Part shown: piece by piece, positions 1-64,000 of the stretch
How positions within the stretch are numbered: position 1 is the stretch's first letter
How the letters are laid out: the number at the start of each line of letters is the position of its first letter
From: Chitinivorax sp. PXF-14
Lineage (GTDB): Bacteria > Pseudomonadota > Gammaproteobacteria > Burkholderiales > SCOH01
Assembly: GCF_040812015.1 (NCBI RefSeq)
Contig: NZ_JBFNXJ010000013.1
Span: forward strand, 62,001 to 126,000
Length of the DNA: 64,000 bases
Reading direction: 5' to 3'
Notes under the pieces: generated by a model
Databases searched by the model: none
Seen by the model: only the letters and a program-made list of their open reading frames with translations
What the model was told of the DNA's origin: nothing
Translations under genes and position numbers: made by a program

Positions 1-1202
1 TTTTGCTTCACCTTGCCAAGGTAATCCGACAGCGGACGCGCCATGAACTCCTTGTGTGCGACTGCCATGACCATGGCGTCCGCCTGGGGCAGTTGCTCCC
101 ACGCCGTCAACGACAGGCCATATTCGTGTTGAGCCTCGTCAGCCGGCGGCACCGGGTCGTGCACCACCACATCGACGCCGTAGGACTTCAGCTCGGCGAT
201 GATGTCGACCACCTTGGAGTTGCGCAAATCGGGGCAGTTTTCCTTGAAGGTCAAGCCAAATACGATGACCTTGGCACCCTTCACGCTGCTGCCGTTGCGG
301 ATCATGTGCTTGACGGTCTGCTCTGCAACAAACTTGCCCATGCCGTCGTTGATGCGGCGGCCAGCCAGAATGACCTGCGGGTGGTAGCCGATCTTGTCGG
401 CCTTGTAGGTCAGGTAGTAAGGATCGACGCCGATGCAGTGGCCTCCGACCAGGCCCGGACGGAACGGCAGAAAGTTCCATTTGGTGCCGGCCGCTTTCAG
501 TACTTCCACCGTATCGATGCCGATCTTGTCGAAAATCAGCGCCAATTCATTCATGAGTGCAATGTTCAGGTCGCGCTGGGTGTTCTCGATGACCTTTGCC
601 GCCTCGGCTACCTTGATGCTGGAAGCACGGTAGACACCGGCGGTGATGACAGCACCGTAAACCTCCGCAACCCGCTCCAGCGTTTCGGGGTTATCACCCG
701 ACACCACCTTCACAATACGCGTCAACGTGTGCTCTCTATCACCCGGGTTGATACGCTCAGGCGAATAGCCGACGAAGAAATCGGTGCCCCACTTCATGCC
801 GGACTGGCGTTCCAGCTCTGGCACGCACTCTTCTTCCGTCGCACCGGGGTAGACGGTCGACTCGTAGACGACCGTCACACCACGCTTCATGTGCTTGCCC
901 ACGCTGCGGCTTGCCGACAGCAAGGGGGAGAAGTCCGGCTGGTGGGCATCATCCACCGGCGTCGGTACGGCAACGATGATGAAGTCTGCCTCGCCCAACC
1001 GGCTGGCATCCGTTGTCGGCTCGAGGCCGGTCGATGCTTTCAGGTCTTCGGTGGTTACTTCACCGGTCGGATCGACAAACTGGCGATAGGCCTCGACCTT
1101 GGACTCGGACAAGTCAAAGCCAATGGTGCGGAATTTCTTGCCGAACTCGACCGCGAGCGGCAAGCCGACGTAACCCAAGCCCACAACTGCAATTACGCTC
1201 AT
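1..1202 (-). CDS. tviB: UDP-sugar C6 dehydrogenase, TviB/WbpA family (C-terminus beyond the left edge)
   Basis: The N-terminal 400 or so residues of an NAD-dependent nucleotide-sugar 6-dehydrogenase, which oxidises C6 of a UDP-HexNAc to the uronic acid in the cytoplasm. Visible are the N-terminal Rossmann motif [46 protein letters not shown], and the active-site cysteine in [12 protein letters not shown]. Overall wording matches TviB (UDP-GlcNAc or UDP-GalNAc dehydrogenase) better than UDP-glucose dehydrogenase. With wecB directly upstream, UDP-ManNAc (WecC activity) is an alternative substrate. The ATG has GAGGAAAC four bases before it. Last gene of the visible module; the ORF continues out of the window. 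Confidence 0.9.
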
Positions 1203-1261
1203 TCTTGTTTCCTCGATGATTTCTCTATGATGATTGAATTCTGTGTCACGCCAATCCGGCT

Positions 1262-2374
1262 TCAGGCATTCAGCTGCTGCTGCAGCACGGCAACGATGCG
1301 CTCGGCCGCCTGCCCATCCCAGAACCGCGGCTGCCGGCCCTGTTTGCCAAGGCCGCTCAGCACCTGTTTCGCTTCGCGCACGATCGCATCGGGCGAGGTG
1401 CCGACCAGGGTATTGGTCCCTTCAGTCAGGGTGACCGGCCGTTCGGTATTTTCCCTGAGCGTGAGGCAGGGTATGCCGAGCCCGGTTGTCTCTTCCTGCA
1501 AGCCGCCGGAGTCCGTCAATACCAGCGAGGCATCGCGCCACAGATTCAGGAAGTCCATGTAGGACAGCGGTGGTGTGGTGATGATTCTTGGCCCGAGCTC
1601 GATGCCAAATCGCTCGATATTGCCTCGCGTACGCGGATGAACCGGGAAGATGATGGGGAGTTCCTCGGCGATCTCGCGCAAGGCGCCGACGAGTTTGGTC
1701 AGCGCCTCCTTGTCATCGACGTTGGACGGGCGATGCAGCGTGACGACCCCATAACGTGGGTGAGCCTGCTTGAGCGTGGTCGAGGCGAAGTCCGCCGTAC
1801 TCATTCGATCCAGCTGATCGCGTTGATGGAACAGATTGTCGATCATCACGTGGCCGACAAAGAACACCTTGTCGCGCGGCTGGCCTTCGCGCAGCAGATT
1901 GGCTTCGCCACTTTCCTCCGTCACGAAAAAATAGTCGGAAATGGCATCGGTCGCCAAGCGATTGATCTCTTCAGGCATGGTGCGGTCGCCGCTGCGCAGG
2001 CCGGCTTCAACGTGAGCGACAGGGACACCCAGTTTCTTGGCCACCAGGGAACACGCGATGGTCGAGTTCACATCGCCGACCACCAGGCACAGATCGGGGT
2101 GTCCATGTTCTACACACAGATTTTCATAGGCCACCATGATCTTGGCGGTCTGCTGGGCGTGACTGCCACCGCCGGCTTCCAGGTAGAAATCCGGCTTGGG
2201 AATGCCGAGCTCCTCGAAGAACACGTCACTCATCTCGCGATCGTAATGCTGGCCGGTATGGATGATCCGGTATGAGAATTGCTCCGGCCGCTTATCCAGT
2301 GCGCGCACGATGGGGGCAAGCTTCATGAAGTTGGGGCGGGCCCCGCCAACCAGATGCACAATCTTTTGGGTCAC
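1262..2374 (-). CDS. wecB: UDP-N-acetylglucosamine 2-epimerase (non-hydrolysing)
   Basis: Interconverts UDP-GlcNAc and UDP-ManNAc for surface polysaccharide synthesis. Family signatures are [12 protein letters not shown] at the N-terminus, [36 protein letters not shown] and TDSGGLQEE. About 370 residues is the usual length. I place the start at the GTG at 2374, because AGGA lies about nine bases before it. The in-frame TTG at 2383 would have the Shine-Dalgarno practically touching it. It lies 15 nt after the epimerase gene and about 60 nt before the dehydrogenase, so the three are probably co-transcribed. Confidence 0.93.
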
Positions 2375-2389
2375 TTGAATCAATCCTAA

Positions 2390-3316
2390 CTATACAGACG
2401 TCGCCCCGCAGCTGCTTTCCCACAGCTGCGCCAAGCCTTCTTCCAGCTTGATCTGAGCGGTCACGCCCAATTCGCCGTTCATGCGGCCGACGAGGGTAGC
2501 CGAATCCCGGATATCCCCGTCCTTGGCTGGCAAATGCTCCACCACCGGGGTACACCCCGCGGCCAACCCCAAGGCATCGATCATCTGCAGCAGGGTGACA
2601 CTGGTACCGGTTGCAATATTGCACACCCCGATTACGTCTCCGCCCAGTGCTTGCACGTTCGCGCGGGCCACATCCTTGACGAAGACGAAGTCGCGCGTCT
2701 GCAGGCCATCACCGAAGATGCTCAGCGGTGATCGGGACTTGAGACGGTCGATAAACTTGCTGATCACGCCGGCATACGGGGAGCGGGGATCCTGCCTGGG
2801 ACCATAGACGTTGAAGTAACGCAGACCAAGGCTGCTGAGGCCATGAAGCTGGCGATACAGCGCAGCATACTGATCGTTGATGGACTTTTCGAGCCCATAT
2901 GGCGAGAGGGGTCGAATCGGCGCCTCCTCGTCCAGTGGCAGATGTGCCGGTGTGCCATAGACAGCAGCACTCGATGCGTAGACAAACCGAGCGACACCCG
3001 CCCGCCGGGCGGCCTCGAGCACGGTCAGGAAGCCGGAAATATTGCTGCGAGCGGAGGCCAACGGCTCATCGATGGACGCCTGTACCGAGACCTGAGCCGC
3101 CAGATGCAACACCGCCGAGACACCGACCATCGCCTGTTCGACACAAGCATGGTCAGCAATATCGCCACGAACAACCTCAAGCATCGGATGTGTCGGCAGG
3201 TTTTCCCGGCGACCAGTACTGAAATTGTCCAGCACCCGAACGCGGCGCCCTTGGGCAAGCAGGCAGTCGACAGTATGGGAGCCGATAAAACCGGCGCCAC
3301 CAGTAACGAGAATCAA
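2390..3316 (-). CDS. NAD-dependent epimerase/dehydratase (UDP-hexose 4-epimerase type)
   Basis: Extended short-chain dehydrogenase of about 308 residues acting on a nucleotide sugar. It has the NAD-binding GGAGFIGSH, the serine stretch SSAAVYG and the catalytic YGLEK (YxxxK), followed by LRYFNVYGPRQDP typical of UDP-glucose / UDP-GlcNAc 4-epimerases (GalE, WbpP, TviC). TTG at 3316 is the likeliest start: AAGGAGG sits four bases upstream and translation then begins directly with the Rossmann strand. An ATG twelve codons further upstream lacks a ribosome site. First gene of the three-gene sugar module. The exact substrate cannot be read from the sequence. Confidence 0.85.
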   Translation of the reverse strand: MILVTGGAGFIGSHTVDCLLAQGRRVRVLDNFSTGRRENLPTHPMLEVVRGDIADHACVEQAMVGVSAVLHLAAQVSVQASIDEPLASARSNISGFLTVLEAARRAGVARFVYASSAAVYGTPAHLPLDEEAPIRPLSPYGLEKSINDQYAALYRQLHGLSSLGLRYFNVYGPRQDPRSPYAGVISKFIDRLKSRSPLSIFGDGLQTRDFVFVKDVARANVQALGGDVIGVCNIATGTSVTLLQMIDALGLAAGCTPVVEHLPAKDGDIRDSATLVGRMNGELGVTAQIKLEEGLAQLWESSCGATSV

Positions 3317-3540
3317 ACAGCCTCCTTCAACAATCCCTCGTATACAGCACATCAGCCCAGTCCAGAACGGGCTTCAGTTATACGAAAAAACAAATATAAA
3401 TACCGGGCTCTATCAAGGCCGCATTGCGCGCCCCTTGGCTAGCAGACGAGCCCAGACCAGATCATAACAACGGCATGATACCGAAAGCAATTTCAATTCA
3501 ATTTGAATAAATTAGAGCATTCGGATATGAGATGTCGGGC
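3317..3540. other. Intergenic gap between fliJ and the sugar module
   Basis: 224 bp between two genes on the same (minus) strand. It is visibly more AT-rich than its surroundings around 3380-3410 and 3480-3525, so a promoter for the sugar genes is plausible. I could not find a convincing -35/-10 pair or a clear hairpin terminator for the flagellar unit. Confidence 0.4.
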
Positions 3541-3996
3541 TTATCCGCCCTCAGCGTCGCCCCTGCTGCTGGCGCTTCGCCCCGCAAACTCGTCAAGCGC
3601 CTTCTGCTCGGCCTTGGCTTCGCGTTTCGCCTGATGCACATGGTGGCGGTCGGCCAGTGTCTTGTATGCATTGACCTGCTTTTCGACATCCATCCAGGCA
3701 GCCTTGGCAGCCTCGAACTGGCTGCGGGCACGCTCGACGTCGCCATGCTGGTGCTGGATGGCGAGATCGAGCTTCAGGATGAACTGCTGTTGATCCCGCC
3801 ATTGTTGCACACCGATGCCACGCTGCTCGTGCTGCAACAGCCGTTCGCGGTATTCCGCCCGGAATGCCTCCAGCTGCTGCAGCTTGAGTTCGGTTTGCTG
3901 CCATTCGGCCCGACACGCGGACATGGCCTGAGAAGCCTTCTCGCTGCGCTCTTGGCTCAACTCGAGAAGCTGCTGGAACTGAAATGCGCGTGCCAT
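3541..3996 (-). CDS. fliJ: Flagellar export chaperone FliJ
   Basis: Small cytoplasmic coiled-coil protein of the flagellar type III export apparatus. It works with the FliI ATPase ring and escorts export chaperones. At 151 residues it has the family length and is almost entirely charged or glutamine-rich helix (repeats of EQ, QQ and RE) with no hydrophobic segment. Recognition rests mainly on position, directly behind fliI, and on the FliJ-like start FQFQQLLELSQERSEKA. Last gene of the fliE-J series; 41 nt separate it from fliI. Confidence 0.88.
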   Translation of the reverse strand: MARAFQFQQLLELSQERSEKASQAMSACRAEWQQTELKLQQLEAFRAEYRERLLQHEQRGIGVQQWRDQQQFILKLDLAIQHQHGDVERARSQFEAAKAAWMDVEKQVNAYKTLADRHHVHQAKREAKAEQKALDEFAGRSASSRGDAEGG

Positions 3997-4037
3997 GATG
4001 GGAGAGGACGAATGATGGATTCAGAGATATCTGAATA

Positions 4038-5453
4038 CTAGATCATCTCGCCGACAAGCTCTGTCAGCAGCCGACGGCTATTGGCATAGTCCTCGCGCTC
4101 GTGCAGCAGCTGAACCAGGAAGGACTCCATGCTGGGATGCAGGCTGATTGCGCGATCGAGTACGGGATCAGCACCTTTGACATAGGCCCCGACGCTGATC
4201 AGGTCGCGATTGCGCTGATAGCGGGAGTACATGTATTTGAAACGACGCACGGCCTCGACCTCCACCGGCGCCAGGATATCCGTCATGACACGGCTGATCG
4301 ATGCCTCGATGTCGATCGCCGGATAATGCCCCTGCTCCGCCAGACTGCGGGACAGCACAAAGTGCCCATCCAGAATGGCTCTGGCACTATCGGCAATTGG
4401 GTCCTGCTGATCGTCGCCCTCGGTCAGCACCGTGTAGAAGGCCGTGATCGAGCCGCTGCCTTCCCGTCCGTTGCCAGCCCGTTCGACGAGCTGCGGCAGT
4501 TTGGCAAAAACCGATGGCGGATAACCCTTGGTCGCCGGGGGCTCGCCCACGGCCAGTGCGATTTCGCGCTGGGCCATCGCGTAGCGAGTCAACGAATCCA
4601 TGATCAGGAGAACGTTGTGCCCCTTATTGCGAAAATATTCCGCAATCGACGTCGCATACGAAGCGCCATGCAGGCGCAGCAGCGGAGGAGCATCGGCCGG
4701 CGCTGCAACGACGATCGAGCGCTTCAGCCCCTCTTCCCCGAGGATGTTCTCGATGAAATCCTTGACCTCGCGGCCACGCTCGCCGATCAGCCCGACGACA
4801 ACGATATCGGCCGTGGTGTAGCGCGCCATCATACCCAGCAGCACGCTCTTGCCAACGCCAGAACCCGCAAACAGACCGAGACGCTGGCCACGCCCCACCG
4901 TCAGCAGCGCATTGATGGCCCGCACGCCGACATCCAGCGCCTCGCGCACCGGCGCCCGATCCATCGGATTGAACGGGCGGGAGGTCAGCGGCACATACTG
5001 CTCCGCCACAATCGGCCCCAGCTTGTCCAGCGGACGCCCTACCCCGTCAACCACGCGACCGAGCATGCTTTCGCCTACTGCAACCTGCCGACCCTTGTCT
5101 TCGATGCGCCGCGCCGGGCGATAGGCTTCACCATAGTGCGGCACCCGCTGCCCCAACGATTCGAGCGGCACGACGGCTGCCCCAGGCTCCAGGCCATAAG
5201 TATCGGAAACCGGCATGAGGAACAGTTTTTCGCCCGAGAAACCCACCACCTCAGCTTCAACCGAATAATGGTTGGGCATGACGATCAGGCAGCTGCTGCC
5301 TACCGACAATTTCAGGCCAACAGCCTCGAGCACCAGGCCGGCTGCGCGTGTCAGCTTACCGGTTACCTGCCATGGGCGAGCGTCCTGCACAGCCTCCTGG
5401 CAATGACTGGCAAATTCGGACCATCGGCCTGCTGCACTCATGGCCGCACTCAA
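4038..5453 (-). CDS. fliI: Flagellum-specific ATP synthase FliI
   Basis: ATPase that energises unfolding and export of flagellar subunits at the cytoplasmic face of the basal body. 471 residues resembling F1-beta and SctN. Walker A is GSGVGKS within [20 protein letters not shown], Walker B is LLIMDSLTR, and [10 protein letters not shown] and [21 protein letters not shown] are characteristic. The N-terminal 95 residues form the export-specific beta domain. Its ATG overlaps the fliH stop by four bases, implying translational coupling. Confidence 0.97.
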
Positions 5454-6190
5454 TCGATCCAGTCGCCGTTGCTGCCTAGCGCCGCAACCACGCGCTTCCA
5501 GCGCGTCGCCAGGCTGGCATCGACTTCACTCGATTGGGTCTCGATACGGCAGCCTCCCTGCTCGACGGCATCATCGGGGCGCAAGCGCCATCCCTGCTGG
5601 ATTTCATGGCCGAGTAGGCCTTCGACGGCCGCCAGATCAGCTGGATTCAAGAAGACCTGGGGAGGATTGGCGAGATTGGGCAGGCTGGCTACAGCCTCCT
5701 GGATCACCGGCAACATGCGTTCGGGCTTGGCCCTGACAGAAACGCGAACCACCTGGCGAGCCACTTCCAGCGCAAGCTGCAGCAAGTCGTCCGAGACGCC
5801 GTGTTCAAACGATGTCCGCGCCTCATCCAACGCACCAATCGCCTGGGCCAGCCGTTCCACCTCTTGCTTGCCCGTCAAGCGGCCTTCATTGAGGCCCTGC
5901 TCGAATCCCTGTTCGAACCCTGCTTTCTGGCCCTCGCCAAAGGCCTCTTGATAAGCCTGCTGATGGATCGCCTCGATCTCTTCGGCGGTGGGATAGGGCA
6001 AGCTGGCGGCTTCAGCCACCTCCTCCGGGGCAGGCGCGGACACCTCATCTACGACTGCCGGCACAGGCGGCGCGGGCTCTGCGGCAGCCGGGGCCGTATC
6101 CGCTTTCAGGCGCGCCTCTTCGTCGAAGGCTGCCAGCTCCCAGCGCTGGTACGCTGTGAGCTGCTCTTTGGGAATGATGTTATTCGACAA
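5450..6190 (-). CDS. fliH: Flagellar assembly protein FliH (FliI regulator)
   Basis: Cytoplasmic stator-like protein that binds and restrains FliI and docks it to the C-ring. 246 residues: an Ala/Pro/Glu-rich N-terminal stretch (residues about 30-70), then a helix with GxxxG-type repeats ([22 protein letters not shown], about 85-110) that is diagnostic of FliH. The C-terminal globular part resembles the F1 delta subunit. It overlaps fliG by 11 nt upstream and fliI by 4 nt downstream. Confidence 0.95.
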
Positions 6191-7178
6191 GGCCTTCGTC
6201 TCCGCCCGAGGCGATCACGATCTGCCCCTCGTCGGCCAGTCGACGCACGATCTTGAGTATCTCGCGCTGCTCCGCTTCGACTTCGGACAAGCGTACCGGC
6301 CCCTTGGCTTCGAGGTCGTCGCGCAGCATTTCTGCCGCCCGCTGCGACATGTTGCGGAAGATCTTGTCGCGCAGCTCCTGCGTCGTTCCCTTCATCGCAA
6401 GGATCAAGGACTCGGACTGCACCTCGCGCAATAGCAGCTGGATCGACCTGTCGTCGAGGCTCAGCAGGTTGTCGAAGACGAACATCTTGTCCTGGATCTT
6501 CTGCGCCAACTCCGGGTCGTATTCACGAATCGACGCCAGCGCGGAAGTTTCGACCTGCCCCCCCATGAGGTTGAGGATTTCGGCCGTAATCTGAACACCA
6601 CCCATGGCGGTCTTCTTGATCTTGTCGGTGCCCGACAGCAGCTGCGTCAACACCTCGTTCAGCTCGCGCAAGGCCTGGGGTTGCACACCTTCGAGCGTCG
6701 CAATACGCAGCAGCACATCGTTGCGCAGGCGTTCGACGAAGTGAGACAGCACTTCGGATACCTGATCCTGTTCCAGGTGCACGAGAATCGTCGCAATGAT
6801 CTGCGGGTGCTCGTTCTTGATCAGCTCGGCCACGGCGGCCGAGTCCATCCATTTCAGGCCTTCGATGCCCGTGTTGGCCTCATTGCCTTGCAGAATGCGG
6901 TCGAGCAGATTATTGGCGCGATCCACACCCAGCGCCTTGGTCAATACCGAGCGCAGGTATTCGTCCGCAGCCCCCAGGCTGGCACGGTTCTCCACTTCGG
7001 TACGAAAATCGGCGAGCACCCCTTCGATCTCGTCGCGATTGACGTTCTCGATCCCAGCCATGGAGGTGCCGAGTTTCTGTACATCTTTTGGGCCGAGATA
7101 TTTGAACACCTCGACCGCAGCCTCTTCACCGAGGCTCAGCAACAGAATCGCACTCTTGCGCAGACCAGTATCACTCAT
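6180..7178 (-). CDS. fliG: Flagellar motor switch protein FliG
   Basis: C-ring component that couples stator torque to rotation and interacts with FliF and FliM. 332 residues, the usual length. It starts with RKSAILLLSLGEEAAVEVFKYL and contains the EHPQIIATILVHLE armadillo motif (around residue 125). The charged torque helix is in the C-terminal third, around LLLREVQSESLILAMKG and MSQRAAEMLRDDLEAKGPVR. Its start overlaps the fliF stop by eight bases. Confidence 0.97.
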   Translation of the reverse strand: MSDTGLRKSAILLLSLGEEAAVEVFKYLGPKDVQKLGTSMAGIENVNRDEIEGVLADFRTEVENRASLGAADEYLRSVLTKALGVDRANNLLDRILQGNEANTGIEGLKWMDSAAVAELIKNEHPQIIATILVHLEQDQVSEVLSHFVERLRNDVLLRIATLEGVQPQALRELNEVLTQLLSGTDKIKKTAMGGVQITAEILNLMGGQVETSALASIREYDPELAQKIQDKMFVFDNLLSLDDRSIQLLLREVQSESLILAMKGTTQELRDKIFRNMSQRAAEMLRDDLEAKGPVRLSEVEAEQREILKIVRRLADEGQIVIASGGDEGLVE

Positions 7179-8841
7179 CTTCCGCCATCACCCAACTGCG
7201 TACGACACTCGCCACCATACGCGGGTCATTCTTCGCCAAATCCTTGGCCATTTGCAGATTATCGGCATAGGTCGCCAGGCGTACCGCCTGCTCGGACTCT
7301 TCCACCGCCATCTGAGCCTCGACCGCTTTCGCGGCGGCCTCCTCCTCGGTCAACGGGCCACCGCCGGGCTCGCCCTTCTCCGTTTCGGGCGAGCGGGTCA
7401 TGTAGCTGACCGCCGGGCGAATGACACCAAAGATCAGGTACAACACCACCAGCGCGATCAGCGCATTCTTGAATATCTGTTGCCAGTTTGCCGCGGCTTC
7501 TTCCGTCAGACGGTCGACGAAGCCGGCTGGTTCCTTGTTGGCGTCAGAGAACGGCGCATTGACTACATTGAGGGTGTCTCCGCGTGGCTGGTTATAACCC
7601 ATCGCCTCGCGCACGAGATTGTTGATCTGCGTGACCTCGTTGGGTGCCAGCGCCTTGTATACCGTCTTGCCGTCCTTCCCCTGGCTCGGTTTGTAGTTCA
7701 CCACCACGGCCGCAGACAGGCGCCGGATCGAGCCGAGCGACTGCTTGACATGCTGCACCGTCTTGTCGACCTCGTAGTTGATGGTCGACTCGCGGTGTGA
7801 CGAGCCCTGGTTGGCGGCATTCTGCCCAGCCGTCGTGGCCTGCCCCGGTGTCTGCGTGATCGGTGCAGTCGCGTTGCCGGGCGGCTGGTTCGAAAATGCG
7901 CCAGGCACGCCGGCGGCGTTCTGCGCGCCGCCGTTCAAGGTCTCCACCGTCTGCTGGCTACGGATCGCAGCCTTGTCTGGCGGGGTATTGGGGCGGAACG
8001 TCTCGGATGTCTGCTCGGTTTCGGCAAAGTCGAGGTCCGCCGTTACCTCGGCCTTGACGTTGCCCTTGCCCACGATGGGTTCGAGGATGGCCTCGATACG
8101 CTTGACGTAACCCTGCTCCACTTGGCGCACATAGTTGAGCTGACGCGGGTCCATCCCGGTCGAGTTGATGCCGTCCAGGTTCTTGCTGAGCAGATCCCCG
8201 TTCTGGTCGACGACGGTCACGTTCTTGACCGGCATGTCAGGCACGCTGCTCGACACCAGGTGTACGATGGCCGCTACCTGCGAGCCGTCCAGCACGCGAC
8301 CGGGGTGCAGGCTGACGATAACCGAGGCCGAGGGCTTCTGCTGTTCGCGCAGGAACACGGTCTGCCGCGGGATGGCCAGATGCACGCGAGCAGACTGAAC
8401 CGAGGCGAGGGTTTCGATCGAGCGGGCCAGCTCCCCTTCGACGGAGCGCTGGTAATTGATCTGCTCGGCGAACTGGCTGACACCGAGCTTCTGGTTATCC
8501 ATCAGCTCGAAGCCGACCGTGCCGCCCTTGGGCAAACCTTGCGCCGCAAGCTTCAGGCGTGCATCGTAGACCTGCTCGGCAGGCACACTGATCGTCCCCC
8601 CGGCCTCGATCTTGTAAGGCACGTTCATCTGCTGCAATGCCTGTGTGATGGACCCGCCATCGCGGTCAGACAGGTTGCTGAACAGCACCTTGTAAGAGGT
8701 CGTCTGCGTCCACATCACGGCAGCCACGATCAGCGCCACGGCAGTGGCGGCGCCGATCATGACCGCAATTTTCTGATTGTTGGGGAGGCTGCTAAAGCGT
8801 TGCCGGATGGCTTCGAGTATTTGCCGCAGGGCTTCTGGCAT
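7171..8841 (-). CDS. fliF: Flagellar MS-ring protein FliF
   Basis: Forms the membrane/supramembrane ring on which the flagellum is built. 556 residues with an N-terminal membrane segment (about 23-44, IAVMIGAATAVALIVAAVMW) and ring-building modules with FSNLSDRDGGSITQAL and DARLKLAAQGLPKGG. A low-complexity Gln/Asn/Ala/Pro stretch lies around 300-345. The second membrane segment is near 437-460, followed by the cytoplasmic FliG-binding tail. It starts 32 nt after fliE. Confidence 0.97.
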   Translation of the reverse strand: MPEALRQILEAIRQRFSSLPNNQKIAVMIGAATAVALIVAAVMWTQTTSYKVLFSNLSDRDGGSITQALQQMNVPYKIEAGGTISVPAEQVYDARLKLAAQGLPKGGTVGFELMDNQKLGVSQFAEQINYQRSVEGELARSIETLASVQSARVHLAIPRQTVFLREQQKPSASVIVSLHPGRVLDGSQVAAIVHLVSSSVPDMPVKNVTVVDQNGDLLSKNLDGINSTGMDPRQLNYVRQVEQGYVKRIEAILEPIVGKGNVKAEVTADLDFAETEQTSETFRPNTPPDKAAIRSQQTVETLNGGAQNAAGVPGAFSNQPPGNATAPITQTPGQATTAGQNAANQGSSHRESTINYEVDKTVQHVKQSLGSIRRLSAAVVVNYKPSQGKDGKTVYKALAPNEVTQINNLVREAMGYNQPRGDTLNVVNAPFSDANKEPAGFVDRLTEEAAANWQQIFKNALIALVVLYLIFGVIRPAVSYMTRSPETEKGEPGGGPLTEEEAAAKAVEAQMAVEESEQAVRLATYADNLQMAKDLAKNDPRMVASVVRSWVMAEDE

Positions 8842-8873
8842 GGATGAACCCGGTGGTCAGGTTTTGATAATTA

Positions 8874-9200
8874 TTATACTTGGATGTTCATGATTTCCTG
8901 GTACGCGCTGACCAGTTTATTCCGAACCTGAACCATGGTTTCAAAAGAAAGGCTGGCTTTCTGCAGCGACACCATCACGTCTTGCAGGTTGGTGTCGGGA
9001 TTGCCGAGCTCGAACTGTTGTTGCAGCTCGCGGGACTGCATCTGGGCCTGGTTGACCTGATCCAGGCTCGAGCGCAACAGTGCCGCGAAATCCGGCTGCT
9101 GAGCAGCGCCCACCTCAACGGCAGGCACAGTCGCACCGGACGCCTTGGCGGTCATGACTCTCAAGTCACCCAGCATTTGATCGATACCGTTGACGCCCAT
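8874..9200 (-). CDS. fliE: Flagellar hook-basal body protein FliE
   Basis: Periplasmic MS-ring/rod junction protein. I choose the ATG at 9200 (108 residues) because GAGGAAGG stands just before it; a start ten codons upstream has none. The C-terminal half carries the conserved FliE core NPDTNLQDVMVSLQKASLSFETMVQVRNKLVSAYQEIMNIQV (recognised as a whole), with the common ending YQEIMNIQV. First gene of fliEFGHIJ and separated from fleR by 140 bp that hold a promoter candidate. Confidence 0.95.
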   Translation of the reverse strand: MGVNGIDQMLGDLRVMTAKASGATVPAVEVGAAQQPDFAALLRSSLDQVNQAQMQSRELQQQFELGNPDTNLQDVMVSLQKASLSFETMVQVRNKLVSAYQEIMNIQV

Positions 9201-9219
9201 ATCCCTTCCTCTTTCGGCG

Positions 9220-9250
9220 ATTATAGCCAAAACCTATGGAAAATACTCAA
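9220..9250 (-). promoter_or_regulatory. Candidate sigma-70 promoter for fliEFGHIJ
   Basis: On the minus strand TATAAT (9225-9220) is a perfect -10. TTGAGT (9250-9245) is a -35 match with a long 19-base spacer. Initiation would fall about 10-15 bases before the fliE Shine-Dalgarno. I also looked for a sigma-54 GG-N10-GC element in the fleR-fliE gap and found none that fits. Confidence 0.4.
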
Positions 9251-9340
9251 TCAAGGTATACAAAATGGCGAGGGTGCAAGCGCCCGGCATGTGATGATGA
9301 AGCGTTTATCGCCTGCCCGATTGCGTGCACACCGTCACGA

Positions 9341-10690
9341 TCAAACGTCTTCGCCCTCTTCGCGGAACTGCTGCAGCTTGTAGCGTAAGGTCCGCTCGCT
9401 GATGCCGAGCCGCTCGGCTGCCAGTTTCCGCACGCCATTGACTGCCGCCAGGGTTTCCAGAATATGGCGTTTCTCCAGCGTGCGGATATCGGCATCGTCT
9501 TCAGGCGGGGGCGCCGTCTCGACCGGCACCGATGCCATCGGCACGGGCGATGTCGCCGGCAGGTAGAGGTGCTCGGGTTCGATCAAATGCCCCGGTGCCA
9601 GGATAAGGGCGCGTTGAACGACGTTTTCCAGCTCCCTTACGTTACCCGTCCAGCCATATGCCGCAAGGCGCTGCTCTGCGGCCGACGAGAACTGCATCGA
9701 GGCCCGCCCGTCCCGCGATGCATAGCGCCGCAGCAGGTGGCGCGCCAAGGGCACGATGTCACTGGGGCGCTCGCGCAAGGCAGGTATCGCCAACGGAAAA
9801 ACATTCAGCCGGTAGTAAAGGTCCTCGCGAAAACGGCCGGCAGCCACCTCGGCATGCATGTCACGGTTGGTGGTTGCCACCACGCGGATGTTCAGCGGAA
9901 TGGTCTTGCTGCCCCCGACCCGCTCCAGTTGCCGCTCCTGCAGCACGCGCAGCAGCTTGGCCTGGAGGGGAAGCGGCATTTCGGACACCTCGTCGAGCAG
10001 CAAGGTGCCGCCCTCGGCCTGCTCGAATTTACCCGCATGCGCTTGTGCCGCGCCAGTGAATGCCCCTTTTTCATGCCCGAACAGGGTCGATTCCAGCAGT
10101 TGCTCGGGAATCGCGGCGCAATTGATCGCGACAAAAGGCCCTGCCGACCGTGTGGAATGGCGATGCAGATAGCGTGCATAGACCTCCTTGCCCACCCCGC
10201 TCTCGCCAGACAGCAGTACGGTGGCCTCGCTTGCCGCGACTCGCCTCGCCAATGCCAGCAGCTCGATGGTGCGCGGATCGGCCGCAATCAGGTCCGACTC
10301 GTCGAGTTCGCGAGCGGGCAGCATGTGGCGCGCCACCTCAGCCAACAGCGCAGCCGGCTCGAACGGCTTCAGCAAATAGTGGGCAGCCCCATCACGCATG
10401 GCCTGTATGGCCCGCTGCAAATCGCCATAGGCGGTCATCAGCAGAAACGGCACATAGGGATAGCGGCGTTTCACCTCGGCGAGCAGCGTATAGCCATCCA
10501 TGGGTTGCATCTGCACATCCGACACGATCAGGCCGACCCGTTCCCGATCAAGCAGTGACAAGGCTGCCGCTCCGTCGGCGGCAACTCGCACGGAGTAACC
10601 GGTCAGCTCCAGGGTATCCTGCAAGGCCTCCCGCAGGGCGGGATCATCCTCAACAACCAATACGGGTAAAGGCTTCATTTTCGATGACAT
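9341..10690 (-). CDS. fleR: Sigma-54-dependent flagellar response regulator FleR/FlrC
   Basis: NtrC-type activator, about 449 residues. It has a receiver (VVEDDPALR, phospho-acceptor Asp58 in IVSDVQMQP, KPF), a central AAA+ domain with Walker A GESGVGKE and the sigma-54-contact loop GAFTGA, then DEVSEMPLPLQAKLLRVLQE. The C-terminal Fis-type helix-turn-helix is LAAERLGISERTLRYKLQQF. In Pseudomonas and Vibrio, FleR/FlrC, phosphorylated by FleS/FlrB, switches on hook and basal-body genes. Here its kinase lies 2.9 kb upstream with three genes between. ATG at 10690 is six bases after the preceding stop; no Shine-Dalgarno is evident, so coupling is likely. Confidence 0.92.
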   Translation of the reverse strand: MSSKMKPLPVLVVEDDPALREALQDTLELTGYSVRVAADGAAALSLLDRERVGLIVSDVQMQPMDGYTLLAEVKRRYPYVPFLLMTAYGDLQRAIQAMRDGAAHYLLKPFEPAALLAEVARHMLPARELDESDLIAADPRTIELLALARRVAASEATVLLSGESGVGKEVYARYLHRHSTRSAGPFVAINCAAIPEQLLESTLFGHEKGAFTGAAQAHAGKFEQAEGGTLLLDEVSEMPLPLQAKLLRVLQERQLERVGGSKTIPLNIRVVATTNRDMHAEVAAGRFREDLYYRLNVFPLAIPALRERPSDIVPLARHLLRRYASRDGRASMQFSSAAEQRLAAYGWTGNVRELENVVQRALILAPGHLIEPEHLYLPATSPVPMASVPVETAPPPEDDADIRTLEKRHILETLAAVNGVRKLAAERLGISERTLRYKLQQFREEGEDV

Positions 10691-10696
10691 CAAGAA

Positions 10697-11386
10697 TCAA
10701 GTGCTCGGCCCCGGGCCGAGATTCAGGAAAGCCTGCACGCGGCCGGCAAGCTGCTTGAGCGGCAACACCTCGTGCACAGCGCCCAACGCGATGGCCTCCT
10801 TGGGCATGCCGAACACCACGCAACTGGCCTCATCCTGGGCAAAGGTGTGGGCGCCAGCCTGGCGCATTTCGAGCAGGCCCTGCGCGCCATCCCGCCCCAT
10901 GCCGGTCAGGATCACGCCAACCGCCTGCCTGCCCGCCTCGTTGGCCGCGGAGCGAAACAGGACATCGACCGATGGACAATGGCGATTGACTGGCGGCGCC
11001 TGACTCAACGTGCAAACGTACCGCCCCGCCTCCTGCCGCAACATCAGGTGGGAGTGGCCCGGTGCGATGTAAGCATGGCCCTTGCGCACCACCTCCCCCT
11101 GCTCGGCCTCCTTGACGTGGATGTCGCACAGGCCGTTCAGGCGCGCGGCAAATGACTTGGTGAACATTTCCGGCATGTGCTGCGTGATCAAAATCGGCGG
11201 TGAGGCGGGCAACATGGGCAGCAGGAACTCCTTGATTGCCTCGGTTCCTCCTGTCGACGCGCCGACGACGATAACCCGCTCCCCTCTGCCGCTGGCGCGT
11301 AGCTGCAATGGCAGGACGATATCGGCCGTGTGCAGCGGCTTGAAGTCCGTTGCAACGGAAATTGGCTTGTCAGATTTGGTAACCAC
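10697..11386 (-). CDS. cheB: CheB-type methylesterase domain without a receiver
   Basis: 229 residues covering only the catalytic half of CheB, the enzyme that demethylates or deamidates chemoreceptor glutamates. The triad is complete: Ser44 (GASTGG), His70 (ITQHMP) and Asp166 (TGMGRDGA). Spacings of 26 and 122 equal those of Salmonella CheB (164/190/286). The usual N-terminal receiver (about 130 residues) is absent, and the 63-bp gap upstream leaves no room for it. GTG start with GGGA seven bases before. Set between hsbR and fleR rather than with the che genes. Unknown: whether the enzyme is constitutive or controlled by the neighbours. Confidence 0.85.
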
Positions 11387-11449
11387 TGTGGCGTCCCGGT
11401 CAGGCAGGGTCAGACGGTGGTCTGCAGTGGATGAAACGGCGGCAACGGA

Positions 11450-13147
11450 TCAGCCACCCTGGCCCGGCATGAAATACACAACCACCTCGCTGCCATTCCC
11501 AAGGTATTGCACCGACGCGGCCAGCGACTTGACCAGCATGACCCCCCGCCCGTGAACGGTGATCGCATGCCGCTGGGCATTTTCAAGTGCGGCAACATCG
11601 AAACCAGCCCCGCTGTCCTTGACGCGAACCCGCAGGCTGGGGCGTCCCTGTATCGCCAGTTGGGAAAGCTCGATTTCGATCTCCCCACGCAACAGGGTAT
11701 CGAGGCGTTCGGCCCGCAAACGCAGGTAGTCGTCCATGCCGTCTACGTCCTGCTTGAGCTTGGATTCGACATTGAGCAGGCCGTGATCGAGCGCGTTGTT
11801 GAACAGCTCCGACAGGATAAGAAAAACCTCCGACTGCGAACTCTTGAGAAAATCGATCTGCTTGATGAACTCCATCAGCAAAGGCACCACACTGCAACGG
11901 CGCAGTTCATTCGGGCCGAGTCTCACGGAATAACGCCACCCCATGCTGGCAGCGGAATCCAGCTCGAATGGCACCTTTGCATGGCCGTTCGGCACGCTGG
12001 TTGGGTCCTCGAGTGCGCAATGCACGAGCGCCAGCGAGACATCGTCGTGAAATGCCTGCCCCCCCATGAATGTCCGGAGCTCACGCTCGATCCGCTCGAA
12101 GGCGGGTATCCCGGGGGTCGCGGCAAAGGCATCCAGGATCGGGGCAGCACCAAATACCTGGCGGTCTTCCCTACGGGCCTCAATCAGGCCGTCAGAACAC
12201 ATGAACAGCCAGTTGTCGGTATCGAACGAGGCATGAGACGTCCGGGCATCGAATTCCGATGACGACAGGATGCCCAGTGGCAGATGGTGGCTTTTCCAGC
12301 GCTGGCTGACATTGCCCTTTGCATCAAACAGGACGATATCCGGCATTCCGCCGTTCCAGACCTCGATCATGCCATTGCTAGGATCGATCGCCGCAAGCGC
12401 CACAGCGACAAAACGGCCGACAGGAAGTACCTGCCTGACCTTGGCATTCATCTCGACCAGCAGTTCCGGGATGGAAAACCCCTTTTCCGTCATCGTGTAA
12501 AACGGCTGTGTCAGCGGCAACACATTCAGCGCGGCGGTCAGGCCATGGCCGATGCCATCCGCCAGCATGATGTGCAACCGGTAGCCAGGGGTCCGGGCGG
12601 CGGCAATCAGGTCGCCGGACAGGCTCTCCGCCGCGGCGATGGAGTATGTCAACGCCGGATCAGCGAGGCGGTCCGCATTGACCATCTGCTCCATCAGATG
12701 GCGGGCAACTCTCTTCTCATCCTCGGCCCGCTCGTAGTAGTCAGCCAGCTTGGCCGACTGCTCGCGCACCTTGTGGTGGAGATCGATGGAGCGCTGGATT
12801 GCCTTGATCTTGGCTTCGAGAATACGAAAATTGATGGGCTTGAGCAGGTAGTCGTCGGCCCCCTGCTCGATCGCATCGGCCAGCTGGCTTTCCTCGCCAA
12901 TCGCAGTGATGAATACGATCGGCACCCAGTGGTCGCCCGCCTCCGCCTTGATGCGCCTCGCGGCCTCTGGGCCATCCAGCACCGGCATCATCATGTCCAT
13001 CAGGATGAGGTCGGGCTTCTCCGCGATATAAGCATCGATTGCCTGTTGGCCATCGCGTGCGAGCAACGTCTGATGCCCCAAGGTCGCGATGAACTTCTGC
13101 ATCAGCAGAAGCATGATCTCGGCATCATCGACGATCAGGATTTTCAT
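11450..13147 (-). CDS. hsbR: HsbR-like fusion: receiver, PP2C-type phosphatase, anti-sigma-factor kinase domain
   Basis: 565 residues in three parts. Residues 1-125 are a receiver (LIVDDAE, Asp51 in LILMDMMMP, LLKP). About 165-380 is a SpoIIE/PP2C phosphatase with the metal motifs LADGIGHGLTA, NGGMPD, CSDGLIEA and DDVSLAL. About 410-565 is a GHKL ATPase with N-box SELFNNALDHG, G1 box DSGAGFD and GRGVMLVKSL. This is the architecture of Pseudomonas aeruginosa HsbR, which phosphorylates or dephosphorylates the STAS protein HsbA to switch between FlgM-dependent swarming and biofilm formation. The gene for such a STAS partner is directly upstream. The ATG at 13147 has only a weak ribosome site. 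Confidence 0.88.
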   Translation of the reverse strand: MKILIVDDAEIMLLLMQKFIATLGHQTLLARDGQQAIDAYIAEKPDLILMDMMMPVLDGPEAARRIKAEAGDHWVPIVFITAIGEESQLADAIEQGADDYLLKPINFRILEAKIKAIQRSIDLHHKVREQSAKLADYYERAEDEKRVARHLMEQMVNADRLADPALTYSIAAAESLSGDLIAAARTPGYRLHIMLADGIGHGLTAALNVLPLTQPFYTMTEKGFSIPELLVEMNAKVRQVLPVGRFVAVALAAIDPSNGMIEVWNGGMPDIVLFDAKGNVSQRWKSHHLPLGILSSSEFDARTSHASFDTDNWLFMCSDGLIEARREDRQVFGAAPILDAFAATPGIPAFERIERELRTFMGGQAFHDDVSLALVHCALEDPTSVPNGHAKVPFELDSAASMGWRYSVRLGPNELRRCSVVPLLMEFIKQIDFLKSSQSEVFLILSELFNNALDHGLLNVESKLKQDVDGMDDYLRLRAERLDTLLRGEIEIELSQLAIQGRPSLRVRVKDSGAGFDVAALENAQRHAITVHGRGVMLVKSLAASVQYLGNGSEVVVYFMPGQGG

Positions 13148-13174
13148 CAAGAAACGAAAAGGCGGGGGAAACGG

Positions 13175-13480
13175 TTAGCGGATGGTAAAGATCTTGCCGA
13201 AGCAAGCAATTTCCAGCACCTGGCGCACGGTATCCTTGCAGTTGACCAGTGCCAGACTCTTGTTGGCAGTATTCACTTTTTCTTTTACCAACAGCAGCAT
13301 GCCCAATGCTGACGAATCGAGATAGGTGACCTTCTGGAAGTCGATCTGGATTTCGCTGACGTTCGGATTACCGATCACCGTCTCGCAAGCCTGGCGGAAT
13401 TCGCGGTGCGAATTGAAATCGAACTGCCCGGCAAGCACGACTCTGGCAATCTTGCCTTCAATTTCGACAATGGGACTCAT
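13175..13480 (-). CDS. hsbA: STAS-domain anti-sigma factor antagonist, HsbA-like
   Basis: 101-residue single STAS domain. The phosphorylation loop YLDSSALGMLLL places the acceptor serines at 56/57, next to Asp55, as in SpoIIAA, RsbV and HsbA. In Pseudomonas, HsbA is the substrate of HsbR and binds the anti-sigma factor FlgM or the cyclase HsbD depending on its phosphorylation. The start is taken at the second of two tandem ATGs because AAGGTG then has normal spacing; the other choice adds one residue. It precedes hsbR by 27 bp. No flgM or hsbD lies in this window. Confidence 0.87.
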   Translation of the reverse strand: MSPIVEIEGKIARVVLAGQFDFNSHREFRQACETVIGNPNVSEIQIDFQKVTYLDSSALGMLLLVKEKVNTANKSLALVNCKDTVRQVLEIACFGKIFTIR

Positions 13481-13572
13481 CATTTCACCTTGGATTTTTT
13501 CAAGCACTGTACCTGGACGCCATGCTCAACCACGCGCCAAGCCGGGTCTTGCTTACCGCTAACAATAGATGC

Positions 13573-14751
13573 CTAGCCAATAACAGGCAACTCGACGATG
13601 AAGCGGCTGCCTTCATCAATACATGATTCTACTCGAATACTCCCGCCATGGGCGTCGATTACATGCTTGACGATGGCCAGCCCAAGCCCCGTGCCATCCG
13701 AACGGGTGGTAAAAAATGGCTCGAACAGTCGCGACATCTTGTCTGCGGGAATGCCAGCGCCATCATCCACCACCGCAATCGTCGCCACATCGCTCTGCAC
13801 GCCAACCTCCAGGTGCACCGTACATCCGTCGCCGCAGGCACGCATGGCGTTGTCGAGCAGGTTCAGAATCGCACCGACAAGCGATTTCCGGTCGCATTGC
13901 AGCAAGCGTTGCCCCGCCTGCACGTGGCACGCAAAGTCGATTCCGGCGGCAGCGGCCTGCGGCTCGATTGTCGATGCCAATTCGGCCGCCAGTGCCTCCA
14001 GCGTAACCTGATCATCCAGCGAGGCCTGGCCCCCTTTGACGAAACGCAGCATGTCTTGAATCAGGCGCTCCAGATGCCTGAGTCGATCGAGCGACCGAGT
14101 GCCAAAGCGAACCCGGTCCTCCTCGCTCAGCGAAGCACGGGTGAGATTGGCGCAATACAGCATCGCGGTGGCTAACGGCGTGCGCAACTGGTGCGCCAGA
14201 CCGGCCGCCATCTCGCCCATGGCCACCAGCCGCTGCTGATGGTCAAGTTGCCGCTGCATACGATATGACTCGGTGATGTCGTGCAGCAACACGATCGCCC
14301 CGCCGGAAGCAGCCAGCGTGCTTTCGCTCATGCTCAGGATGCGCTCACCTCCTGACACATCGACCGGCTTCAACGCCCATTCGCCCGGGGTTGGCAATTT
14401 TTCCAGCATCGCGAGAATGGCCTGATCCCAGTTGCGCCCCATCACCGATTCGCCGAGCAAACGCCGTGCTGCGGCGTTGATCGCGATCACCTCACGCCCG
14501 TCATTCAATTCCACCACGCAGGCAGGCAGCGCCTGCAGCAGCGAAGTCAGGCGCGAAGACAGTTCGGCTTTTTCGGCATACTGCCGCCTCAGCTCGCCAT
14601 TGGCGAACGCCAGCTCCTCGGTCAGTTTTTGGGCCTGCTGCTGCAGCTCGAGATAGGACTGGGAGAGCTGACGCGAGGCCTCGGTGAACATCGAGAACGC
14701 CTGCTCAAGCTCGGCATGCCCATGTGTCATAGGGGAGGAAGTGATGGCCAT
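13573..14751 (-). CDS. fleS: Flagellar sensor histidine kinase FleS/FlrB
   Basis: 392-residue soluble kinase without membrane segments. It has an N-terminal coiled coil (about 25-72), a PAS-like domain (about 73-165, ALPACVVELNDGREVIAINAAARRLLG) and a phospho-acceptor His187 in LAHQLRTPL. The HATPase boxes are NLLDNAMRACGDG, DDGAGIP and GTGLGLAIVKHVIDAHGG. The coiled coil-PAS-HisKA layout with HQLRTPL is typical of FleS/FlrB, which phosphorylates FleR/FlrC once early flagellar structures exist. First gene of the minus-strand regulator series. ATG at 14751 lacks a good Shine-Dalgarno; ATG seven codons later is an alternative. Confidence 0.88.
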   Translation of the reverse strand: MAITSSPMTHGHAELEQAFSMFTEASRQLSQSYLELQQQAQKLTEELAFANGELRRQYAEKAELSSRLTSLLQALPACVVELNDGREVIAINAAARRLLGESVMGRNWDQAILAMLEKLPTPGEWALKPVDVSGGERILSMSESTLAASGGAIVLLHDITESYRMQRQLDHQQRLVAMGEMAAGLAHQLRTPLATAMLYCANLTRASLSEEDRVRFGTRSLDRLRHLERLIQDMLRFVKGGQASLDDQVTLEALAAELASTIEPQAAAAGIDFACHVQAGQRLLQCDRKSLVGAILNLLDNAMRACGDGCTVHLEVGVQSDVATIAVVDDGAGIPADKMSRLFEPFFTTRSDGTGLGLAIVKHVIDAHGGSIRVESCIDEGSRFIVELPVIG

Positions 14752-15123
14752 GGTTTACCAGTCATAGAAAATCGGAACAGGCCGCAATCTCTGGAAAATC
14801 GCATGTACCAGGACTCATGTCCAACGATTGCTGCCTGCTGTGGCAAGGTGCCGCATCAAATCCAGTGGATGACAATATTGCAATCAACCGCTATACACCA
14901 ATGGACCATTGGCGCAGGACACATACCTAGTGGAATACCCGTCCACAGCCACGACAGGCCTAGAATTCGAATGCAAGATAAAGTACATTAACGTTTTCTA
15001 ATGGAATGTGCGGCAGTACGCTTGGACATAGGCTAGTATTATTCTGTTAGCAGGAGCATTTGCAAGTCCAGCAAGGCTCCCGACCATTGCAACCATGCGC
15101 GAAGACATCCTGGAGCAACAATC
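14752..15123. other. Divergent regulatory region between the fleS series and the che genes
   Basis: 372 bp with diverging genes on both sides, so it must hold promoters for both units. It is AT-rich at 14960-15045. On the minus strand a GG-N10-GC arrangement occurs near 14864-14851, but its -12 part reads GCGGC rather than TTGCA, so I do not call it sigma-54. No clear sigma-28 element (TAAA / GCCGATAA) is seen before cheV. Confidence 0.5.
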
Positions 15124-16071
15124 GTGTCAGATCTGCTGAAGAGCATTGATGCCCGCACCAAACTAGCCGGCACCAACAAACTGGAAATTCTGCTGTTTAC
15201 GCTTGGCCTCGACCAGCGCACCAATCGGCGGGAAAACTTCGGCATCAACGTATTCAAGGTGCGAGAAGTCATGCGCACCCCGGAAATCACGAGAGCACCG
15301 GACATGCCCCCGGCTGTCGAGGGGATGGTCAGCCTGCGCGGCCATCTGGTACCCGTTGTCGACCTTGCCAAGTATTCGGGCGTGAAGACAGACGTGAAGC
15401 CGGAAATCATGATCGTGACCGAATACAACGGGCACACGCAGGGCTTTCTGGTCGAAGGGGTCGACACCATTTTGCGCCTGGACTGGGCTTCGATGCGGGT
15501 CCCACCAGAAATGATCATGAAGGAAATGGGCGGCTTGGTCACGGCAGTCACCGAGGTCAACGACAAGCTCGTCATGATGATGGACGTCGAGAAAGTGCTC
15601 GCCGAAACCTCCCCTCGCTTCGAAGACGAAATACAGTTCAATGCACTGAAACCGGCAGGGGTGCGCGGCAAGACGATCTTCTTCGCTGACGACTCGCTGA
15701 TCGCACGCAAGCAGATCAGCCGCACGCTCGATGCAATGGGCATCAATCACCACCATGCCATCAATGGTCGCCGTGCGTGGGAAGAGCTCCAGAAACTGGC
15801 CACCCAGGCAGAAGCGCACGGAGAGCCGCTGTCCAGTAGGCTGGACCTGATACTGACCGACATTGAAATGCCGGAAATGGACGGCTATATGTTGACTAAA
15901 ATGGTGAAGACCGACGCGCGTTTTAGCGGCATTCCAATCTTGATGCACTCATCGCTGTCGGGCTCATCGAACCAGAAACTCGGCCAATCGGTTGGCGTGG
16001 ATGGGTACGTGACGAAATTCGAGCCGCAGAAGCTGTCCGAAGCGATTTCGAAGATGTTGATCAAGGAATAA
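15124..16071 (+). CDS. cheV: Chemotaxis coupling protein CheV (first copy)
   Basis: 315 residues: a CheW-like domain (about 1-160, LEILLFTL, FGINVFKVREVMRTPEIT, SLRGHLVPVVDLAKY) and a C-terminal receiver (about 178-310, FFADDSLIARKQI, acceptor Asp in LILTDIEMPEMDG, TKFEPQ). CheV links receptors to CheA, and the receiver is thought to act in adaptation as a phosphate sink. GTG start, with GGAG eight bases upstream. First gene of the che series; no separate cheW is in the window, so the CheVs may be the local couplers. Confidence 0.95.
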   Translation: MSDLLKSIDARTKLAGTNKLEILLFTLGLDQRTNRRENFGINVFKVREVMRTPEITRAPDMPPAVEGMVSLRGHLVPVVDLAKYSGVKTDVKPEIMIVTEYNGHTQGFLVEGVDTILRLDWASMRVPPEMIMKEMGGLVTAVTEVNDKLVMMMDVEKVLAETSPRFEDEIQFNALKPAGVRGKTIFFADDSLIARKQISRTLDAMGINHHHAINGRRAWEELQKLATQAEAHGEPLSSRLDLILTDIEMPEMDGYMLTKMVKTDARFSGIPILMHSSLSGSSNQKLGQSVGVDGYVTKFEPQKLSEAISKMLIKE

Positions 16072-16107
16072 CAATACCGTTGAAAAGAGCCTGCCAGGAA
16101 CCTGTCG

Positions 16108-17046
16108 ATGACCATGACCACTAATGAATCCTTGATGGAAAACGTAGACGCGAGAACTAAGCTCGCGGGCTCGAACAAGATGGAGATTTTGCTATTCTCC
16201 CTCGGCACCAAGGAAATCTTCGGCATCAACGTCTTTAAAGTCCGCGAAGTATCGCAGACCCCCAAAATAACCAAGACCCCCAACATGCCCGTCGGCGTAG
16301 AGGGCGTCATCTCCCTGCGCGGCAACATCATTCCGGTCATCTCGCTGGCCAAATTCATCGGCACCCGGGATGCCAGTGGCAATTCGGCCGACACCATGAT
16401 CGTTACCGAATTCAGCAAGCATACCCAGGCCTTCCTGGTGCACGACGTCGATCGCATCATCCGCGTCGATTGGGACCGTGTCCGCGCGCCGGAAGCCATG
16501 CTGGCAGGGAACCAGGGCCTGATTACCGCGCTGACCGAACTGCCTGACGGCAAGCTGGTTTCGATACTGGACGTTGAACAGATTCTGGCCAGCGTCATTG
16601 GGGAGAAGGCGATTCCGGATATCCCGGCGGTGCATGTCGAGGGCGAGAGCTTCATGTTCTTCGTCGACGACTCGATGATTGCCCGCAAGGAGATCGTGTC
16701 CGTTCTCGACAAGCTGGGTGCCAAGTACTTCCAGGCAAACAATGGCAAGGAGGCCTGGGACAAGCTGCAGGGGATTGCCAATCGTGCCATGCAGGATGGG
16801 CAAGCGCTGAAAGACTCTCTGAAGCTGATCCTGGTCGATGCGGAAATGCCGGAGATGGATGGCTATGTGCTCACCAAGCACATCAAATCTGACCCAAGAT
16901 TCAGAGGGATACCTGTCGTAATGCACTCCTCCCTGTCCTCCGCAGCAAACCGCGCAATGGGTAGCAGTGTTGGCGTCGATGCGTATGTGGCAAAATTTGA
17001 TCCGTTCGTCCTGGCGGAGACGATCAGCCCCCTGTTGCAAGGCTGA
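16108..17046 (+). CDS. cheV: Chemotaxis coupling protein CheV (second copy)
   Basis: 312 residues with the same CheW-like plus receiver layout as its upstream neighbour, to which it is clearly paralogous (DARTKLAGSNKMEILLFSLG, FGINVFKVREVSQTPKIT, LILVDAEMPEMDGYVLTKHIK). The acceptor Asp (LVDAEMP) and the lysine near KFDPF are present. The first copy carries an eight-residue insert after LFTLGLD that this one lacks. It follows by 36 bp. Keeping two CheVs side by side suggests tandem duplication with divergence toward different receptor sets; that is inference. Confidence 0.95.
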   Translation: MTMTTNESLMENVDARTKLAGSNKMEILLFSLGTKEIFGINVFKVREVSQTPKITKTPNMPVGVEGVISLRGNIIPVISLAKFIGTRDASGNSADTMIVTEFSKHTQAFLVHDVDRIIRVDWDRVRAPEAMLAGNQGLITALTELPDGKLVSILDVEQILASVIGEKAIPDIPAVHVEGESFMFFVDDSMIARKEIVSVLDKLGAKYFQANNGKEAWDKLQGIANRAMQDGQALKDSLKLILVDAEMPEMDGYVLTKHIKSDPRFRGIPVVMHSSLSSAANRAMGSSVGVDAYVAKFDPFVLAETISPLLQG

Positions 17047-17124
17047 ATGCTTCGCGGGAAACCAAATCACAATTACCCCAGCACCTGACAAGGATGTTGG
17101 TCAGCAAGTTAAGCGGAGATGACG

Positions 17125-17514
17125 ATGCCAGATAAGAATATGCGATTCTTGGTTGTAGATGACTTTTCGACCATGCGAAGAATCGTTCGAAACCTGCTCA
17201 AGGAACTTGGCTTCGGCAATGTGGATGAAGCTGAAGATGGGCAGGTTGCGCTACACAAGCTCAAGAATTCCCAGTTTGATTTTGTCGTATCAGACTGGAA
17301 CATGCCGAACATGAGCGGCATTGAATTACTGAAGGCAGTCAGGGCCGATGCGGGGCTGAAGGACCTGCCCTTTCTGATGATTACCGCCGAGGCCAAGAAG
17401 GAAAACATTATCGAGGCCGCCAGCGCCGGCGCCAGCGGTTACATCGTCAAGCCCTTTACTGCCGCTACGCTTGACGAAAAGCTGAATAAAATCTTCGAGA
17501 AGCTCGGAAAGTAG
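17125..17514 (+). CDS. cheY: Chemotaxis response regulator CheY
   Basis: 129-residue single receiver that binds FliM when phosphorylated and reverses the motor. Its key residues carry E. coli numbers: Asp12/13, acceptor Asp57 (VSDWNMPN), Thr87, Tyr106 and Lys109 (SGYIVKPFT). Similarity to E. coli CheY is very high along the whole length. GGAG lies six bases before the ATG at 17125, which I prefer to the ATG two codons earlier that would overlap the ribosome site. cheZ follows after nine bases. Confidence 0.97.
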
Positions 17515-17523
17515 GAGACAACA

Positions 17524-18321
17524 GTGAGCGCAATGGAAACAGGAGACTCCGACGAACTGCAAGCGCTGTTCGACAGCATCGTCGCATCAAGCAGTACGCC
17601 GTCAACCCCAGCCCCTGCCGCTGCTCCGGCCGTGCCCGAAGCCACCGCGGGTGAAGCAACAATCGCTCAGGAAGAAGCGCAAGAAGCTGCGGCCGTGGAG
17701 CAGGATGAGCTCAACGAGCCAGCATCGACAATGTTCTCCAAGATTGGTCAACTGACCCGCAAACTGCACACTACGCTGCGCGAGTTGGGCTTTGACAAAT
17801 CGCTCGAAGAAGCGGCTTCAGCCATTCCCGATGCACGGGACCGACTCAATTACATTGCCACCCTGACGGAACAAGCGGCGGAGCGCGCGCTGAATGCCGT
17901 CGATGCAGCAATGCCGCTGCAGGACAAAATTCAGGATCGCTCTGGAGACCTTGCCCAGCAATGGCAGAAGCTGTTCGACAAGCAGCTCTCCGTCGACGAA
18001 TTCAAAATCCTCGTCGCGGACACCCGTAAATTCCTTGACGACACGCAGCAACAGAGCAAGGAAACGAGTACGCAACTGCTGGAAATCATGATGGCGCAGG
18101 ATTTTCAGGATTTGACCGGACAGGTGATCAAGAAGGTCGTCGCGATGGCGAAGGATATGGAAAATCATCTCCTCTCCTTCTTGGTGGAGTTTTCACCGCA
18201 AAACCGTCGGGCCGAGACCAGCAGCCTGATGAACGGCCCCGTTATCAGTGGTGACGGCCGAGCCGACGTGGTAACCAGCCAGGAACAAGTCGACGACTTG
18301 CTGGAAAGCTTGGGCTTCTGA
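17524..18321 (+). CDS. cheZ: CheY-phosphate phosphatase CheZ
   Basis: 265 residues. The conserved core AQDFQDLTGQVIKK holds Asp196 and Gln200, equivalent to E. coli Asp143 and the water-positioning Gln147. The C-terminal CheY-binding peptide ends VDDLLESLGF, as in enterics. Compared with E. coli CheZ (214 residues) it has an N-terminal Ala/Pro/Glu-rich extension (about 20-68). GTG start with GGAG six bases ahead, immediately after cheY. Confidence 0.96.
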   Translation: MSAMETGDSDELQALFDSIVASSSTPSTPAPAAAPAVPEATAGEATIAQEEAQEAAAVEQDELNEPASTMFSKIGQLTRKLHTTLRELGFDKSLEEAASAIPDARDRLNYIATLTEQAAERALNAVDAAMPLQDKIQDRSGDLAQQWQKLFDKQLSVDEFKILVADTRKFLDDTQQQSKETSTQLLEIMMAQDFQDLTGQVIKKVVAMAKDMENHLLSFLVEFSPQNRRAETSSLMNGPVISGDGRADVVTSQEQVDDLLESLGF

Positions 18322-18362
18322 GCCTTGGCGAGCCATCCCTCAATCGAACAAGGATTGCGACT

Positions 18363-20360
18363 ATGAGCGATTTCGCGGGCATGGAAGACCTGCTTCAGGA
18401 CTTCCTTACCGAAGCATCCGAACTGTTGTCGGAAGTCGACAACAAGCTTGTGGATCTCGAAAAGCGCCCCGATGACAAGGGTTTGCTCAATGACATCTTT
18501 CGTGGCTTCCATACTATCAAAGGGGGCGCAGGGTTTCTGAACGTGGACGCACTGGTCAACCTGTGCCATCGGACCGAAAACCTTTTTGACAAACTCCGTA
18601 ACAGCGAGCTGCAGCTGAACCCCGAGATCATGGATGCCATCATGGCAGCCACCGGTGTGGTCAGGGACATGTTTGGATCGATGTCACAGGGGCGCCCCCC
18701 TGCCCCAGCGGAAGCCGGCTTGCTTGCAGTCCTTGATTCGGCGATCAATGGTGAATTGAATACGGCAGCGAAAGCGGCGCCGGCACCTGTGCCAGCCCCC
18801 GCGCCGGTAGTCAGCGCCCCGCCAGCGGCCGCCCCCAGCAGTCCAGCTGCCACACCGGCCAGTACATCAGCAACTCACCAGCCCGGCGCTGCCGAGCCCG
18901 ATTGGACTACGCTCTACCATGCTTTGCTTGGCGGGCAACCTGCCACCGCGAACCAGGCACCTGCAACTCAGCCAGCACCAATGCCGGCGGCGGCGGCAGC
19001 ACCTCAGCCCGCACTGGCAGCGGCGCCCGTACAGCCAAGCAGTGTCGACACGCCTGCTGCTACATCCGCAGTAGTGGCGGCAGAGCCGGCCTCTGCCACA
19101 TCGTTGCGCTCGACACCGACAGCTACCAAATCAGCTGCTCCGCAACAGCTGGCTACTCAGGAAACAACCATCCGTATCGATACGGTACGTCTTGATCAGG
19201 TACTCAACCTGTCTGGCGAGATCGGCCTCACCAAGAACCGCCTGACGACGCTCCGTGGCGACATACTGGCAGGAAAGACGGACACCAACACATTGCGGGC
19301 GCTCGATGAGGCCGTGAGTCAGCTCGATCTGCTGGTCAGCGACCTGCAAAATGCCGTTATGAAGACCCGCATGCAGCCCATCGGCCGGCTGTTCCAGAAA
19401 TACCCGCGCATGGCACGCGACTTGGCGCGGCAGCTAGGCAAGGATGTCGAACTGGTTATCAGCGGAGAAGAAACCGAGCTCGACAAGACCATGCTGGAGG
19501 ATCTTAACGATCCGCTGGTGCATCTTGTCCGCAACGCCATCGACCATGGGGTCGAAACCACCGATGAACGGCAACTAACAGGCAAAGGCTCGAAGGCCCT
19601 GGTTCAGTTGAGTGCCACGCAGGTTGGCGATCACATCCTGATCGAGATCGCCGACGATGGGCGTGGCATGCGACCGGATGTCATTCGCCGGAAAGCAGTA
19701 GAGAAAGGCCTGATCGACCTCGAGACCGCCAACAGCCTGGATGAAAAGCAAAGCCTGCAATTGATCTTCCTGCCGGGCTTCTCGACCAAGGATCAAATCT
19801 CCAGCGTGTCCGGTCGTGGCGTTGGCATGGATGTCGTCAAAACCAATATCCAGAAGCTCAACGGCCGCATCGACATCACCTCGGTTGTGGGCGAAGGCTC
19901 TCGGTTCAGCATTTCCCTGCCGCTGACCCTGGCCATTCTGCCGGTTCTGGTTGTCAAGGTATGCGATCAACCATTTGCCGTCCCCTTGGCGATGGTGCGC
20001 GAGATCATTCCAATGCGCTCGGACCAGATTCAGGAGGTATCGGGCAAGGCGACCATTGTGGTTCGAGACGAGATATTGTCCGTCCGCTCCCTCGCCAGCC
20101 TGATCGATTGGCAAGAAGATCGTAACCCCTCGTTTGGTGTGTTGATGCAGACTGCGGAACATTCTTTCGTGATGGCCATCGACAGCTTTGTCGGCCGAGA
20201 CGATGTAGTCATCAAGCCATTGCAGAACATCAGGCCGGCGGGTATCGCAGGTGCCACATTGTCTGGCGACGGCTCGGTGGTACTCGTGCTCGATATGGAA
20301 GATTTGCTGAATCGCGAGCTGAATGAAACACAGTCGGTACTGTCTCAAGCACTGGCTTGA
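18363..20360 (+). CDS. cheA: Chemotaxis histidine kinase CheA
   Basis: 665 residues. P1 HPt has His50 in FHTIKGGAGF. Residues about 135-265 are a long Ala/Pro/Thr linker. P3 (RIDTVRLDQVLNLSGEIGL), P4 ATP-binding (HLVRNAIDHGVE, DDGRGM, GRGVGMDVVK) and P5 CheW-like (ILPVLVVKVCDQPFAVPLAMV) follow. I see no P2 CheY-docking domain; the linker contains one short hydrophobic island (DWTTLYHALLG, about residue 180). It phosphorylates CheY and, in principle, the two CheVs. Last che gene; cheW, cheR and receptors are not in the window. Confidence 0.95.
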   Translation: MSDFAGMEDLLQDFLTEASELLSEVDNKLVDLEKRPDDKGLLNDIFRGFHTIKGGAGFLNVDALVNLCHRTENLFDKLRNSELQLNPEIMDAIMAATGVVRDMFGSMSQGRPPAPAEAGLLAVLDSAINGELNTAAKAAPAPVPAPAPVVSAPPAAAPSSPAATPASTSATHQPGAAEPDWTTLYHALLGGQPATANQAPATQPAPMPAAAAAPQPALAAAPVQPSSVDTPAATSAVVAAEPASATSLRSTPTATKSAAPQQLATQETTIRIDTVRLDQVLNLSGEIGLTKNRLTTLRGDILAGKTDTNTLRALDEAVSQLDLLVSDLQNAVMKTRMQPIGRLFQKYPRMARDLARQLGKDVELVISGEETELDKTMLEDLNDPLVHLVRNAIDHGVETTDERQLTGKGSKALVQLSATQVGDHILIEIADDGRGMRPDVIRRKAVEKGLIDLETANSLDEKQSLQLIFLPGFSTKDQISSVSGRGVGMDVVKTNIQKLNGRIDITSVVGEGSRFSISLPLTLAILPVLVVKVCDQPFAVPLAMVREIIPMRSDQIQEVSGKATIVVRDEILSVRSLASLIDWQEDRNPSFGVLMQTAEHSFVMAIDSFVGRDDVVIKPLQNIRPAGIAGATLSGDGSVVLVLDMEDLLNRELNETQSVLSQALA

Positions 20361-20477
20361 CGGCATGTGCCACGGCGGGCCCGACAGCCGAGCAAAGCTT
20401 ACGGCCGTACGGCTCGCACCCGCGGCGCAATGCGGCTTATACTTAATCACCACGACACACACTAGTTACGGAAGCAT

Positions 20478-21695
20478 ATGCCAGATCACGCGTTTATAGG
20501 CCGTCAACCGGTACTCAATCGTCAGCAACAGATCATCGGCTACGAACTGCTGTTCCGCCTCGATCAACATGCTATCAGCGCCGAGTTTTCGAGCGACTTG
20601 CAGGCAGGCACCAACGTCTTGGTCAACACCCTGAGCAATATGGGGACTGACTGGCTGGTAGGTAACAAGCTGGCGTTCATCAACGTCGCCCACGCCATGC
20701 TGGAAAGCAATTTCCTCGAATTGCTGCATCCACAGCGTGTGGTGCTGGAAATCGTCGAGTCGGTGCAAGCCACGCCGGAACTGCTCGAACGTGCTCGCGA
20801 GCTTCGCGGTCAAGGCTTCGGTATCGCGCTAGATGATTTTGAATTCAATCCACAAAGCGCGCCATTCCTGGAAATTGCCAATTACGTCAAGCTGGACATC
20901 CAGCAGCACGGCCTGGACAACATCGCCCGGCTGTCCAAGGAAATCCGCCGCTACCCGGTCATGCAGGTCGCCGAGAAGGTCGAGACCAAGGATGAATTCA
21001 AGCGCTGCTGGGATCTAGGGTTCGACTGCTTCCAGGGTTACTACTTCGCTCACCCGGAAACACTGACGGCAAAGGTCATCAACCCGGCGTATGCAAACAT
21101 CCTTAACCTGCTCAATATGTTGCGCAACAATGCTGAGATCAAGGAAATTGAAAATGCCTTGAAGAAGGACGTCGCACTTTCCTTCAAGCTGCTGCGTTAC
21201 ATCAATTCTGCGGGCTTTGGCCTCTCCTGCGAGATTCACTCGTTCCGGCACGCGGTGACCATTCTGGGTTACCAGAAGCTTTATCGTTGGTTGACGCTAC
21301 TGTTGGTAACGGCTGGCGCCGAAAATTCCACACCACCGGCCTTGATGAAGACCGCCGTCACACGTGGCCGTTTGGTGGAACTCTTCGGCCAGCACTTCCT
21401 GGAAGGGGCGGATCGGGACAACCTCTTCGTCGTTGGCGTCTTCTCCCTGCTCGACGTCATGCTCGAAATGCCTATGGATAGGATTCTTGAGAACCTGCTC
21501 CTGCCTGAGCCCGTTTGCGATGCTCTGCTCCACCGTACCGGCATTTACGGGCCCTTCCTTGAATTGGCGGAAGCCTGCGAGGATCCGGAAATGAGCAACG
21601 TGAAGCCGCTGGCGGAAAGGCTGCAGATCACGCCAGATATGCTCAACCGGGATCACATTTCTGCGCTGGCCTGGGTAGAAGAATTAGGCGTCTAG
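20478..21695 (+). CDS. EAL-HDOD domain protein (degenerate EAL, YuxH/CdgJ type)
   Basis: 405 residues: an EAL-like domain (about 1-190) followed by an HDOD domain (about 200-390, LSFKLLRYINSAGFGL, HAVTILGYQKLYRWLTLLL). The EAL signature is altered: ELL instead of EAL, and DDFEFN where active enzymes have DDFGTG. c-di-GMP hydrolysis is therefore unlikely and a binding or scaffold role more so. Vibrio cholerae CdgJ has the same domain pair and affects motility. It lies 117 bp after cheA, with a TATACT hexamer at 20438 as a weak promoter hint, and ends at a good terminator. Confidence 0.88.
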   Translation: MPDHAFIGRQPVLNRQQQIIGYELLFRLDQHAISAEFSSDLQAGTNVLVNTLSNMGTDWLVGNKLAFINVAHAMLESNFLELLHPQRVVLEIVESVQATPELLERARELRGQGFGIALDDFEFNPQSAPFLEIANYVKLDIQQHGLDNIARLSKEIRRYPVMQVAEKVETKDEFKRCWDLGFDCFQGYYFAHPETLTAKVINPAYANILNLLNMLRNNAEIKEIENALKKDVALSFKLLRYINSAGFGLSCEIHSFRHAVTILGYQKLYRWLTLLLVTAGAENSTPPALMKTAVTRGRLVELFGQHFLEGADRDNLFVVGVFSLLDVMLEMPMDRILENLLLPEPVCDALLHRTGIYGPFLELAEACEDPEMSNVKPLAERLQITPDMLNRDHISALAWVEELGV

Positions 21696-21715
21696 CCGTA
21701 GCTTTTTCTTCCAAA

Positions 21716-21745
21716 AAAGAGCCGAGTCAGACGACTCGGCTTTTT
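21716..21745 (+). terminator. Rho-independent terminator after the EAL-HDOD gene
   Basis: Perfect 8-bp stem GCCGAGTC / GACTCGGC with a four-base loop (AGAC), followed by five T and preceded by an A-run. It closes the cheV-to-EAL-HDOD series about 20 bp after the stop codon. Confidence 0.92.
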
Positions 21746-21807
21746 ACCTTTAGCGACAAGCTGGCGATATCGCCCTTCCCCATCATCGACATCAGGAAAA
21801 GACGGAC

Positions 21808-22362
21808 ATGAACAAGGCGTTTGTCAAAGAGTCCGATCAGGATGAAGACGACATCCCCCCAGAACTCCAGCTCCCCAAAGGCAGCAAGAACTACATTACG
21901 CCAGCAGGGCATGCCCGTTTGAAAAGCGAGCTGACTCATCTCGTCAAGGAGGAACGGCCGGAGGTCGTCAGCATTGTCTCCTGGGCCGCCTCGAACGGCG
22001 ATCGCTCGGAAAATGGCGACTATATTTACGGTAAGCGCAGGCTGCGCGAAATCGACAGGCGCATCCGCTTTCTCACCAAACGGCTAGAGATTGCCGAAGT
22101 GGTCGATCCGACACGTCAAACACAAGATCAGGTGTTCTTCGGTGCAACGGTGACCTACTGCGATCAAGAGGGTGAAGAACGCACCGTCACGATCGTCGGC
22201 ATGGATGAAATCGATATGGCAAAAGGCCATATCAGCTGGATTTCACCCGTTGCACGCGCCCTATTGAAAGCACGGGAAGGCGATCTAGTGTCGCTGAGAA
22301 CGCCGGCAGGCATACAGGAACTCGAAATTCTCGAAATACGCTACCAGCAACTCGATAACTGA
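21808..22362 (+). CDS. greB: Transcription elongation factor GreB
   Basis: 184 residues. It rescues backtracked RNA polymerase by stimulating transcript cleavage. The N-terminal coiled coil carries the conserved acidic tip (NGDRSENGDYIYGKRRLREIDRRIRF, tip Asp/Glu in GDRSENGDY). The C-terminal FKBP-like domain has VFFGATVTY and GMDEIDMAKGHISWISPVARALL. IYGKRRLREID separates GreB from GreA. It has an unusual acidic N-terminal tail of about 25 residues. Single gene between two terminators, with the small lipoprotein gene. Confidence 0.95.
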   Translation: MNKAFVKESDQDEDDIPPELQLPKGSKNYITPAGHARLKSELTHLVKEERPEVVSIVSWAASNGDRSENGDYIYGKRRLREIDRRIRFLTKRLEIAEVVDPTRQTQDQVFFGATVTYCDQEGEERTVTIVGMDEIDMAKGHISWISPVARALLKAREGDLVSLRTPAGIQELEILEIRYQQLDN

Positions 22363-22442
22363 TTGGGGAATGGCGAGCACCGCACACTTTGCTATGCTGA
22401 ATCATGGTGTTAGCAGTTGTTGTCAGCGGAAAGGAGCTTGTC

Positions 22443-22670
22443 ATGCGTTACCTCGTCATAGTGGCACCATTGCTTGCGGCCATCAGCGCGGGTTGCAGCA
22501 GCGTGCCGATGCAATCATCCACCTCAGCCGAGCGCTATCAGGCAATCGACTATGAAAAGATTCAGCTGGTTGAGGACTATGCAAAACGTCGAGCCATCGA
22601 CGTACATTGGGTAAATTACCCGACGCGTACCTATATCAGTAGCGCCTCCGCAAAAAATAGCGCCAACTGA
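22443..22670 (+). CDS. Small predicted lipoprotein of unknown function
   Basis: 75 residues. The ATG at 22443 has AAAGGAG seven bases upstream. A signal peptide (MRYLVIVAPLLAAISAGC) ends in a lipobox-like SAGC, giving a predicted lipid-anchored mature part of about 57 residues rich in Tyr, Ala and Ser, with VHWVNYPTRTYI near the end. The -3 residue is Ser rather than Leu, which is tolerated but not ideal. I do not recognise the family. Gene and downstream terminator look intact. Confidence 0.7.
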   Translation: MRYLVIVAPLLAAISAGCSSVPMQSSTSAERYQAIDYEKIQLVEDYAKRRAIDVHWVNYPTRTYISSASAKNSAN

Positions 22671-22694
22671 CTTTATCCAGGTAGCCGACAATAA

Positions 22695-22723
22695 AAAAGC
22701 GCTTCCCGAAGGAAGCGCTTTTC
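22695..22723. terminator. Bidirectional terminator between lipoprotein and porin genes
   Basis: Inverted repeat AAGCGCTTCC / GGAAGCGCTT with a CGAA loop, flanked by an A-run on the left and T on the right. It can therefore serve the plus-strand lipoprotein gene and the converging minus-strand porin gene. Confidence 0.9.
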
Positions 22724-22750
22724 TGTTCGATATCCAGTGTAAGCTGGCTA

Positions 22751-23863
22751 TTAGAACAGGTGGATGATGCCCAGCGAGGTAGTGCGATTATCCCCGTTGT
22801 TGTAAGTGGTGTTGCCCAAGTTGTCTACAGCTGCAGTACGGAACAGACCACTGTTATCCTTGTTGTCGGCAGTTGCGTGCTCGAGGTATACCCAAGTGCG
22901 CTTGGAGAAGTTGTACTCAACCGCGCCGATGTAGTAGTCAGCACCCTTATCGGCCGGCAGCAGGGTACAACCAGTGTCCGGGCAACCCTTGGCGTTGCCG
23001 GCATGCACGTAACCCAGCTTGACGTTTACGTTGCCGAACGGCTGCGTTGCGTTAACCAGGAACTGGTCACGCTTTTCCTTGTTGCCGCTGTCCTTAACCT
23101 CTACATGACGGTAAGCACCGGCCAGAGCGGTACCGAACGGCAGGGTGTAGCCTGCGCCGATAAGAACCGCGTTGCTCTTGTGCGGAACGGCAGTCGCAGT
23201 CGTGGTGTCGGAAACCGCAGTGGCGTCACGAGTGTCCTTCTGATACTCATAGCCACCTTGCACAAACAGTGGGCCATTTTCGTAACGCAGCGATGCATCG
23301 ATGAGCTGCGGCTTCACGCCATTGCCGGAAGGATTGGTGCCCTTGCCTTCCATATCGCCGTACTCGATCGCACCAGACAAACCAGCAATTTCTGGCATCG
23401 TGTAGCGAATCACGTTGTTGGCGCGGTAGTAAACACCATCAACCAAGCCTGTGTTGATCAGCGTGGAATTGGCATTGAACGGATCAAAGGCTTCTTGCGC
23501 CAAGTCAAATACAGTCTTGCCACGGCCCAGTTGAACGCCACCGAAGTTGCCCTTCAGACCAACCCAGCCTTCACGGCTAGCGAAGGTGCCACCGCCTTGA
23601 TCCAACGATACGCCGCTTTCCATCTGGAAGAAGGCCTTCATGCCACCACCCAGTTGTTCTTCGCCCTTGAAGCCGATACGCGAGCCGGTGTCTTCGAGGC
23701 CCTGCTTAGCTACACCACCAACTCCATTTACGGCATCTACATCCCAATAGCTGGCAGCAACCTGAGCGATACCGTACAGCGTGACAGTGTTGGTGTCAGC
23801 CTGAGCTGCGATCGGAGCAGCAAACGCGCCAGCTACCAGAGCGGCAACGAGTTTCTTGTTCAT
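22751..23863 (-). CDS. Gram-negative porin (betaproteobacterial, Neisseria-type)
   Basis: 370-residue outer-membrane beta-barrel. The signal peptide MNKKLVAALVAGAFAAPIAA precedes QADTNTVTLYGIAQVAASYWDVD, the usual first strand of 16-strand porins of Neisseria and Burkholderia. PEIAGLSGAIEYGD and a C-terminal strand ending in HLF (terminal Phe as the assembly signal) also fit. A cysteine pair in KGCPDTGCTLL would sit in an extracellular loop. GGAG seven bases before the ATG. Monocistronic. Solute preference cannot be told. Confidence 0.93.
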   Translation of the reverse strand: MNKKLVAALVAGAFAAPIAAQADTNTVTLYGIAQVAASYWDVDAVNGVGGVAKQGLEDTGSRIGFKGEEQLGGGMKAFFQMESGVSLDQGGGTFASREGWVGLKGNFGGVQLGRGKTVFDLAQEAFDPFNANSTLINTGLVDGVYYRANNVIRYTMPEIAGLSGAIEYGDMEGKGTNPSGNGVKPQLIDASLRYENGPLFVQGGYEYQKDTRDATAVSDTTTATAVPHKSNAVLIGAGYTLPFGTALAGAYRHVEVKDSGNKEKRDQFLVNATQPFGNVNVKLGYVHAGNAKGCPDTGCTLLPADKGADYYIGAVEYNFSKRTWVYLEHATADNKDNSGLFRTAAVDNLGNTTYNNGDNRTTSLGIIHLF

Positions 23864-24071
23864 GCGAGAACTCCCTAGTCGAGTTGAGTTGAAGCAGCGT
23901 GACGAAAATTGTGTAGGACTGCATTTCTTGACGTGCAGTCGCCATGCTTGCTGACGCTATAATTTCTCCGAGCGTGAAGGCGGGTCAATCCGCGCTCAAA
24001 GCTTTTCACGATTTGCCCGACCGTTTGTTGTACATTTGCAACACTACTATGCCGACCAGGCCACGATATTC

Positions 24072-25169
24072 ATGCGCGACCACTTTTTGCCCGAACCCAG
24101 TTACCAGCACGGCCAGCCAAACAAGACGGGGATTCTGCTGATCAACCTCGGTACGCCCGATGCCCCCACCAAGGCGGCATTGAAGCCCTATCTGAGGGAG
24201 TTTCTTTCCGACCCACGTATCGTCGAGCTGCCAGGTTGGCTATGGCAGCCAATATTGCGCGGCGTGATCCTGCAGACGCGCCCAGCCAAATCGGCGGCCA
24301 AGTATGCCCAAATCTGGACGCGTGACGGCTCACCGCTGAAGCTGCATACCGAGCGGCTGGCCAAGCAGTTGAAAGGGACATTGGGAGAGCGCGGCCAACG
24401 CCAGATAGAGGTGGGCTACGGCATGCGTTACGGCAATCCATCGATCGAATCGGCGCTGATGGAACTCAAGCACAAAGGCTGCGAGCGCATCCTGCTGCTA
24501 CCACTCTACCCTCAATATGCTGCGAGCAGCACCGCATCAGCGCTGGATGCGGCTTACGGCGCGCTGCAACGCATTCGCCATCAGCCGGAAATTCGCGTCA
24601 TCAAGCACTTCCACGATGCGCCGCCCTATATCAATGCGCTGGCGGCTTCCATTCGCGAATACTGGGCACAGCATGGCCGGCCAAGCAAGCTGCTGCTCAG
24701 TTTTCACGGCACGCCGAAGTTTGCGCTCGACCGTGGCGACCCCTACCACTGCGAATGCCTGAAGACAGCCCGGCTGCTGGCCGAGGCACTGCAACTGAGC
24801 AAGGATCAATACGACATCTGTTTTCAATCCCGGTTCGGTAAGGCGGAATGGTTGCAGCCCTATCTCTCGGCGACGCTCGACAAGCTCGGGAAAGCTGCGA
24901 CAAGGCGCGTCGATGTGGTCTGCCCAGGCTTTGTGGCGGATTGCCTGGAAACGCTGGAAGAAGTCGCCATGGAAGGCAAGGCAACCTTCCTTGCCGCCGG
25001 CGGCAAGGAATTCCATTACATCCCCTGTCTGAATACCGGGGCGGCATGGGTCGATGCACTCGCGGACCTGGTAACGGATCATCTGCAGGGATGGCTGCCC
25101 TCCGCGCATGATGATGCATCACGGGCCAACTCCCGCCAGCGGGCGCTTGAGCTTGGCGCGCACCAGTGA
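24072..25169 (+). CDS. hemH: Ferrochelatase
   Basis: Inserts ferrous iron into protoporphyrin IX, the last step of heme synthesis. About 365 residues from the ATG at 24072, whose product begins [13 protein letters not shown] as in other betaproteobacterial HemH; a TTG twelve codons upstream is less likely. Motifs: [43 protein letters not shown] (metal-binding His) and [11 protein letters not shown] (Glu). A TATAAT at 23958-23963 lies about 110 bp upstream without a well-placed -35. Confidence 0.96.
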
Positions 25170-25301
25170 TCCCCTCTTGGCAAGGTATTGAATCGCTAAA
25201 CTATTTCGTGGTACTGCCGATATTGATTAAAGGTCGTCGACACCCGCATTGACGGCCGGTCAGGACCATCTTTGGCCCCCTTACCCACCGGGAGTGCCGC
25301 C

Positions 25302-26345
25302 ATGAAAATAGCCGATTCCAGCGTCGCCTTTGCTGCGCAACACCAACTCGTGCGCCAGCACACCCGAGATTCCTCGGTAAGGATGTGGCTCGGCGACCGT
25401 CCGACCACGGCACGCGCGCCGCAGGCGGAGCGGGTCTCTCTCTCGATGCCCGCCAGCAGCACCTCGGCCGCGCCCTCCAATACTAATGTGGTCCGTGGCG
25501 ACGAGCTCAGCGATGACGAACTGCGCACCACCGACCCGCGCCTGTTGCTGCTAAAGCTCGCGGTCGAGGCGTTGACGGGCAAGCACATCAAGCTGATCCG
25601 CTTGCCGGGTGCAGGCGGGTCGGCGCCGACAAACACACCAGCATCCAATGCCGCAGCCGCACCGGCACAACCCGGCTGGGGGGCAGAAGTCACCTATCAG
25701 GAAACCTTTCACGAGTCGGAATCCATGTCGCTCAGCAGCAGCGGTGTCGTCCACACGGAGGATGGTCAGCAGATCGAATTCCAGCTCTCGCTGGACGTCG
25801 CGCGCGAGTTCTCGCAGACATCGGGAGGCACGCTTCAGCTAGGCAATGCGGCCGCCCGGAAGGACCCGCTGGTCATCAACCTCGATGTCCCGGCTGCCAG
25901 TCTGCTGGATCAGAAGCAGCAGTTCGACATTGATGGCGACGGCAAGCAGGACTCCATTGCCATGCTTGCCCCGGGCAGCGCGTATCTCGCGCTCGACCGC
26001 AACCATGATGGCAAGATCAACAACGGGTTCGAGCTGTTTGGCGCACAAAGCGGCAACGGCTTTGCTGATCTCGCCGCCCATGATCAGGACGGTAACCACT
26101 GGATAGACAGCAATGACGCCATCTTCCAGCAACTGAAGCTCTGGCTGCATGCGGCCGATGGCACAGACCAGCTGCTGGACCTGAAAACGGCGGGTATCGG
26201 CGCCATTTTTCTTGGCCAGGTGCAATCTCCCTTCACACTGACCGATCAAAACAATCAAGCAAAGGGAGACGTCCGCGCCAGCGGTATCTATCTGACGGAA
26301 CAAGGGAAGGCCGGCACAGTGCAACAGATTGATTTGGCCGTATAG
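25302..26345 (+). CDS. Calcium-binding-type protein of unknown function
   Basis: 347 residues from ATG 25302 (GGAG six bases upstream). No signal peptide. The N-terminal 130 residues are low-complexity Ala/Pro/Ser/Thr, then a beta-rich part (VTYQETFHESESMSLSSSG). The C-terminal half carries EF-hand-like acidic loops: DIDGDGKQD, DRNHDGKINNGFELFG and DQDGNHWIDSND. The DxNxDGxIxxGxELFG form is common in large secreted or VCBS-type proteins but here stands in a compact cytosolic-looking protein. Single gene between hemH and livK. Function unknown; a structural or calcium-responsive role is only inference. Confidence 0.75.
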   Translation: MKIADSSVAFAAQHQLVRQHTRDSSVRMWLGDRPTTARAPQAERVSLSMPASSTSAAPSNTNVVRGDELSDDELRTTDPRLLLLKLAVEALTGKHIKLIRLPGAGGSAPTNTPASNAAAAPAQPGWGAEVTYQETFHESESMSLSSSGVVHTEDGQQIEFQLSLDVAREFSQTSGGTLQLGNAAARKDPLVINLDVPAASLLDQKQQFDIDGDGKQDSIAMLAPGSAYLALDRNHDGKINNGFELFGAQSGNGFADLAAHDQDGNHWIDSNDAIFQQLKLWLHAADGTDQLLDLKTAGIGAIFLGQVQSPFTLTDQNNQAKGDVRASGIYLTEQGKAGTVQQIDLAV

Positions 26346-26377
26346 ACGCAGTCGGCTATAACAAGCGGATAGCAGCG

Positions 26378-26406
26378 TTGACACTGTCAATAGCGCTACG
26401 CATAAT
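26378..26406 (+). promoter_or_regulatory. Strong sigma-70 promoter of livK with an inverted repeat on the -35
   Basis: TTGACA at 26378-26383, exactly 17 bases, then CATAAT at 26401-26406; transcription would begin near 26413, about 45 bp before livK. The -35 is one arm of the perfect 6-1-6 inverted repeat TTGACA-C-TGTCAA (26378-26390), which could be a repressor site. Confidence 0.75.
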
Positions 26407-26456
26407 CATTTCGCCTTTTTTTATAAACGGGTATCAAGGTAAAGGGGACTTAAACA

Positions 26457-27713
26457 ATGAATTTCACTCGCCTCACCATCATTGCGGCGGCGCTGGCCAC
26501 CATCGCCGCCTGCGGTAAAAAAGAAGAAGCAGCACCCGCAGCACAAGCACCTGCAGCCGCACCAGCTGCTGCTCCCGCCTCTGCCGGGCCCATGGTCGTC
26601 AAGATCGGCAGCGTGGCACCGCTGACCGGCAACATCGCTCACCTGGGCAAGGACAACGAAAACGGCGTACGCCTCGCGCTTGACGAACTCAATGCGCAAG
26701 GCTTCCAGATCGACGGCAAGCCGGTCAAGTTCGAGCTCGTTGCAGAAGACGACCAGGCTGACCCGAAAACCGCCACGACCGTTGCGCAGCGCATGGTTGA
26801 TGCGCATGTGAACGGCGTGATCGGCCACCTGAACTCCGGCACCACGATCCCGGCTTCGAAGATCTACAGCGATGCAGGCATCCCGCAGATCTCGCCGTCC
26901 GCCACCAACCCGGAATACACCAAGCAAGGCTTCAAGACGACCTTCCGCGTGATCGGCAACGACATTCAGCAAGGTACTGCTCTGGGTGAATACGCAGTGA
27001 AGGGCGCCGGCGCCAAGAAGGTTGCGATCATCGATGACCGCACCGCTTACGGCCAAGGCCTGGCGGATGAGGTCGAGAAGGCCGTCAAGGCTTCCGGCGG
27101 TGAAGTGGTGAAGCGTGAATTCACCAGCAACAACGCAACCGACTTCCAGTCGATCCTTACTTCGATCAAGGGCGCCAAGCCTGATCTGGTGTTCTACGGC
27201 GGCATGGATGCGCAAGCCGGCCCGATGGTCAAGCAGATGCGTCGTCTCGGCGTGAAGTCCAAGTTCATGGTGGGTGACGGCGGCCAGACCGGCGAATTCG
27301 TCAAGATGGCCGGCAACGATGCAGAAGGCGTTATCGGCTCGAGCCCTGGCCTGCCCAAGGAAAAGCTGCCTGGCGGCGCCGAGTTCATGAAGAAGTTCGA
27401 AGCCAAGTATGGCCCGGTCCAGATTTACGCTCCGTACTGCTACGACGCTACCATGCTGATGGCCAAGGCCATGCAGAACGCCAAGTCGGCCGACCCGAAG
27501 GTCTACCTGCCTGAGCTGGCCAAGATCCAGTACAACGGCGTGACTGGCCCGATCTCGTTCGACGAGAAGGGTGACATCAAGCTGGGCTCGATCACCATCT
27601 ACACCGTCAAGGGTGGCAAGTGGGAAACCACCTCCTTCGTCGGCGGCGAGATGAAGCAGGAAGGCGCGGCTCCGGCAGGCGAGGAAAAGAAGCCTGAAGA
27701 AAAGAAGTCCTAA
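26457..27713 (+). CDS. livK: Branched-chain amino-acid ABC transporter, substrate-binding lipoprotein
   Basis: 418 residues, periplasmic binding protein of the LivK/LIVBP type. The signal peptide ends in a lipobox (TIAAC, Cys at about 19), so it is membrane-tethered, followed by an Ala/Pro/Glu linker. Core motifs are KIGSVAPLTGNIAHLGKDNENGVRLALDELNA, HLNSGTTIPAS, QISPSATNPEYT and AIIDDRTAYGQGLADE. A charged tail (EEKKPEEKKS) is an extra compared with E. coli. First gene of livKHMGF with its own strong promoter; a terminator lies between it and livH. Leu/Ile/Val is the family default, not proven. Confidence 0.93.
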   Translation: MNFTRLTIIAAALATIAACGKKEEAAPAAQAPAAAPAAAPASAGPMVVKIGSVAPLTGNIAHLGKDNENGVRLALDELNAQGFQIDGKPVKFELVAEDDQADPKTATTVAQRMVDAHVNGVIGHLNSGTTIPASKIYSDAGIPQISPSATNPEYTKQGFKTTFRVIGNDIQQGTALGEYAVKGAGAKKVAIIDDRTAYGQGLADEVEKAVKASGGEVVKREFTSNNATDFQSILTSIKGAKPDLVFYGGMDAQAGPMVKQMRRLGVKSKFMVGDGGQTGEFVKMAGNDAEGVIGSSPGLPKEKLPGGAEFMKKFEAKYGPVQIYAPYCYDATMLMAKAMQNAKSADPKVYLPELAKIQYNGVTGPISFDEKGDIKLGSITIYTVKGGKWETTSFVGGEMKQEGAAPAGEEKKPEEKKS

Positions 27714-28058
27714 TCGCGGAAAGTGAAGCCCGGCTTGCTCTGGCCGCGTTCGCGCAGAGGCCGGACAATACGGGAAATCACCAAGTAGATTGAGATAGCG
27801 GCATCAGGAATGATGCCGCTATTTTTATATTATCCCGCGTCAAGTAGATGCCCTATCCGTGCAGGACTGAGCGCCGCGAGACAGGGACAAAAAGAGCCAG
27901 CCTTACCCTGCGTTCCTGCGGGAAAAAAACTGGCCGTGCCGCCGACACAGGCATGTGTCTTGCTCCACCCAAATATAGCCGGTACCGGAATCCTGGCGGC
28001 CAGCCCGGAACTCGGTTTACAACTCAATCAGACAGACGACACCAACACAGGGTTCAAC
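27714..28058 (+). other. livK-livH spacer
   Basis: 345 bp containing a hairpin terminator near its start (27795-27826). The remaining 230 bp has no gene I can support: an in-frame upstream extension of livH exists but is not needed. A second promoter for livHMGF could lie here, but no clear -35/-10 pair was found. Confidence 0.5.
27795..27826 (+). terminator. Terminator/attenuator between livK and livH
   Basis: Perfect 12-bp stem ATAGCGGCATCA / TGATGCCGCTAT with a GGAA loop followed by TTTT. Read-through of such an element is the usual way to give far more binding protein than permease. Confidence 0.92.
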
Positions 28059-28988
28059 ATGGACATCTTTCTCCAGCAAATCCTGAACGGCCTGGTAGTC
28101 GGCAGCATCTACGCCCTGATCGCATTGGGCTACACGATGGTGTACGGCATCCTCGGGCTGATCAATTTTGCACACGGCGAAGTAGTGATGATCGGCGCAA
28201 TGGTCACCATTTCGGCAATCGGCTGGCTTACCGGCATGCACCTGGGGCTCCCCGGGCCTGCACTGCTGCTGCTGGCAACCTGCATCTCCATCCCGGCCTG
28301 CATGCTGCTTGCCTACAGCATCGAAAAGATCGCCTACCGTCCGCTGCGCAAGGCACCTCGCCTGGCGCCGCTGATTACCGCGATCGGCCTGTCGATCATC
28401 CTGCAGAACGTGGCCATGATCATCTGGGGCAAGCGCTACGTCGTGTTCCCGTCGGTCTTGAATGTCGAAACGATCGATCTGTTCGGGGCGACCATCACCA
28501 ATCTGCAGATATTCATTGTCATCCTCGCCATTGCGGTGATGGCCGGTCTCTTGCTGATCGTCGAGAAGACCAAGCTGGGACGCGCCATGCGTGCCACCTC
28601 ACAGAACCCTGAAGTGGCCGGGCTGATGGGCGTCAACATCAACTCCATCATCTCCATGACCTTTGTGCTCGGCGCGGCGCTGGGCGCCATCGCCGGCGTG
28701 ATGGTCGCCGCCAACTACGACCAGGCTCACGCCAACATGGGCTTCATGATCGGCCTGAAGGCGTTTACCGCGGCGGTGCTCGGCGGTATCGGCAACCTTG
28801 CCGGCGCCATGGTGGGCGGTATCGTGCTGGGCATCGTCGAGAGCCTTGGTGCAGGCTACATCGGCACGCTGACCCATGACGTCCTCGGCAGTAACTACCA
28901 GGACATCTTCGCCTTCATGGTGCTGATTGCCGTGTTGATCTTCCGTCCGTCCGGGCTGCTCGGTGAGCGCGTGGCGGAACGTGCATAA
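28059..28988 (+). CDS. livH: Branched-chain amino-acid ABC transporter permease LivH
   Basis: About 309 residues from the ATG at 28059 (MDIFLQQILNGLVVGSIYAL), with eight or so hydrophobic segments. Conserved pieces are ALGYTMVYGILGLINFAHGEVVMIGA, YRPLRKAPRLAPLITAIGLSI and the permease loop KAFTAAVLGGIGNLAGAMVGG. Inner-membrane half-channel paired with LivM. livM follows after 18 bp. Confidence 0.95.
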   Translation: MDIFLQQILNGLVVGSIYALIALGYTMVYGILGLINFAHGEVVMIGAMVTISAIGWLTGMHLGLPGPALLLLATCISIPACMLLAYSIEKIAYRPLRKAPRLAPLITAIGLSIILQNVAMIIWGKRYVVFPSVLNVETIDLFGATITNLQIFIVILAIAVMAGLLLIVEKTKLGRAMRATSQNPEVAGLMGVNINSIISMTFVLGAALGAIAGVMVAANYDQAHANMGFMIGLKAFTAAVLGGIGNLAGAMVGGIVLGIVESLGAGYIGTLTHDVLGSNYQDIFAFMVLIAVLIFRPSGLLGERVAERA

Positions 28989-29006
28989 CAAGTTGGGGGA
29001 GTGGTA

Positions 29007-30141
29007 ATGAGCGATTCACCTTATGTGATTGCCAAGATCAAGGAGTCCCGCGTCGCGGCGACTGTCGCCATGATCGTGATCGGTATCGTGCTGGCTGCGT
29101 TGCCTATCGTCATCGGTACGACGTTTGGTAACTCCTGGGTCCGTGCGGTCAATTTTGCACTGCTGTACACCATGCTGGCGCTGGGCCTCAACATCGTGGT
29201 CGGCTATGCCGGCCTGCTCGATCTGGGCTACATCGCCTTCTATGCGGTCGGCGCCTATAGCTACTCGCTGCTGGCCAGCCCACACTTCGGGCTGCACCTG
29301 CCGATATGGCTGTTGATCCCCTGCGGCGCGCTCGTGGCCTGCATTTTCGGCGTTCTGCTCGGTGCGCCGACGCTGAAGCTGCGCGGCGACTACCTGGCCA
29401 TCGTGACGCTGGGCTTCGGCGAAATCATCCGCCTGTTCATGAACAACCTGGACCGCCCGATCAACATCACCAACGGCCCGCAAGGCATCAACAACGTTGA
29501 CCCGATCCAGCTCGCGGGGTTCAGCCTGAGCAAGCCGGTGGACCTGGGCTTCATGACCTTGCAAAGCACCTACCTGTACTACTACCTGTTCCTGCTGATG
29601 GCGCTCGGCATCATCGTGGTATCGATCCGCCTGCAGGATTCACGCATCGGCCGCGCCTGGGTGGCGATTCGCGAAGATGAGATCGCCGCCACGGCGATGG
29701 GCATCAACACGCGCAACGTCAAGCTGTTGGCATTTGCCATGGGTGCGAGCTTTGGCGGTGTATCGGGCGGCCTGTTCGCGGGCTTCCAGGGCTTTGTCAG
29801 TCCCGAGAGCTTCACCTTGATGGAATCGATCATGGTGCTGTCCATGGTGGTGCTCGGCGGCATGGGCCATATCCCCGGCGTGGTGCTCGGTGCGGTGATG
29901 CTGTCGGTGACGCCGGAAGTGCTGCGCGACGTCGCCAATATGCTGAAGAGTTCGGAAGGCCGTCCGCTGGTCGACCCGGAAAACCTGCGCATGCTGCTGT
30001 TCGGTGTTGCCATGGTCGCCATCATGCTGTTCCGCCCGGCTGGCCTGTGGCCGTCCTCGCGCCGTCGCGCCGAGTTGAAGCCCGCCACCCCGACCATCCA
30101 GAAACAGGAAGACTCGAACCTGCAAGACGCGGAGCGTGAAC

Positions 30142-30149
<8 letters not shown>
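29007..30149 (+). CDS. livM: Branched-chain amino-acid ABC transporter permease LivM
   Basis: 380 residues from ATG 29007 with GGGGGAG upstream. Multi-spanning: FALLYTMLALGLNIVVGYAGLLDLGYIAFYAVGAY, LRGDYLAIVTLGFGEIIRLFMNNLD, and IREDEIAATAMGINTRNVKLLAFA identify LivM. The C-terminal tail of about 35 residues is hydrophilic. Overlaps livG by eight bases. Confidence 0.95.
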
Positions 30150-30908
<759 letters not shown>

Positions 30909-30912
<4 letters not shown>

Positions 30913-31619
30913 AATTGCTCGACGTCACCAACCTGTCCGTGGCCTACGGCGGCATCCAGGCTGTCAAGGACATCAATCTGCACATCGAACAGGGCGAGCT
31001 GGTATCGCTGATCGGCGCGAACGGCGCTGGCAAGACCACCACGCTCAAGACCCTGTCCGGCATGCTGAAGCCCGTGGCGGGCCACATCCACTATCACGGC
31101 ATCGACATCAACAGCGTGCCCAACCATACCCTGGTGTCGCGCGGCCTGGCGCTGGTGCCGGAAGGCCGCGGCATCTTCCCGCGCCTGACGGTAACCGAGA
31201 ACCTGCAGATGGGCGCCTATTACCGCAACGACAAGGCTGACATCGAAACCGACATGGAAAAGATGTTCGTGACCTTTCCTCGCCTGAAGGAGCGCTTCAA
31301 GCAGCTGGCCGGCACCCTGTCGGGTGGCGAGCAGCAGATGGTCGCCATGGCGCGTGCGCTGATGAGCCGCCCCAAGCTGCTGTTGCTCGACGAGCCGTCG
31401 ATGGGTCTGGCGCCGATCATCGTGCAGAAAATCTTCGAGGTCGTGCAGCAAGTGTCGGCGCAAGGTGTCACCATCCTGCTGGTCGAGCAGAACGCGAAGC
31501 TCGCGCTGCAGATTTCCGACCGCGGCTATGTCATGGAGTCGGGCCGCATCACGCTGACAGACGAAGCCTCGGCCTTGCTCGACAACGACAAGGTTCGCCA
31601 AGCCTATCTGGGCGAATGA
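30909..31619 (+). CDS. livF: Branched-chain amino-acid ABC transporter ATPase LivF
   Basis: 236 residues. Walker A GANGAGKTTTLKTLSG, signature LSGGEQQMVAMARALM, Walker B LLLLDEPSMGLAP, VEQNAKLALQISDRGYVMESG and the family end VRQAYLGE. Second ATPase of the transporter. Its stop codon overlaps the next gene's ATG (ATGA), so the YdcF-like gene is probably translated from the same message. Confidence 0.96.
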
Positions 31620-32380
31620 TGTACTGGCTGCTGACCAATATCGTTAGCAGCCTGCTTCTCCCGCCGGCCAATCTACTCATCGTGGTGTGGATTGGCTGGC
31701 GCTATCTGCCGGGCTCGCCACGCCTTGGCCGCGCCCTTCTCTTCGGCGCTACGCTGCTGCTGGCGGCGCTCTCCACCCCGCTGGCCGGCAATGCCCTGCT
31801 GAACCTGCTGCAGACCGCGCCGGCGCTCGATATCGATCACCTTCCCCATGCCGATGCGATCGTCGTGCTCAGCGGCGGCACCTATGACAACGCACCGGAA
31901 TACGGTGGCGATACGGTGCGGGCCTTCACGCTCGAACGCGCACGCTACGGCGCGAAGCTCCACCGCATCACCAACCTGCCGGTGCTGGTGTCGGGCGGCC
32001 GCCCGGACAAACCCGGACAGACCGGGGAAGCCCGTCTGCTCAAATCCGTGCTCGAGACCGAGTTTCTCGTCCCGGTGCGCTGGGCGGAAGACCGCTCCAA
32101 CAATACCGCCGACAACGCCCGCTATAGCGCCGCCATTCTCAAGCGCAGCGGTGTGCGCAACATCCTGCTGGTCACCCACGCCTGGCACATGCCGCGCGCC
32201 CAGGCCGCCTTCGAGGCCAACGGCCTGAGCGTCACCCCGGCCCCGACGGTGTTTGTCGGCAGCGGATCGACCTTGTCGGTGTTCGACTTCATCCCGAGCG
32301 CGCCTGGGCTCACCAAGAGTTACTACGCCATGCACGAGGCCATCGGGCTGATCTGGTACCGGCTGCACGGCGACACCTGA
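31616..32380 (+). CDS. YdcF/ElyC-family inner-membrane protein (DUF218)
   Basis: 254 residues with two N-terminal hydrophobic segments (about 3-28 and 38-58), then the conserved DUF218 fold: DAIVVLSGGTYD, EDRSNNTADNARYSAAIL and LLVTHAWHMPRAQAAFEANG. E. coli ElyC acts in envelope biogenesis and peptidoglycan/undecaprenyl-phosphate homeostasis; YdcF relatives bind nucleotide-like ligands. The active role here is not known. Four-base overlap with livF places it at the end of the transporter operon, without an evident functional link. Confidence 0.85.
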   Translation: MMYWLLTNIVSSLLLPPANLLIVVWIGWRYLPGSPRLGRALLFGATLLLAALSTPLAGNALLNLLQTAPALDIDHLPHADAIVVLSGGTYDNAPEYGGDTVRAFTLERARYGAKLHRITNLPVLVSGGRPDKPGQTGEARLLKSVLETEFLVPVRWAEDRSNNTADNARYSAAILKRSGVRNILLVTHAWHMPRAQAAFEANGLSVTPAPTVFVGSGSTLSVFDFIPSAPGLTKSYYAMHEAIGLIWYRLHGDT

Positions 32381-32449
32381 CGGCCATGGCGCTTGTGCGG
32401 CGCCACCGCACTGAAGGACAATCACCGCAACACCAGACAGGACCTTCTC

Positions 32450-33208
32450 ATGGCATTTGGCGCATTGATCATCGGCGACGAAATTCTCTCGGGCAAACGT
32501 GAAGACAAACATCTGCGCCAGGTGATCGCCACTCTCAAGGCACGCGGCCTCGATCTGGCCTGGGCCGATTATCTTGGCGACGAGCCGGAACGCATCACGG
32601 CAACCCTGCGCCGCACCATGCAAGGTGATGATATCGTGTTCAGCTTCGGCGGCATTGGCGCCACGCCTGACGACTACACCCGCCAGTGCGCGGCCATGGC
32701 CAGTGGGCGGGCGCTCGGGCGGCACCCGGAGGCCTCGCGACTGATCGAGGCCCGTTTCGGGGCAGAGGCCTACCCGAACCGCATCCTGATGGCCGAGCTG
32801 CCACGAGACTGCGAATTGATCCCCAATCCGGTGAACCAGATCGCCGGCTTCAGCATCGCACACCATCATTTCCTGCCCGGCTTTCCGAGCATGGCGTGGC
32901 CGATGATGGAATGGGTGCTCGACCAGCGCTACCCTCACCTGTTCCGCACGGACCCACCGATCGAACTGGCGCTGATTGCCATCGGCGCACGCGAGGGCAA
33001 CCTGATCCCACTGATGAACGACTTCGTCACGCGCTACCCGATGCTGCGTTTTTCGAGCCTGCCGAGCTTTGGCGACGACACCCTGCCCGCCCATATCGAA
33101 TTCGGCCTGCGCGGCCCGCGCGCGGAAGTCGAAACGGCCATGGCGGAGTGGGCCGCGCTGATGCAGGAGCAAGGTTTCGAATGCCACCCCAAGCTCCTGT
33201 CCGCCTGA
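32450..33208 (+). CDS. MoaB/Mog-fold molybdopterin-binding-domain protein (CinA N-terminal-like)
   Basis: 252 residues. ALIIGDEILSGKREDKHL and VFSFGGIGATPDDYTRQ are the molybdopterin-binding / CinA N-terminal signatures (normally GDELL.G and GGLGPT.DD). The rest (PNRILMAELPRDCELIPNPVNQIAGFSI) fits stand-alone COG1058-type proteins. Such proteins are often ADP-ribose or NMN-related hydrolases or of unknown function; they are not molybdenum-cofactor enzymes by default. The stop lies 28 bases inside the thioredoxin-like gene. Confidence 0.82.
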   Translation: MAFGALIIGDEILSGKREDKHLRQVIATLKARGLDLAWADYLGDEPERITATLRRTMQGDDIVFSFGGIGATPDDYTRQCAAMASGRALGRHPEASRLIEARFGAEAYPNRILMAELPRDCELIPNPVNQIAGFSIAHHHFLPGFPSMAWPMMEWVLDQRYPHLFRTDPPIELALIAIGAREGNLIPLMNDFVTRYPMLRFSSLPSFGDDTLPAHIEFGLRGPRAEVETAMAEWAALMQEQGFECHPKLLSA

Positions 33209-33543
33209 CATTCGAGCCACTCGGCGACGGCGGGCTGCACCGGCGGCTCGCCGCGGCGGCCGGTGTGTCGCTGGTGATGTTCAGCCGCCATGGCTGCGGT
33301 AGCTGCCGGGTGGCCGAGTCGCAACTGCCCGCCTGGCTGCCCGGCGTGGTCGACAACCTGTTCAAGGTCGATGTCGACATCAATGCCGGCCTGATGCGTG
33401 AATTCGATGTGTTCCACCTGCCCGCGCTGTTCCTGTTCAAGAATGGCCAATTCCATGCGCCGCTGCACTGCCCACTGACGCCCAACGCGCTCGCCACGGC
33501 GATCCACGCGCTGATCACCGCCCCGGCGCAGGAAGCGCCCTGA
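33181..33543 (+). CDS. Thioredoxin-like protein with a CGSC active site
   Basis: 120 residues, cytoplasmic (no signal peptide). The redox motif is Cys39-Gly-Ser-Cys42 in MFSRHGCGSCRVAE. A cis-proline is in VFHLPALFLF, and VDVDINAGLMREFDV matches thioredoxin strand 3. CGSC replaces the standard CGPC, which usually shifts redox potential. The ATG overlaps the end of the preceding gene by 28 bases in another frame, with AAGG upstream, so the two are co-translated. Substrate unknown. Confidence 0.82.
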   Translation: MPPQAPVRLTFEPLGDGGLHRRLAAAAGVSLVMFSRHGCGSCRVAESQLPAWLPGVVDNLFKVDVDINAGLMREFDVFHLPALFLFKNGQFHAPLHCPLTPNALATAIHALITAPAQEAP

Positions 33544-33690
33544 CGGCCCTTCCCGGCGTCGGTCAGCCGCTCTCCGCCAGCCCTCGCCACACCTTGCCAC
33601 GCACCGCCCGGACCGGCGATCGCCACACGATGGAGCCTTTACACGCACCGTACAGGGTTTCCGCGATGGCTCGCCGCTCCAGTTTGTCTA

Positions 33691-33719
33691 TACAATGAAA
33701 GCGCGGCGATAGACCGCGC
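33691..33719 (+). promoter_or_regulatory. Possible sdaA promoter -10 and 5'-end hairpin
   Basis: TACAAT (33691-33696) resembles a -10, but no good -35 stands 16-18 bases upstream. It is followed by a perfect 6-bp stem GCGCGG / CCGCGC (33701-33719, seven-base loop) that would lie at the very start of the transcript. Neither is more than a candidate. Confidence 0.3.
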
Positions 33720-33760
33720 GCCCCGCCTCCAGCAAGGCAGGGATAACGAGGAGACTGTGA

Positions 33761-35119
33761 ATGATCAGCGTATTCGATCTGTTCTCGATCGGTATCGGGC
33801 CATCGAGCTCCCATACCGTCGGGCCGATGAAGGCCGCCCTGACCTTTGTCGAATCCCTGCAGCAGCGCATGCTGCTGGGTTCGGTGCAACGCGTGCGTGC
33901 CGATCTCTACGGCTCGCTGGCCCTTACCGGCCACGGCCACGGCACCGTCAACGCGGTGCTGCTCGGCCTGGAAGGGCAGCACCCCAGGACGATCGACCCG
34001 GCCCACGTCGTGCCGCGTGCCGAAGCCATCCGCACCGAGCACGGCATCATGCTTGGTGGAACCCACCCGGTGCATTTCGAGTTCGATCGCGATCTGTGCA
34101 TACACAAGCATGAGTTCCTGCCCAAGCACGCCAACGGCCTGCGCTTCTCCGCCTACGATGGCGGCGGCAAGCCACTGGCGCTGGAAACCTGGTATTCGAT
34201 CGGCGGCGGCTTCATCGTACGCGATGAAGAATTCGGCATTGAGCAGCCCAGCGTGGCGGTACCCTATCCGTTCAGGACGGCGAAACAGCTGCTCGACCAC
34301 TGCCGCCAGCAAAACAAGACGATTGCCGCCCTGGTCATGGAAAACGAAACAGCCCGTACCGGCGAGCCCGATGTGCGCGCCCATGCGCTCGAGATCGCCG
34401 CCGTCATGCAGCGCTGTGTCGAGTCCGGCTGTGCGCATGAAGGCACCCTGCCCGGTGGCCTCAACGTCAGGCGGCGCGCCCCGGCGCTCCGTCGCAAGCT
34501 GAACGAGCAGGCCGAATCGGGGCTGCACAACACCATGTTGTGGCCCATGCTGTACGCCATGGCGGTAAACGAGGAAAACGCCGCGGGCGGCCGCGTCGTC
34601 ACGGCCCCCACCAATGGGGCGGCCGGCATCGTGCCCGCCGTGCTGCAATACTTCCGCAATTTCGTCGACGCCGACGACGACGGCAAGGTGGTGGACTTCC
34701 TGCTGACGGCCGGCGCAATCGGCCTGCTCTACAAGATGAATGCCTCCATTTCAGGCGCCGAGGTGGGCTGCCAGGGCGAGGTCGGCGTGGCGTGCTCGAT
34801 GGCGGCCGGCGCACTGACGGCAGTACTCGGCGGTACCCTGCTGCAGGTGGAGAATGCCGCGGAAATCGCGATGGAACACCATCTCGGCATGACCTGCGAC
34901 CCGGTGGGCGGGCTGGTGCAGATACCCTGCATCGAACGCAACGGCGTTGCGGCGGAACAGGCGATCAAAATCGCGCAACTGGCGCTGCTCGAAGATGGTG
35001 AGCACAAGGTATCGCTCGACACCGTGATCGCCACCATGCTGGAAACCGGCCGGGACATGCAGCAGCGCTACAAGGAAACCTCGCTGGGCGGCTTGGCCGT
35101 CAACGTCACGGAATGCTGA
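33761..35119 (+). CDS. sdaA: L-serine ammonia-lyase (iron-sulfur type)
   Basis: Deaminates L-serine to pyruvate and ammonia. 452 residues, single-chain form with beta domain first ([21 protein letters not shown]) and alpha domain last ([65 protein letters not shown]). The cysteines of GCQGE, TCDPVGG and IPCIERN are the usual 4Fe-4S ligands. The C-terminal Cys tail (VNVTEC) also matches the family. Strong GAGGAG before the ATG. Next to glycerate kinase, convergent. Confidence 0.96.
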
Positions 35120-35125
35120 GCATCG

Positions 35126-36244
35126 CTACCAGGCCGACCTGATGCGCGCGAGCTGCTCCCCCTGGTTGGCCAGCAGCTCGTGCGCATCGCCAATGGCACG
35201 GTCCAGCGTCATCGGGCCATCGGTGATCGAGAAGCAGCCGCCGAACAAGAGAGCCAGCTCCGCCAGGCTGGCGCGATCAAGCGCCCCCGACAGCAGCGTC
35301 ACCGGCACGCCTGCTGCGCGTGCGCGATGCGAGACTTCATAGGGCACCTTGCCGCGGAGCGTTTGCGCATCCGAACGCCCTTCCCCGGTGATTACCCAGT
35401 CAGCGCCATAGATCGCATCATCGAGCCCGATCAGGTCGGCGATTTCCGCCGCCCCCGCCTCGCAACGGGCGCCCAACAGCTTGAGCGCGTACCCCAAGCC
35501 GCCTGCGGCCCCACTGCCGGCTTCTGCGGATACAGCCGCGCCGGCCCGCGTATCGCCAGCCTGCGCCCAGTGTGCCAAGGCGGCATCGAGGCGGGGCAAC
35601 TCATCCGGCTGCACGCCCTTTTGCGGCCCGAATGTCATCGTCGCGCCGTCCGGCCCGCACAGGGGGTTATCAACATCACTCATGACGACCAGCTCGGCAC
35701 CGGCCAGACGCGCATCGAGCAGCGACCAATCAACGCAGGCAAACGTCGCCAGTGAGTCCAGATCCGCCGCCAACGTCCGCCCGGCTGCGTCTTTCAGCAC
35801 CACGCCCAGCGCGGCCAGCAGGCCGATGCCGCCATCGTTGGTGGCCGTGCCGCCGAGCCCGATCATGATGCGCCGCGCACCTGCGTCGAGCGCGTGCCGA
35901 AGCATCAGCCCCACGCCGGCGGTGCTGCGCTCGGCCACCCGGCTATGGCTGATCATCGGCAGACCGACGATCTGGGCACTCTCGATGACGGCAATATCGC
36001 CCGGCGCAAACAGGATAGGCGCATCGACCGTGCGCCCTTCGGCATCCGACACGGTGCGTAGCTGGCGCCGCGCCGCGAGCGCCACGGCGCAGGCATCGAG
36101 CGTGCCCTCGCCACCGTCCGCCATTGGCTTCAACACCACCATAGCACTGGGCCACACGCGGCTGACCCCCTCCGCAACCGCCTGCGCCACCTGGGCGGCG
36201 GATAGCGAACCTTTGAACGAGTCGGGGGCAATGACTATCTTCAT
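35126..36244 (-). CDS. glxK: Glycerate kinase (GarK/GlxK family)
   Basis: Phosphorylates D-glycerate, normally to 2-phosphoglycerate, feeding lower glycolysis. About 372 residues starting KIVIAPDSFKGSLSA, with GLGGTATNDGGIGLLAALG, DVDNPLCGPDGAT and ITGEGRSDAQTLRGKVPYEV, all diagnostic for the type 1 glycerate kinase family. The start is uncertain: ATG at 36244 gives the family N-terminus, an ATG four codons upstream is also open, and neither has a clear Shine-Dalgarno. It converges on sdaA, with only six bases between stops. Confidence 0.92.
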   Translation of the reverse strand: MKIVIAPDSFKGSLSAAQVAQAVAEGVSRVWPSAMVVLKPMADGGEGTLDACAVALAARRQLRTVSDAEGRTVDAPILFAPGDIAVIESAQIVGLPMISHSRVAERSTAGVGLMLRHALDAGARRIMIGLGGTATNDGGIGLLAALGVVLKDAAGRTLAADLDSLATFACVDWSLLDARLAGAELVVMSDVDNPLCGPDGATMTFGPQKGVQPDELPRLDAALAHWAQAGDTRAGAAVSAEAGSGAAGGLGYALKLLGARCEAGAAEIADLIGLDDAIYGADWVITGEGRSDAQTLRGKVPYEVSHRARAAGVPVTLLSGALDRASLAELALLFGGCFSITDGPMTLDRAIGDAHELLANQGEQLARIRSAW

Positions 36245-36356
36245 GGTCTTATTCATAGCATAAGCAGCGCCCGAGAGCAGCCCGACGCCCAGTCACGCGC
36301 CAGCCAGTGCCGTTTGCGGGCATATCTCCAGCCCTCCCGACGACGCTGCCGGGTGC

Positions 36357-36407
36357 TTGACAAAGGGCATGGACAGGCAGAAACTGGATACACTATTTGT
36401 ATATACA
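36357..36407 (+). promoter_or_regulatory. Candidate control region of the lysine-type operon
   Basis: The AT-rich 214-bp gap between the divergent glycerate kinase and DUF1338 genes holds a consensus -35 TTGACA (36357-36362) and a TACACT (36389-36394), but spaced 26 bases apart, too far for one promoter. Just downstream is a perfect 10-bp palindrome TGTATATACA (36398-36407), a reasonable operator. Which elements are used is unclear. Confidence 0.35.
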
Positions 36408-36470
36408 TTTAGCAAAATAAAAACCGATGTGCGCCAGCATCTGGCAGCACCGGGATCGGCAGGAGACGCC

Positions 36471-37295
36471 ATGAATCTACACACCTTCTTCCAGTTGCTG
36501 TGGCAGGACTATGTCGCGCTGACGCCACAGGCGGAGAAGATCCACGCACTGTTTGCCGCCGACAATGATGTCGTGGTCAACGACCATGTCGCGTTCCGTA
36601 CCTTCAACCGTTCCGCCATCGATCTCGAGTCCCTCGAGCCCCATTTCCTGACACTAGGTTACCGTCGCTTCGAGCCCTATCTGTTTGAACAGAAGAAGCT
36701 TTCCGCCTGGGGCTATGTTCACCGCGACCCGATGATGCCGCGAATCTTCCTGTCCGAACTGCTGGTCGAGCAACTGAGCCCGACAGCACAGGCCATCATC
36801 GACAAAATGTGTAGACAAATAGACACAGCCAGAGTGGCCAGCCAGGACGTATTCTGGGCTGGCCGGCTGTGGGACATGCCGAGCTGGGATGAATACCAAA
36901 CGTTGCTTGCCGAGAGCGAGTATGCGGCATGGGTAGCGGCCATCGGCATGCGCACCAACCACTTCACCATTTCGGTCGACCACTTACGCACCCCCACCAC
37001 ACTGGCTGGCGTGGTCGATCGCGTGGAAGCCGCCGGTTTCGCCATCAACACCGCGGGCGGCAAGATCAAGGGCAGCCCGGCGCAATTGCTCGAACAGGCA
37101 TCCACGCTGGCGGAGCGTATGAGTGTCACCTTTGGCGACGGCAGCCGGCATGACATACCGACCTGCTACTACGAGTTCGCCAAGCGTTACCCCAGCAACA
37201 ACCGCGATTTGTACCAAGGCTTTGTCGCAGCGAGTGCGGACAAGATTTTCGAGTCAACCAACGTCAATACCCTGGGCGTCGCAGCCGGCAGCTGA
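36471..37295 (+). CDS. DUF1338 protein, probable 2-oxoadipate dioxygenase/decarboxylase-like enzyme
   Basis: 274 residues from the ATG at 36471 (AGGAG five bases upstream). The DUF1338/HglS family contains iron-dependent enzymes that turn 2-oxoadipate into D-2-hydroxyglutarate. The expected metal ligands His39 (NDHVAFRTF), His164 (TNHFTIS) and Glu235 (YYEFAKRY) and the conserved Arg43 are all present. It is much shorter than Pseudomonas HglS/YdcJ (about 460 residues). First of three tightly linked genes whose other products fit lysine catabolism, supporting this substrate; direct evidence is lacking. Confidence 0.82.
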   Translation: MNLHTFFQLLWQDYVALTPQAEKIHALFAADNDVVVNDHVAFRTFNRSAIDLESLEPHFLTLGYRRFEPYLFEQKKLSAWGYVHRDPMMPRIFLSELLVEQLSPTAQAIIDKMCRQIDTARVASQDVFWAGRLWDMPSWDEYQTLLAESEYAAWVAAIGMRTNHFTISVDHLRTPTTLAGVVDRVEAAGFAINTAGGKIKGSPAQLLEQASTLAERMSVTFGDGSRHDIPTCYYEFAKRYPSNNRDLYQGFVAASADKIFESTNVNTLGVAAGS

Positions 37296-37399
37296 TCAGG
37301 CCGCCAGCCGGCGCACCTGGGCCACGAGCCTTGGTACGCCGGCCAAGTCAACACCAGGGGCAGGTTCAACCCAAAGCAAAAAAAGCAGGAGACAACATC

Positions 37400-38521
37400 A
37401 TGTACCCCATCCTCATCCTCGGTGCCGGCAAAATCGGCGCGTCGATCGCCAAGCTGCTGCATCACAGCGGCGATTACCAGGTCACCGTCGGCGACCGTGA
37501 CGAGACGGCACTGGCGCGCCTGAAGAAGGTGCTTCCGCTCCATACCCTGACGCTCGACGTCAGCTCGATGTCGCAGCTGCGCGACGCGCTGGCTGGGCAA
37601 AGGGCCGTGCTGTCGGCCTGCTCTTTCGACGTCAACCCGACCATTGCCGAGGCCGCACTGCAGGCTGGCGTCAGCTATTTCGACCTGACCGAGGACGTGG
37701 AGACCACACGCCGTATCCGCGCCCTGGCACAAGAGGCACGCGACGGCCAGATCTTCATGCCGCAATGCGGCCTGGCACCCGGTTTCATCGGCATTCTCGG
37801 GCACGAGCTGACAAAGCGCTTCGACCGGCTCGACAGCGTCAAGATGCGCGTCGGCGCCCTGCCGCAATACCCGCACAACCACCTGAAATACAACCTGACC
37901 TGGTCCACCGACGGCCTGATCAACGAATACTGCAACCCGTGCGATGCCATCGTCGGCGGCAGGAAGATCGACGTGCTGGCGCTCGAGGGCCTGGAAAACT
38001 TCGCGCTCGACGGCCTCGAGTATGAGGCGTTCAACACCTCGGGCGGGCTCGGCACCCTGTGCGAAACGCTCGATGGCCGCATCAATGAGCTCAATTACAA
38101 GACGGTGCGCTATCCCGGCCACCAGTACCTGATGGATTTCCTGATCAACGGCCTGAAGATGGGCTCACAAATCGAGCGCCGCAAGCAGCTCAAGGAGATC
38201 ATGGAAAACGCCCTGCCGGTGACGCGCCAGGACGTGGTGCTGGTCTACTGCGCGGCGGCGGGCTGGAAGGACGGCTTCTACATGCAGGAAACCGATGCCC
38301 GCAAGATCTACCATCAGGACATTTACGGCGAGCACTGGAGCTCGATCCAGCTCACCACCTCGGCCGGCGCCACCGCCGTCATCGACCTGCACCGCACCGG
38401 GCAGCTGCCGAACCGGGGCTTCGTGCGCCAGGAGCAGGTCGACCTCGGCAAATTCCTGAACAACCGCTTCGGCCGCTACTACGACACCGATTCGGAACAT
38501 GCGGAAAAGGTGAAGGTATGA
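37400..38521 (+). CDS. Saccharopine dehydrogenase-family protein (Lys9-like)
   Basis: 373 residues from ATG 37400 (AGGAG eight bases upstream). The Rossmann motif is ILGAGKIGASIAKLL, with the partner-domain sequences FDLTEDVETTRRI, MPQCGLAPGFIGILGHEL and YNLTWSTDGLINEYCNP typical of saccharopine reductase/dehydrogenase proteins. Likely reaction: saccharopine to 2-aminoadipate-6-semialdehyde plus glutamate. Carboxynorspermidine dehydrogenase is a related alternative, but the next gene supports the lysine reading. No lysine-ketoglutarate reductase gene is in the window. Confidence 0.85.
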   Translation: MYPILILGAGKIGASIAKLLHHSGDYQVTVGDRDETALARLKKVLPLHTLTLDVSSMSQLRDALAGQRAVLSACSFDVNPTIAEAALQAGVSYFDLTEDVETTRRIRALAQEARDGQIFMPQCGLAPGFIGILGHELTKRFDRLDSVKMRVGALPQYPHNHLKYNLTWSTDGLINEYCNPCDAIVGGRKIDVLALEGLENFALDGLEYEAFNTSGGLGTLCETLDGRINELNYKTVRYPGHQYLMDFLINGLKMGSQIERRKQLKEIMENALPVTRQDVVLVYCAAAGWKDGFYMQETDARKIYHQDIYGEHWSSIQLTTSAGATAVIDLHRTGQLPNRGFVRQEQVDLGKFLNNRFGRYYDTDSEHAEKVKV

Positions 38522-40071
38522 AGCTCGACAACCAGCTCATCGATGCGCTCAGACTGGGGCGCTATCGCAACGGCGACACCTGGGCATCGGCCATCGTCAA
38601 TGGCGAAGCCTGCTTCGCGCACGGCGATGCCCATGTGCAACGCTCTCCGATCGACCACGCCAGCCTGGGGCAGCTCGTGCCAAGCGATGCCGTACTGACG
38701 GCGCAAGCCCTGGCGCAGGCCCAGGCGGCCTTTCTGCAATGGCGCAGCATACCGGCGCCCAGGCGGGGCGAGCTGGTGCGCCAGATCGGTGAGGCCGTGC
38801 GTGCGCGCAAGCAGGAGCTCGCCCGCGTGATCACGCTGGAAGCCGGCAAGATCACGGCCGAGGCGGAAGGAGAGGTGCAGGAGTGGATCGATATCTGTGA
38901 TTTTGCGGTTGGCCTGTCGCGCCAGTTGCATGGCCTGACCATTACCTCCGAACGCCCCGAGCATCGCATGATGGAGCAGTGGCATCCGCTCGGTGTCGTC
39001 GGGGTGATCACCGCGTTCAACTTCCCGCAGGCGGTATGGGCATGGAACGCGATGCTCGCGCTCATCTGCGGCAATGCCGTGGTGTGGAAACCATCCGAGA
39101 AGGCGCCGTTGTGCGCACTCGCGGTGCAGTCGGTCGTCGATGACGTGATCGCCAGCTTCGACGGCGCGCCGCGCGGGCTCTCGCAGATCGTGCAAGGTCT
39201 GACGGAGACCGGCAGGCAAATCACAGAATCGCCGCTTGTCCCGCTCGTCTCGGCTACCGGCTCGGTGCGCATGGGCAAGGCTGTCGCCGCCACGGTGGGC
39301 GGCCGCCTCGGCCGCTCGCTGCTGGAGCTGGGCGGCAACAACGCGATGATCGTCACCGATAGCGCGCGCCTAGACTTGGCCCTGCGCGCCATCGTCTTCG
39401 CCGCTGCGGGCACCGCAGGCCAGCGCTGCACCAGCTTGCGCCGCCTGATCGTGCACGAATCGGTGATCGAACAGTTGCTGCCGCGCCTGATCAAGGCATA
39501 TGAAACCCTACCGATAGGCGACCCGCGCGAAGCCGGCGTGCTGATCGGCCCACTGATCGACGAGGCTTCGTTCGCCGCCCAGCAGCAGGCACTCAGGGAT
39601 GCCGTGGAGCAAGGCGCGGAGATCGTCTACGGCGGCGAGCGTGTGACTCGAGGCGTGCCGGGCGACGGTTTCTATGTGCGGCCAGCGCTGGTGCGCGTCA
39701 GCGGCAACCTGCCCGTAGTCTGTCACGAAACCTTCGCGCCCATCCTCTACGTGATGAGCTATGACACGCTGGACCAGGCCATCGCGCTGCAGAATGGCGT
39801 GCCGCAAGGCCTAAGCTCAGCGATCTTCACCGACCGCATGCAGGAGGCCGAGCGCTTCCTGTCGGCAGCCGGCTCCGACTGCGGCATCGCCAATGTCAAT
39901 ATCGGCACCTCCGGCGCCGAGATCGGCGGCGCCTTTGGTGGCGAAAAAGAAACGGGCGGCGGCCGCGAATCGGGCTCGGACGCCTGGAAGAACTATATGC
40001 GACGCGCCACCAATACCATCAACTACGGCAACGCCCTGCCACTGGCACAGGGCATCAAGTTCGACGTTTGA
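38518..40071 (+). CDS. amaB: 2-aminoadipate-6-semialdehyde (piperideine-6-carboxylate) dehydrogenase
   Basis: 517-residue aldehyde dehydrogenase. General base Glu270 (LLELGGNNAM) and nucleophile Cys304 (GTAGQRCTSLRRL), with EWIDICDFAVGLSRQL, ITAFNFPQAVWAWN, and GGAFGGEKETGGGRESGSDAWKNYMRR near the end. These match the antiquitin/ALDH7 group (AmaB, PaaZ-unrelated), which oxidises aminoadipate semialdehyde to 2-aminoadipate with NAD. Four-base overlap with the preceding gene; a terminator follows. Highest confidence of the three lysine genes. Confidence 0.92.
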   Translation: MKLDNQLIDALRLGRYRNGDTWASAIVNGEACFAHGDAHVQRSPIDHASLGQLVPSDAVLTAQALAQAQAAFLQWRSIPAPRRGELVRQIGEAVRARKQELARVITLEAGKITAEAEGEVQEWIDICDFAVGLSRQLHGLTITSERPEHRMMEQWHPLGVVGVITAFNFPQAVWAWNAMLALICGNAVVWKPSEKAPLCALAVQSVVDDVIASFDGAPRGLSQIVQGLTETGRQITESPLVPLVSATGSVRMGKAVAATVGGRLGRSLLELGGNNAMIVTDSARLDLALRAIVFAAAGTAGQRCTSLRRLIVHESVIEQLLPRLIKAYETLPIGDPREAGVLIGPLIDEASFAAQQQALRDAVEQGAEIVYGGERVTRGVPGDGFYVRPALVRVSGNLPVVCHETFAPILYVMSYDTLDQAIALQNGVPQGLSSAIFTDRMQEAERFLSAAGSDCGIANVNIGTSGAEIGGAFGGEKETGGGRESGSDAWKNYMRRATNTINYGNALPLAQGIKFDV

Positions 40072-40099
40072 AACGGTTTACCCTGACGCTCCGAGTTTT

Positions 40100-40122
40100 G
40101 GCCGCCTTGTGCGGCCTTTTTT
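40100..40122 (+). terminator. Terminator of the lysine-type operon
   Basis: GGCCGC / GCGGCC stem with a five-base loop and six T, about 30 bp after the aldehyde dehydrogenase stop. Confidence 0.88.
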
Positions 40123-40254
40123 CTGTCCGCCAGTGACATCATGGGCTGCCCGCCAAGGCCCGCCGCCATGCCATATCCAGCCGGCCGGATTCCATGGTGT
40201 TGAAACAAGCACGCGCACCGCTCCCGTTGCAGGTGCTGCCGCTCGAGCCGCCCC

Positions 40255-40281
40255 AAACAACAAGGCCCGCTCGTGCGGGCC
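40255..40281 (-). terminator. Probable terminator of rdgC
   Basis: On the minus strand GGCCCGC / GCGGGCC (7 bp, ACGA loop) followed by TTGTTGTTT; the T-tract is interrupted, so efficiency is uncertain. It lies 24 bp past the rdgC stop. Confidence 0.7.
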
Positions 40282-40304
40282 CTGTGCTCAGTCTGACCAG
40301 TCGA

Positions 40305-41216
40305 TCAGGCCGTTGCCGCCTCGCCGCCGAGCACATCCAGCAGATCGGGCAGGAATTTCGCCACTTCACCCGACATGATCGTGAAGTTGGCGTCGAATTG
40401 CTCTTCCGCCGTATCGGCGCCGCTGTCCTTGGCCTGCTCCTGCAGCATGTCGAGAAAGGCCAGCTTCTTGACCTGCAGGTCCTCGGTCAGCACGAAGGAC
40501 AGGCAGTCGTCCCAGGTCAGCGCCAGCTTGGTGACAAGCTTGCCGGCATCGAGGTGATTGCGTACCTCGGCGGCATTCAAATCCTGGCGGCTGCAGCGCA
40601 CCACCGCGCCCTCGTCGCCCGGCGTCTTGAGTTCGCAGTCGTCGTCGATGGTAAAGCCTGACGGCGGCTCGGCCGTTTGCAGCCAGCCGGTCATCACCAT
40701 GGTCGGGTTGCCCTCGGTGCGCACGGGGCTCGCACGCAGCGTGTCGATGGATTTGCGCAGCCATTCGACCACTTCCTCGGCCTTTTTCGGCGATGCCGCG
40801 TCGACCACGATCCAGCGGTTGGCGGGGTCGATATAAGCCCAGGTGCTGCGAATACGGCTGAAGGCGCGCGGCAGCAGCTCTTCCGTCACGCGCTCGGTCA
40901 GGTCGCGCCGCTCCTTCTTGCCAACCTTGCGGTCCTGCTGCTCCTCAATCTCGGCGACACGGGTATTGACCACCTCCTTGACCACCGAGCCGGGCAGGAT
41001 CTTCTCTTCCGCCGCCAGATTGATCAGGAAGCAGCCCGCGATCGGGTAGACCAGGCTGTCGGACTGCTGCGAGCGCGGCGTACGAAAGCCGATGCTGCTC
41101 ATTTCCATCTTGCCGCAAGGCTGGAACTGCGATTTGCGCAGGGCCTCGTCGACCTGGGCCGGGTCGAGCTCAAATGCGGCCTGGAGGCGGAAAAGCTGAA
41201 GATTCTTGAACCACAT
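40305..41216 (-). CDS. rdgC: Recombination-associated protein RdgC
   Basis: 303 residues, a ring-shaped DNA-binding protein that limits RecA and, in Neisseria, affects pilin variation. Starts MWFKNLQLFRL, then LRKSQFQPCGKMEMSSIGF, DSLVYPIAGCFLINLAAEEKILP and ITPANRWIVVDA-like DPANRWIVVDAAS, all typical. No signal peptide or membrane segment. Single gene, terminator behind it. Confidence 0.95.
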   Translation of the reverse strand: MWFKNLQLFRLQAAFELDPAQVDEALRKSQFQPCGKMEMSSIGFRTPRSQQSDSLVYPIAGCFLINLAAEEKILPGSVVKEVVNTRVAEIEEQQDRKVGKKERRDLTERVTEELLPRAFSRIRSTWAYIDPANRWIVVDAASPKKAEEVVEWLRKSIDTLRASPVRTEGNPTMVMTGWLQTAEPPSGFTIDDDCELKTPGDEGAVVRCSRQDLNAAEVRNHLDAGKLVTKLALTWDDCLSFVLTEDLQVKKLAFLDMLQEQAKDSGADTAEEQFDANFTIMSGEVAKFLPDLLDVLGGEAATA

Positions 41217-41299
41217 GCTGGATTGTCCGTTGCTAGCGAAGGCCGCGCATTTTAACGCAGCTGGCCTGCGCTTGCATAAGCTGAATCAGCCGTAACGGC

Positions 41300-41875
41300 T
41301 CAATTGAAATAGCGGCGCGCCGCGTCAAAGCGTTGCGCGAAATAGCTCGAGCGCAGGCTGCTGACCTTGATGCGGCCATTGGTGGCGGGCGCATGGATAA
41401 AGCGGTCCTCGCCGATGTAGATGCCCACGTGGGAATACTGGCGATTCATCGTATTGAAGAAAACCAGGTCACCCGGCTCGAGCTCGTCGCGGGCTATCTC
41501 GCGGCCCAGCCTGGCGATCTGCGCGGCATTGTGCGGCAGGCGCACCCCCACCGCTTGCTCATAGATGTAGCTGACCATGCCGCTGCAATCAAGACCTCTC
41601 TCCGGATTGGCCCCGCCAAAGCGATAGTCGACATTGAGCAGGCCCAGGGCATACAGCACCACTTCCTGGGCATCCGGGCTCAGCACGGCTCTGGGGGCGT
41701 TGCTCGGTGCCGGGGCTGGCCTGACCTTGGCAACCGTCGCCGCCGACGGCGTGCTGGCCGCCACCGGCTTGCCCGGGGCATTTACGCCGCCGGGCGGGGA
41801 ATAGGCGCAGCCCACCAGGCCTGTGGCCATCAGCATGTAAGAGAGGAGCAACAGCGAGGGCTTGTTTGCACGCAT
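41300..41875 (-). CDS. NlpC/P60 peptidoglycan hydrolase lipoprotein
   Basis: 191 residues. A lipoprotein signal ends in GLVGC (Cys about 23), a Pro/Ala linker follows, then an NlpC/P60 endopeptidase domain with catalytic Cys in GLDCSGMVSYIY and His in YSHVGIYIGEDRFIHAP, plus the polar third residue region near ATNGRIKV. Such Spr/MepS-like enzymes cut cross-links or stem peptides in the periplasm. Tethered to a membrane by the lipid. Monocistronic; diverges from the iron cluster. Confidence 0.92.
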   Translation of the reverse strand: MRANKPSLLLLSYMLMATGLVGCAYSPPGGVNAPGKPVAASTPSAATVAKVRPAPAPSNAPRAVLSPDAQEVVLYALGLLNVDYRFGGANPERGLDCSGMVSYIYEQAVGVRLPHNAAQIARLGREIARDELEPGDLVFFNTMNRQYSHVGIYIGEDRFIHAPATNGRIKVSSLRSSYFAQRFDAARRYFN

Positions 41876-41998
41876 CGGGCACCAACCACAAGTCTTTTAA
41901 CGTCTGACATGAAGTATAGCTGCTTGCACCATGAATATTAATGATTATTTATAGGCTCATATTGCAGGGTACCGCGCATCGCCCGCTATATGCCGCGC

Positions 41999-42035
41999 TT
42001 GACGCCTTGTCATTCTTTATTGATAATAATTCTCA
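41999..42035 (+). promoter_or_regulatory. Promoter and Fur box before the DUF2325 gene
   Basis: TTGACG (41999-42004), 17 bases, GATAAT (42022-42027). Overlapping the -10 is a 7-1-7 Fur motif TGATAAT-A-ATTCTCA (42021-42035), matching TGATAATnATTATCA at 13 of 14 arm positions. Repression by iron-loaded Fur is expected. A strong AAGGAG precedes the gene. Confidence 0.78.
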
Positions 42036-42056
42036 ATTAAACAAAAGGAGCTCGCC

Positions 42057-42416
42057 ATGAATGCCATGCTGATCGGCGCCGACACGCTCGGCAACATCCC
42101 CGACACGCTTGCCGAGTACGGCATCCACATCTGCCGCCACATCAGCGGCCGTAACGCAGCCCATCAGCGTAAGTTGCCGAGCCTGCCGAAGGAAACGGAG
42201 CTGATGATTCTGTTCACCGACTTTCTCGGCCACAACGTCATGCGCCATTTCCGCGAACTGGCCAACGAGCATCAGGTCAGATTCGTCGCCTGCCGCCGTT
42301 CGGTGTGCGCGCTGAAGCAATCTCTCGACGGCCTGTCGCAGCAGGAAAAGGCCAGCATCTGCGAGGGCTGCAAGCATGGCAAAGGCAAAGCCGTAGCAAA
42401 ACGCAAATACGATTAA
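42057..42416 (+). CDS. DUF2325 protein
   Basis: 119 residues. MLIGADTLGNIPDTLAEYG, ELMILFTDFLGHNVMRHFRELA and FVACRRSVCALKQSL are the pattern of DUF2325, a small family with a Rossmann-like start and conserved cysteines (VACRRSVC and ICEGCKHG). The biochemical role is unknown. The Fur-type promoter directly upstream and Bfd and bacterioferritin downstream suggest a job in iron handling. The C-terminal end is rich in Lys/Arg and Cys/His. Confidence 0.82.
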   Translation: MNAMLIGADTLGNIPDTLAEYGIHICRHISGRNAAHQRKLPSLPKETELMILFTDFLGHNVMRHFRELANEHQVRFVACRRSVCALKQSLDGLSQQEKASICEGCKHGKGKAVAKRKYD

Positions 42417-42423
42417 TTATCAC

Positions 42424-42461
42424 TTGTCTTTTTGCATCAAAATAATTGATAATACATCTCA
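42424..42461 (+). promoter_or_regulatory. Promoter with a weaker Fur box before bfd
   Basis: TTGTCT (42424-42429), 18 bases, GATAAT (42448-42453). TGATAAT-A-CATCTCA (42447-42461) repeats the perfect left arm of a Fur box with a poorer right arm, again over the -10. AAGCGGAG precedes the bfd ATG. Confidence 0.65.
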
Positions 42462-42495
42462 TCACAGTTATTTCAGACAGTGAAAGCGGAGCATC

Positions 42496-42690
42496 ATGTA
42501 CGTCTGCATTTGCCACGCCGTGACCGATACCCATATCCGTGAAGCCGTGAACCAGGGCTGCTGCTCGATGCGCGACCTGCGCCACGAGCTTGGCGTGGCC
42601 ACCCAGTGCGGGCGTTGCGCCTGCCATGCGCGGGACGTCCTCAACGCGGCCCTGCTCGACATCGCCGAGCCCATCCCCAACGCGGCCTGA
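42496..42690 (+). CDS. bfd: Bacterioferritin-associated ferredoxin
   Basis: 64 residues. Four cysteines at 4, 6, 38 and 41, identical in position to E. coli Bfd, ligate a 2Fe-2S cluster (MYVCIC, QCGRCACHA). Bfd reduces ferric iron in bacterioferritin so that it is released. An extra pair, Cys22-Cys23, lies in QGCCSMRDLRHELG. Own promoter, followed by bfr after 75 bp, its natural partner. Confidence 0.95.
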   Translation: MYVCICHAVTDTHIREAVNQGCCSMRDLRHELGVATQCGRCACHARDVLNAALLDIAEPIPNAA

Positions 42691-42765
42691 CTGTCCGCCC
42701 TCTACCTTTCCACGCGCCCTGTGCTAAGCTGAGATTCGTTATCCAGCCAGCATTGGGAGCCCGTC

Positions 42766-43242
42766 GTGAAAGGTGACAAGAAAGTCATTTCCTACCTCAA
42801 CAAGGCACTGCTCAACGAGCTGACCGCCATCAATCAATATTTCCTGCACGCCAAAATGTACAAGAACTGGGGTGTGCACAAGTTGGCCGAACACGAGCAT
42901 CACGAATCGATCGACGAGATGAAGCACGCCGACAAGCTGATCGAGCGTATCCTGTTTCTCGAGGGGCTACCCAATTTGCAGGACCTGGGCAAGCTGCTGA
43001 TCGGCGAGAACGTAGAGGAAGTGCTCAAGTGCGACCTCAAGCTCGAGATGACGGCGCTCCCGCTGCTGAAGGAAGCCATTGCCTACTGCGAGACGGTGCA
43101 GGACTACGTGTCGCGCGAGTTGTTCGAAGAGATTCTGGAGAGCGAAGAAGAGCATATCGACTGGCTCGAAACCCAGATCGATCTGGTCGCCAAGATGGGT
43201 ATCCAGAACTACACCCAGCTGAACGCCTCGTCCGCCAGCTGA
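42766..43242 (+). CDS. bfr: Bacterioferritin
   Basis: 158-residue heme-containing iron-storage protein that builds 24-mers. All ferroxidase residues sit at E. coli numbers: Glu18, Tyr25, Glu51, His54, Glu94, Glu127 and His130. The heme ligand Met52 is present (DEMKHADK). GTG start with GGGAG upstream. Directly behind bfd; the receiver gene begins two bases after its stop, implying one message. Confidence 0.97.
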
Positions 43243-43244
43243 TC

Positions 43245-43640
43245 ATGGCGTCCCACTTCGTCAGGCAGCCCGTTCCAAACCGGCGGGCGCTCATCGTCGA
43301 CGACGACCCGGTCAGCCGAAAGCTGCTGCGCGCCATGCTGGATCAGCAAGGCTGGGCGGTGAGCGATTTCCCCGCCGCCGGCATTGCGTTGGACAGCATC
43401 ACCAGCCATGGCGCCGAGCTCATTCTGTTCGAGATCGGCATGCAGAGCATGACCGGCCTCGAGTTATGCCGGGTGATACGCAGCCAGGGCGGCGCCAGCC
43501 AGCCCAAGATCGTCGCCTACACGGCGCACGCCCAGCAGGAAGACAAGAAGCTATTCATGAGCAATGGCTTCGACGACATCCTGCTGAAACCGGTCAATTC
43601 GAAAACCGTGGCGGCCATGCTGGAGCGACTTGGCCAGTAA
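43245..43640 (+). CDS. Single-domain receiver with Glu in place of the phospho-acceptor Asp
   Basis: 131 residues, no output domain. The acidic pair Asp19/Asp20 (ALIVDDDPVSRKLL), Thr93 (AYTA) and Lys115 (LLKPV) are normal, but the acceptor position reads LILFEIGMQ with Glu63. Asp-to-Glu changes often mimic the phosphorylated state, so the protein may be locked active or respond to something other than phosphate. It starts two bases after bfr, without a clear own Shine-Dalgarno, so coupling is likely. No kinase gene nearby. Confidence 0.85.
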   Translation: MASHFVRQPVPNRRALIVDDDPVSRKLLRAMLDQQGWAVSDFPAAGIALDSITSHGAELILFEIGMQSMTGLELCRVIRSQGGASQPKIVAYTAHAQQEDKKLFMSNGFDDILLKPVNSKTVAAMLERLGQ

Positions 43641-43656
43641 ACAGGCCCATCGCGGT

Positions 43657-44997
43657 CTACAGGTCGAACTGCCATTGCAGCAGGTAGCCAGGCTCGCCGG
43701 CCGCTGCCCGTGCATCATGGCACCATACCAGGCCGGGTACGGCCAGCAAACCGTCCCCGGCGTAGATCAGGGGCAGCCGCTCACGCAGCCAGGGCGCCAC
43801 GCTCTGCTCCTGGTAGATCTGTTTCAACGTCTTGTGATGCGCTGAGCCCGCGGGCTGGATGCGCTCCCCGCCACGGCGCCGAGTGATGTGCAGCGTCTGT
43901 TCGAGCCGGGCGCGGGCGATTCCGCCCCGGGCTTGCCGGACGAACTGGAGCGCCCCGCCCCACGCCGGCAGCGTGATGGCGTCCTGCCCCTGCCAGTCGA
44001 TCACGACATCCGGCAACGCAAGCGAGACTGGCCGCACGAAGTGGATGCGTGCCGCATGCCTACGCAACGCGCCCTCCCCCATCTCGACTGCCATCGCCAC
44101 ATCGGGCCGGCTCTCGCGAATCTGCCGCAGCGCCTCTTCCAGCAAGGCGCCATCGAGCGCAGGAAGGTAATGGCTAAGGAACCAGCGCAGCAGGTTCTTC
44201 GCACGGTAGGCCGGCAACGCCAGCAAGGGCGCGACATCGAGCTGGGCCAAGGCCAGGTCGCCGCAAAAATCGGCCTGGGCCAGATCGTCGGCGATCGCAG
44301 ACGCCTCGGCAAAATACTGGGCAGACCGCGCCAGGACAGCTGGCGCGCGCGGATAAGACTCCGCCACAACCGGCAACACCCGGTGACGGATGAAGTTGCG
44401 ATCGTAGCGCGTATCGAGGTTGCTTTCGTCCTCTACCCACACCAACTGGCGCTCGGCGACATACTCGACCAGTTGTGCCCGCGAGACAGCAAGCCAGGGC
44501 CGTAATACATGCTGCCCGGATGGCAGGACACGGCTTGCCGGCATCCCCGCCACGCCTCGCACGCCGCCACCGCGCAACAGCTGCTGCAGCACGGTTTCCG
44601 CCTGATCGTCCGCGTGCTGGGCCAGCACCACGGCACTGACCCTGGCCTGGGCATAGCAGGCATAGCGTGCCTGGCGGGCTACCGCCTCAAGGCTTTCTCC
44701 GCCCCGGCGCTGCAACTGCACGGAATGGGTGGACAGCGGAATGCCCAGCCCCCGGCACAGCTCGGCGCAGAATTGCGCCCAGTTGGCCGCGTTCGGGCTC
44801 AGGTTGTGATTGACGTGGACAGCCGAGAGCGCAATGCCGAACGATGGCGCTACCTGGCTTGCGACGGACAGCAGCGCGACAGAATCCAGCCCGCCGCTCA
44901 AGGCGATGGCAACGGGCTGGCCGGCAAACGGTTGGAGCGAAGAGATGAGCGCGCGCTTCAGGCGCGACTCAAGCGGCGATTTCCTTGAACTTGCCAT
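43657..44997 (-). CDS. tilS: tRNA(Ile)-lysidine synthetase
   Basis: Modifies C34 of the AUA-reading tRNA-Ile to lysidine. 446 residues. The N-terminal ATP-pyrophosphatase domain has the [10 protein letters not shown] loop, [26 protein letters not shown] and [24 protein letters not shown]. The C-terminal TilS domain has [22 protein letters not shown]. Essential in most bacteria. Its start overlaps the accA stop by 29 bases in another frame. Confidence 0.96.
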
Positions 44998-45940
44998 AGC
45001 CCATCAAACGCTCGTAACGGGCGGTGATGATCTCATCGAGCGACTTGCTCTGCAGCGAGCGCAGCCCATCCTGCAACGACTTCTTGAGCGCCAGCATCAT
45101 GGCAGCATGGTCACGATGCGCCCCGCCGCAGGGCTCGCTAATCACCTTGTCCACGAGGCCCAGCGTCTTCAGGCGGTTGGCGGTGATACCCAGCAGCTCG
45201 GCGGCTTCCGAGGCTTTCTCAGCGCTCTTCCACAGGATGGAGGCGCAGCCCTCGGGCGTAATCACCGAGTAGGTCGAATATTGCAGCATCTGCACGATAT
45301 CGCCGATGGCGATCGCCAGCGCGCCGCCGGAACCACCCTCGCCGATCACCGTAACGATGATCGGCACGCGCAGCTTGGACATCTCGAACAGATTGCGGCC
45401 AATCGCCTCTGACTGGCCCCGCTCTTCCGCGCCAATGCCGGGGTAAGCACCCGGGGTATCGACGAAGGTAAAGATCGGCATGCCGAACTTTTCCGCCAGC
45501 TTCATCAGCCGCAAGGCCTTGCGGTAGCCTTCTGGCCGTGGCATGCCGAAATTACGGTAGATCTTTTCCTTGGTGTCGCGGCCTTTCTGATGTCCCATCA
45601 CCACAACGGACTGGCCATTGAAGCGGGCAATGCCGCAGACGATTGCCGGATCGTCGGCAAACGCCCGATCGCCATGCAATTCATCGAAATCGGTAAACAG
45701 CCCTTTGACATAGTCGAGCGTATAAGGGCGCTGAGAATGACGCGCAACCTGGGAAATCTGCCAAGGCGTCAGCTTGCCGTAGATGGACTTGGTCAGCTCC
45801 TGGTTCTTGCTCTGCAAGCGGCCGATCTCTTCCGAGATATCGACGGCCGAATCATCCTGCACATAACGCAGTTCTTCGATTTTGGCTTCGAGATCCGCAA
45901 TGGGTGACTCGAAATCGAGAAAAGTGGTTTTGATCGACAT
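44969..45940 (-). CDS. accA: Acetyl-CoA carboxylase carboxyltransferase subunit alpha
   Basis: Transfers carboxyl from biotin to acetyl-CoA, making malonyl-CoA for fatty acids, together with AccD. 323 residues, normal. [77 protein letters not shown] and [14 protein letters not shown] are near-identical to other proteobacterial AccA. Upstream neighbour of tilS, an order also found in Neisseria. Confidence 0.97.
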
Positions 45941-46011
45941 GGCTATACCGTGTTAAACGGGGCGCCCATGATACCGCAGCGGCGGCCTCGCCCCAATTGC
46001 TAAAAACGCTG

Positions 46012-46422
46012 CTACAGATTGCTGAAAACGATGCTGGCACGCACATCGGGCTTCTGCATGCCGATGCGGGTGCTGGTGTTGATCAGGATCGGCGCGTATG
46101 GCTTGGGGGCGATCGCATCGCCCTCCCTCGCCACCATCAGCAACACCGACACGGTGCTGGGGTCGCTGACGCCCAGCGTAGCCGACTCTTCATCGCTCAG
46201 CGCAATTTCATAGTTCAGGCCGAGCACCGCCGGGTCGACCAGGCTGAACGTGACATCGGGCTCGTCCAGCGACTGCAGCCACAGGATGACGGGCTGCTCC
46301 TTGTCCTCGTGAAACAGCTTGTAACGCTGCGATTGTTCGAAGCCCGGAATCGGTATCGGGAACGATACGATTGACTGCGGATCGATATCGATCACGCCCA
46401 ACTGGGTGGATTGAACTTGCAT
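46012..46422 (-). CDS. fliW: Flagellar assembly factor FliW
   Basis: 136 residues. In Bacillus and Campylobacter FliW binds CsrA and flagellin, relieving CsrA repression of flagellin translation. Visible are IVSFPIPIPGFEQSQRYKLF, PVILWLQSLDEPDVTFSLVDP and APILINTSTRIGMQ, the family core. It lies alone, far from the fli and che genes of the window and without csrA beside it. Flagellin and CsrA are not in this window. Confidence 0.9.
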   Translation of the reverse strand: MQVQSTQLGVIDIDPQSIVSFPIPIPGFEQSQRYKLFHEDKEQPVILWLQSLDEPDVTFSLVDPAVLGLNYEIALSDEESATLGVSDPSTVSVLLMVAREGDAIAPKPYAPILINTSTRIGMQKPDVRASIVFSNL

Positions 46423-46472
46423 CTTGTCTCCCTTCCATCGCTCATCGCGATTATGTCGACCTTTGTCTCAAT

Positions 46473-47996
46473 TCAGGTCAGGCTGAAGAAGCGCTTGATC
46501 TTTGCCAAGAGCTCGCTGCTTTGCATCGTTGCCTGGGGATTATAGCCACCAGCCGGTTCGTCCGCGTGTTCGCGCGCGCGCTCGGCGATCACTTCGGAAA
46601 GCTCCGCAGCCAGCTCCGGCCGGGCCGTCAGTATCTCTTCGAGCGCCGATTTGTGCAGGCGGTAGCATTCGACATCGGTAATGGCGATCAGCGTGGCCGA
46701 GCGCGGCGCGCCAGTCAGCAGCCCCATCTCACCAAAGAAGCTGCCTTCCTTGAGCTCGCCCACGCGGCGGCGCCCTTGTTCCGACTCCCGCCATATTTCG
46801 GCACTGCCAGCCTTGATGATGTAGAGCCAATGCGCCACCGCACCCTGCCGGCTGATCACGTCGCCCGCCGCGAACGGCGCATAGACGAGTTGTTCCGCCA
46901 CCAGATTGAGCTCATCGGGCTCCATGCGCGCAAACAGGTCGATATGGCGGAGCGCGTCGAGGCGGCGTTTCAACTCCTCACGTTTCAGTATCGATGTGTC
47001 CTTGTAATCGTTGGTCGAGGTGTAGAGGTGGTACTCGTGGATGGCGATGCGCAAGCCGGCCCGTTGCAGTGCGTTGAATACATGCACGCGGATCGACGAG
47101 TCGGCCGGGGTATCCTGTGTCATGTCGGTCAACCAGTAACGGACTGCATAGCGCCCCGTGCCGTGGTCGAAGTCGACCAGGACACAACTCGGCGCCGGAT
47201 CGCGGGCGACAAACGGGATGTTGGCGTCGCGCAAGGTCTTTTCCACGATGCTGATCACACGATGCGGCTGCGCGGACAGGCTGGAATTGAAATGCACCCA
47301 TCGCCTCACCGGCGCCGGCAGGTCCCCCTGTTTGCCCAGTAAAATAAAGTCATTCTTCATCAGGATGCTATTGGGGATTACCACGGTTTCGAGATCATTC
47401 GTCTCGATTCGCGTTGAACGCCAGCGAATTTCGCTGACTTTTCCCACCGTTTCACCCACCTTGATCCAGTCACCGATGTCGAGTGAGTGGTCGAGCTGCA
47501 GCGCCAGGCCCGACAGCACATTGCCCAGGGTATCCTGCATCGAGAAACCGATGACGGCAGTGATCACGGCCGAGGTGGTGATGATGTGCCCAAGCTCGAC
47601 GCCAGCCACCCGCATGCGCACCAGGCCGAATGCGATGTAGAACACGAAGACCGATACATCTTCGAGAATGCGTGGCAGTTCGAGCCGCAAGGCGCGCAAC
47701 ACGACACGGAACAGCAACAGCCCGAGCAATTTGATCAGCACCATGCCGGTGCCGAGCGTCAACGCCTCGTGCAGCACGCTGCTGCCCATCGGCAGATCGA
47801 GTTGGTCGAGCTGCCCCGTCAGCGGCTGAACCAGCCAGCAAACCAGGAAGAATATGCCGTAGCGCCGTAGTGTCATGCGGTCGCGCGGCAGCGTGACATA
47901 CAGGGCCGCCATCAGCGCGACGGCGAGCGCGAGGGTAGTGATGCGATCCAGCCCGGTGCCGTGGACGGCGAGTTCCTCTAACCAGTTGTTGGCCAT
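46473..47996 (-). CDS. MscS-type mechanosensitive channel with C-terminal cyclic-nucleotide-binding domain
   Basis: About 507 residues. Several membrane segments fill the first 180 residues, with the MscS pore/beta region FSMQDTLGNVLSGLALQLDHSLDIGDWIKVGE. About 370-490 is a CAP-type domain with FGEMGLLTGAPRSATL, the phosphate-binding cassette. The pairing resembles bacterial cyclic-nucleotide-gated channels (bCNG), which respond to cyclic nucleotides more than to stretch. Start chosen at the ATG at 47996; another ATG 11 codons upstream is possible and neither has a clear ribosome site. Confidence 0.88.
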   Translation of the reverse strand: MANNWLEELAVHGTGLDRITTLALAVALMAALYVTLPRDRMTLRRYGIFFLVCWLVQPLTGQLDQLDLPMGSSVLHEALTLGTGMVLIKLLGLLLFRVVLRALRLELPRILEDVSVFVFYIAFGLVRMRVAGVELGHIITTSAVITAVIGFSMQDTLGNVLSGLALQLDHSLDIGDWIKVGETVGKVSEIRWRSTRIETNDLETVVIPNSILMKNDFILLGKQGDLPAPVRRWVHFNSSLSAQPHRVISIVEKTLRDANIPFVARDPAPSCVLVDFDHGTGRYAVRYWLTDMTQDTPADSSIRVHVFNALQRAGLRIAIHEYHLYTSTNDYKDTSILKREELKRRLDALRHIDLFARMEPDELNLVAEQLVYAPFAAGDVISRQGAVAHWLYIIKAGSAEIWRESEQGRRRVGELKEGSFFGEMGLLTGAPRSATLIAITDVECYRLHKSALEEILTARPELAAELSEVIAERAREHADEPAGGYNPQATMQSSELLAKIKRFFSLT

Positions 47997-48117
47997 GCGT
48001 AGGTGGGGCTCCGAGATATATGCGGCCATGGAGAATAGTTCAGTCTAGCAGGCTGACGCCATCCCTGCGTTTGGCTTAAGATGGGGCGTTGCGGACCATC
48101 CTGTAGCAGGCGCCATC

Positions 48118-48600
48118 GTGCAATCACCGTTGTTCTGGCTTATCGTGGGCATCGCCCTGTTCGGTATTGAACTGATTACCGGAACGTTCTACATGCTGAT
48201 CCTCGGGACGGCCTTCCTGTTTGCCGCGCTTGGCGGCTGGATCGGCCTCAACGACTACAGCCAGCTCATGCTGGCTGCCGGCATTGGCGCGGGCGGCGTG
48301 CTGGTCCTCTACAAACATCGCCAGGCCGAACTCAAGCGCCAGCCCCCCGAGTCGCAAAGCCTCGACATCGGCCAGACCGTGCGCGTGCTGCAGTGGCTGG
48401 ACGACACCCACGCCCGCGTGGCCTACCGCGGGACGGAATGGGATGCCGAATTGCTCGGCGGCCACCCCCAAGCGGCTGTGTTGTATATCTGCGACACCCG
48501 CGGCTCCACCTTGCTGCTTTCCGAACAACGCCCAGAAGGAAGCCCCAATGTTCGAAATCCTGATCGTATTGCTCGTCGTCGCCATCATCTTCGTCATTAA
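48118..48600 (+). CDS. NfeD family membrane protein
   Basis: 160 residues, GTG start. Two or three membrane segments (about 5-28, 30-66), then an OB-fold domain (QTVRVLQWLDDTHARVAYRGTEWDAEL). NfeD proteins pair with SPFH/stomatin proteins in membrane microdomains. The pattern LFGIELITGTFYMLILGTAFLFAALGGW is typical of the short NfeD1b group. It overlaps the SPFH gene by 53 bases; the last 18 residues are Arg-rich and out of family, probably just what the overlap dictates. Confidence 0.88.
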   Translation: MQSPLFWLIVGIALFGIELITGTFYMLILGTAFLFAALGGWIGLNDYSQLMLAAGIGAGGVLVLYKHRQAELKRQPPESQSLDIGQTVRVLQWLDDTHARVAYRGTEWDAELLGGHPQAAVLYICDTRGSTLLLSEQRPEGSPNVRNPDRIARRRHHLRH

Positions 48601-49513
48601 GACGATCAACATCGTCCCCCAGCAGAATGCCTGGGTGGTGGAGCGGCTGGGCAAATTTCACGAGGTGCTGCAGCCCGGGCTGAACTATGTCTTCCCCTTC
48701 ATCGACCGCGTGGCCTATCGCCACGTCCTCAAGGAAGTGCCGCTCGATGTGCCGAGCCAGGTGTGCATCACGCGCGACAACACGCAGCTGCAAGTGGATG
48801 GCATCCTCTACTTCCAGGTGACCGACGCCAAGCTCGCCTCCTACGGCTCGAGCGACTACATCCTCGCCATCACGCAGCTGGCGCAGACCACACTGCGCTC
48901 GGTGATCGGCAAGATGGAGCTCGACAAGACCTTCGAGGAACGCGACGACATCAACCGCGCGGTCGTCGCTGCGCTGGACGAGGCGGCCTCCAACTGGGGC
49001 GTGAAGGTGTTGCGCTACGAAATCAAGGATCTGACGCCGCCGAAAGAAATCCTGCACGCGATGCAGCAGCAGATCACCGCCGAACGCGAGAAACGCGCGC
49101 TGATCGCGGCCTCGTCGGGGCGCCAGCAGGAACAGGTCAACCTCGCGACCGGCGAGCGTGCAGCGGCCATCCAGCGTTCGGAAGGCCAACGCCAGGCGGC
49201 CATCAACCAGTCGGAAGGCGAAAAGCTGTCGGCCATCAATCGTGCGGAAGGCGAGTCCGAGGCCATCCGCCTGGTCGCCCGGGCCACCGCGGAGGCCATC
49301 CACATGGTGGCGCAGACGATCCGCCAACCGGGCGGCATGGAGGCGGTCAACCTCAAGGTGGCGGAACAGTATGTCGAGGCATTCGGCAAGCTGGCGAAGA
49401 CTGGCAACACCCTGATCCTGCCCGGCAATCTCAGCGATGTCGGCGGGCTCGTCGCCACGGTAATGAGCGTGGTAAAGAATACCTCGGCAGAGGCTGCGGG
49501 CAAGCAGGAGTAA
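48548..49513 (+). CDS. qmcA: SPFH/stomatin-type membrane protein (QmcA-like)
   Basis: 321 residues. One N-terminal membrane anchor (about 2-20), then the Band-7 domain: VPQQNAWVVERLGKFHEVLQPGLNYVFPFIDRVAYRH and QLAQTTLRSVIGKMELDKTFEERDDIN. A helical repeat region follows with EGQRQAAINQSEGEKLSAINRAEGE, giving a coiled coil. Equivalent to E. coli QmcA, which sits in a ring with protease or NfeD partners. Ribosome site GAAGGAAG inside nfeD; overlaps it by 53 bases. Confidence 0.93.
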   Translation: MFEILIVLLVVAIIFVIKTINIVPQQNAWVVERLGKFHEVLQPGLNYVFPFIDRVAYRHVLKEVPLDVPSQVCITRDNTQLQVDGILYFQVTDAKLASYGSSDYILAITQLAQTTLRSVIGKMELDKTFEERDDINRAVVAALDEAASNWGVKVLRYEIKDLTPPKEILHAMQQQITAEREKRALIAASSGRQQEQVNLATGERAAAIQRSEGQRQAAINQSEGEKLSAINRAEGESEAIRLVARATAEAIHMVAQTIRQPGGMEAVNLKVAEQYVEAFGKLAKTGNTLILPGNLSDVGGLVATVMSVVKNTSAEAAGKQE

Positions 49514-49555
49514 AGCAATCGCCACCAGGCATCGCCCGCCGCAAGGCCCGTGGGC

Positions 49556-50512
49556 TCAGTCCCTGGCGACGATAGGGATCTGGACCTGGTAACGCTGGCC
49601 GAGATCGGCTGGCTCAGGTTGCAAGGTTACATGCTCGATGGCAAAGCGCTGCTTCAGCATCAGGCGCGCCTGCGGCAGGATGCGCGGCCACTGCTCGAGC
49701 GAGTTCAGCGTCAGGTGAGCCGACAACGCCACCTTCCCTGAGCTCAGGCTCCACACGTGCAGGTCATGGGCGGACTGCACGCCGGGAATCACCGCAATCG
49801 CCTTGCCGATCGCCTCGAAATCGAGATCGGCCGGCACGCCTTCCATCAAGACCTGCAGCGCATGGCGAATCAGGCTGACAGTCGAAAACAGGATCAGACC
49901 CGCCACCAGCACCGAGAGAATCGGGTCGATCGGCATCCATCCGGTGAACTGGATCACCGCCCCGGCAAGCAGCGCCGCGACCGAGCCGAGCAAGTCGCCC
50001 ATCACGTGCAGCAGGGCTGCACGCGTATTCAGCGAATGCGCGTCGCGGGACAACACGAAAGCCACGATGACGTTCACCAGCAATCCCAGCCCAGCCACCA
50101 CCATGACGGTCCCACCGGCTACGGGGTGCGGCGCCAGCAGGCGCTGCACGGCCTCGACGGCAATCCAGACGATCACCATCAACATCAACAGGCCATTGAT
50201 CAGTGCGGCGACGACTTCTGCCCGGCCGAAGCCGTAAGAGTGCCGGCTGGACGGAGGGCGGACGGCCAGGCGCTGGGCAAACGCAGCCAGCGCAAGCGCG
50301 ACGACGTCGGATACCATGTGCCCCGCATCGGACAACAGCGCAAGCGAGCCAGAGAGCAGGCCACCAACGACTTCAACGATAGCGAAACCCAGGGTGAAAA
50401 CCAGTGCCCAGGTGAGACTGGCGCCATGGTGATGGGCATGGGCGTGGCCCCCATGGCTTTCGTCATGCGGATGGTCGTGGCCGTGGTGATCGTGATGGGC
50501 ATGCGCGGCCAT
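49556..50512 (-). CDS. Cation diffusion facilitator (Zn/Co/Cd exporter)
   Basis: About 318 residues from the ATG at 50512, with a His-rich N-terminus (14 or so His in the first 27 residues) that fits a metal sensor or chaperone role. Six membrane segments; the transport site is in LSDAGHMVSDVVALALAAFAQ (HxxxD) and in HVMGDLLGSVAALLAG. The C-terminal cytoplasmic domain ends near YQVQIPI. Proton-driven efflux of Zn2+, Co2+ or Cd2+ is family knowledge (CzcD/ZitB). Overlaps the last bases of nagZ, with GAGG upstream in its stop region. Confidence 0.92.
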   Translation of the reverse strand: MAAHAHHDHHGHDHPHDESHGGHAHAHHHGASLTWALVFTLGFAIVEVVGGLLSGSLALLSDAGHMVSDVVALALAAFAQRLAVRPPSSRHSYGFGRAEVVAALINGLLMLMVIVWIAVEAVQRLLAPHPVAGGTVMVVAGLGLLVNVIVAFVLSRDAHSLNTRAALLHVMGDLLGSVAALLAGAVIQFTGWMPIDPILSVLVAGLILFSTVSLIRHALQVLMEGVPADLDFEAIGKAIAVIPGVQSAHDLHVWSLSSGKVALSAHLTLNSLEQWPRILPQARLMLKQRFAIEHVTLQPEPADLGQRYQVQIPIVARD

Positions 50513-50513
50513 G

Positions 50514-51599
50514 CTAGGCCTCACCGACGGGTGGAAATGGCAGATCCGCACTTGCCAGGCCGACAGCCCCGACGGCATGCACGGCAGCCGCAAACTCGGC
50601 CTGCTCGCGCAACTGGCTCAGGGTGGGTGGGTGCGGCTTGCCGTGCAGCCTCGCGTAACGGGCCAGGCTTGCCGGATTGACGGGCCGGTGCAGCTGGCGC
50701 AATACCTCGTCGGCCTGCTGCGGCTTGTTGCACACCAACACCATGTCGCAACCCGCATCGAGGGCGGCATCCACCCGCTGTGCCATGGTGCCGGCGACGC
50801 TTGCTCCCTCCATGTCGAGCGCATCGCTGAAAATGACGCCATCGAAGCCAAGGCGCTGCCGCAGGATATCCTTCAGCCACAGCGACGAAAACCCCGCCGG
50901 GCGACTGTCGACCGCCGTGTAGATGACGTGCGCCGGCATCACGGCAGTCAGCCCATGGTGGATCATCTGCTCGAACGGTTTCAGATCGACAGCCTCGATC
51001 TGCTCGAATGAGCGCTCATCGACAGGCAATTCATGGTGCGAATCCTCCGCCACATGGCCGTGGCCGGGGAAGTGCTTGCCCACGGACGGCATCCCGCCCC
51101 GCTTCAGTCCGAGCTGCAGGGCATGTGCCAGAGCAGCAATCACAGCCGGGTCGGCATGGAATGCACGATCGCCGATGACCGCACAACGCCCGTGGTCGAC
51201 ATCGAGCACGGGCGCAAAGGTGAAATCGACGCCACAGGCACGCAGCTCGGCGGCCATTACCCAGCCGACCTGTTCGGCCGTATGGAGCGCTGCTTTGTGC
51301 TCGGCTTCGTCCCATAGCCGCCCCAGTTCCCGCATGGGTGGCAAACGCGTGAAGCCGGACTTGAAACGTTGCACGCGCCCTCCCTCATGATCCACCGCGA
51401 TGAGCAGCGGCGGGTTGCGCAGCGCATGTATCTCAGCGGTCAGTGCCTTGAGTTGTTCTGGCGACTCGTAATTGCGCGAAAACAGGATGATGCCACCGGT
51501 ATTGGGGTGAAGCAGGCGTTCACGTTCGGCGTCAGTCAGTGTCTTGCCGGCGATGTCGACCATCACGGGGCCAAGGGCCATGGGCAGAGGGGGAATCAT
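50514..51599 (-). CDS. nagZ: Beta-N-acetylhexosaminidase (peptidoglycan recycling)
   Basis: Cytoplasmic GH3 enzyme removing GlcNAc from anhydromuropeptides. 361 residues from the ATG at 51599. GPVMVDIAGKTLT, NTGGIILFSRNY, AVDHEGGRVQRF and the catalytic KHFPGHGHVAEDSHHELP loop are present. FSDALDMEGA carries the nucleophile Asp where most have SDDLSMEG. Nearly the same length and layout as Neisseria NagZ. Four bases overlap with the acpS stop. Confidence 0.95.
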   Translation of the reverse strand: MIPPLPMALGPVMVDIAGKTLTDAERERLLHPNTGGIILFSRNYESPEQLKALTAEIHALRNPPLLIAVDHEGGRVQRFKSGFTRLPPMRELGRLWDEAEHKAALHTAEQVGWVMAAELRACGVDFTFAPVLDVDHGRCAVIGDRAFHADPAVIAALAHALQLGLKRGGMPSVGKHFPGHGHVAEDSHHELPVDERSFEQIEAVDLKPFEQMIHHGLTAVMPAHVIYTAVDSRPAGFSSLWLKDILRQRLGFDGVIFSDALDMEGASVAGTMAQRVDAALDAGCDMVLVCNKPQQADEVLRQLHRPVNPASLARYARLHGKPHPPTLSQLREQAEFAAAVHAVGAVGLASADLPFPPVGEA

Positions 51600-51994
51600 G
51601 AAGAAGGAACCTTGTGTAAGGTTTCGAGCACGACGAAAGCACAAGCAAACTGCCTTTCATCGCTCAGGCTGAGATGCATGGCGCGAATCTTGCGTTCGTC
51701 GAGTAAGGCTAGCAGCCTGGCATCGAGAACCAGCACCGGGCGGCCCAGTGCATCGTTACGGACGGCAATGCGGGGAAGGGTCACCTCACCCCGGATGCCC
51801 GTGCCAAGCGCCTTGGCAAAGGCCTCCTTGGCGGCGAAGCGCTTGGCCAGCCAGGCCGCCGCCTGGCCTTTGAGGAGAAACTCTTGCCACTCCTCGTCTG
51901 AGAGCAATTTGCGGGCAAACCGCTCGCCATGCCGCGATAGCGCAGATTCGATTCTGGCGATCTCGACGATGTCGGTGCCAATGCCGTAAATCAC
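51596..51994 (-). CDS. acpS: Holo-[acyl-carrier-protein] synthase
   Basis: Transfers phosphopantetheine to ACP. 132 residues. [15 protein letters not shown] with Asp8 and [16 protein letters not shown] with Glu57 are the Mg-binding residues of group I AcpS. Overlaps pdxJ and nagZ by four bases each, in the frequent order pdxJ-acpS-nagZ. Confidence 0.95.
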
Positions 51995-52731
51995 GTGTGC
52001 GATTGCATCTTGGATGCGGCATCAATCAGCAACTTCATCTCGCGCACGGCCTCCTTGAAGCCGACGAAGAGCGCTTGCGCGACGATGGCATGGCCGATGT
52101 TCAATTCACGTACCCCCGGGATGGCTGCGACCTTCTGCACATTGTGGTAATGCAGCCCATGGCCTGCATTGACGCGCAAGCCCAGGCCGGTGCCGAATGC
52201 CACGGCGTCGCGGATACGTTCGAGTTCCTGGCTCATCTCGCCAATGGTGTCGGCCTCGGCGTAACGACCGGTGTGAATCTCGATGCAGGGTGCGCCAAGC
52301 GCGTGCGCCATCTCGATCTGCTCTCGATCAGCGTCGATGAACAGCGACACCCGGCTGCCGGCTCGGGTCAATTCGTCGATCGCCTGCTTGACGCGATCCC
52401 GGTTGCGCACCACGTCGAGCCCGCCCTCCGTCGTCAATTCCTCGCGCCGTTCCGGCACTAGGCAGGCATCGTGCGGCTTGATCTTGAGTGCATGGGCCAG
52501 CATTTCGTCGGTCACGGCCAGCTCCAGGTTCATGCGCGTCTGCAGCACTTCGCGCAGAATCTCGACGTCGCGATCCTGGATGTGCCGCCGGTCTTCCCGC
52601 AGATGCAGCGTGATCGCATCAGCCCCGGCCGACTCGGCGATGACGGCGGCCTGAATCGGGCTCGGATAACGCGTGCCTCGAGCTTGCCGCAACGTTGCGA
52701 CATGGTCGATGTTGACGCCCAGTTGAATCAT
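51991..52731 (-). CDS. pdxJ: Pyridoxine 5'-phosphate synthase
   Basis: Condenses 1-deoxyxylulose 5-phosphate with 3-amino-1-hydroxyacetone phosphate to pyridoxine phosphate. 246 residues from the ATG at 52731, which has AGGAG six bases upstream; an in-frame ATG 11 codons earlier falls inside an inverted repeat. [39 protein letters not shown] and [14 protein letters not shown] are signature stretches. Confidence 0.96.
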
Positions 52732-52746
52732 GTTTCGCTCCTGACA

Positions 52747-52763
52747 TGCCAGTTCAACTGGCA
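52747..52763. repeat. Perfect inverted repeat just upstream of pdxJ
   Basis: 8-1-8 palindrome TGCCAGTT-C-AACTGGCA, ending 16 bases before the pdxJ start and only a few bases from its Shine-Dalgarno. It may be an operator or an mRNA hairpin; no T-run follows. Confidence 0.6.
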
Positions 52764-52843
52764 CAACGATATTGCATGGTCGCCACCAGTTGACGGTTCG
52801 TCTTACCTGCCTGGCAGCCTTTGGGGGGGAATTGTATTGCCAA

Positions 52844-53557
52844 TTATAGCTGGTTGAGATCCCGCAGTAGCCTGCGGGTGTGCAGGGGGCGATCTCCCAG
52901 CTGGTGGCCGATCAGCGAACGCATCAAGGCCTTGCTTTGCGCCAGTACGCCCGGGTCATCGAGGCGATCCTCGGCCATTGCCAGCAGGGTTCTACCAGCG
53001 ACCGCCCCCGGCTCGGATGCCGCACCTGGCAGCAGGCCGGCACTGGGCTCGAAACGGTAGCACTCGCCGGGCTCGATAGCCTGGCCAGCCGCAGTGTGGG
53101 TCAGATCCAGCCCGTAACCAAGCTGCTCCAGTAAACGTAGCTCGAAACGCCTGAGGATTGGTGCGACAGGCGCCCCCTGCGACAAGCTGCGGAGGGTTTC
53201 GCCATAATGATCGAACAGCTGCTCGTGCGGGTCTTCACGGGCAAGCAGATTCAGCAGCAACTCATTCAGATAGAAACCGCAGATAAGCGGCAAACCCGAC
53301 ATCTGCGGCATACCCCCCTGCCACTCGGCGGAATGCAGTGTCTTCAGTTCACTCTTGCCAAACCACGACAGCAATAGCGGCTGAAAGGCCATCAACACCC
53401 CGCGCACGGCCGATTTGGGCCGCCGTGCACCGCGCGCAACAATGGCTAGGCGACCATGGTCACGTGCGAAGACCTCGATGATCAGGCTGGTTTCGCGATA
53501 GGGGTAGGCATGCAACACGAACGCCGGCTGAGCTTCGACCTTTCGTGCTTCACTCAT
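52844..53557 (-). CDS. recO: DNA repair protein RecO
   Basis: 237 residues from ATG 53557, loading RecA onto SSB-coated DNA with RecR. The N-terminal OB-fold has [34 protein letters not shown], then [44 protein letters not shown] and [15 protein letters not shown]. It has no zinc-finger cysteines, as usual in Proteobacteria. ATGA overlap with the preceding monooxygenase-like gene. Confidence 0.94.
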
Positions 53558-53883
53558 GCCTGAGGCGGAAAGGGAAAATCGTATGACCGCTCGACACGCG
53601 CCACGCGTACCGAGAAATACTCGTACCAGCGTTCGCGGCCAAGCTTTTGCGCGAGTTGATGTTCCACATTGCCTTTCCAGGCCACGATGGATTGCTCGTC
53701 CTGCCAATAGCTGACCGTGATGCCGATACCGTCCGTCCCTCTTGCGCTATCCATTCCCAGATAGCCGGGCTGCTGTGCGGCCAAGCTCAGCATGCGTTCA
53801 GCCATGGCACCATAGCCATCGTCACCATCGCAGCGCTTGGACGTAAAGATCACGGCGTAATACGGACCATCAGGCCGAGTCAT
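53554..53883 (-). CDS. Antibiotic-biosynthesis-monooxygenase-domain (ABM) protein
   Basis: 109 residues with a dimeric alpha/beta-barrel (YgiN-like) pattern: YYAVIFTSKRCD, MAERMLSLAAQQPGYLGMDSARG and GITVSYWQDEQSIVAWKGNVEHQLAQ. Function not inferable: such proteins include heme-degrading or quinone-modifying enzymes. GAAGGG just before the ATG lies in the era stop, and the recO ATG overlaps its own stop, so it is part of the era-recO series. Confidence 0.85.
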   Translation of the reverse strand: MTRPDGPYYAVIFTSKRCDGDDGYGAMAERMLSLAAQQPGYLGMDSARGTDGIGITVSYWQDEQSIVAWKGNVEHQLAQKLGRERWYEYFSVRVARVERSYDFPFPPQA

Positions 53884-53885
53884 GG

Positions 53886-54776
53886 TCACCCTTCGCCAGA
53901 CAATTGCTTGAGGAAACGGATATCGTCCGCCCATCCACTCCGGACCTTTACCCAGACCTCGAGGTAGACGCGCCCTTCGAACATCTGCTCCATATCGACG
54001 CGCGCTTCGCTCGACACCCGTTTTAGCTTTTCCCCGCCCTTACCAATGATGATGGCCTTCTGGTTGGCCTTGTCGACCAGAATGGCGGCAAAAATACGGC
54101 GCAGATCACCCTCCTGCTCGTATTTCTCGATTTCCACATTGATAGAGTAAGGTAGCTCCTCTCCCAGCAAGCGGAACAGCTTCTCGCGAATGATCTCCGC
54201 CGCCAGGAAACGCTCGCTCCTGTCGGTGATCTGGTCCTCTGGATACATCGGATCGCCCTGCGGCAAATGTGGCCTGACCGCATCGAGCAAGGCCTCGATC
54301 TGGATATGCTTTTCCGCACTGACGGGCACAATGCCGGCAAAATCGAAGCGTTCTGCCATCTGTTGCATGAACGGTAGCAGCAAGGTCTTATCGTGCTTGT
54401 CGATCTTGTTGATCACCAGCCATACGGGCCGGTGCTTGGGCAAGAGTTGCAATACCTCTTCATCGGCAGGCCCGAACTTCAATGCTTCGACGACAAACAG
54501 GATGGCATCGACGTCACCCAGCGTGGTCTTGACGCTTTTGTTAAGTGCATCGTTCATTGCATTGCGATGCCGGGTCTGGAAACCCGGGGTATCGACAAAG
54601 ACGAACTGGGAATGCTCGTCGGTATGGATTCCCGTTACCCGATGGCGCGTCGTCTGAGCCTTGCGCGAGGTGATGCTGATCTTCTGGCCGATCAGATGAT
54701 TGAGCAACGTGGATTTGCCGACATTGGGGCGACCGACAATCGCCACAAAACCGGAATGGAACTGCGTATCGCTCAT
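53886..54776 (-). CDS. era: GTPase Era
   Basis: 296 residues. G1 GRPNVGKST, switch [10 protein letters not shown] (G3), NKIDKHDK (G4), VSAEK (G5), and the C-terminal KH domain [37 protein letters not shown] that binds the 3' end of 16S rRNA. Overlaps rnc by four bases, the almost universal pairing. Confidence 0.97.
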
Positions 54777-55453
54777 TTTCGCCCCTGGGCAGCAATCATG
54801 TCATAAATCTGCCTTGCGGCATCCTGCTCCGCCGCGCGACGGCTACCGCCGCTGCCAACGGCACGAAGTGACAACTCTGGCACCTGGCATTCAACGTCAA
54901 ATCGTTGATCATGCGCCTCACCTTGCATGGCAAGCAGCTGATATTGCGGTAAATTCATGCGCCGACCCTGCAACCACTCCTGCAGGCGCGTCTTGGGGTC
55001 TTTGCTCAACGACAGTGGGTCGATCGACTCGATGATTGGCGTATAGAGGCCGGCAATGACCTTGCATGCGGCATCAAAACCCGAGTCAAGCAATACCGCG
55101 CCGAAAATGGCTTCCAGCGCGTCCGCCAGGATCGAGGGGCGACGGAAGCCACCGCTCTTGAGCTCCCCTTCGCCAAGCTTGAGGTAGTCGCCAAGGCTCA
55201 ACACCTGTGCGATATCCGCGAGCGACTGCTGCTTGACCAAACTGGCCCGCACGCGTGACAGCTCGCCCTCGCTGAGCTTGGGGAAACGTTCATACAACAA
55301 CTTTGCCACGCAACAATTCAACACCGAGTCACCAAGAAACTCCAGGCGCTCGTTATTGGGGCTGCCAAAACTGCGATGCGTTAGCGCCTGCTGCAGCAAC
55401 GCGACATTGGCAAATTCATGTGCGAGTAGTTTGATCAGCCGCTGAAAATGCAT
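54773..55453 (-). CDS. rnc: Ribonuclease III
   Basis: 226 residues. RNase III signature [24 protein letters not shown], second acidic motif [14 protein letters not shown], and a C-terminal dsRNA-binding domain ([38 protein letters not shown]). It matures rRNA and cleaves structured mRNA. Starts eight bases after the DUF4845 stop. Confidence 0.97.
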
Positions 55454-55461
55454 CGATTGAA

Positions 55462-55836
55462 TTACTGCCCCTGCTCTGCTGACTTGCCAGCCGTCGACTG
55501 ACTCACGGTGAAGTGAATCTTCAGGCTGATGTTGGCCGCGACAGGTACTTCGCGATCGTATTCGATACCGATGGTGGTACCGTTGGGCGTCTGATCGATA
55601 TCGAGCTCATCTCCTCGAATCTTATAGCCCTCAATTAGCCCACGCTTATCGAAAGCGGCTCGAATTTCCTGGGCAGGAGCACTTGCTGAGTCCTTGATCA
55701 AAGCGGTGATGGCATTTTTTACGCCAAAATACTCTGTATAAGCGGGAACACATTTGATGCCCAGCAGCACAAAAAACCCCACCAAGGCACCGATGACCAA
55801 CAACCCAAACAGGCTCAAGCCACGTTGTTTTTTCAT
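55462..55836 (-). CDS. DUF4845 single-pass membrane protein
   Basis: 124 residues with an N-terminal anchor ([20 protein letters not shown]). The pattern [16 protein letters not shown] and [10 protein letters not shown] is the DUF4845 family, found in many beta- and gammaproteobacteria between lepB and rnc. Role unknown. The mature part faces the periplasm if oriented type II. Nineteen bases after lepB. Confidence 0.88.
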
Positions 55837-55854
55837 ACCTCCCCCTTGTGGTTA

Positions 55855-56820
55855 TTAATTAATCAAGGTTCCAACACGCTTCAGATCACGGAAATTCATC
55901 CAGATCAGAAACGCCTTGCCTACGATATTACGTTCGGGCACAAACCCCCAATAACGGCTATCGCTAGAATTGTCACGATTGTCGCCCATCATGAAGTAAT
56001 GGCCTTGGGGAACCATGCAAGTGAAACCATCGTCGCTATAGACGCAGTTATCACGGCCGGGAAAATCCTTCACGCCTATCGTCATTATAGATGGCTTGGT
56101 TTCGTCGATAATGACCGGGTGTGGATGGTCGCTGAGATTCTCGGTGTATTGCTTGGTATCGATCACATCCAGACCGTTGTCTGCATAGCGATACGAGCCG
56201 GATTCCGTCTGTTCCATCGGCTTGCCATTGATGGTCAGCTTCTTATTGCGGTATTCAACCTTGTCGCCCGGCAGCCCCACCACCCGCTTGATGTAATCGA
56301 TCTTGTCATCCTCCGGGTAGTGAAACACCATCACGTCACCCCGCTTGGGCTCGCCGACGGGCAGCACGACATTGTTGATGACAGGGGTACGTACGCCGTA
56401 AGCAAACTTGTTCACCAGGATGAAATCACCAACGATCAGCCCCGGGCGCATCGAGCTTGATGGTATCTGGAAAGGCTCGACCAGAAACGAGCGCAGCAGG
56501 AAAACCGCAAGCAGAATGGGAAAGAAGTCGCGAGCATACTCGACGGCCAGCGGCACACGAGCAGCGGACAGGCTGCCCGCTTTGGCTTCTACCAGCTTGT
56601 AACCATAGGACATTACACCAATCACGACAACGAACAGCAGCATGGCTGCGGTCAGGCTCATGAACTGGGCGAACAACCCAAAAATACCGACAAAGATCCC
56701 CAGATAGCCGGCCTGCAGAATCACCGGCGGCTCCTCACCGGGCACAACCGGCTGGCGATTTGCCGCGGCAAGCACACCACCAAGCACGGTGATGAAGGCA
56801 AAAAAGTAAAGCCAATTCAT
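55855..56820 (-). CDS. lepB: Signal peptidase I
   Basis: Inner-membrane serine/lysine protease that cleaves exported preproteins. 321 residues. Membrane segments lie at about 3-20 and 40-70, with a third near 98-115 before the catalytic domain. Nucleophile Ser123 (FQIPSSSMRPGL), general base Lys178 (YIKRVVGLPGDKVEY), and the box MVPQGHYFMMGDNRDNSSDSRYWGFVP. Immediately downstream of lepA without a gap. Confidence 0.96.
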   Translation of the reverse strand: MNWLYFFAFITVLGGVLAAANRQPVVPGEEPPVILQAGYLGIFVGIFGLFAQFMSLTAAMLLFVVVIGVMSYGYKLVEAKAGSLSAARVPLAVEYARDFFPILLAVFLLRSFLVEPFQIPSSSMRPGLIVGDFILVNKFAYGVRTPVINNVVLPVGEPKRGDVMVFHYPEDDKIDYIKRVVGLPGDKVEYRNKKLTINGKPMEQTESGSYRYADNGLDVIDTKQYTENLSDHPHPVIIDETKPSIMTIGVKDFPGRDNCVYSDDGFTCMVPQGHYFMMGDNRDNSSDSRYWGFVPERNIVGKAFLIWMNFRDLKRVGTLIN

Positions 56821-58614
<1,794 letters not shown>

Positions 58615-58623
58615 ACGTCGAGC

Positions 58624-58651
58624 AAAAAATAAGGGCACGCCTTGCGTGCCC
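58624..58651 (-). terminator. Hairpin with U-tract between the glutaredoxin-like gene and lepA
   Basis: On the minus strand GGGCACGC / GCGTGCCC (8-bp perfect stem, three-base loop) followed by TTATTTTTTG. It has the form of a Rho-independent terminator, yet ends ten bases before the lepA start, leaving no room for a promoter after it. Acts as terminator or attenuator for the rpoE-to-grx part. Confidence 0.82.
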
Positions 58652-58675
58652 TGTACGTTGAGGCAATGTTCAATT

Positions 58676-58924
58676 CTACCCGATTGAGGCCAAATGCGCA
58701 TCAAGCGCGGCCCCGTCCAAGTGGTAATGACACAACTCGACATCACCGGCAAGCAGCACGGGCACCAACTCGTCCCATTTCGCCAGCATGACCTCGTCCT
58801 TGTCGACATCCACCACCTTGATATCGAAGCAGCCGCGGTCAGCCCTTGCCTCGAGCGCCGCGATCATGGCATGACACAGGCTGCAATAATCGCGGAACAC
58901 AACGGTAAGGCAAGGCTTAGTCAT
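58676..58924 (-). CDS. Glutaredoxin-like protein (DUF836)
   Basis: 82 residues, thioredoxin fold with a redox pair CSLC (Cys14-Cys17, [14 protein letters not shown]) and a cis-Pro in ELVPVLLAG. The DUF836 family is of unknown partner. Its start overlaps the degP stop by eight bases, so it is translated with the sigma-E genes, where a thiol-redox role in envelope stress is possible but unproven. Confidence 0.85.
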
Positions 58925-60314
58925 CGGCCTTGCTCTGCGACAGTTTCAGCGGCACGAACAGATAGCCGCCACTACGGAAAATTCGCAGATTCAGGATGGC
59001 ATTGGTGGTCTTGCCGTCTTCAATGGCTTTTGCCAATTGCTGGTAGCTGGTCAGGTTCTGATTGCCAATACCAACAATGATGTCGCCAGCTTGTACCCCG
59101 GCCTTGGCCGCAGCACCGTGAGTTGCCTGAACGACCAGACCATATTCGATATTCAGCTGCTTGCGCTGTACTGGGGTCAACTCTCCCACTAACAGGCCAA
59201 CCTGCCCGACATTGGCATTCTGCTTGCTACGCGAACGCTTGGCGCTGCCATCCAGCTGTTCCGGCAGCTCGCCGACAACCACGGACAACGCCTTCACGCC
59301 CTTGTTGCGCCACACCTCGACGGCAACCTGATTGCCAGGCCTGGAGCCCGCCACGAGCCGAACCAGATCACCGGCAGCATTGACGGGTTTGCCATCAAAC
59401 TTCGTGATGATGTCGGATGGCTGAATGCCAGCCTTGTCGGCCGGGCCATCTTTCTCGAGGCCGCTGATCAGCGCTCCCTGAGGCTTGACCAGACCGAAAG
59501 ACTCGGCCAGCTCCCGCGACATTTCCTGAACATTCACACCGAGGCGGCCACGCGTCACCTTGCCCTTTTCCTTGAGCTGCTTGGAGACATCGAGCGCCAC
59601 ATCGATCGGAATCGCGAAGGAGAGCCCCATGAACCCACCGGTGCGGCTATAGATCTGCGAGTTGATGCCGACCACTTCGCCATTCATGTTAAACAACGGC
59701 CCGCCCGAATTGCCAGGGTTGATGGCGGCATCCGTCTGGATAAACGGCACAAAATTCTCGTCCGGCAGGAAGCGCCCCTTGGCACTCACGATGCCGGAAG
59801 TAACCGTGTTGTCGAAACCAAACGGGGAACCGATGGCCACGACCCACTCACCAACGCGCAGGTGCTCCGGGTCACCCATCCGCACGATCGGCAGACTCTT
59901 GGCCTCGATCTTGATCAATGCAACGTCGGTACGCTCATCCGAACCGATCACCTTGGCCTTGTATTCGCGCTTGTCGGTGAGCTTGACGGTAATCTCGTCG
60001 GCATTTCCGACCACGTGCGCGTTGGTCATGATGTAGCCGTCGCCACTGATGATGAAACCAGACCCCAGTGATTTCGCCTGAAACTCGCGCGGCTGCTGGC
60101 GTGGCTGAAAGCGGCGCAGCAACTCGTTAAGCGAGTCATCCTCGGACAACCCGGGCGCCCCCCCATTATTGACCACGGTCTGCGTGGTGCTGATATTGAC
60201 TACGGCGGTGCCTTCCCGCTCCACCAGGCCGGCCACGTCCGGCAATGCCGACGCAGCCCTGGCAGAGGCAACAGAGGCCAACAGCAACAACGAGGAGGCA
60301 AGCAACTGCTTCAT
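58917..60314 (-). CDS. degP: Periplasmic serine protease/chaperone DegP (MucD type)
   Basis: 465 residues. Signal peptide at residues 1-20 (MKQLLASSLLLLASVASARA), trypsin-like domain with His in MTNAHVVGNADE, Asp in DERTDVALIKIE and Ser in NPGNSGGPLFNMNG, and two PDZ domains (about 260-350 and 375-460). Quality control of misfolded envelope proteins; last of the rpoE-rseA-rseB-degP series as in Pseudomonas algU-mucABD. The start is taken at the second ATG because AGGG has better spacing. Confidence 0.95.
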   Translation of the reverse strand: MKQLLASSLLLLASVASARAASALPDVAGLVEREGTAVVNISTTQTVVNNGGAPGLSEDDSLNELLRRFQPRQQPREFQAKSLGSGFIISGDGYIMTNAHVVGNADEITVKLTDKREYKAKVIGSDERTDVALIKIEAKSLPIVRMGDPEHLRVGEWVVAIGSPFGFDNTVTSGIVSAKGRFLPDENFVPFIQTDAAINPGNSGGPLFNMNGEVVGINSQIYSRTGGFMGLSFAIPIDVALDVSKQLKEKGKVTRGRLGVNVQEMSRELAESFGLVKPQGALISGLEKDGPADKAGIQPSDIITKFDGKPVNAAGDLVRLVAGSRPGNQVAVEVWRNKGVKALSVVVGELPEQLDGSAKRSRSKQNANVGQVGLLVGELTPVQRKQLNIEYGLVVQATHGAAAKAGVQAGDIIVGIGNQNLTSYQQLAKAIEDGKTTNAILNLRIFRSGGYLFVPLKLSQSKADD

Positions 60315-60397
60315 TATTGTCATACCCTTTGATTGATTAATTTATCTGGAACTGGCTGGCCGGCAACGCCACGCAAAGGCGGTAGCGTAGCCATCCT

Positions 60398-61405
60398 TTA
60401 CTGGGTAGCAGTGGCGGCACCTGGTTTGGCCGATTTGCTGACGACCGAATTACCCACCATCAACAACGCTGCTTCGGGTACATCCCCCACTGCAGTGATT
60501 CGGCTGTCGCCGGTAAAGCGTGTGTAGATGTTGATGGCGCCATGGCTGATCATCATGTTGACCGATTTCGGCGCGTTCGCCAGTGGCTCGACGAAAACAG
60601 ACATGGCGGACAGGCCATCACTCAGCATCAGGTGAGCAACCTGGATATTGCGCTGGCCAATGACCCGACGCCCTTCCTGCACCATCCGGTAACCAGGAGG
60701 CAAAGGCTTGATTTCATAGCCAGAATCAGCCTTAGCATTGTCTGTACCAGCCAACTCCTGTGGCTTCAATGCCACCTTGTTGGCAAAGCGCGGCTTCAGT
60801 GACTTGCGCTCCACCTGGGTGCCGACATTGACTTGGGTAAACGAAAATTGTTCGACCGGTTCGCGGCGGGAATTCAAGACACTGAAACGCAACAGCAAGC
60901 CGGACGCCGGGTCAAACCACAATTTCCGCCCATAGCGGAGATTGTCCTTTGGCTCCATCAGCAAGACAGCGCTGTCGATACCCGCCACGCGCTCGGCGTC
61001 GAGCTTGCGAAACTGGTAGTAGTTGAGCAACTCACTCGGTTCTTCAGGCAGGACGGCAGGAAACAGCTTGATGCTGACCCGTTTGCGCAATTCAACAGGA
61101 TTGCTGGGCGTATCAGGAAGGTAGCAATTGACCTGATCGTTATTGCGCACGAATTCACGCATCGGGCCATCCAGCGAATCACGCTTTTCCAACTCATCGT
61201 CGCCGTCGACCAAATGTGCCAGCCTGAAGGTTTCAACCTCGCCATCGTGCTGATAGACGTAGGTACCGACATAGTTATGTTTGCGCACGGCATTGGCAAC
61301 GCGCCTCAACGTCGCGCCAGCCTCAGACGCCGGCAGGATCGTTTCGGCAGCACTCACCCCGCCCGCTGCCAACGAGAGCAGCAGAAAGCCCACCCACACC
61401 TTCAT
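60398..61405 (-). CDS. rseB: Sigma-E regulatory protein RseB/MucB
   Basis: 335 residues, periplasmic. Signal peptide (about 1-19, KVWVGFLLLSLAAGGVSA), MucB/RseB N-terminal lipoprotein-sensing domain (LRRVANAVRKHNYVGTYVYQHDGEVETFRLAHLVDG) and C-terminal domain (LPPGYRMVQEGRRVI). It shields RseA from DegS and senses unfolded proteins or lipopolysaccharide intermediates. Follows rseA by four bases. Confidence 0.95.
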   Translation of the reverse strand: MKVWVGFLLLSLAAGGVSAAETILPASEAGATLRRVANAVRKHNYVGTYVYQHDGEVETFRLAHLVDGDDELEKRDSLDGPMREFVRNNDQVNCYLPDTPSNPVELRKRVSIKLFPAVLPEEPSELLNYYQFRKLDAERVAGIDSAVLLMEPKDNLRYGRKLWFDPASGLLLRFSVLNSRREPVEQFSFTQVNVGTQVERKSLKPRFANKVALKPQELAGTDNAKADSGYEIKPLPPGYRMVQEGRRVIGQRNIQVAHLMLSDGLSAMSVFVEPLANAPKSVNMMISHGAINIYTRFTGDSRITAVGDVPEAALLMVGNSVVSKSAKPGAATATQ

Positions 61406-61409
61406 GGAT

Positions 61410-61919
61410 TCAATGCCCTTTATGCATTTGCGCGGTAGTCAATGCGGCGGTCTGCAACCCCGCAAACTCACGGTGCGCGACCAGATAATCCTGCATGGCA
61501 TCATAGCCACCGTTGGAGACAGCGACCTGGCGCAACGCGGGGTCGTTGGCGGCCATCATCGGCGCAACGGCAACCGTATCTCCGCCCTGGCGGCCATGAT
61601 TGAAGGCAAACCAGCCGACGGCAGCCACCGCCATGACGGATGCGGCTGCGGACATCGCCACGTAGCGCCGCGAAAAGCCGCTGGCCCGGCGATTGACAGC
61701 CTTGGGCGCAAAGATAACCGGCTCCGCAGCGAGCCGCTCGCTGAAGCGAGAGGAAAAATCTGCAGACAAAGGAGCGTCCTGTCGCAAGGAATCGCCGATC
61801 AGGTGGTAAAGCTGCCAATCCTCGGCAAGCTCTTGGTCGGACTTCAACGAAGACAGCAAATGGCTGACCGCCACATCGTCAAGTTCCCCGTCCATCAGTT
61901 GGGATAGTTGGTCTTTCAT
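61410..61919 (-). CDS. rseA: Anti-sigma-E factor RseA
   Basis: 169 residues from the ATG at 61919 (AGGTGG eight bases upstream). The N-terminal cytoplasmic domain MKDQLSQLMDGELDDVAVSHLLSSL binds sigma-E. One membrane segment (about 87-107, VAMSAAASVMAVAAVGWFAF), periplasmic tail of about 60 residues ending in Met/His/Lys. Degraded stepwise on stress to release RpoE. Six bases after rpoE. Confidence 0.93.
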   Translation of the reverse strand: MKDQLSQLMDGELDDVAVSHLLSSLKSDQELAEDWQLYHLIGDSLRQDAPLSADFSSRFSERLAAEPVIFAPKAVNRRASGFSRRYVAMSAAASVMAVAAVGWFAFNHGRQGGDTVAVAPMMAANDPALRQVAVSNGGYDAMQDYLVAHREFAGLQTAALTTAQMHKGH

Positions 61920-61924
61920 ATTGT

Positions 61925-62527
61925 CTACCACCTCTTGTTTTTCCCGGTATCGAGCAAAGGACGCAATTGCACGGCGATGGCCTCGCGTGCGCGGAATATA
62001 CGCGACCGGACGGTACCGATCGGGCAATTCATAATCGATGCAATATCTTCATAACTCAGCCCCTCCATCTCCCGCAGCGTGATGGCGGTGCGTAGCTCGT
62101 CAGGCAATGCCTCGACGGCTTCATTCACGGTATCGACTATCTGTCGATTCATTAGTTCGGTTTCCGGCGTATTCATATCCGGCAACCTTTCACCCGCCCC
62201 AGGCCCGTCGCCTTCGTCGTCATCGCCAATGTCCGCACTGACGGGAGCCCGTCGCCCCATCGAAACGAGATAATTCTTCGCCGTATTGATGCCAATACGA
62301 TACAGCCACGTATAGAACGCACTGTCACCGCGGAACGTTGGAAGCGCCCGGTATGCCTTGATGAAGGCCTCCTGGGTGACATCTTCCACCTCTGCCGGAT
62401 CGCGAATGAAGCGAGACAACAGGCGCGCCAGCTTGCGCTGGTATTTTCCGACCAGCAGCTCAAAAGCTCGCTTGTCACCCTGTTGGGCTCGCTCGACCAA
62501 TTGCTGGTCGATCTCACGATCGCCCAT
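61925..62527 (-). CDS. rpoE: Extracytoplasmic sigma factor RpoE (AlgU)
   Basis: 200 residues. Region 2: FELLVGKYQRKLARLLSRFIRDPAEVEDVTQEAFIKAYRALPTFRGDSAFYTWLYRI; region 4: LRTAITLREMEGLSYEDIASIMNCPIGTVRSRIFRAREAI. Acidic insertion about residues 97-112 (DIGDDDEGDGPG). Envelope-stress sigma-E of the AlgU type. AGGGAGTG precedes the ATG; a sigma-E-like promoter lies just upstream. Confidence 0.97.
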   Translation of the reverse strand: MGDREIDQQLVERAQQGDKRAFELLVGKYQRKLARLLSRFIRDPAEVEDVTQEAFIKAYRALPTFRGDSAFYTWLYRIGINTAKNYLVSMGRRAPVSADIGDDDEGDGPGAGERLPDMNTPETELMNRQIVDTVNEAVEALPDELRTAITLREMEGLSYEDIASIMNCPIGTVRSRIFRAREAIAVQLRPLLDTGKNKRW

Positions 62528-62543
62528 TCACATCACTCCCTAT

Positions 62544-62571
62544 TTTGTCGTTGTTCGCGAGGTATAAGTTC
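62544..62571 (-). promoter_or_regulatory. Candidate sigma-E promoter of rpoE
   Basis: GAACTT (62571-62566) equals the sigma-E -35; after 17 bases ACAAA (62548-62544) stands where TCTGA or TCAAA is expected. The -35 is perfect, the -10 weak, and initiation would fall inside the Shine-Dalgarno region. Confidence 0.4.
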
Positions 62572-62751
62572 CATCTCGCATGCGAATCGGGCCAAGTATA
62601 GCCGCCGTTGTCGCGCACGGGAAACCGCGATTTTGCCAAACAGACTGGCGGCGTGAAGAATAGTTCATTTATCGCCGGACATATCTGCAGTCAACCAGCT
62701 CCCGAGGCGACCTTCGGGCAAGGCTGGTGATATAGTTGGGGCTTTGTCGTC

Positions 62752-64000
62752 ATGGGTTCAAGCAGGATGCACTTCGACGTAGCAATCATCGGTAGCGGGC
62801 TCGCTGGCATGACGCTGGCGCTGCATCTGGCGGACCATCGCAAGGTCGCGCTGGTCACCAAAAAAGGCCTGATGGACGGGTCCAGCAATTGGGCTCAGGG
62901 CGGGATCGCCGCCGTACTCGACACACGCGACTCCATCGAGGCCCACATTCAGGACACACTGGTTGCGGGCGCCGGCCTGTGCGACGAAACGACCACGCGG
63001 TTCATTGTCGAAAACGCGAAGTCCGCCATTGAATGGCTGATCCGCCTTGGCGTGCCGTTTACCAAGGATGCACAGCACGAGACCGGCTTTCACCTGACCC
63101 GCGAAGGCGGCCACAGCCATCGGCGTATCATCCACGCGGCCGATGCCACGGGGGATGCGGTGATCAAGACCCTGGCCGGCAAGATTCGCTCGCACCCCAA
63201 CATCACTGTTCTCGAAGAGCATATCGCCGTCGATCTGGTGACCGGGCGCAAGCTGGGCCTTGAGGAGAATGCCTGCCACGGCGTCTACGTACTGGACCGC
63301 AAGGCCGACCGTGTGTGCCTGATTTCAGCCGACCACACGGTGCTTGCCACCGGCGGCGCTGGCAAGGTCTATCTCTACACCACCAACCCGGACATCGCCA
63401 CAGGCGACGGCATTGCCATGGGTTGGCGTGCGGGCTGCCGGGCGGCGAACATGGAATTCATCCAGTTCCACCCGACCTGCCTGTATCACCCTCACTCCAA
63501 GTCATTCCTGATCTCGGAGGCGGTACGCGGCGAGGGTGGCATCCTGCGCTTGCCCGACGGCACACGCTTCATGCCGGAGCACGATGAGCGGGCAGAGCTC
63601 GCTCCACGCGACATCGTCGCCCGGGCCATCGACTACGAGATGAAACGACATGGCCTCGACTGTGTATTTCTCGATATTTCCTACAAGCCGGCCCATTTCA
63701 TCCAGGAACACTTCCCCACCATTTACAGCCATTGCCTGAGCCTTGGCATCGACATCACCAAGCAAGCCATCCCCGTCGTGCCGGCAGCCCACTACACCTG
63801 CGGCGGACTGATGACGGACCTCAAGGGCAGGACGGACCTGCCACGCCTGTACGCGGTGGGCGAAGTGGCGTGCACCGGGCTGCATGGGGCGAACCGCCTG
63901 GCTTCCAACTCGCTGCTCGAGTGCATGATTCTGGGGAAAGCCGCGGCGGATGACATCCTGCACGCACCCTCACCTGCCCGCATTGCCATTCCGGAGTGGG
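62752..64000 (+). CDS. nadB: L-aspartate oxidase (3' end beyond the window)
   Basis: First 416 residues or so. FAD-dependent oxidation of aspartate to iminoaspartate for NAD synthesis. Dinucleotide motif VAIIGSGLAGMTLAL, SSNWAQGGIAAVLD, HLTREGGHSHRRIIHAAD, LATGGAGKVYLYTTNPDIATGDG, NMEFIQFHPT and VVPAAHYTCGGL are the NadB pattern. The ATG at 62752 is used with GGGG nine bases ahead; ATG five codons later is possible. A weak promoter (TTGCCA 62633, 17 bases, AAGAAT 62656) lies upstream. Divergent from rpoE. Confidence 0.95.
   Translation, partial: MGSSRMHFDVAIIGSGLAGMTLALHLADHRKVALVTKKGLMDGSSNWAQGGIAAVLDTRDSIEAHIQDTLVAGAGLCDETTTRFIVENAKSAIEWLIRLGVPFTKDAQHETGFHLTREGGHSHRRIIHAADATGDAVIKTLAGKIRSHPNITVLEEHIAVDLVTGRKLGLEENACHGVYVLDRKADRVCLISADHTVLATGGAGKVYLYTTNPDIATGDGIAMGWRAGCRAANMEFIQFHPTCLYHPHSKSFLISEAVRGEGGILRLPDGTRFMPEHDERAELAPRDIVARAIDYEMKRHGLDCVFLDISYKPAHFIQEHFPTIYSHCLSLGIDITKQAIPVVPAAHYTCGGLMTDLKGRTDLPRLYAVGEVACTGLHGANRLASNSLLECMILGKAAADDILHAPSPARIAIPEW

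Follow-up and report, generated by a model that had tools for sequence, protein, structure and literature searches.

A stand-alone receiver with glutamate in place of the acceptor aspartate lies directly behind bacterioferritin and is a candidate phosphate-independent switch

The stretch of DNA analysed here (the window) comprises 64,000 nucleotides of a contig of Chitinivorax sp. PXF-14, and includes a short, conserved gene cluster containing bacterioferritin. The cluster begins on the plus strand with a gene encoding a DUF2325 protein (42057..42416; PF10087, 54.2 bits), followed on the same strand by bfd, encoding bacterioferritin-associated ferredoxin (42496..42690; PF04324, 40.7 bits, above the cut-off), and bfr, encoding bacterioferritin (42766..43242; TIGR00754, 255.5 bits against a cut-off of 125.55). 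The best NCBIfam match of bfd, NF007803, scored 53.2 bits, under the model cut-off of 75. The stop codon of bfr lies 2 nt before the ATG of a plus-strand gene for a stand-alone receiver of 131 aa (43245..43640), and the cluster is bounded by the convergent gene tilS (43657..44997, minus strand; PF01171/PF11734), which we place outside the system. With DUF2325, bfd, bfr and tilS as its neighbours, accA beyond them (frame read by eye) and no adjoining kinase, the receiver is an orphan response regulator. Elsewhere in the window, five receiver matches fall within ~7 kb (10334-17484; contig C13:72334-79484), a dense region of two-component signalling.

The only Pfam match of the 131 aa protein at E ≤ 0.001 was to the Response_reg family PF00072 (77.7 bits, E 9.9e-22, residues 16-126; curated cut-off 30.2). 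No second Pfam family was detected at that threshold, so no output domain was found, and the orthologues described below are close to it in length, as is characteristic of single-domain response regulators. The PF00072 match also rules out a wrong frame or spurious ORF, and a start-codon choice that hides an output domain can be discounted, as the upstream frame overlaps bfr. Kinase and regulator names among NCBIfam-type matches to the receiver were cross-matches far below the cut-offs. A sequence search of solved structures at E ≤ 1e-8 returned 21 ordinary receivers and kinases, which were uninformative on the acceptor residue, and an AlphaFold2 model of the single receiver sequence was set aside owing to its mean pLDDT of 47.

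Alignment against Asp-bearing relatives placed residue 63, a Glu encoded by GAG at 43431-43433, in the phospho-acceptor column. The other active-site residues, Asp19, Asp20, Thr93 and Lys115, are kept at their expected positions, and every residue named in an earlier, sequence-only reading of this locus was confirmed. A sequencing error was ruled out, as the identical residue occurs in three genomes via different codons. The absence of the acceptor Asp, with Glu in all three orthologues, identifies the protein as an aspartate-less receiver (ALR), and the loss of at least one key phosphotransfer residue while the other four are kept makes it a pseudo-receiver by sequence. ALRs are reported to account for ~4% of receivers in all life, and pseudo-receivers for ~6% of bacterial ones (PMC12632262). 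Glu is described as the commonest acceptor replacement (26% of ALRs), although Glu alone is often insufficient for activation (PMC4395418).

The selectivity of the change sets the window protein apart. The DD2 residue is given as non-acidic in ~80% of published pseudo-receivers and acidic in ~20% (PMC12632262), and by sequence the near-intact pocket here is atypical of the class; with D19, D20, T93 and K115 all retained, it may yet be chemically active or able to hold a metal. Among 66 receiver domains detected in the same genome at E ≤ 1e-5, 63 have Asp at the acceptor, two have Glu and one has Ala, and the window receiver is the only one of the 66 in which Asp is replaced with the other four residues kept. 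The second Glu receiver (L187, G000:C9:188574-188915) has also lost DD2 (Thr) and lies in a 566 aa open frame. The Ala receiver (L192, G000:C11:106291-106629) has Pro at DD2, and a second receiver match follows immediately downstream of it; an open frame of 281 aa is reported for each.

We next consider the fate of this residue in the family, for which five genomes were available, including that of PXF-14. Both genomes of a second genus (G001 and G003) carry a syntenic receiver of 45-50% identity in the order DUF2325-bfd-bfr-receiver-tilS, and both receivers have Glu, the three acceptor codons being GAG, GAA and GAA. In the third genus (G002 and G004, fragmented assemblies of 440 and 680 contigs), bfd-bfr is followed by an unrelated convergent gene with no receiver there, and the best receiver matches elsewhere in these assemblies were about 1e-13. 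An Asp-type paralogue was not found in PXF-14 or in G001 and G003, where the next best match was ~1e-12 against 1e-83 to 1e-30 for the receivers themselves. The alignment with relatives proposed in the sequence-only reading thus returned Glu in three of three bfr-linked orthologues, three sequences only, and the Asp-bearing relatives that it named as counter-evidence were confined to more distant, partly kinase-linked receivers, with none among the bfr-linked orthologues.

Glu identity in three sequences alone is no proof of selection, because a neutral third codon position would stay purine in all three with a chance of 0.30-0.52; fixation of Glu is modest evidence of selection. It is in this context that we considered whether the gene could be a relic, a receiver without its kinase that is drifting slowly and in which Glu is a tolerated change. 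The narrow distribution of the gene and the possibility of neutral Glu retention would fit such a history. However, all three orthologues retain an open reading frame and the four remaining active-site residues, and synteny is kept across genera. In the G001/G003 pair the NG86 estimates for the receiver were dN 0.283 and dS 1.323, a dN/dS near 0.21, with dS values near saturation. The dN of the receiver (0.28) is below that of its neighbour tilS (0.39), and the receiver is therefore not decaying faster than tilS. The receiver gene overall is under purifying selection, and we consider a relic quite improbable.

The linkage to bacterioferritin was surveyed in 399 genomes, of which 113 matched bfr at E ≤ 1e-60; 30 loci were checked, each read with 1.5 kb on either side as far as contig ends permitted. 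A receiver lies beside bfr in 3 of the 30, exactly the known ones, and in none of the other 27, which include both genomes of the third genus. Among the loci read, receiver–bfr linkage is specific to this lineage. DUF2325 genes adjoin bfd-bfr in 4 of 25 bfr loci outside the family (L091, L099, L101 and L108), a linkage wider than that of the receiver. The claim that the receiver is tied to bacterioferritin holds as gene linkage only. A physical tie, with the receiver attaching to the Bfr shell or competing against Bfd and so setting iron loading or release, would be consistent with the position of all three orthologues directly behind bfr, at gaps of 2 nt (window), 3-6 nt (depending on the start codon chosen) and 55 nt (G003). 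Such a partnership has to contend with the 27 bfr loci that manage without a receiver. Furthermore, Bfr is 85-86% identical between the window and the two orthologous loci, whereas the receivers are only 45-50% identical, and this far better conservation of Bfr gives no sign of tight co-evolution. We regard a direct Bfr partner as distinctly unlikely.

To place the Glu receivers among their wider relatives, a three-sequence profile was searched against 399 genomes of the order, 146 of which matched at E ≤ 1e-17. The acceptor residue was read in 30 loci (L045-L073 plus L001): it is Glu in L001, L045 and L046 and Asp in the remaining 27 rows, two of these being repeats (L057 and L072 repeat L004 and L005). 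Among 60 locus rows matched by tblastn at E ≤ 1e-12, weaker loci having been dropped, 8 rows representing 3 genes have Glu and 52 rows have Asp. A search of 369 genomes of the class gave five matching genomes besides that of PXF-14 at E ≤ 1e-23, all with Asp. Outside the three bfr-linked genes, all relatives in which the residue was read have Asp. A search of genome contigs with the single receiver protein returned one distant match, 29% identical, in a Clostridiales MAG, and a tblastn search of plasmids with the receiver found nothing at E ≤ 1e-15.

A tree was built from 43 sequences, eight of them other receivers of the PXF-14 genome; in it the three Glu proteins group together as a single clade (FastTree local support 0.926), with Asp-type receivers next to it. 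A histidine kinase was found beside five of the six closer Asp-type relatives whose neighbours were tested with Pfam; the sixth neighbour, beside the Asp relative closest in sequence (L074), is a PAS-GGDEF-EAL protein and not a kinase. The kinase-linked context of these relatives suggests that the gene probably derived from a kinase-linked receiver. The simplest history would be that in the common ancestor of the two genera such a receiver either relocated to the place behind bfr or persisted in it, and lost its Asp. One Asp-type relative (in G011, L005:28-2291) lies between a kinase-like gene and a gene for an Hpt-domain protein (by eye), a compact phosphorelay cassette.

At fourteen positions the Glu group shares a single residue that no more than 5 of 23 Asp-type relatives have. 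The group-specific positions fall mostly in what we presume, from the usual receiver layout, to be helix alpha1 (24, 29, 31 and 34) and helix alpha4 (97, 100-102, 104 and 107). Helix alpha1 is in general the kinase-docking helix. Position 24 is Asn in 22 of 23 Asp-type relatives and Ser in all three Glu receivers; by our own numbering, we equate it with DD+4 of PMC12632262. The conserved residues of alpha1, together with the kinship to receivers that adjoin kinases, raise the possibility of a kinase decoy, in which the receiver would bind a histidine kinase transmitter and block or titrate the kinase, as the stand-alone receivers Osp and FixT are reported to do; its iron-regulated synthesis would then damp one two-component system. 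A precedent is Osp, which is reported to inhibit CckA without being phosphorylated (PMC9430884). The group-specific change in alpha1 can equally be read as the loss of an old kinase, however, and the locus has no adjoining kinase. In addition, the acidic pair that is absent from Osp and FixT as they are described in PMC9430884 is kept here, with D19 and D20 in three of three. On balance we consider a decoy unlikely, if a serious candidate.

Asp21 is likewise group-specific: all three Glu receivers have it, but just 5 of the 23 Asp-type relatives do. Glu63, Asp19, Asp20 and Asp21 are thus four carboxylates invariant in the three members, and could together make an acidic binding pocket for a divalent metal, possibly Fe2+, with the receiver reporting the metal. 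The iron-gene context and the Fur-type sites described below would suit a sensor of this kind. In its most specific form, the exchange of Asp for Glu in combination with the invariant Asp19-Asp20-Asp21 would have created an Fe2+-reading switch that reports cytoplasmic iron to Bfr, or to a regulator within the same iron-controlled cluster. Receivers bind Mg2+ anyway, however, and the longer side chain of Glu may fill the metal site. Both the metal sensor in general and the Fe2+ switch in particular seem to us very improbable.

Other positions around the active site bear on phosphorylation and conformation. The T+1 residue is Ala in the window receiver and His in both orthologues (two of three); small residues at T+1 are described as giving access to the phosphorylation site (PMC12632262). 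The K-3 residue is Ile in all three Glu receivers, and classical Y-T coupling is absent because Ile replaces the Tyr or Phe that it needs; an aromatic residue is missing here from most Asp-type relatives too. At K+2 the Glu receivers have Val or Ile, and residues of this type are reported to shift CheY towards active conformations (PMC12632262). With the acceptor Asp gone in three of three, a bulky His at T+1 in two of three and no kinase in the neighbourhood examined, the proposal of the sequence-only reading that the receiver is phosphate-independent is well supported.

The upstream regions of the cluster point to iron control. A Fur-type site at 42021..42035 on the plus strand, before DUF2325, reads TGATAATAATTCTCA and differs by one mismatch from the Fur 15-mer consensus, TGATAATnATTATCA. 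The site overlaps a promoter-like -10, and has counterparts with one mismatch in both orthologous loci (L086 and L087), where DUF2325 and tilS also keep their positions. A weaker plus-strand site before bfd (42447..42461) has three mismatches in the window and one in each orthologous locus, so that Fur-type sites precede DUF2325 and bfd in three of three genomes. The window contains four matches to the 15-mer with three or fewer mismatches, against 0.86 expected. As all three genomes keep these sites, DUF2325 may be a component of the system that releases iron from bacterioferritin. An extended -10-like site, TGNTAWGCT, lies at 42722-42730 before bfr, a pattern that is not above chance in the window, and bfr may have its own promoter there; with a separate promoter possible, it is less than certain that the receiver is under iron control.

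Several known systems share part of this arrangement. ALRs and pseudo-receivers as described in PMC4395418 and PMC12632262 likewise combine a receiver fold, as judged by sequence, with a substitution of the acceptor Asp, whereas the window protein loses Asp alone, has no output domain and lies directly behind bacterioferritin. SsoR of Shewanella oneidensis is presented as a Fur-controlled, phosphate-independent and dose-dependent response regulator in iron homeostasis (PMC12442407), and in these respects resembles the model proposed below; SsoR, however, is described there as phosphorylatable and as a transcription activator, while the window protein lacks the Asp and, by Pfam, the DNA-binding output domain of iron transcription regulators of the SsoR/RitR type. 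RitR of Streptococcus pneumoniae is also an aspartate-less receiver in an iron regulator (PMC4395418), but is reported to have Asn at the acceptor, Lys10 at DD2, Asp81 at the Thr position, a DNA-binding domain and a redox Cys (PMC4395418, PMC12632262). Osp and FixT are single-domain receivers that act by contact without phosphorylation, as is proposed for the window protein; in the account of PMC9430884 they miss the acidic pair before alpha1, whereas the window protein keeps the pair, and so is not of the Osp/FixT type, and loses the Asp. Keyword searches of the open-licence literature showed no bfr-linked pseudo-receiver among the papers listed. The class of altered receivers is known, and its pairing with bacterioferritin is apparently new.

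Taken together, these observations lead us to favour, with moderate confidence, a lineage-restricted pseudo-receiver that is phosphate-independent, acts by contact and has its output set by dose through co-production with bacterioferritin. In the ancestor of the two genera, the gene would have sat, or been placed, directly behind bfr, and its acceptor Asp would have become Glu; its parent family would be one of stand-alone receivers, several with a histidine kinase as immediate neighbour. The resulting stand-alone, aspartate-less protein would be out of phosphotransfer. Permanent activity, as put forward in the sequence-only reading, is a standard hypothesis for receivers in which Asp is replaced by Glu. 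We propose that the protein most likely stays in a single, probably on-like conformation in which Glu63 would lie close to Thr93 and Lys115, and that it would act by protein contact through the group-conserved surfaces of helices alpha1 and alpha4. The strength of the signal would be the amount of receiver, since receiver and Bfr are predicted to be produced together from a cluster that has Fur-type sites ahead of it. Loss of phosphorylation is strongly indicated by the sequence, as is co-expression with bfr at the 2 nt gap of the window, with a weaker indication at the 55 nt gap; dose control is moderately indicated, and an on-like state weakly to moderately.

On/off switching of bacterial pseudo-receivers is acknowledged as an open question in PMC12632262. 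The present locus suggests a switch set by the amount made and not by phosphate, and offers a small and clean system in which to test 'Glu as permanent mimic, dose as signal', because it combines one active-site difference, no output domain, Asp relatives that are kinase-linked and a two-genus cluster under likely iron control. If iron did prompt the receiver to contact bacterioferritin or a kinase, iron status would have a new path into signalling.
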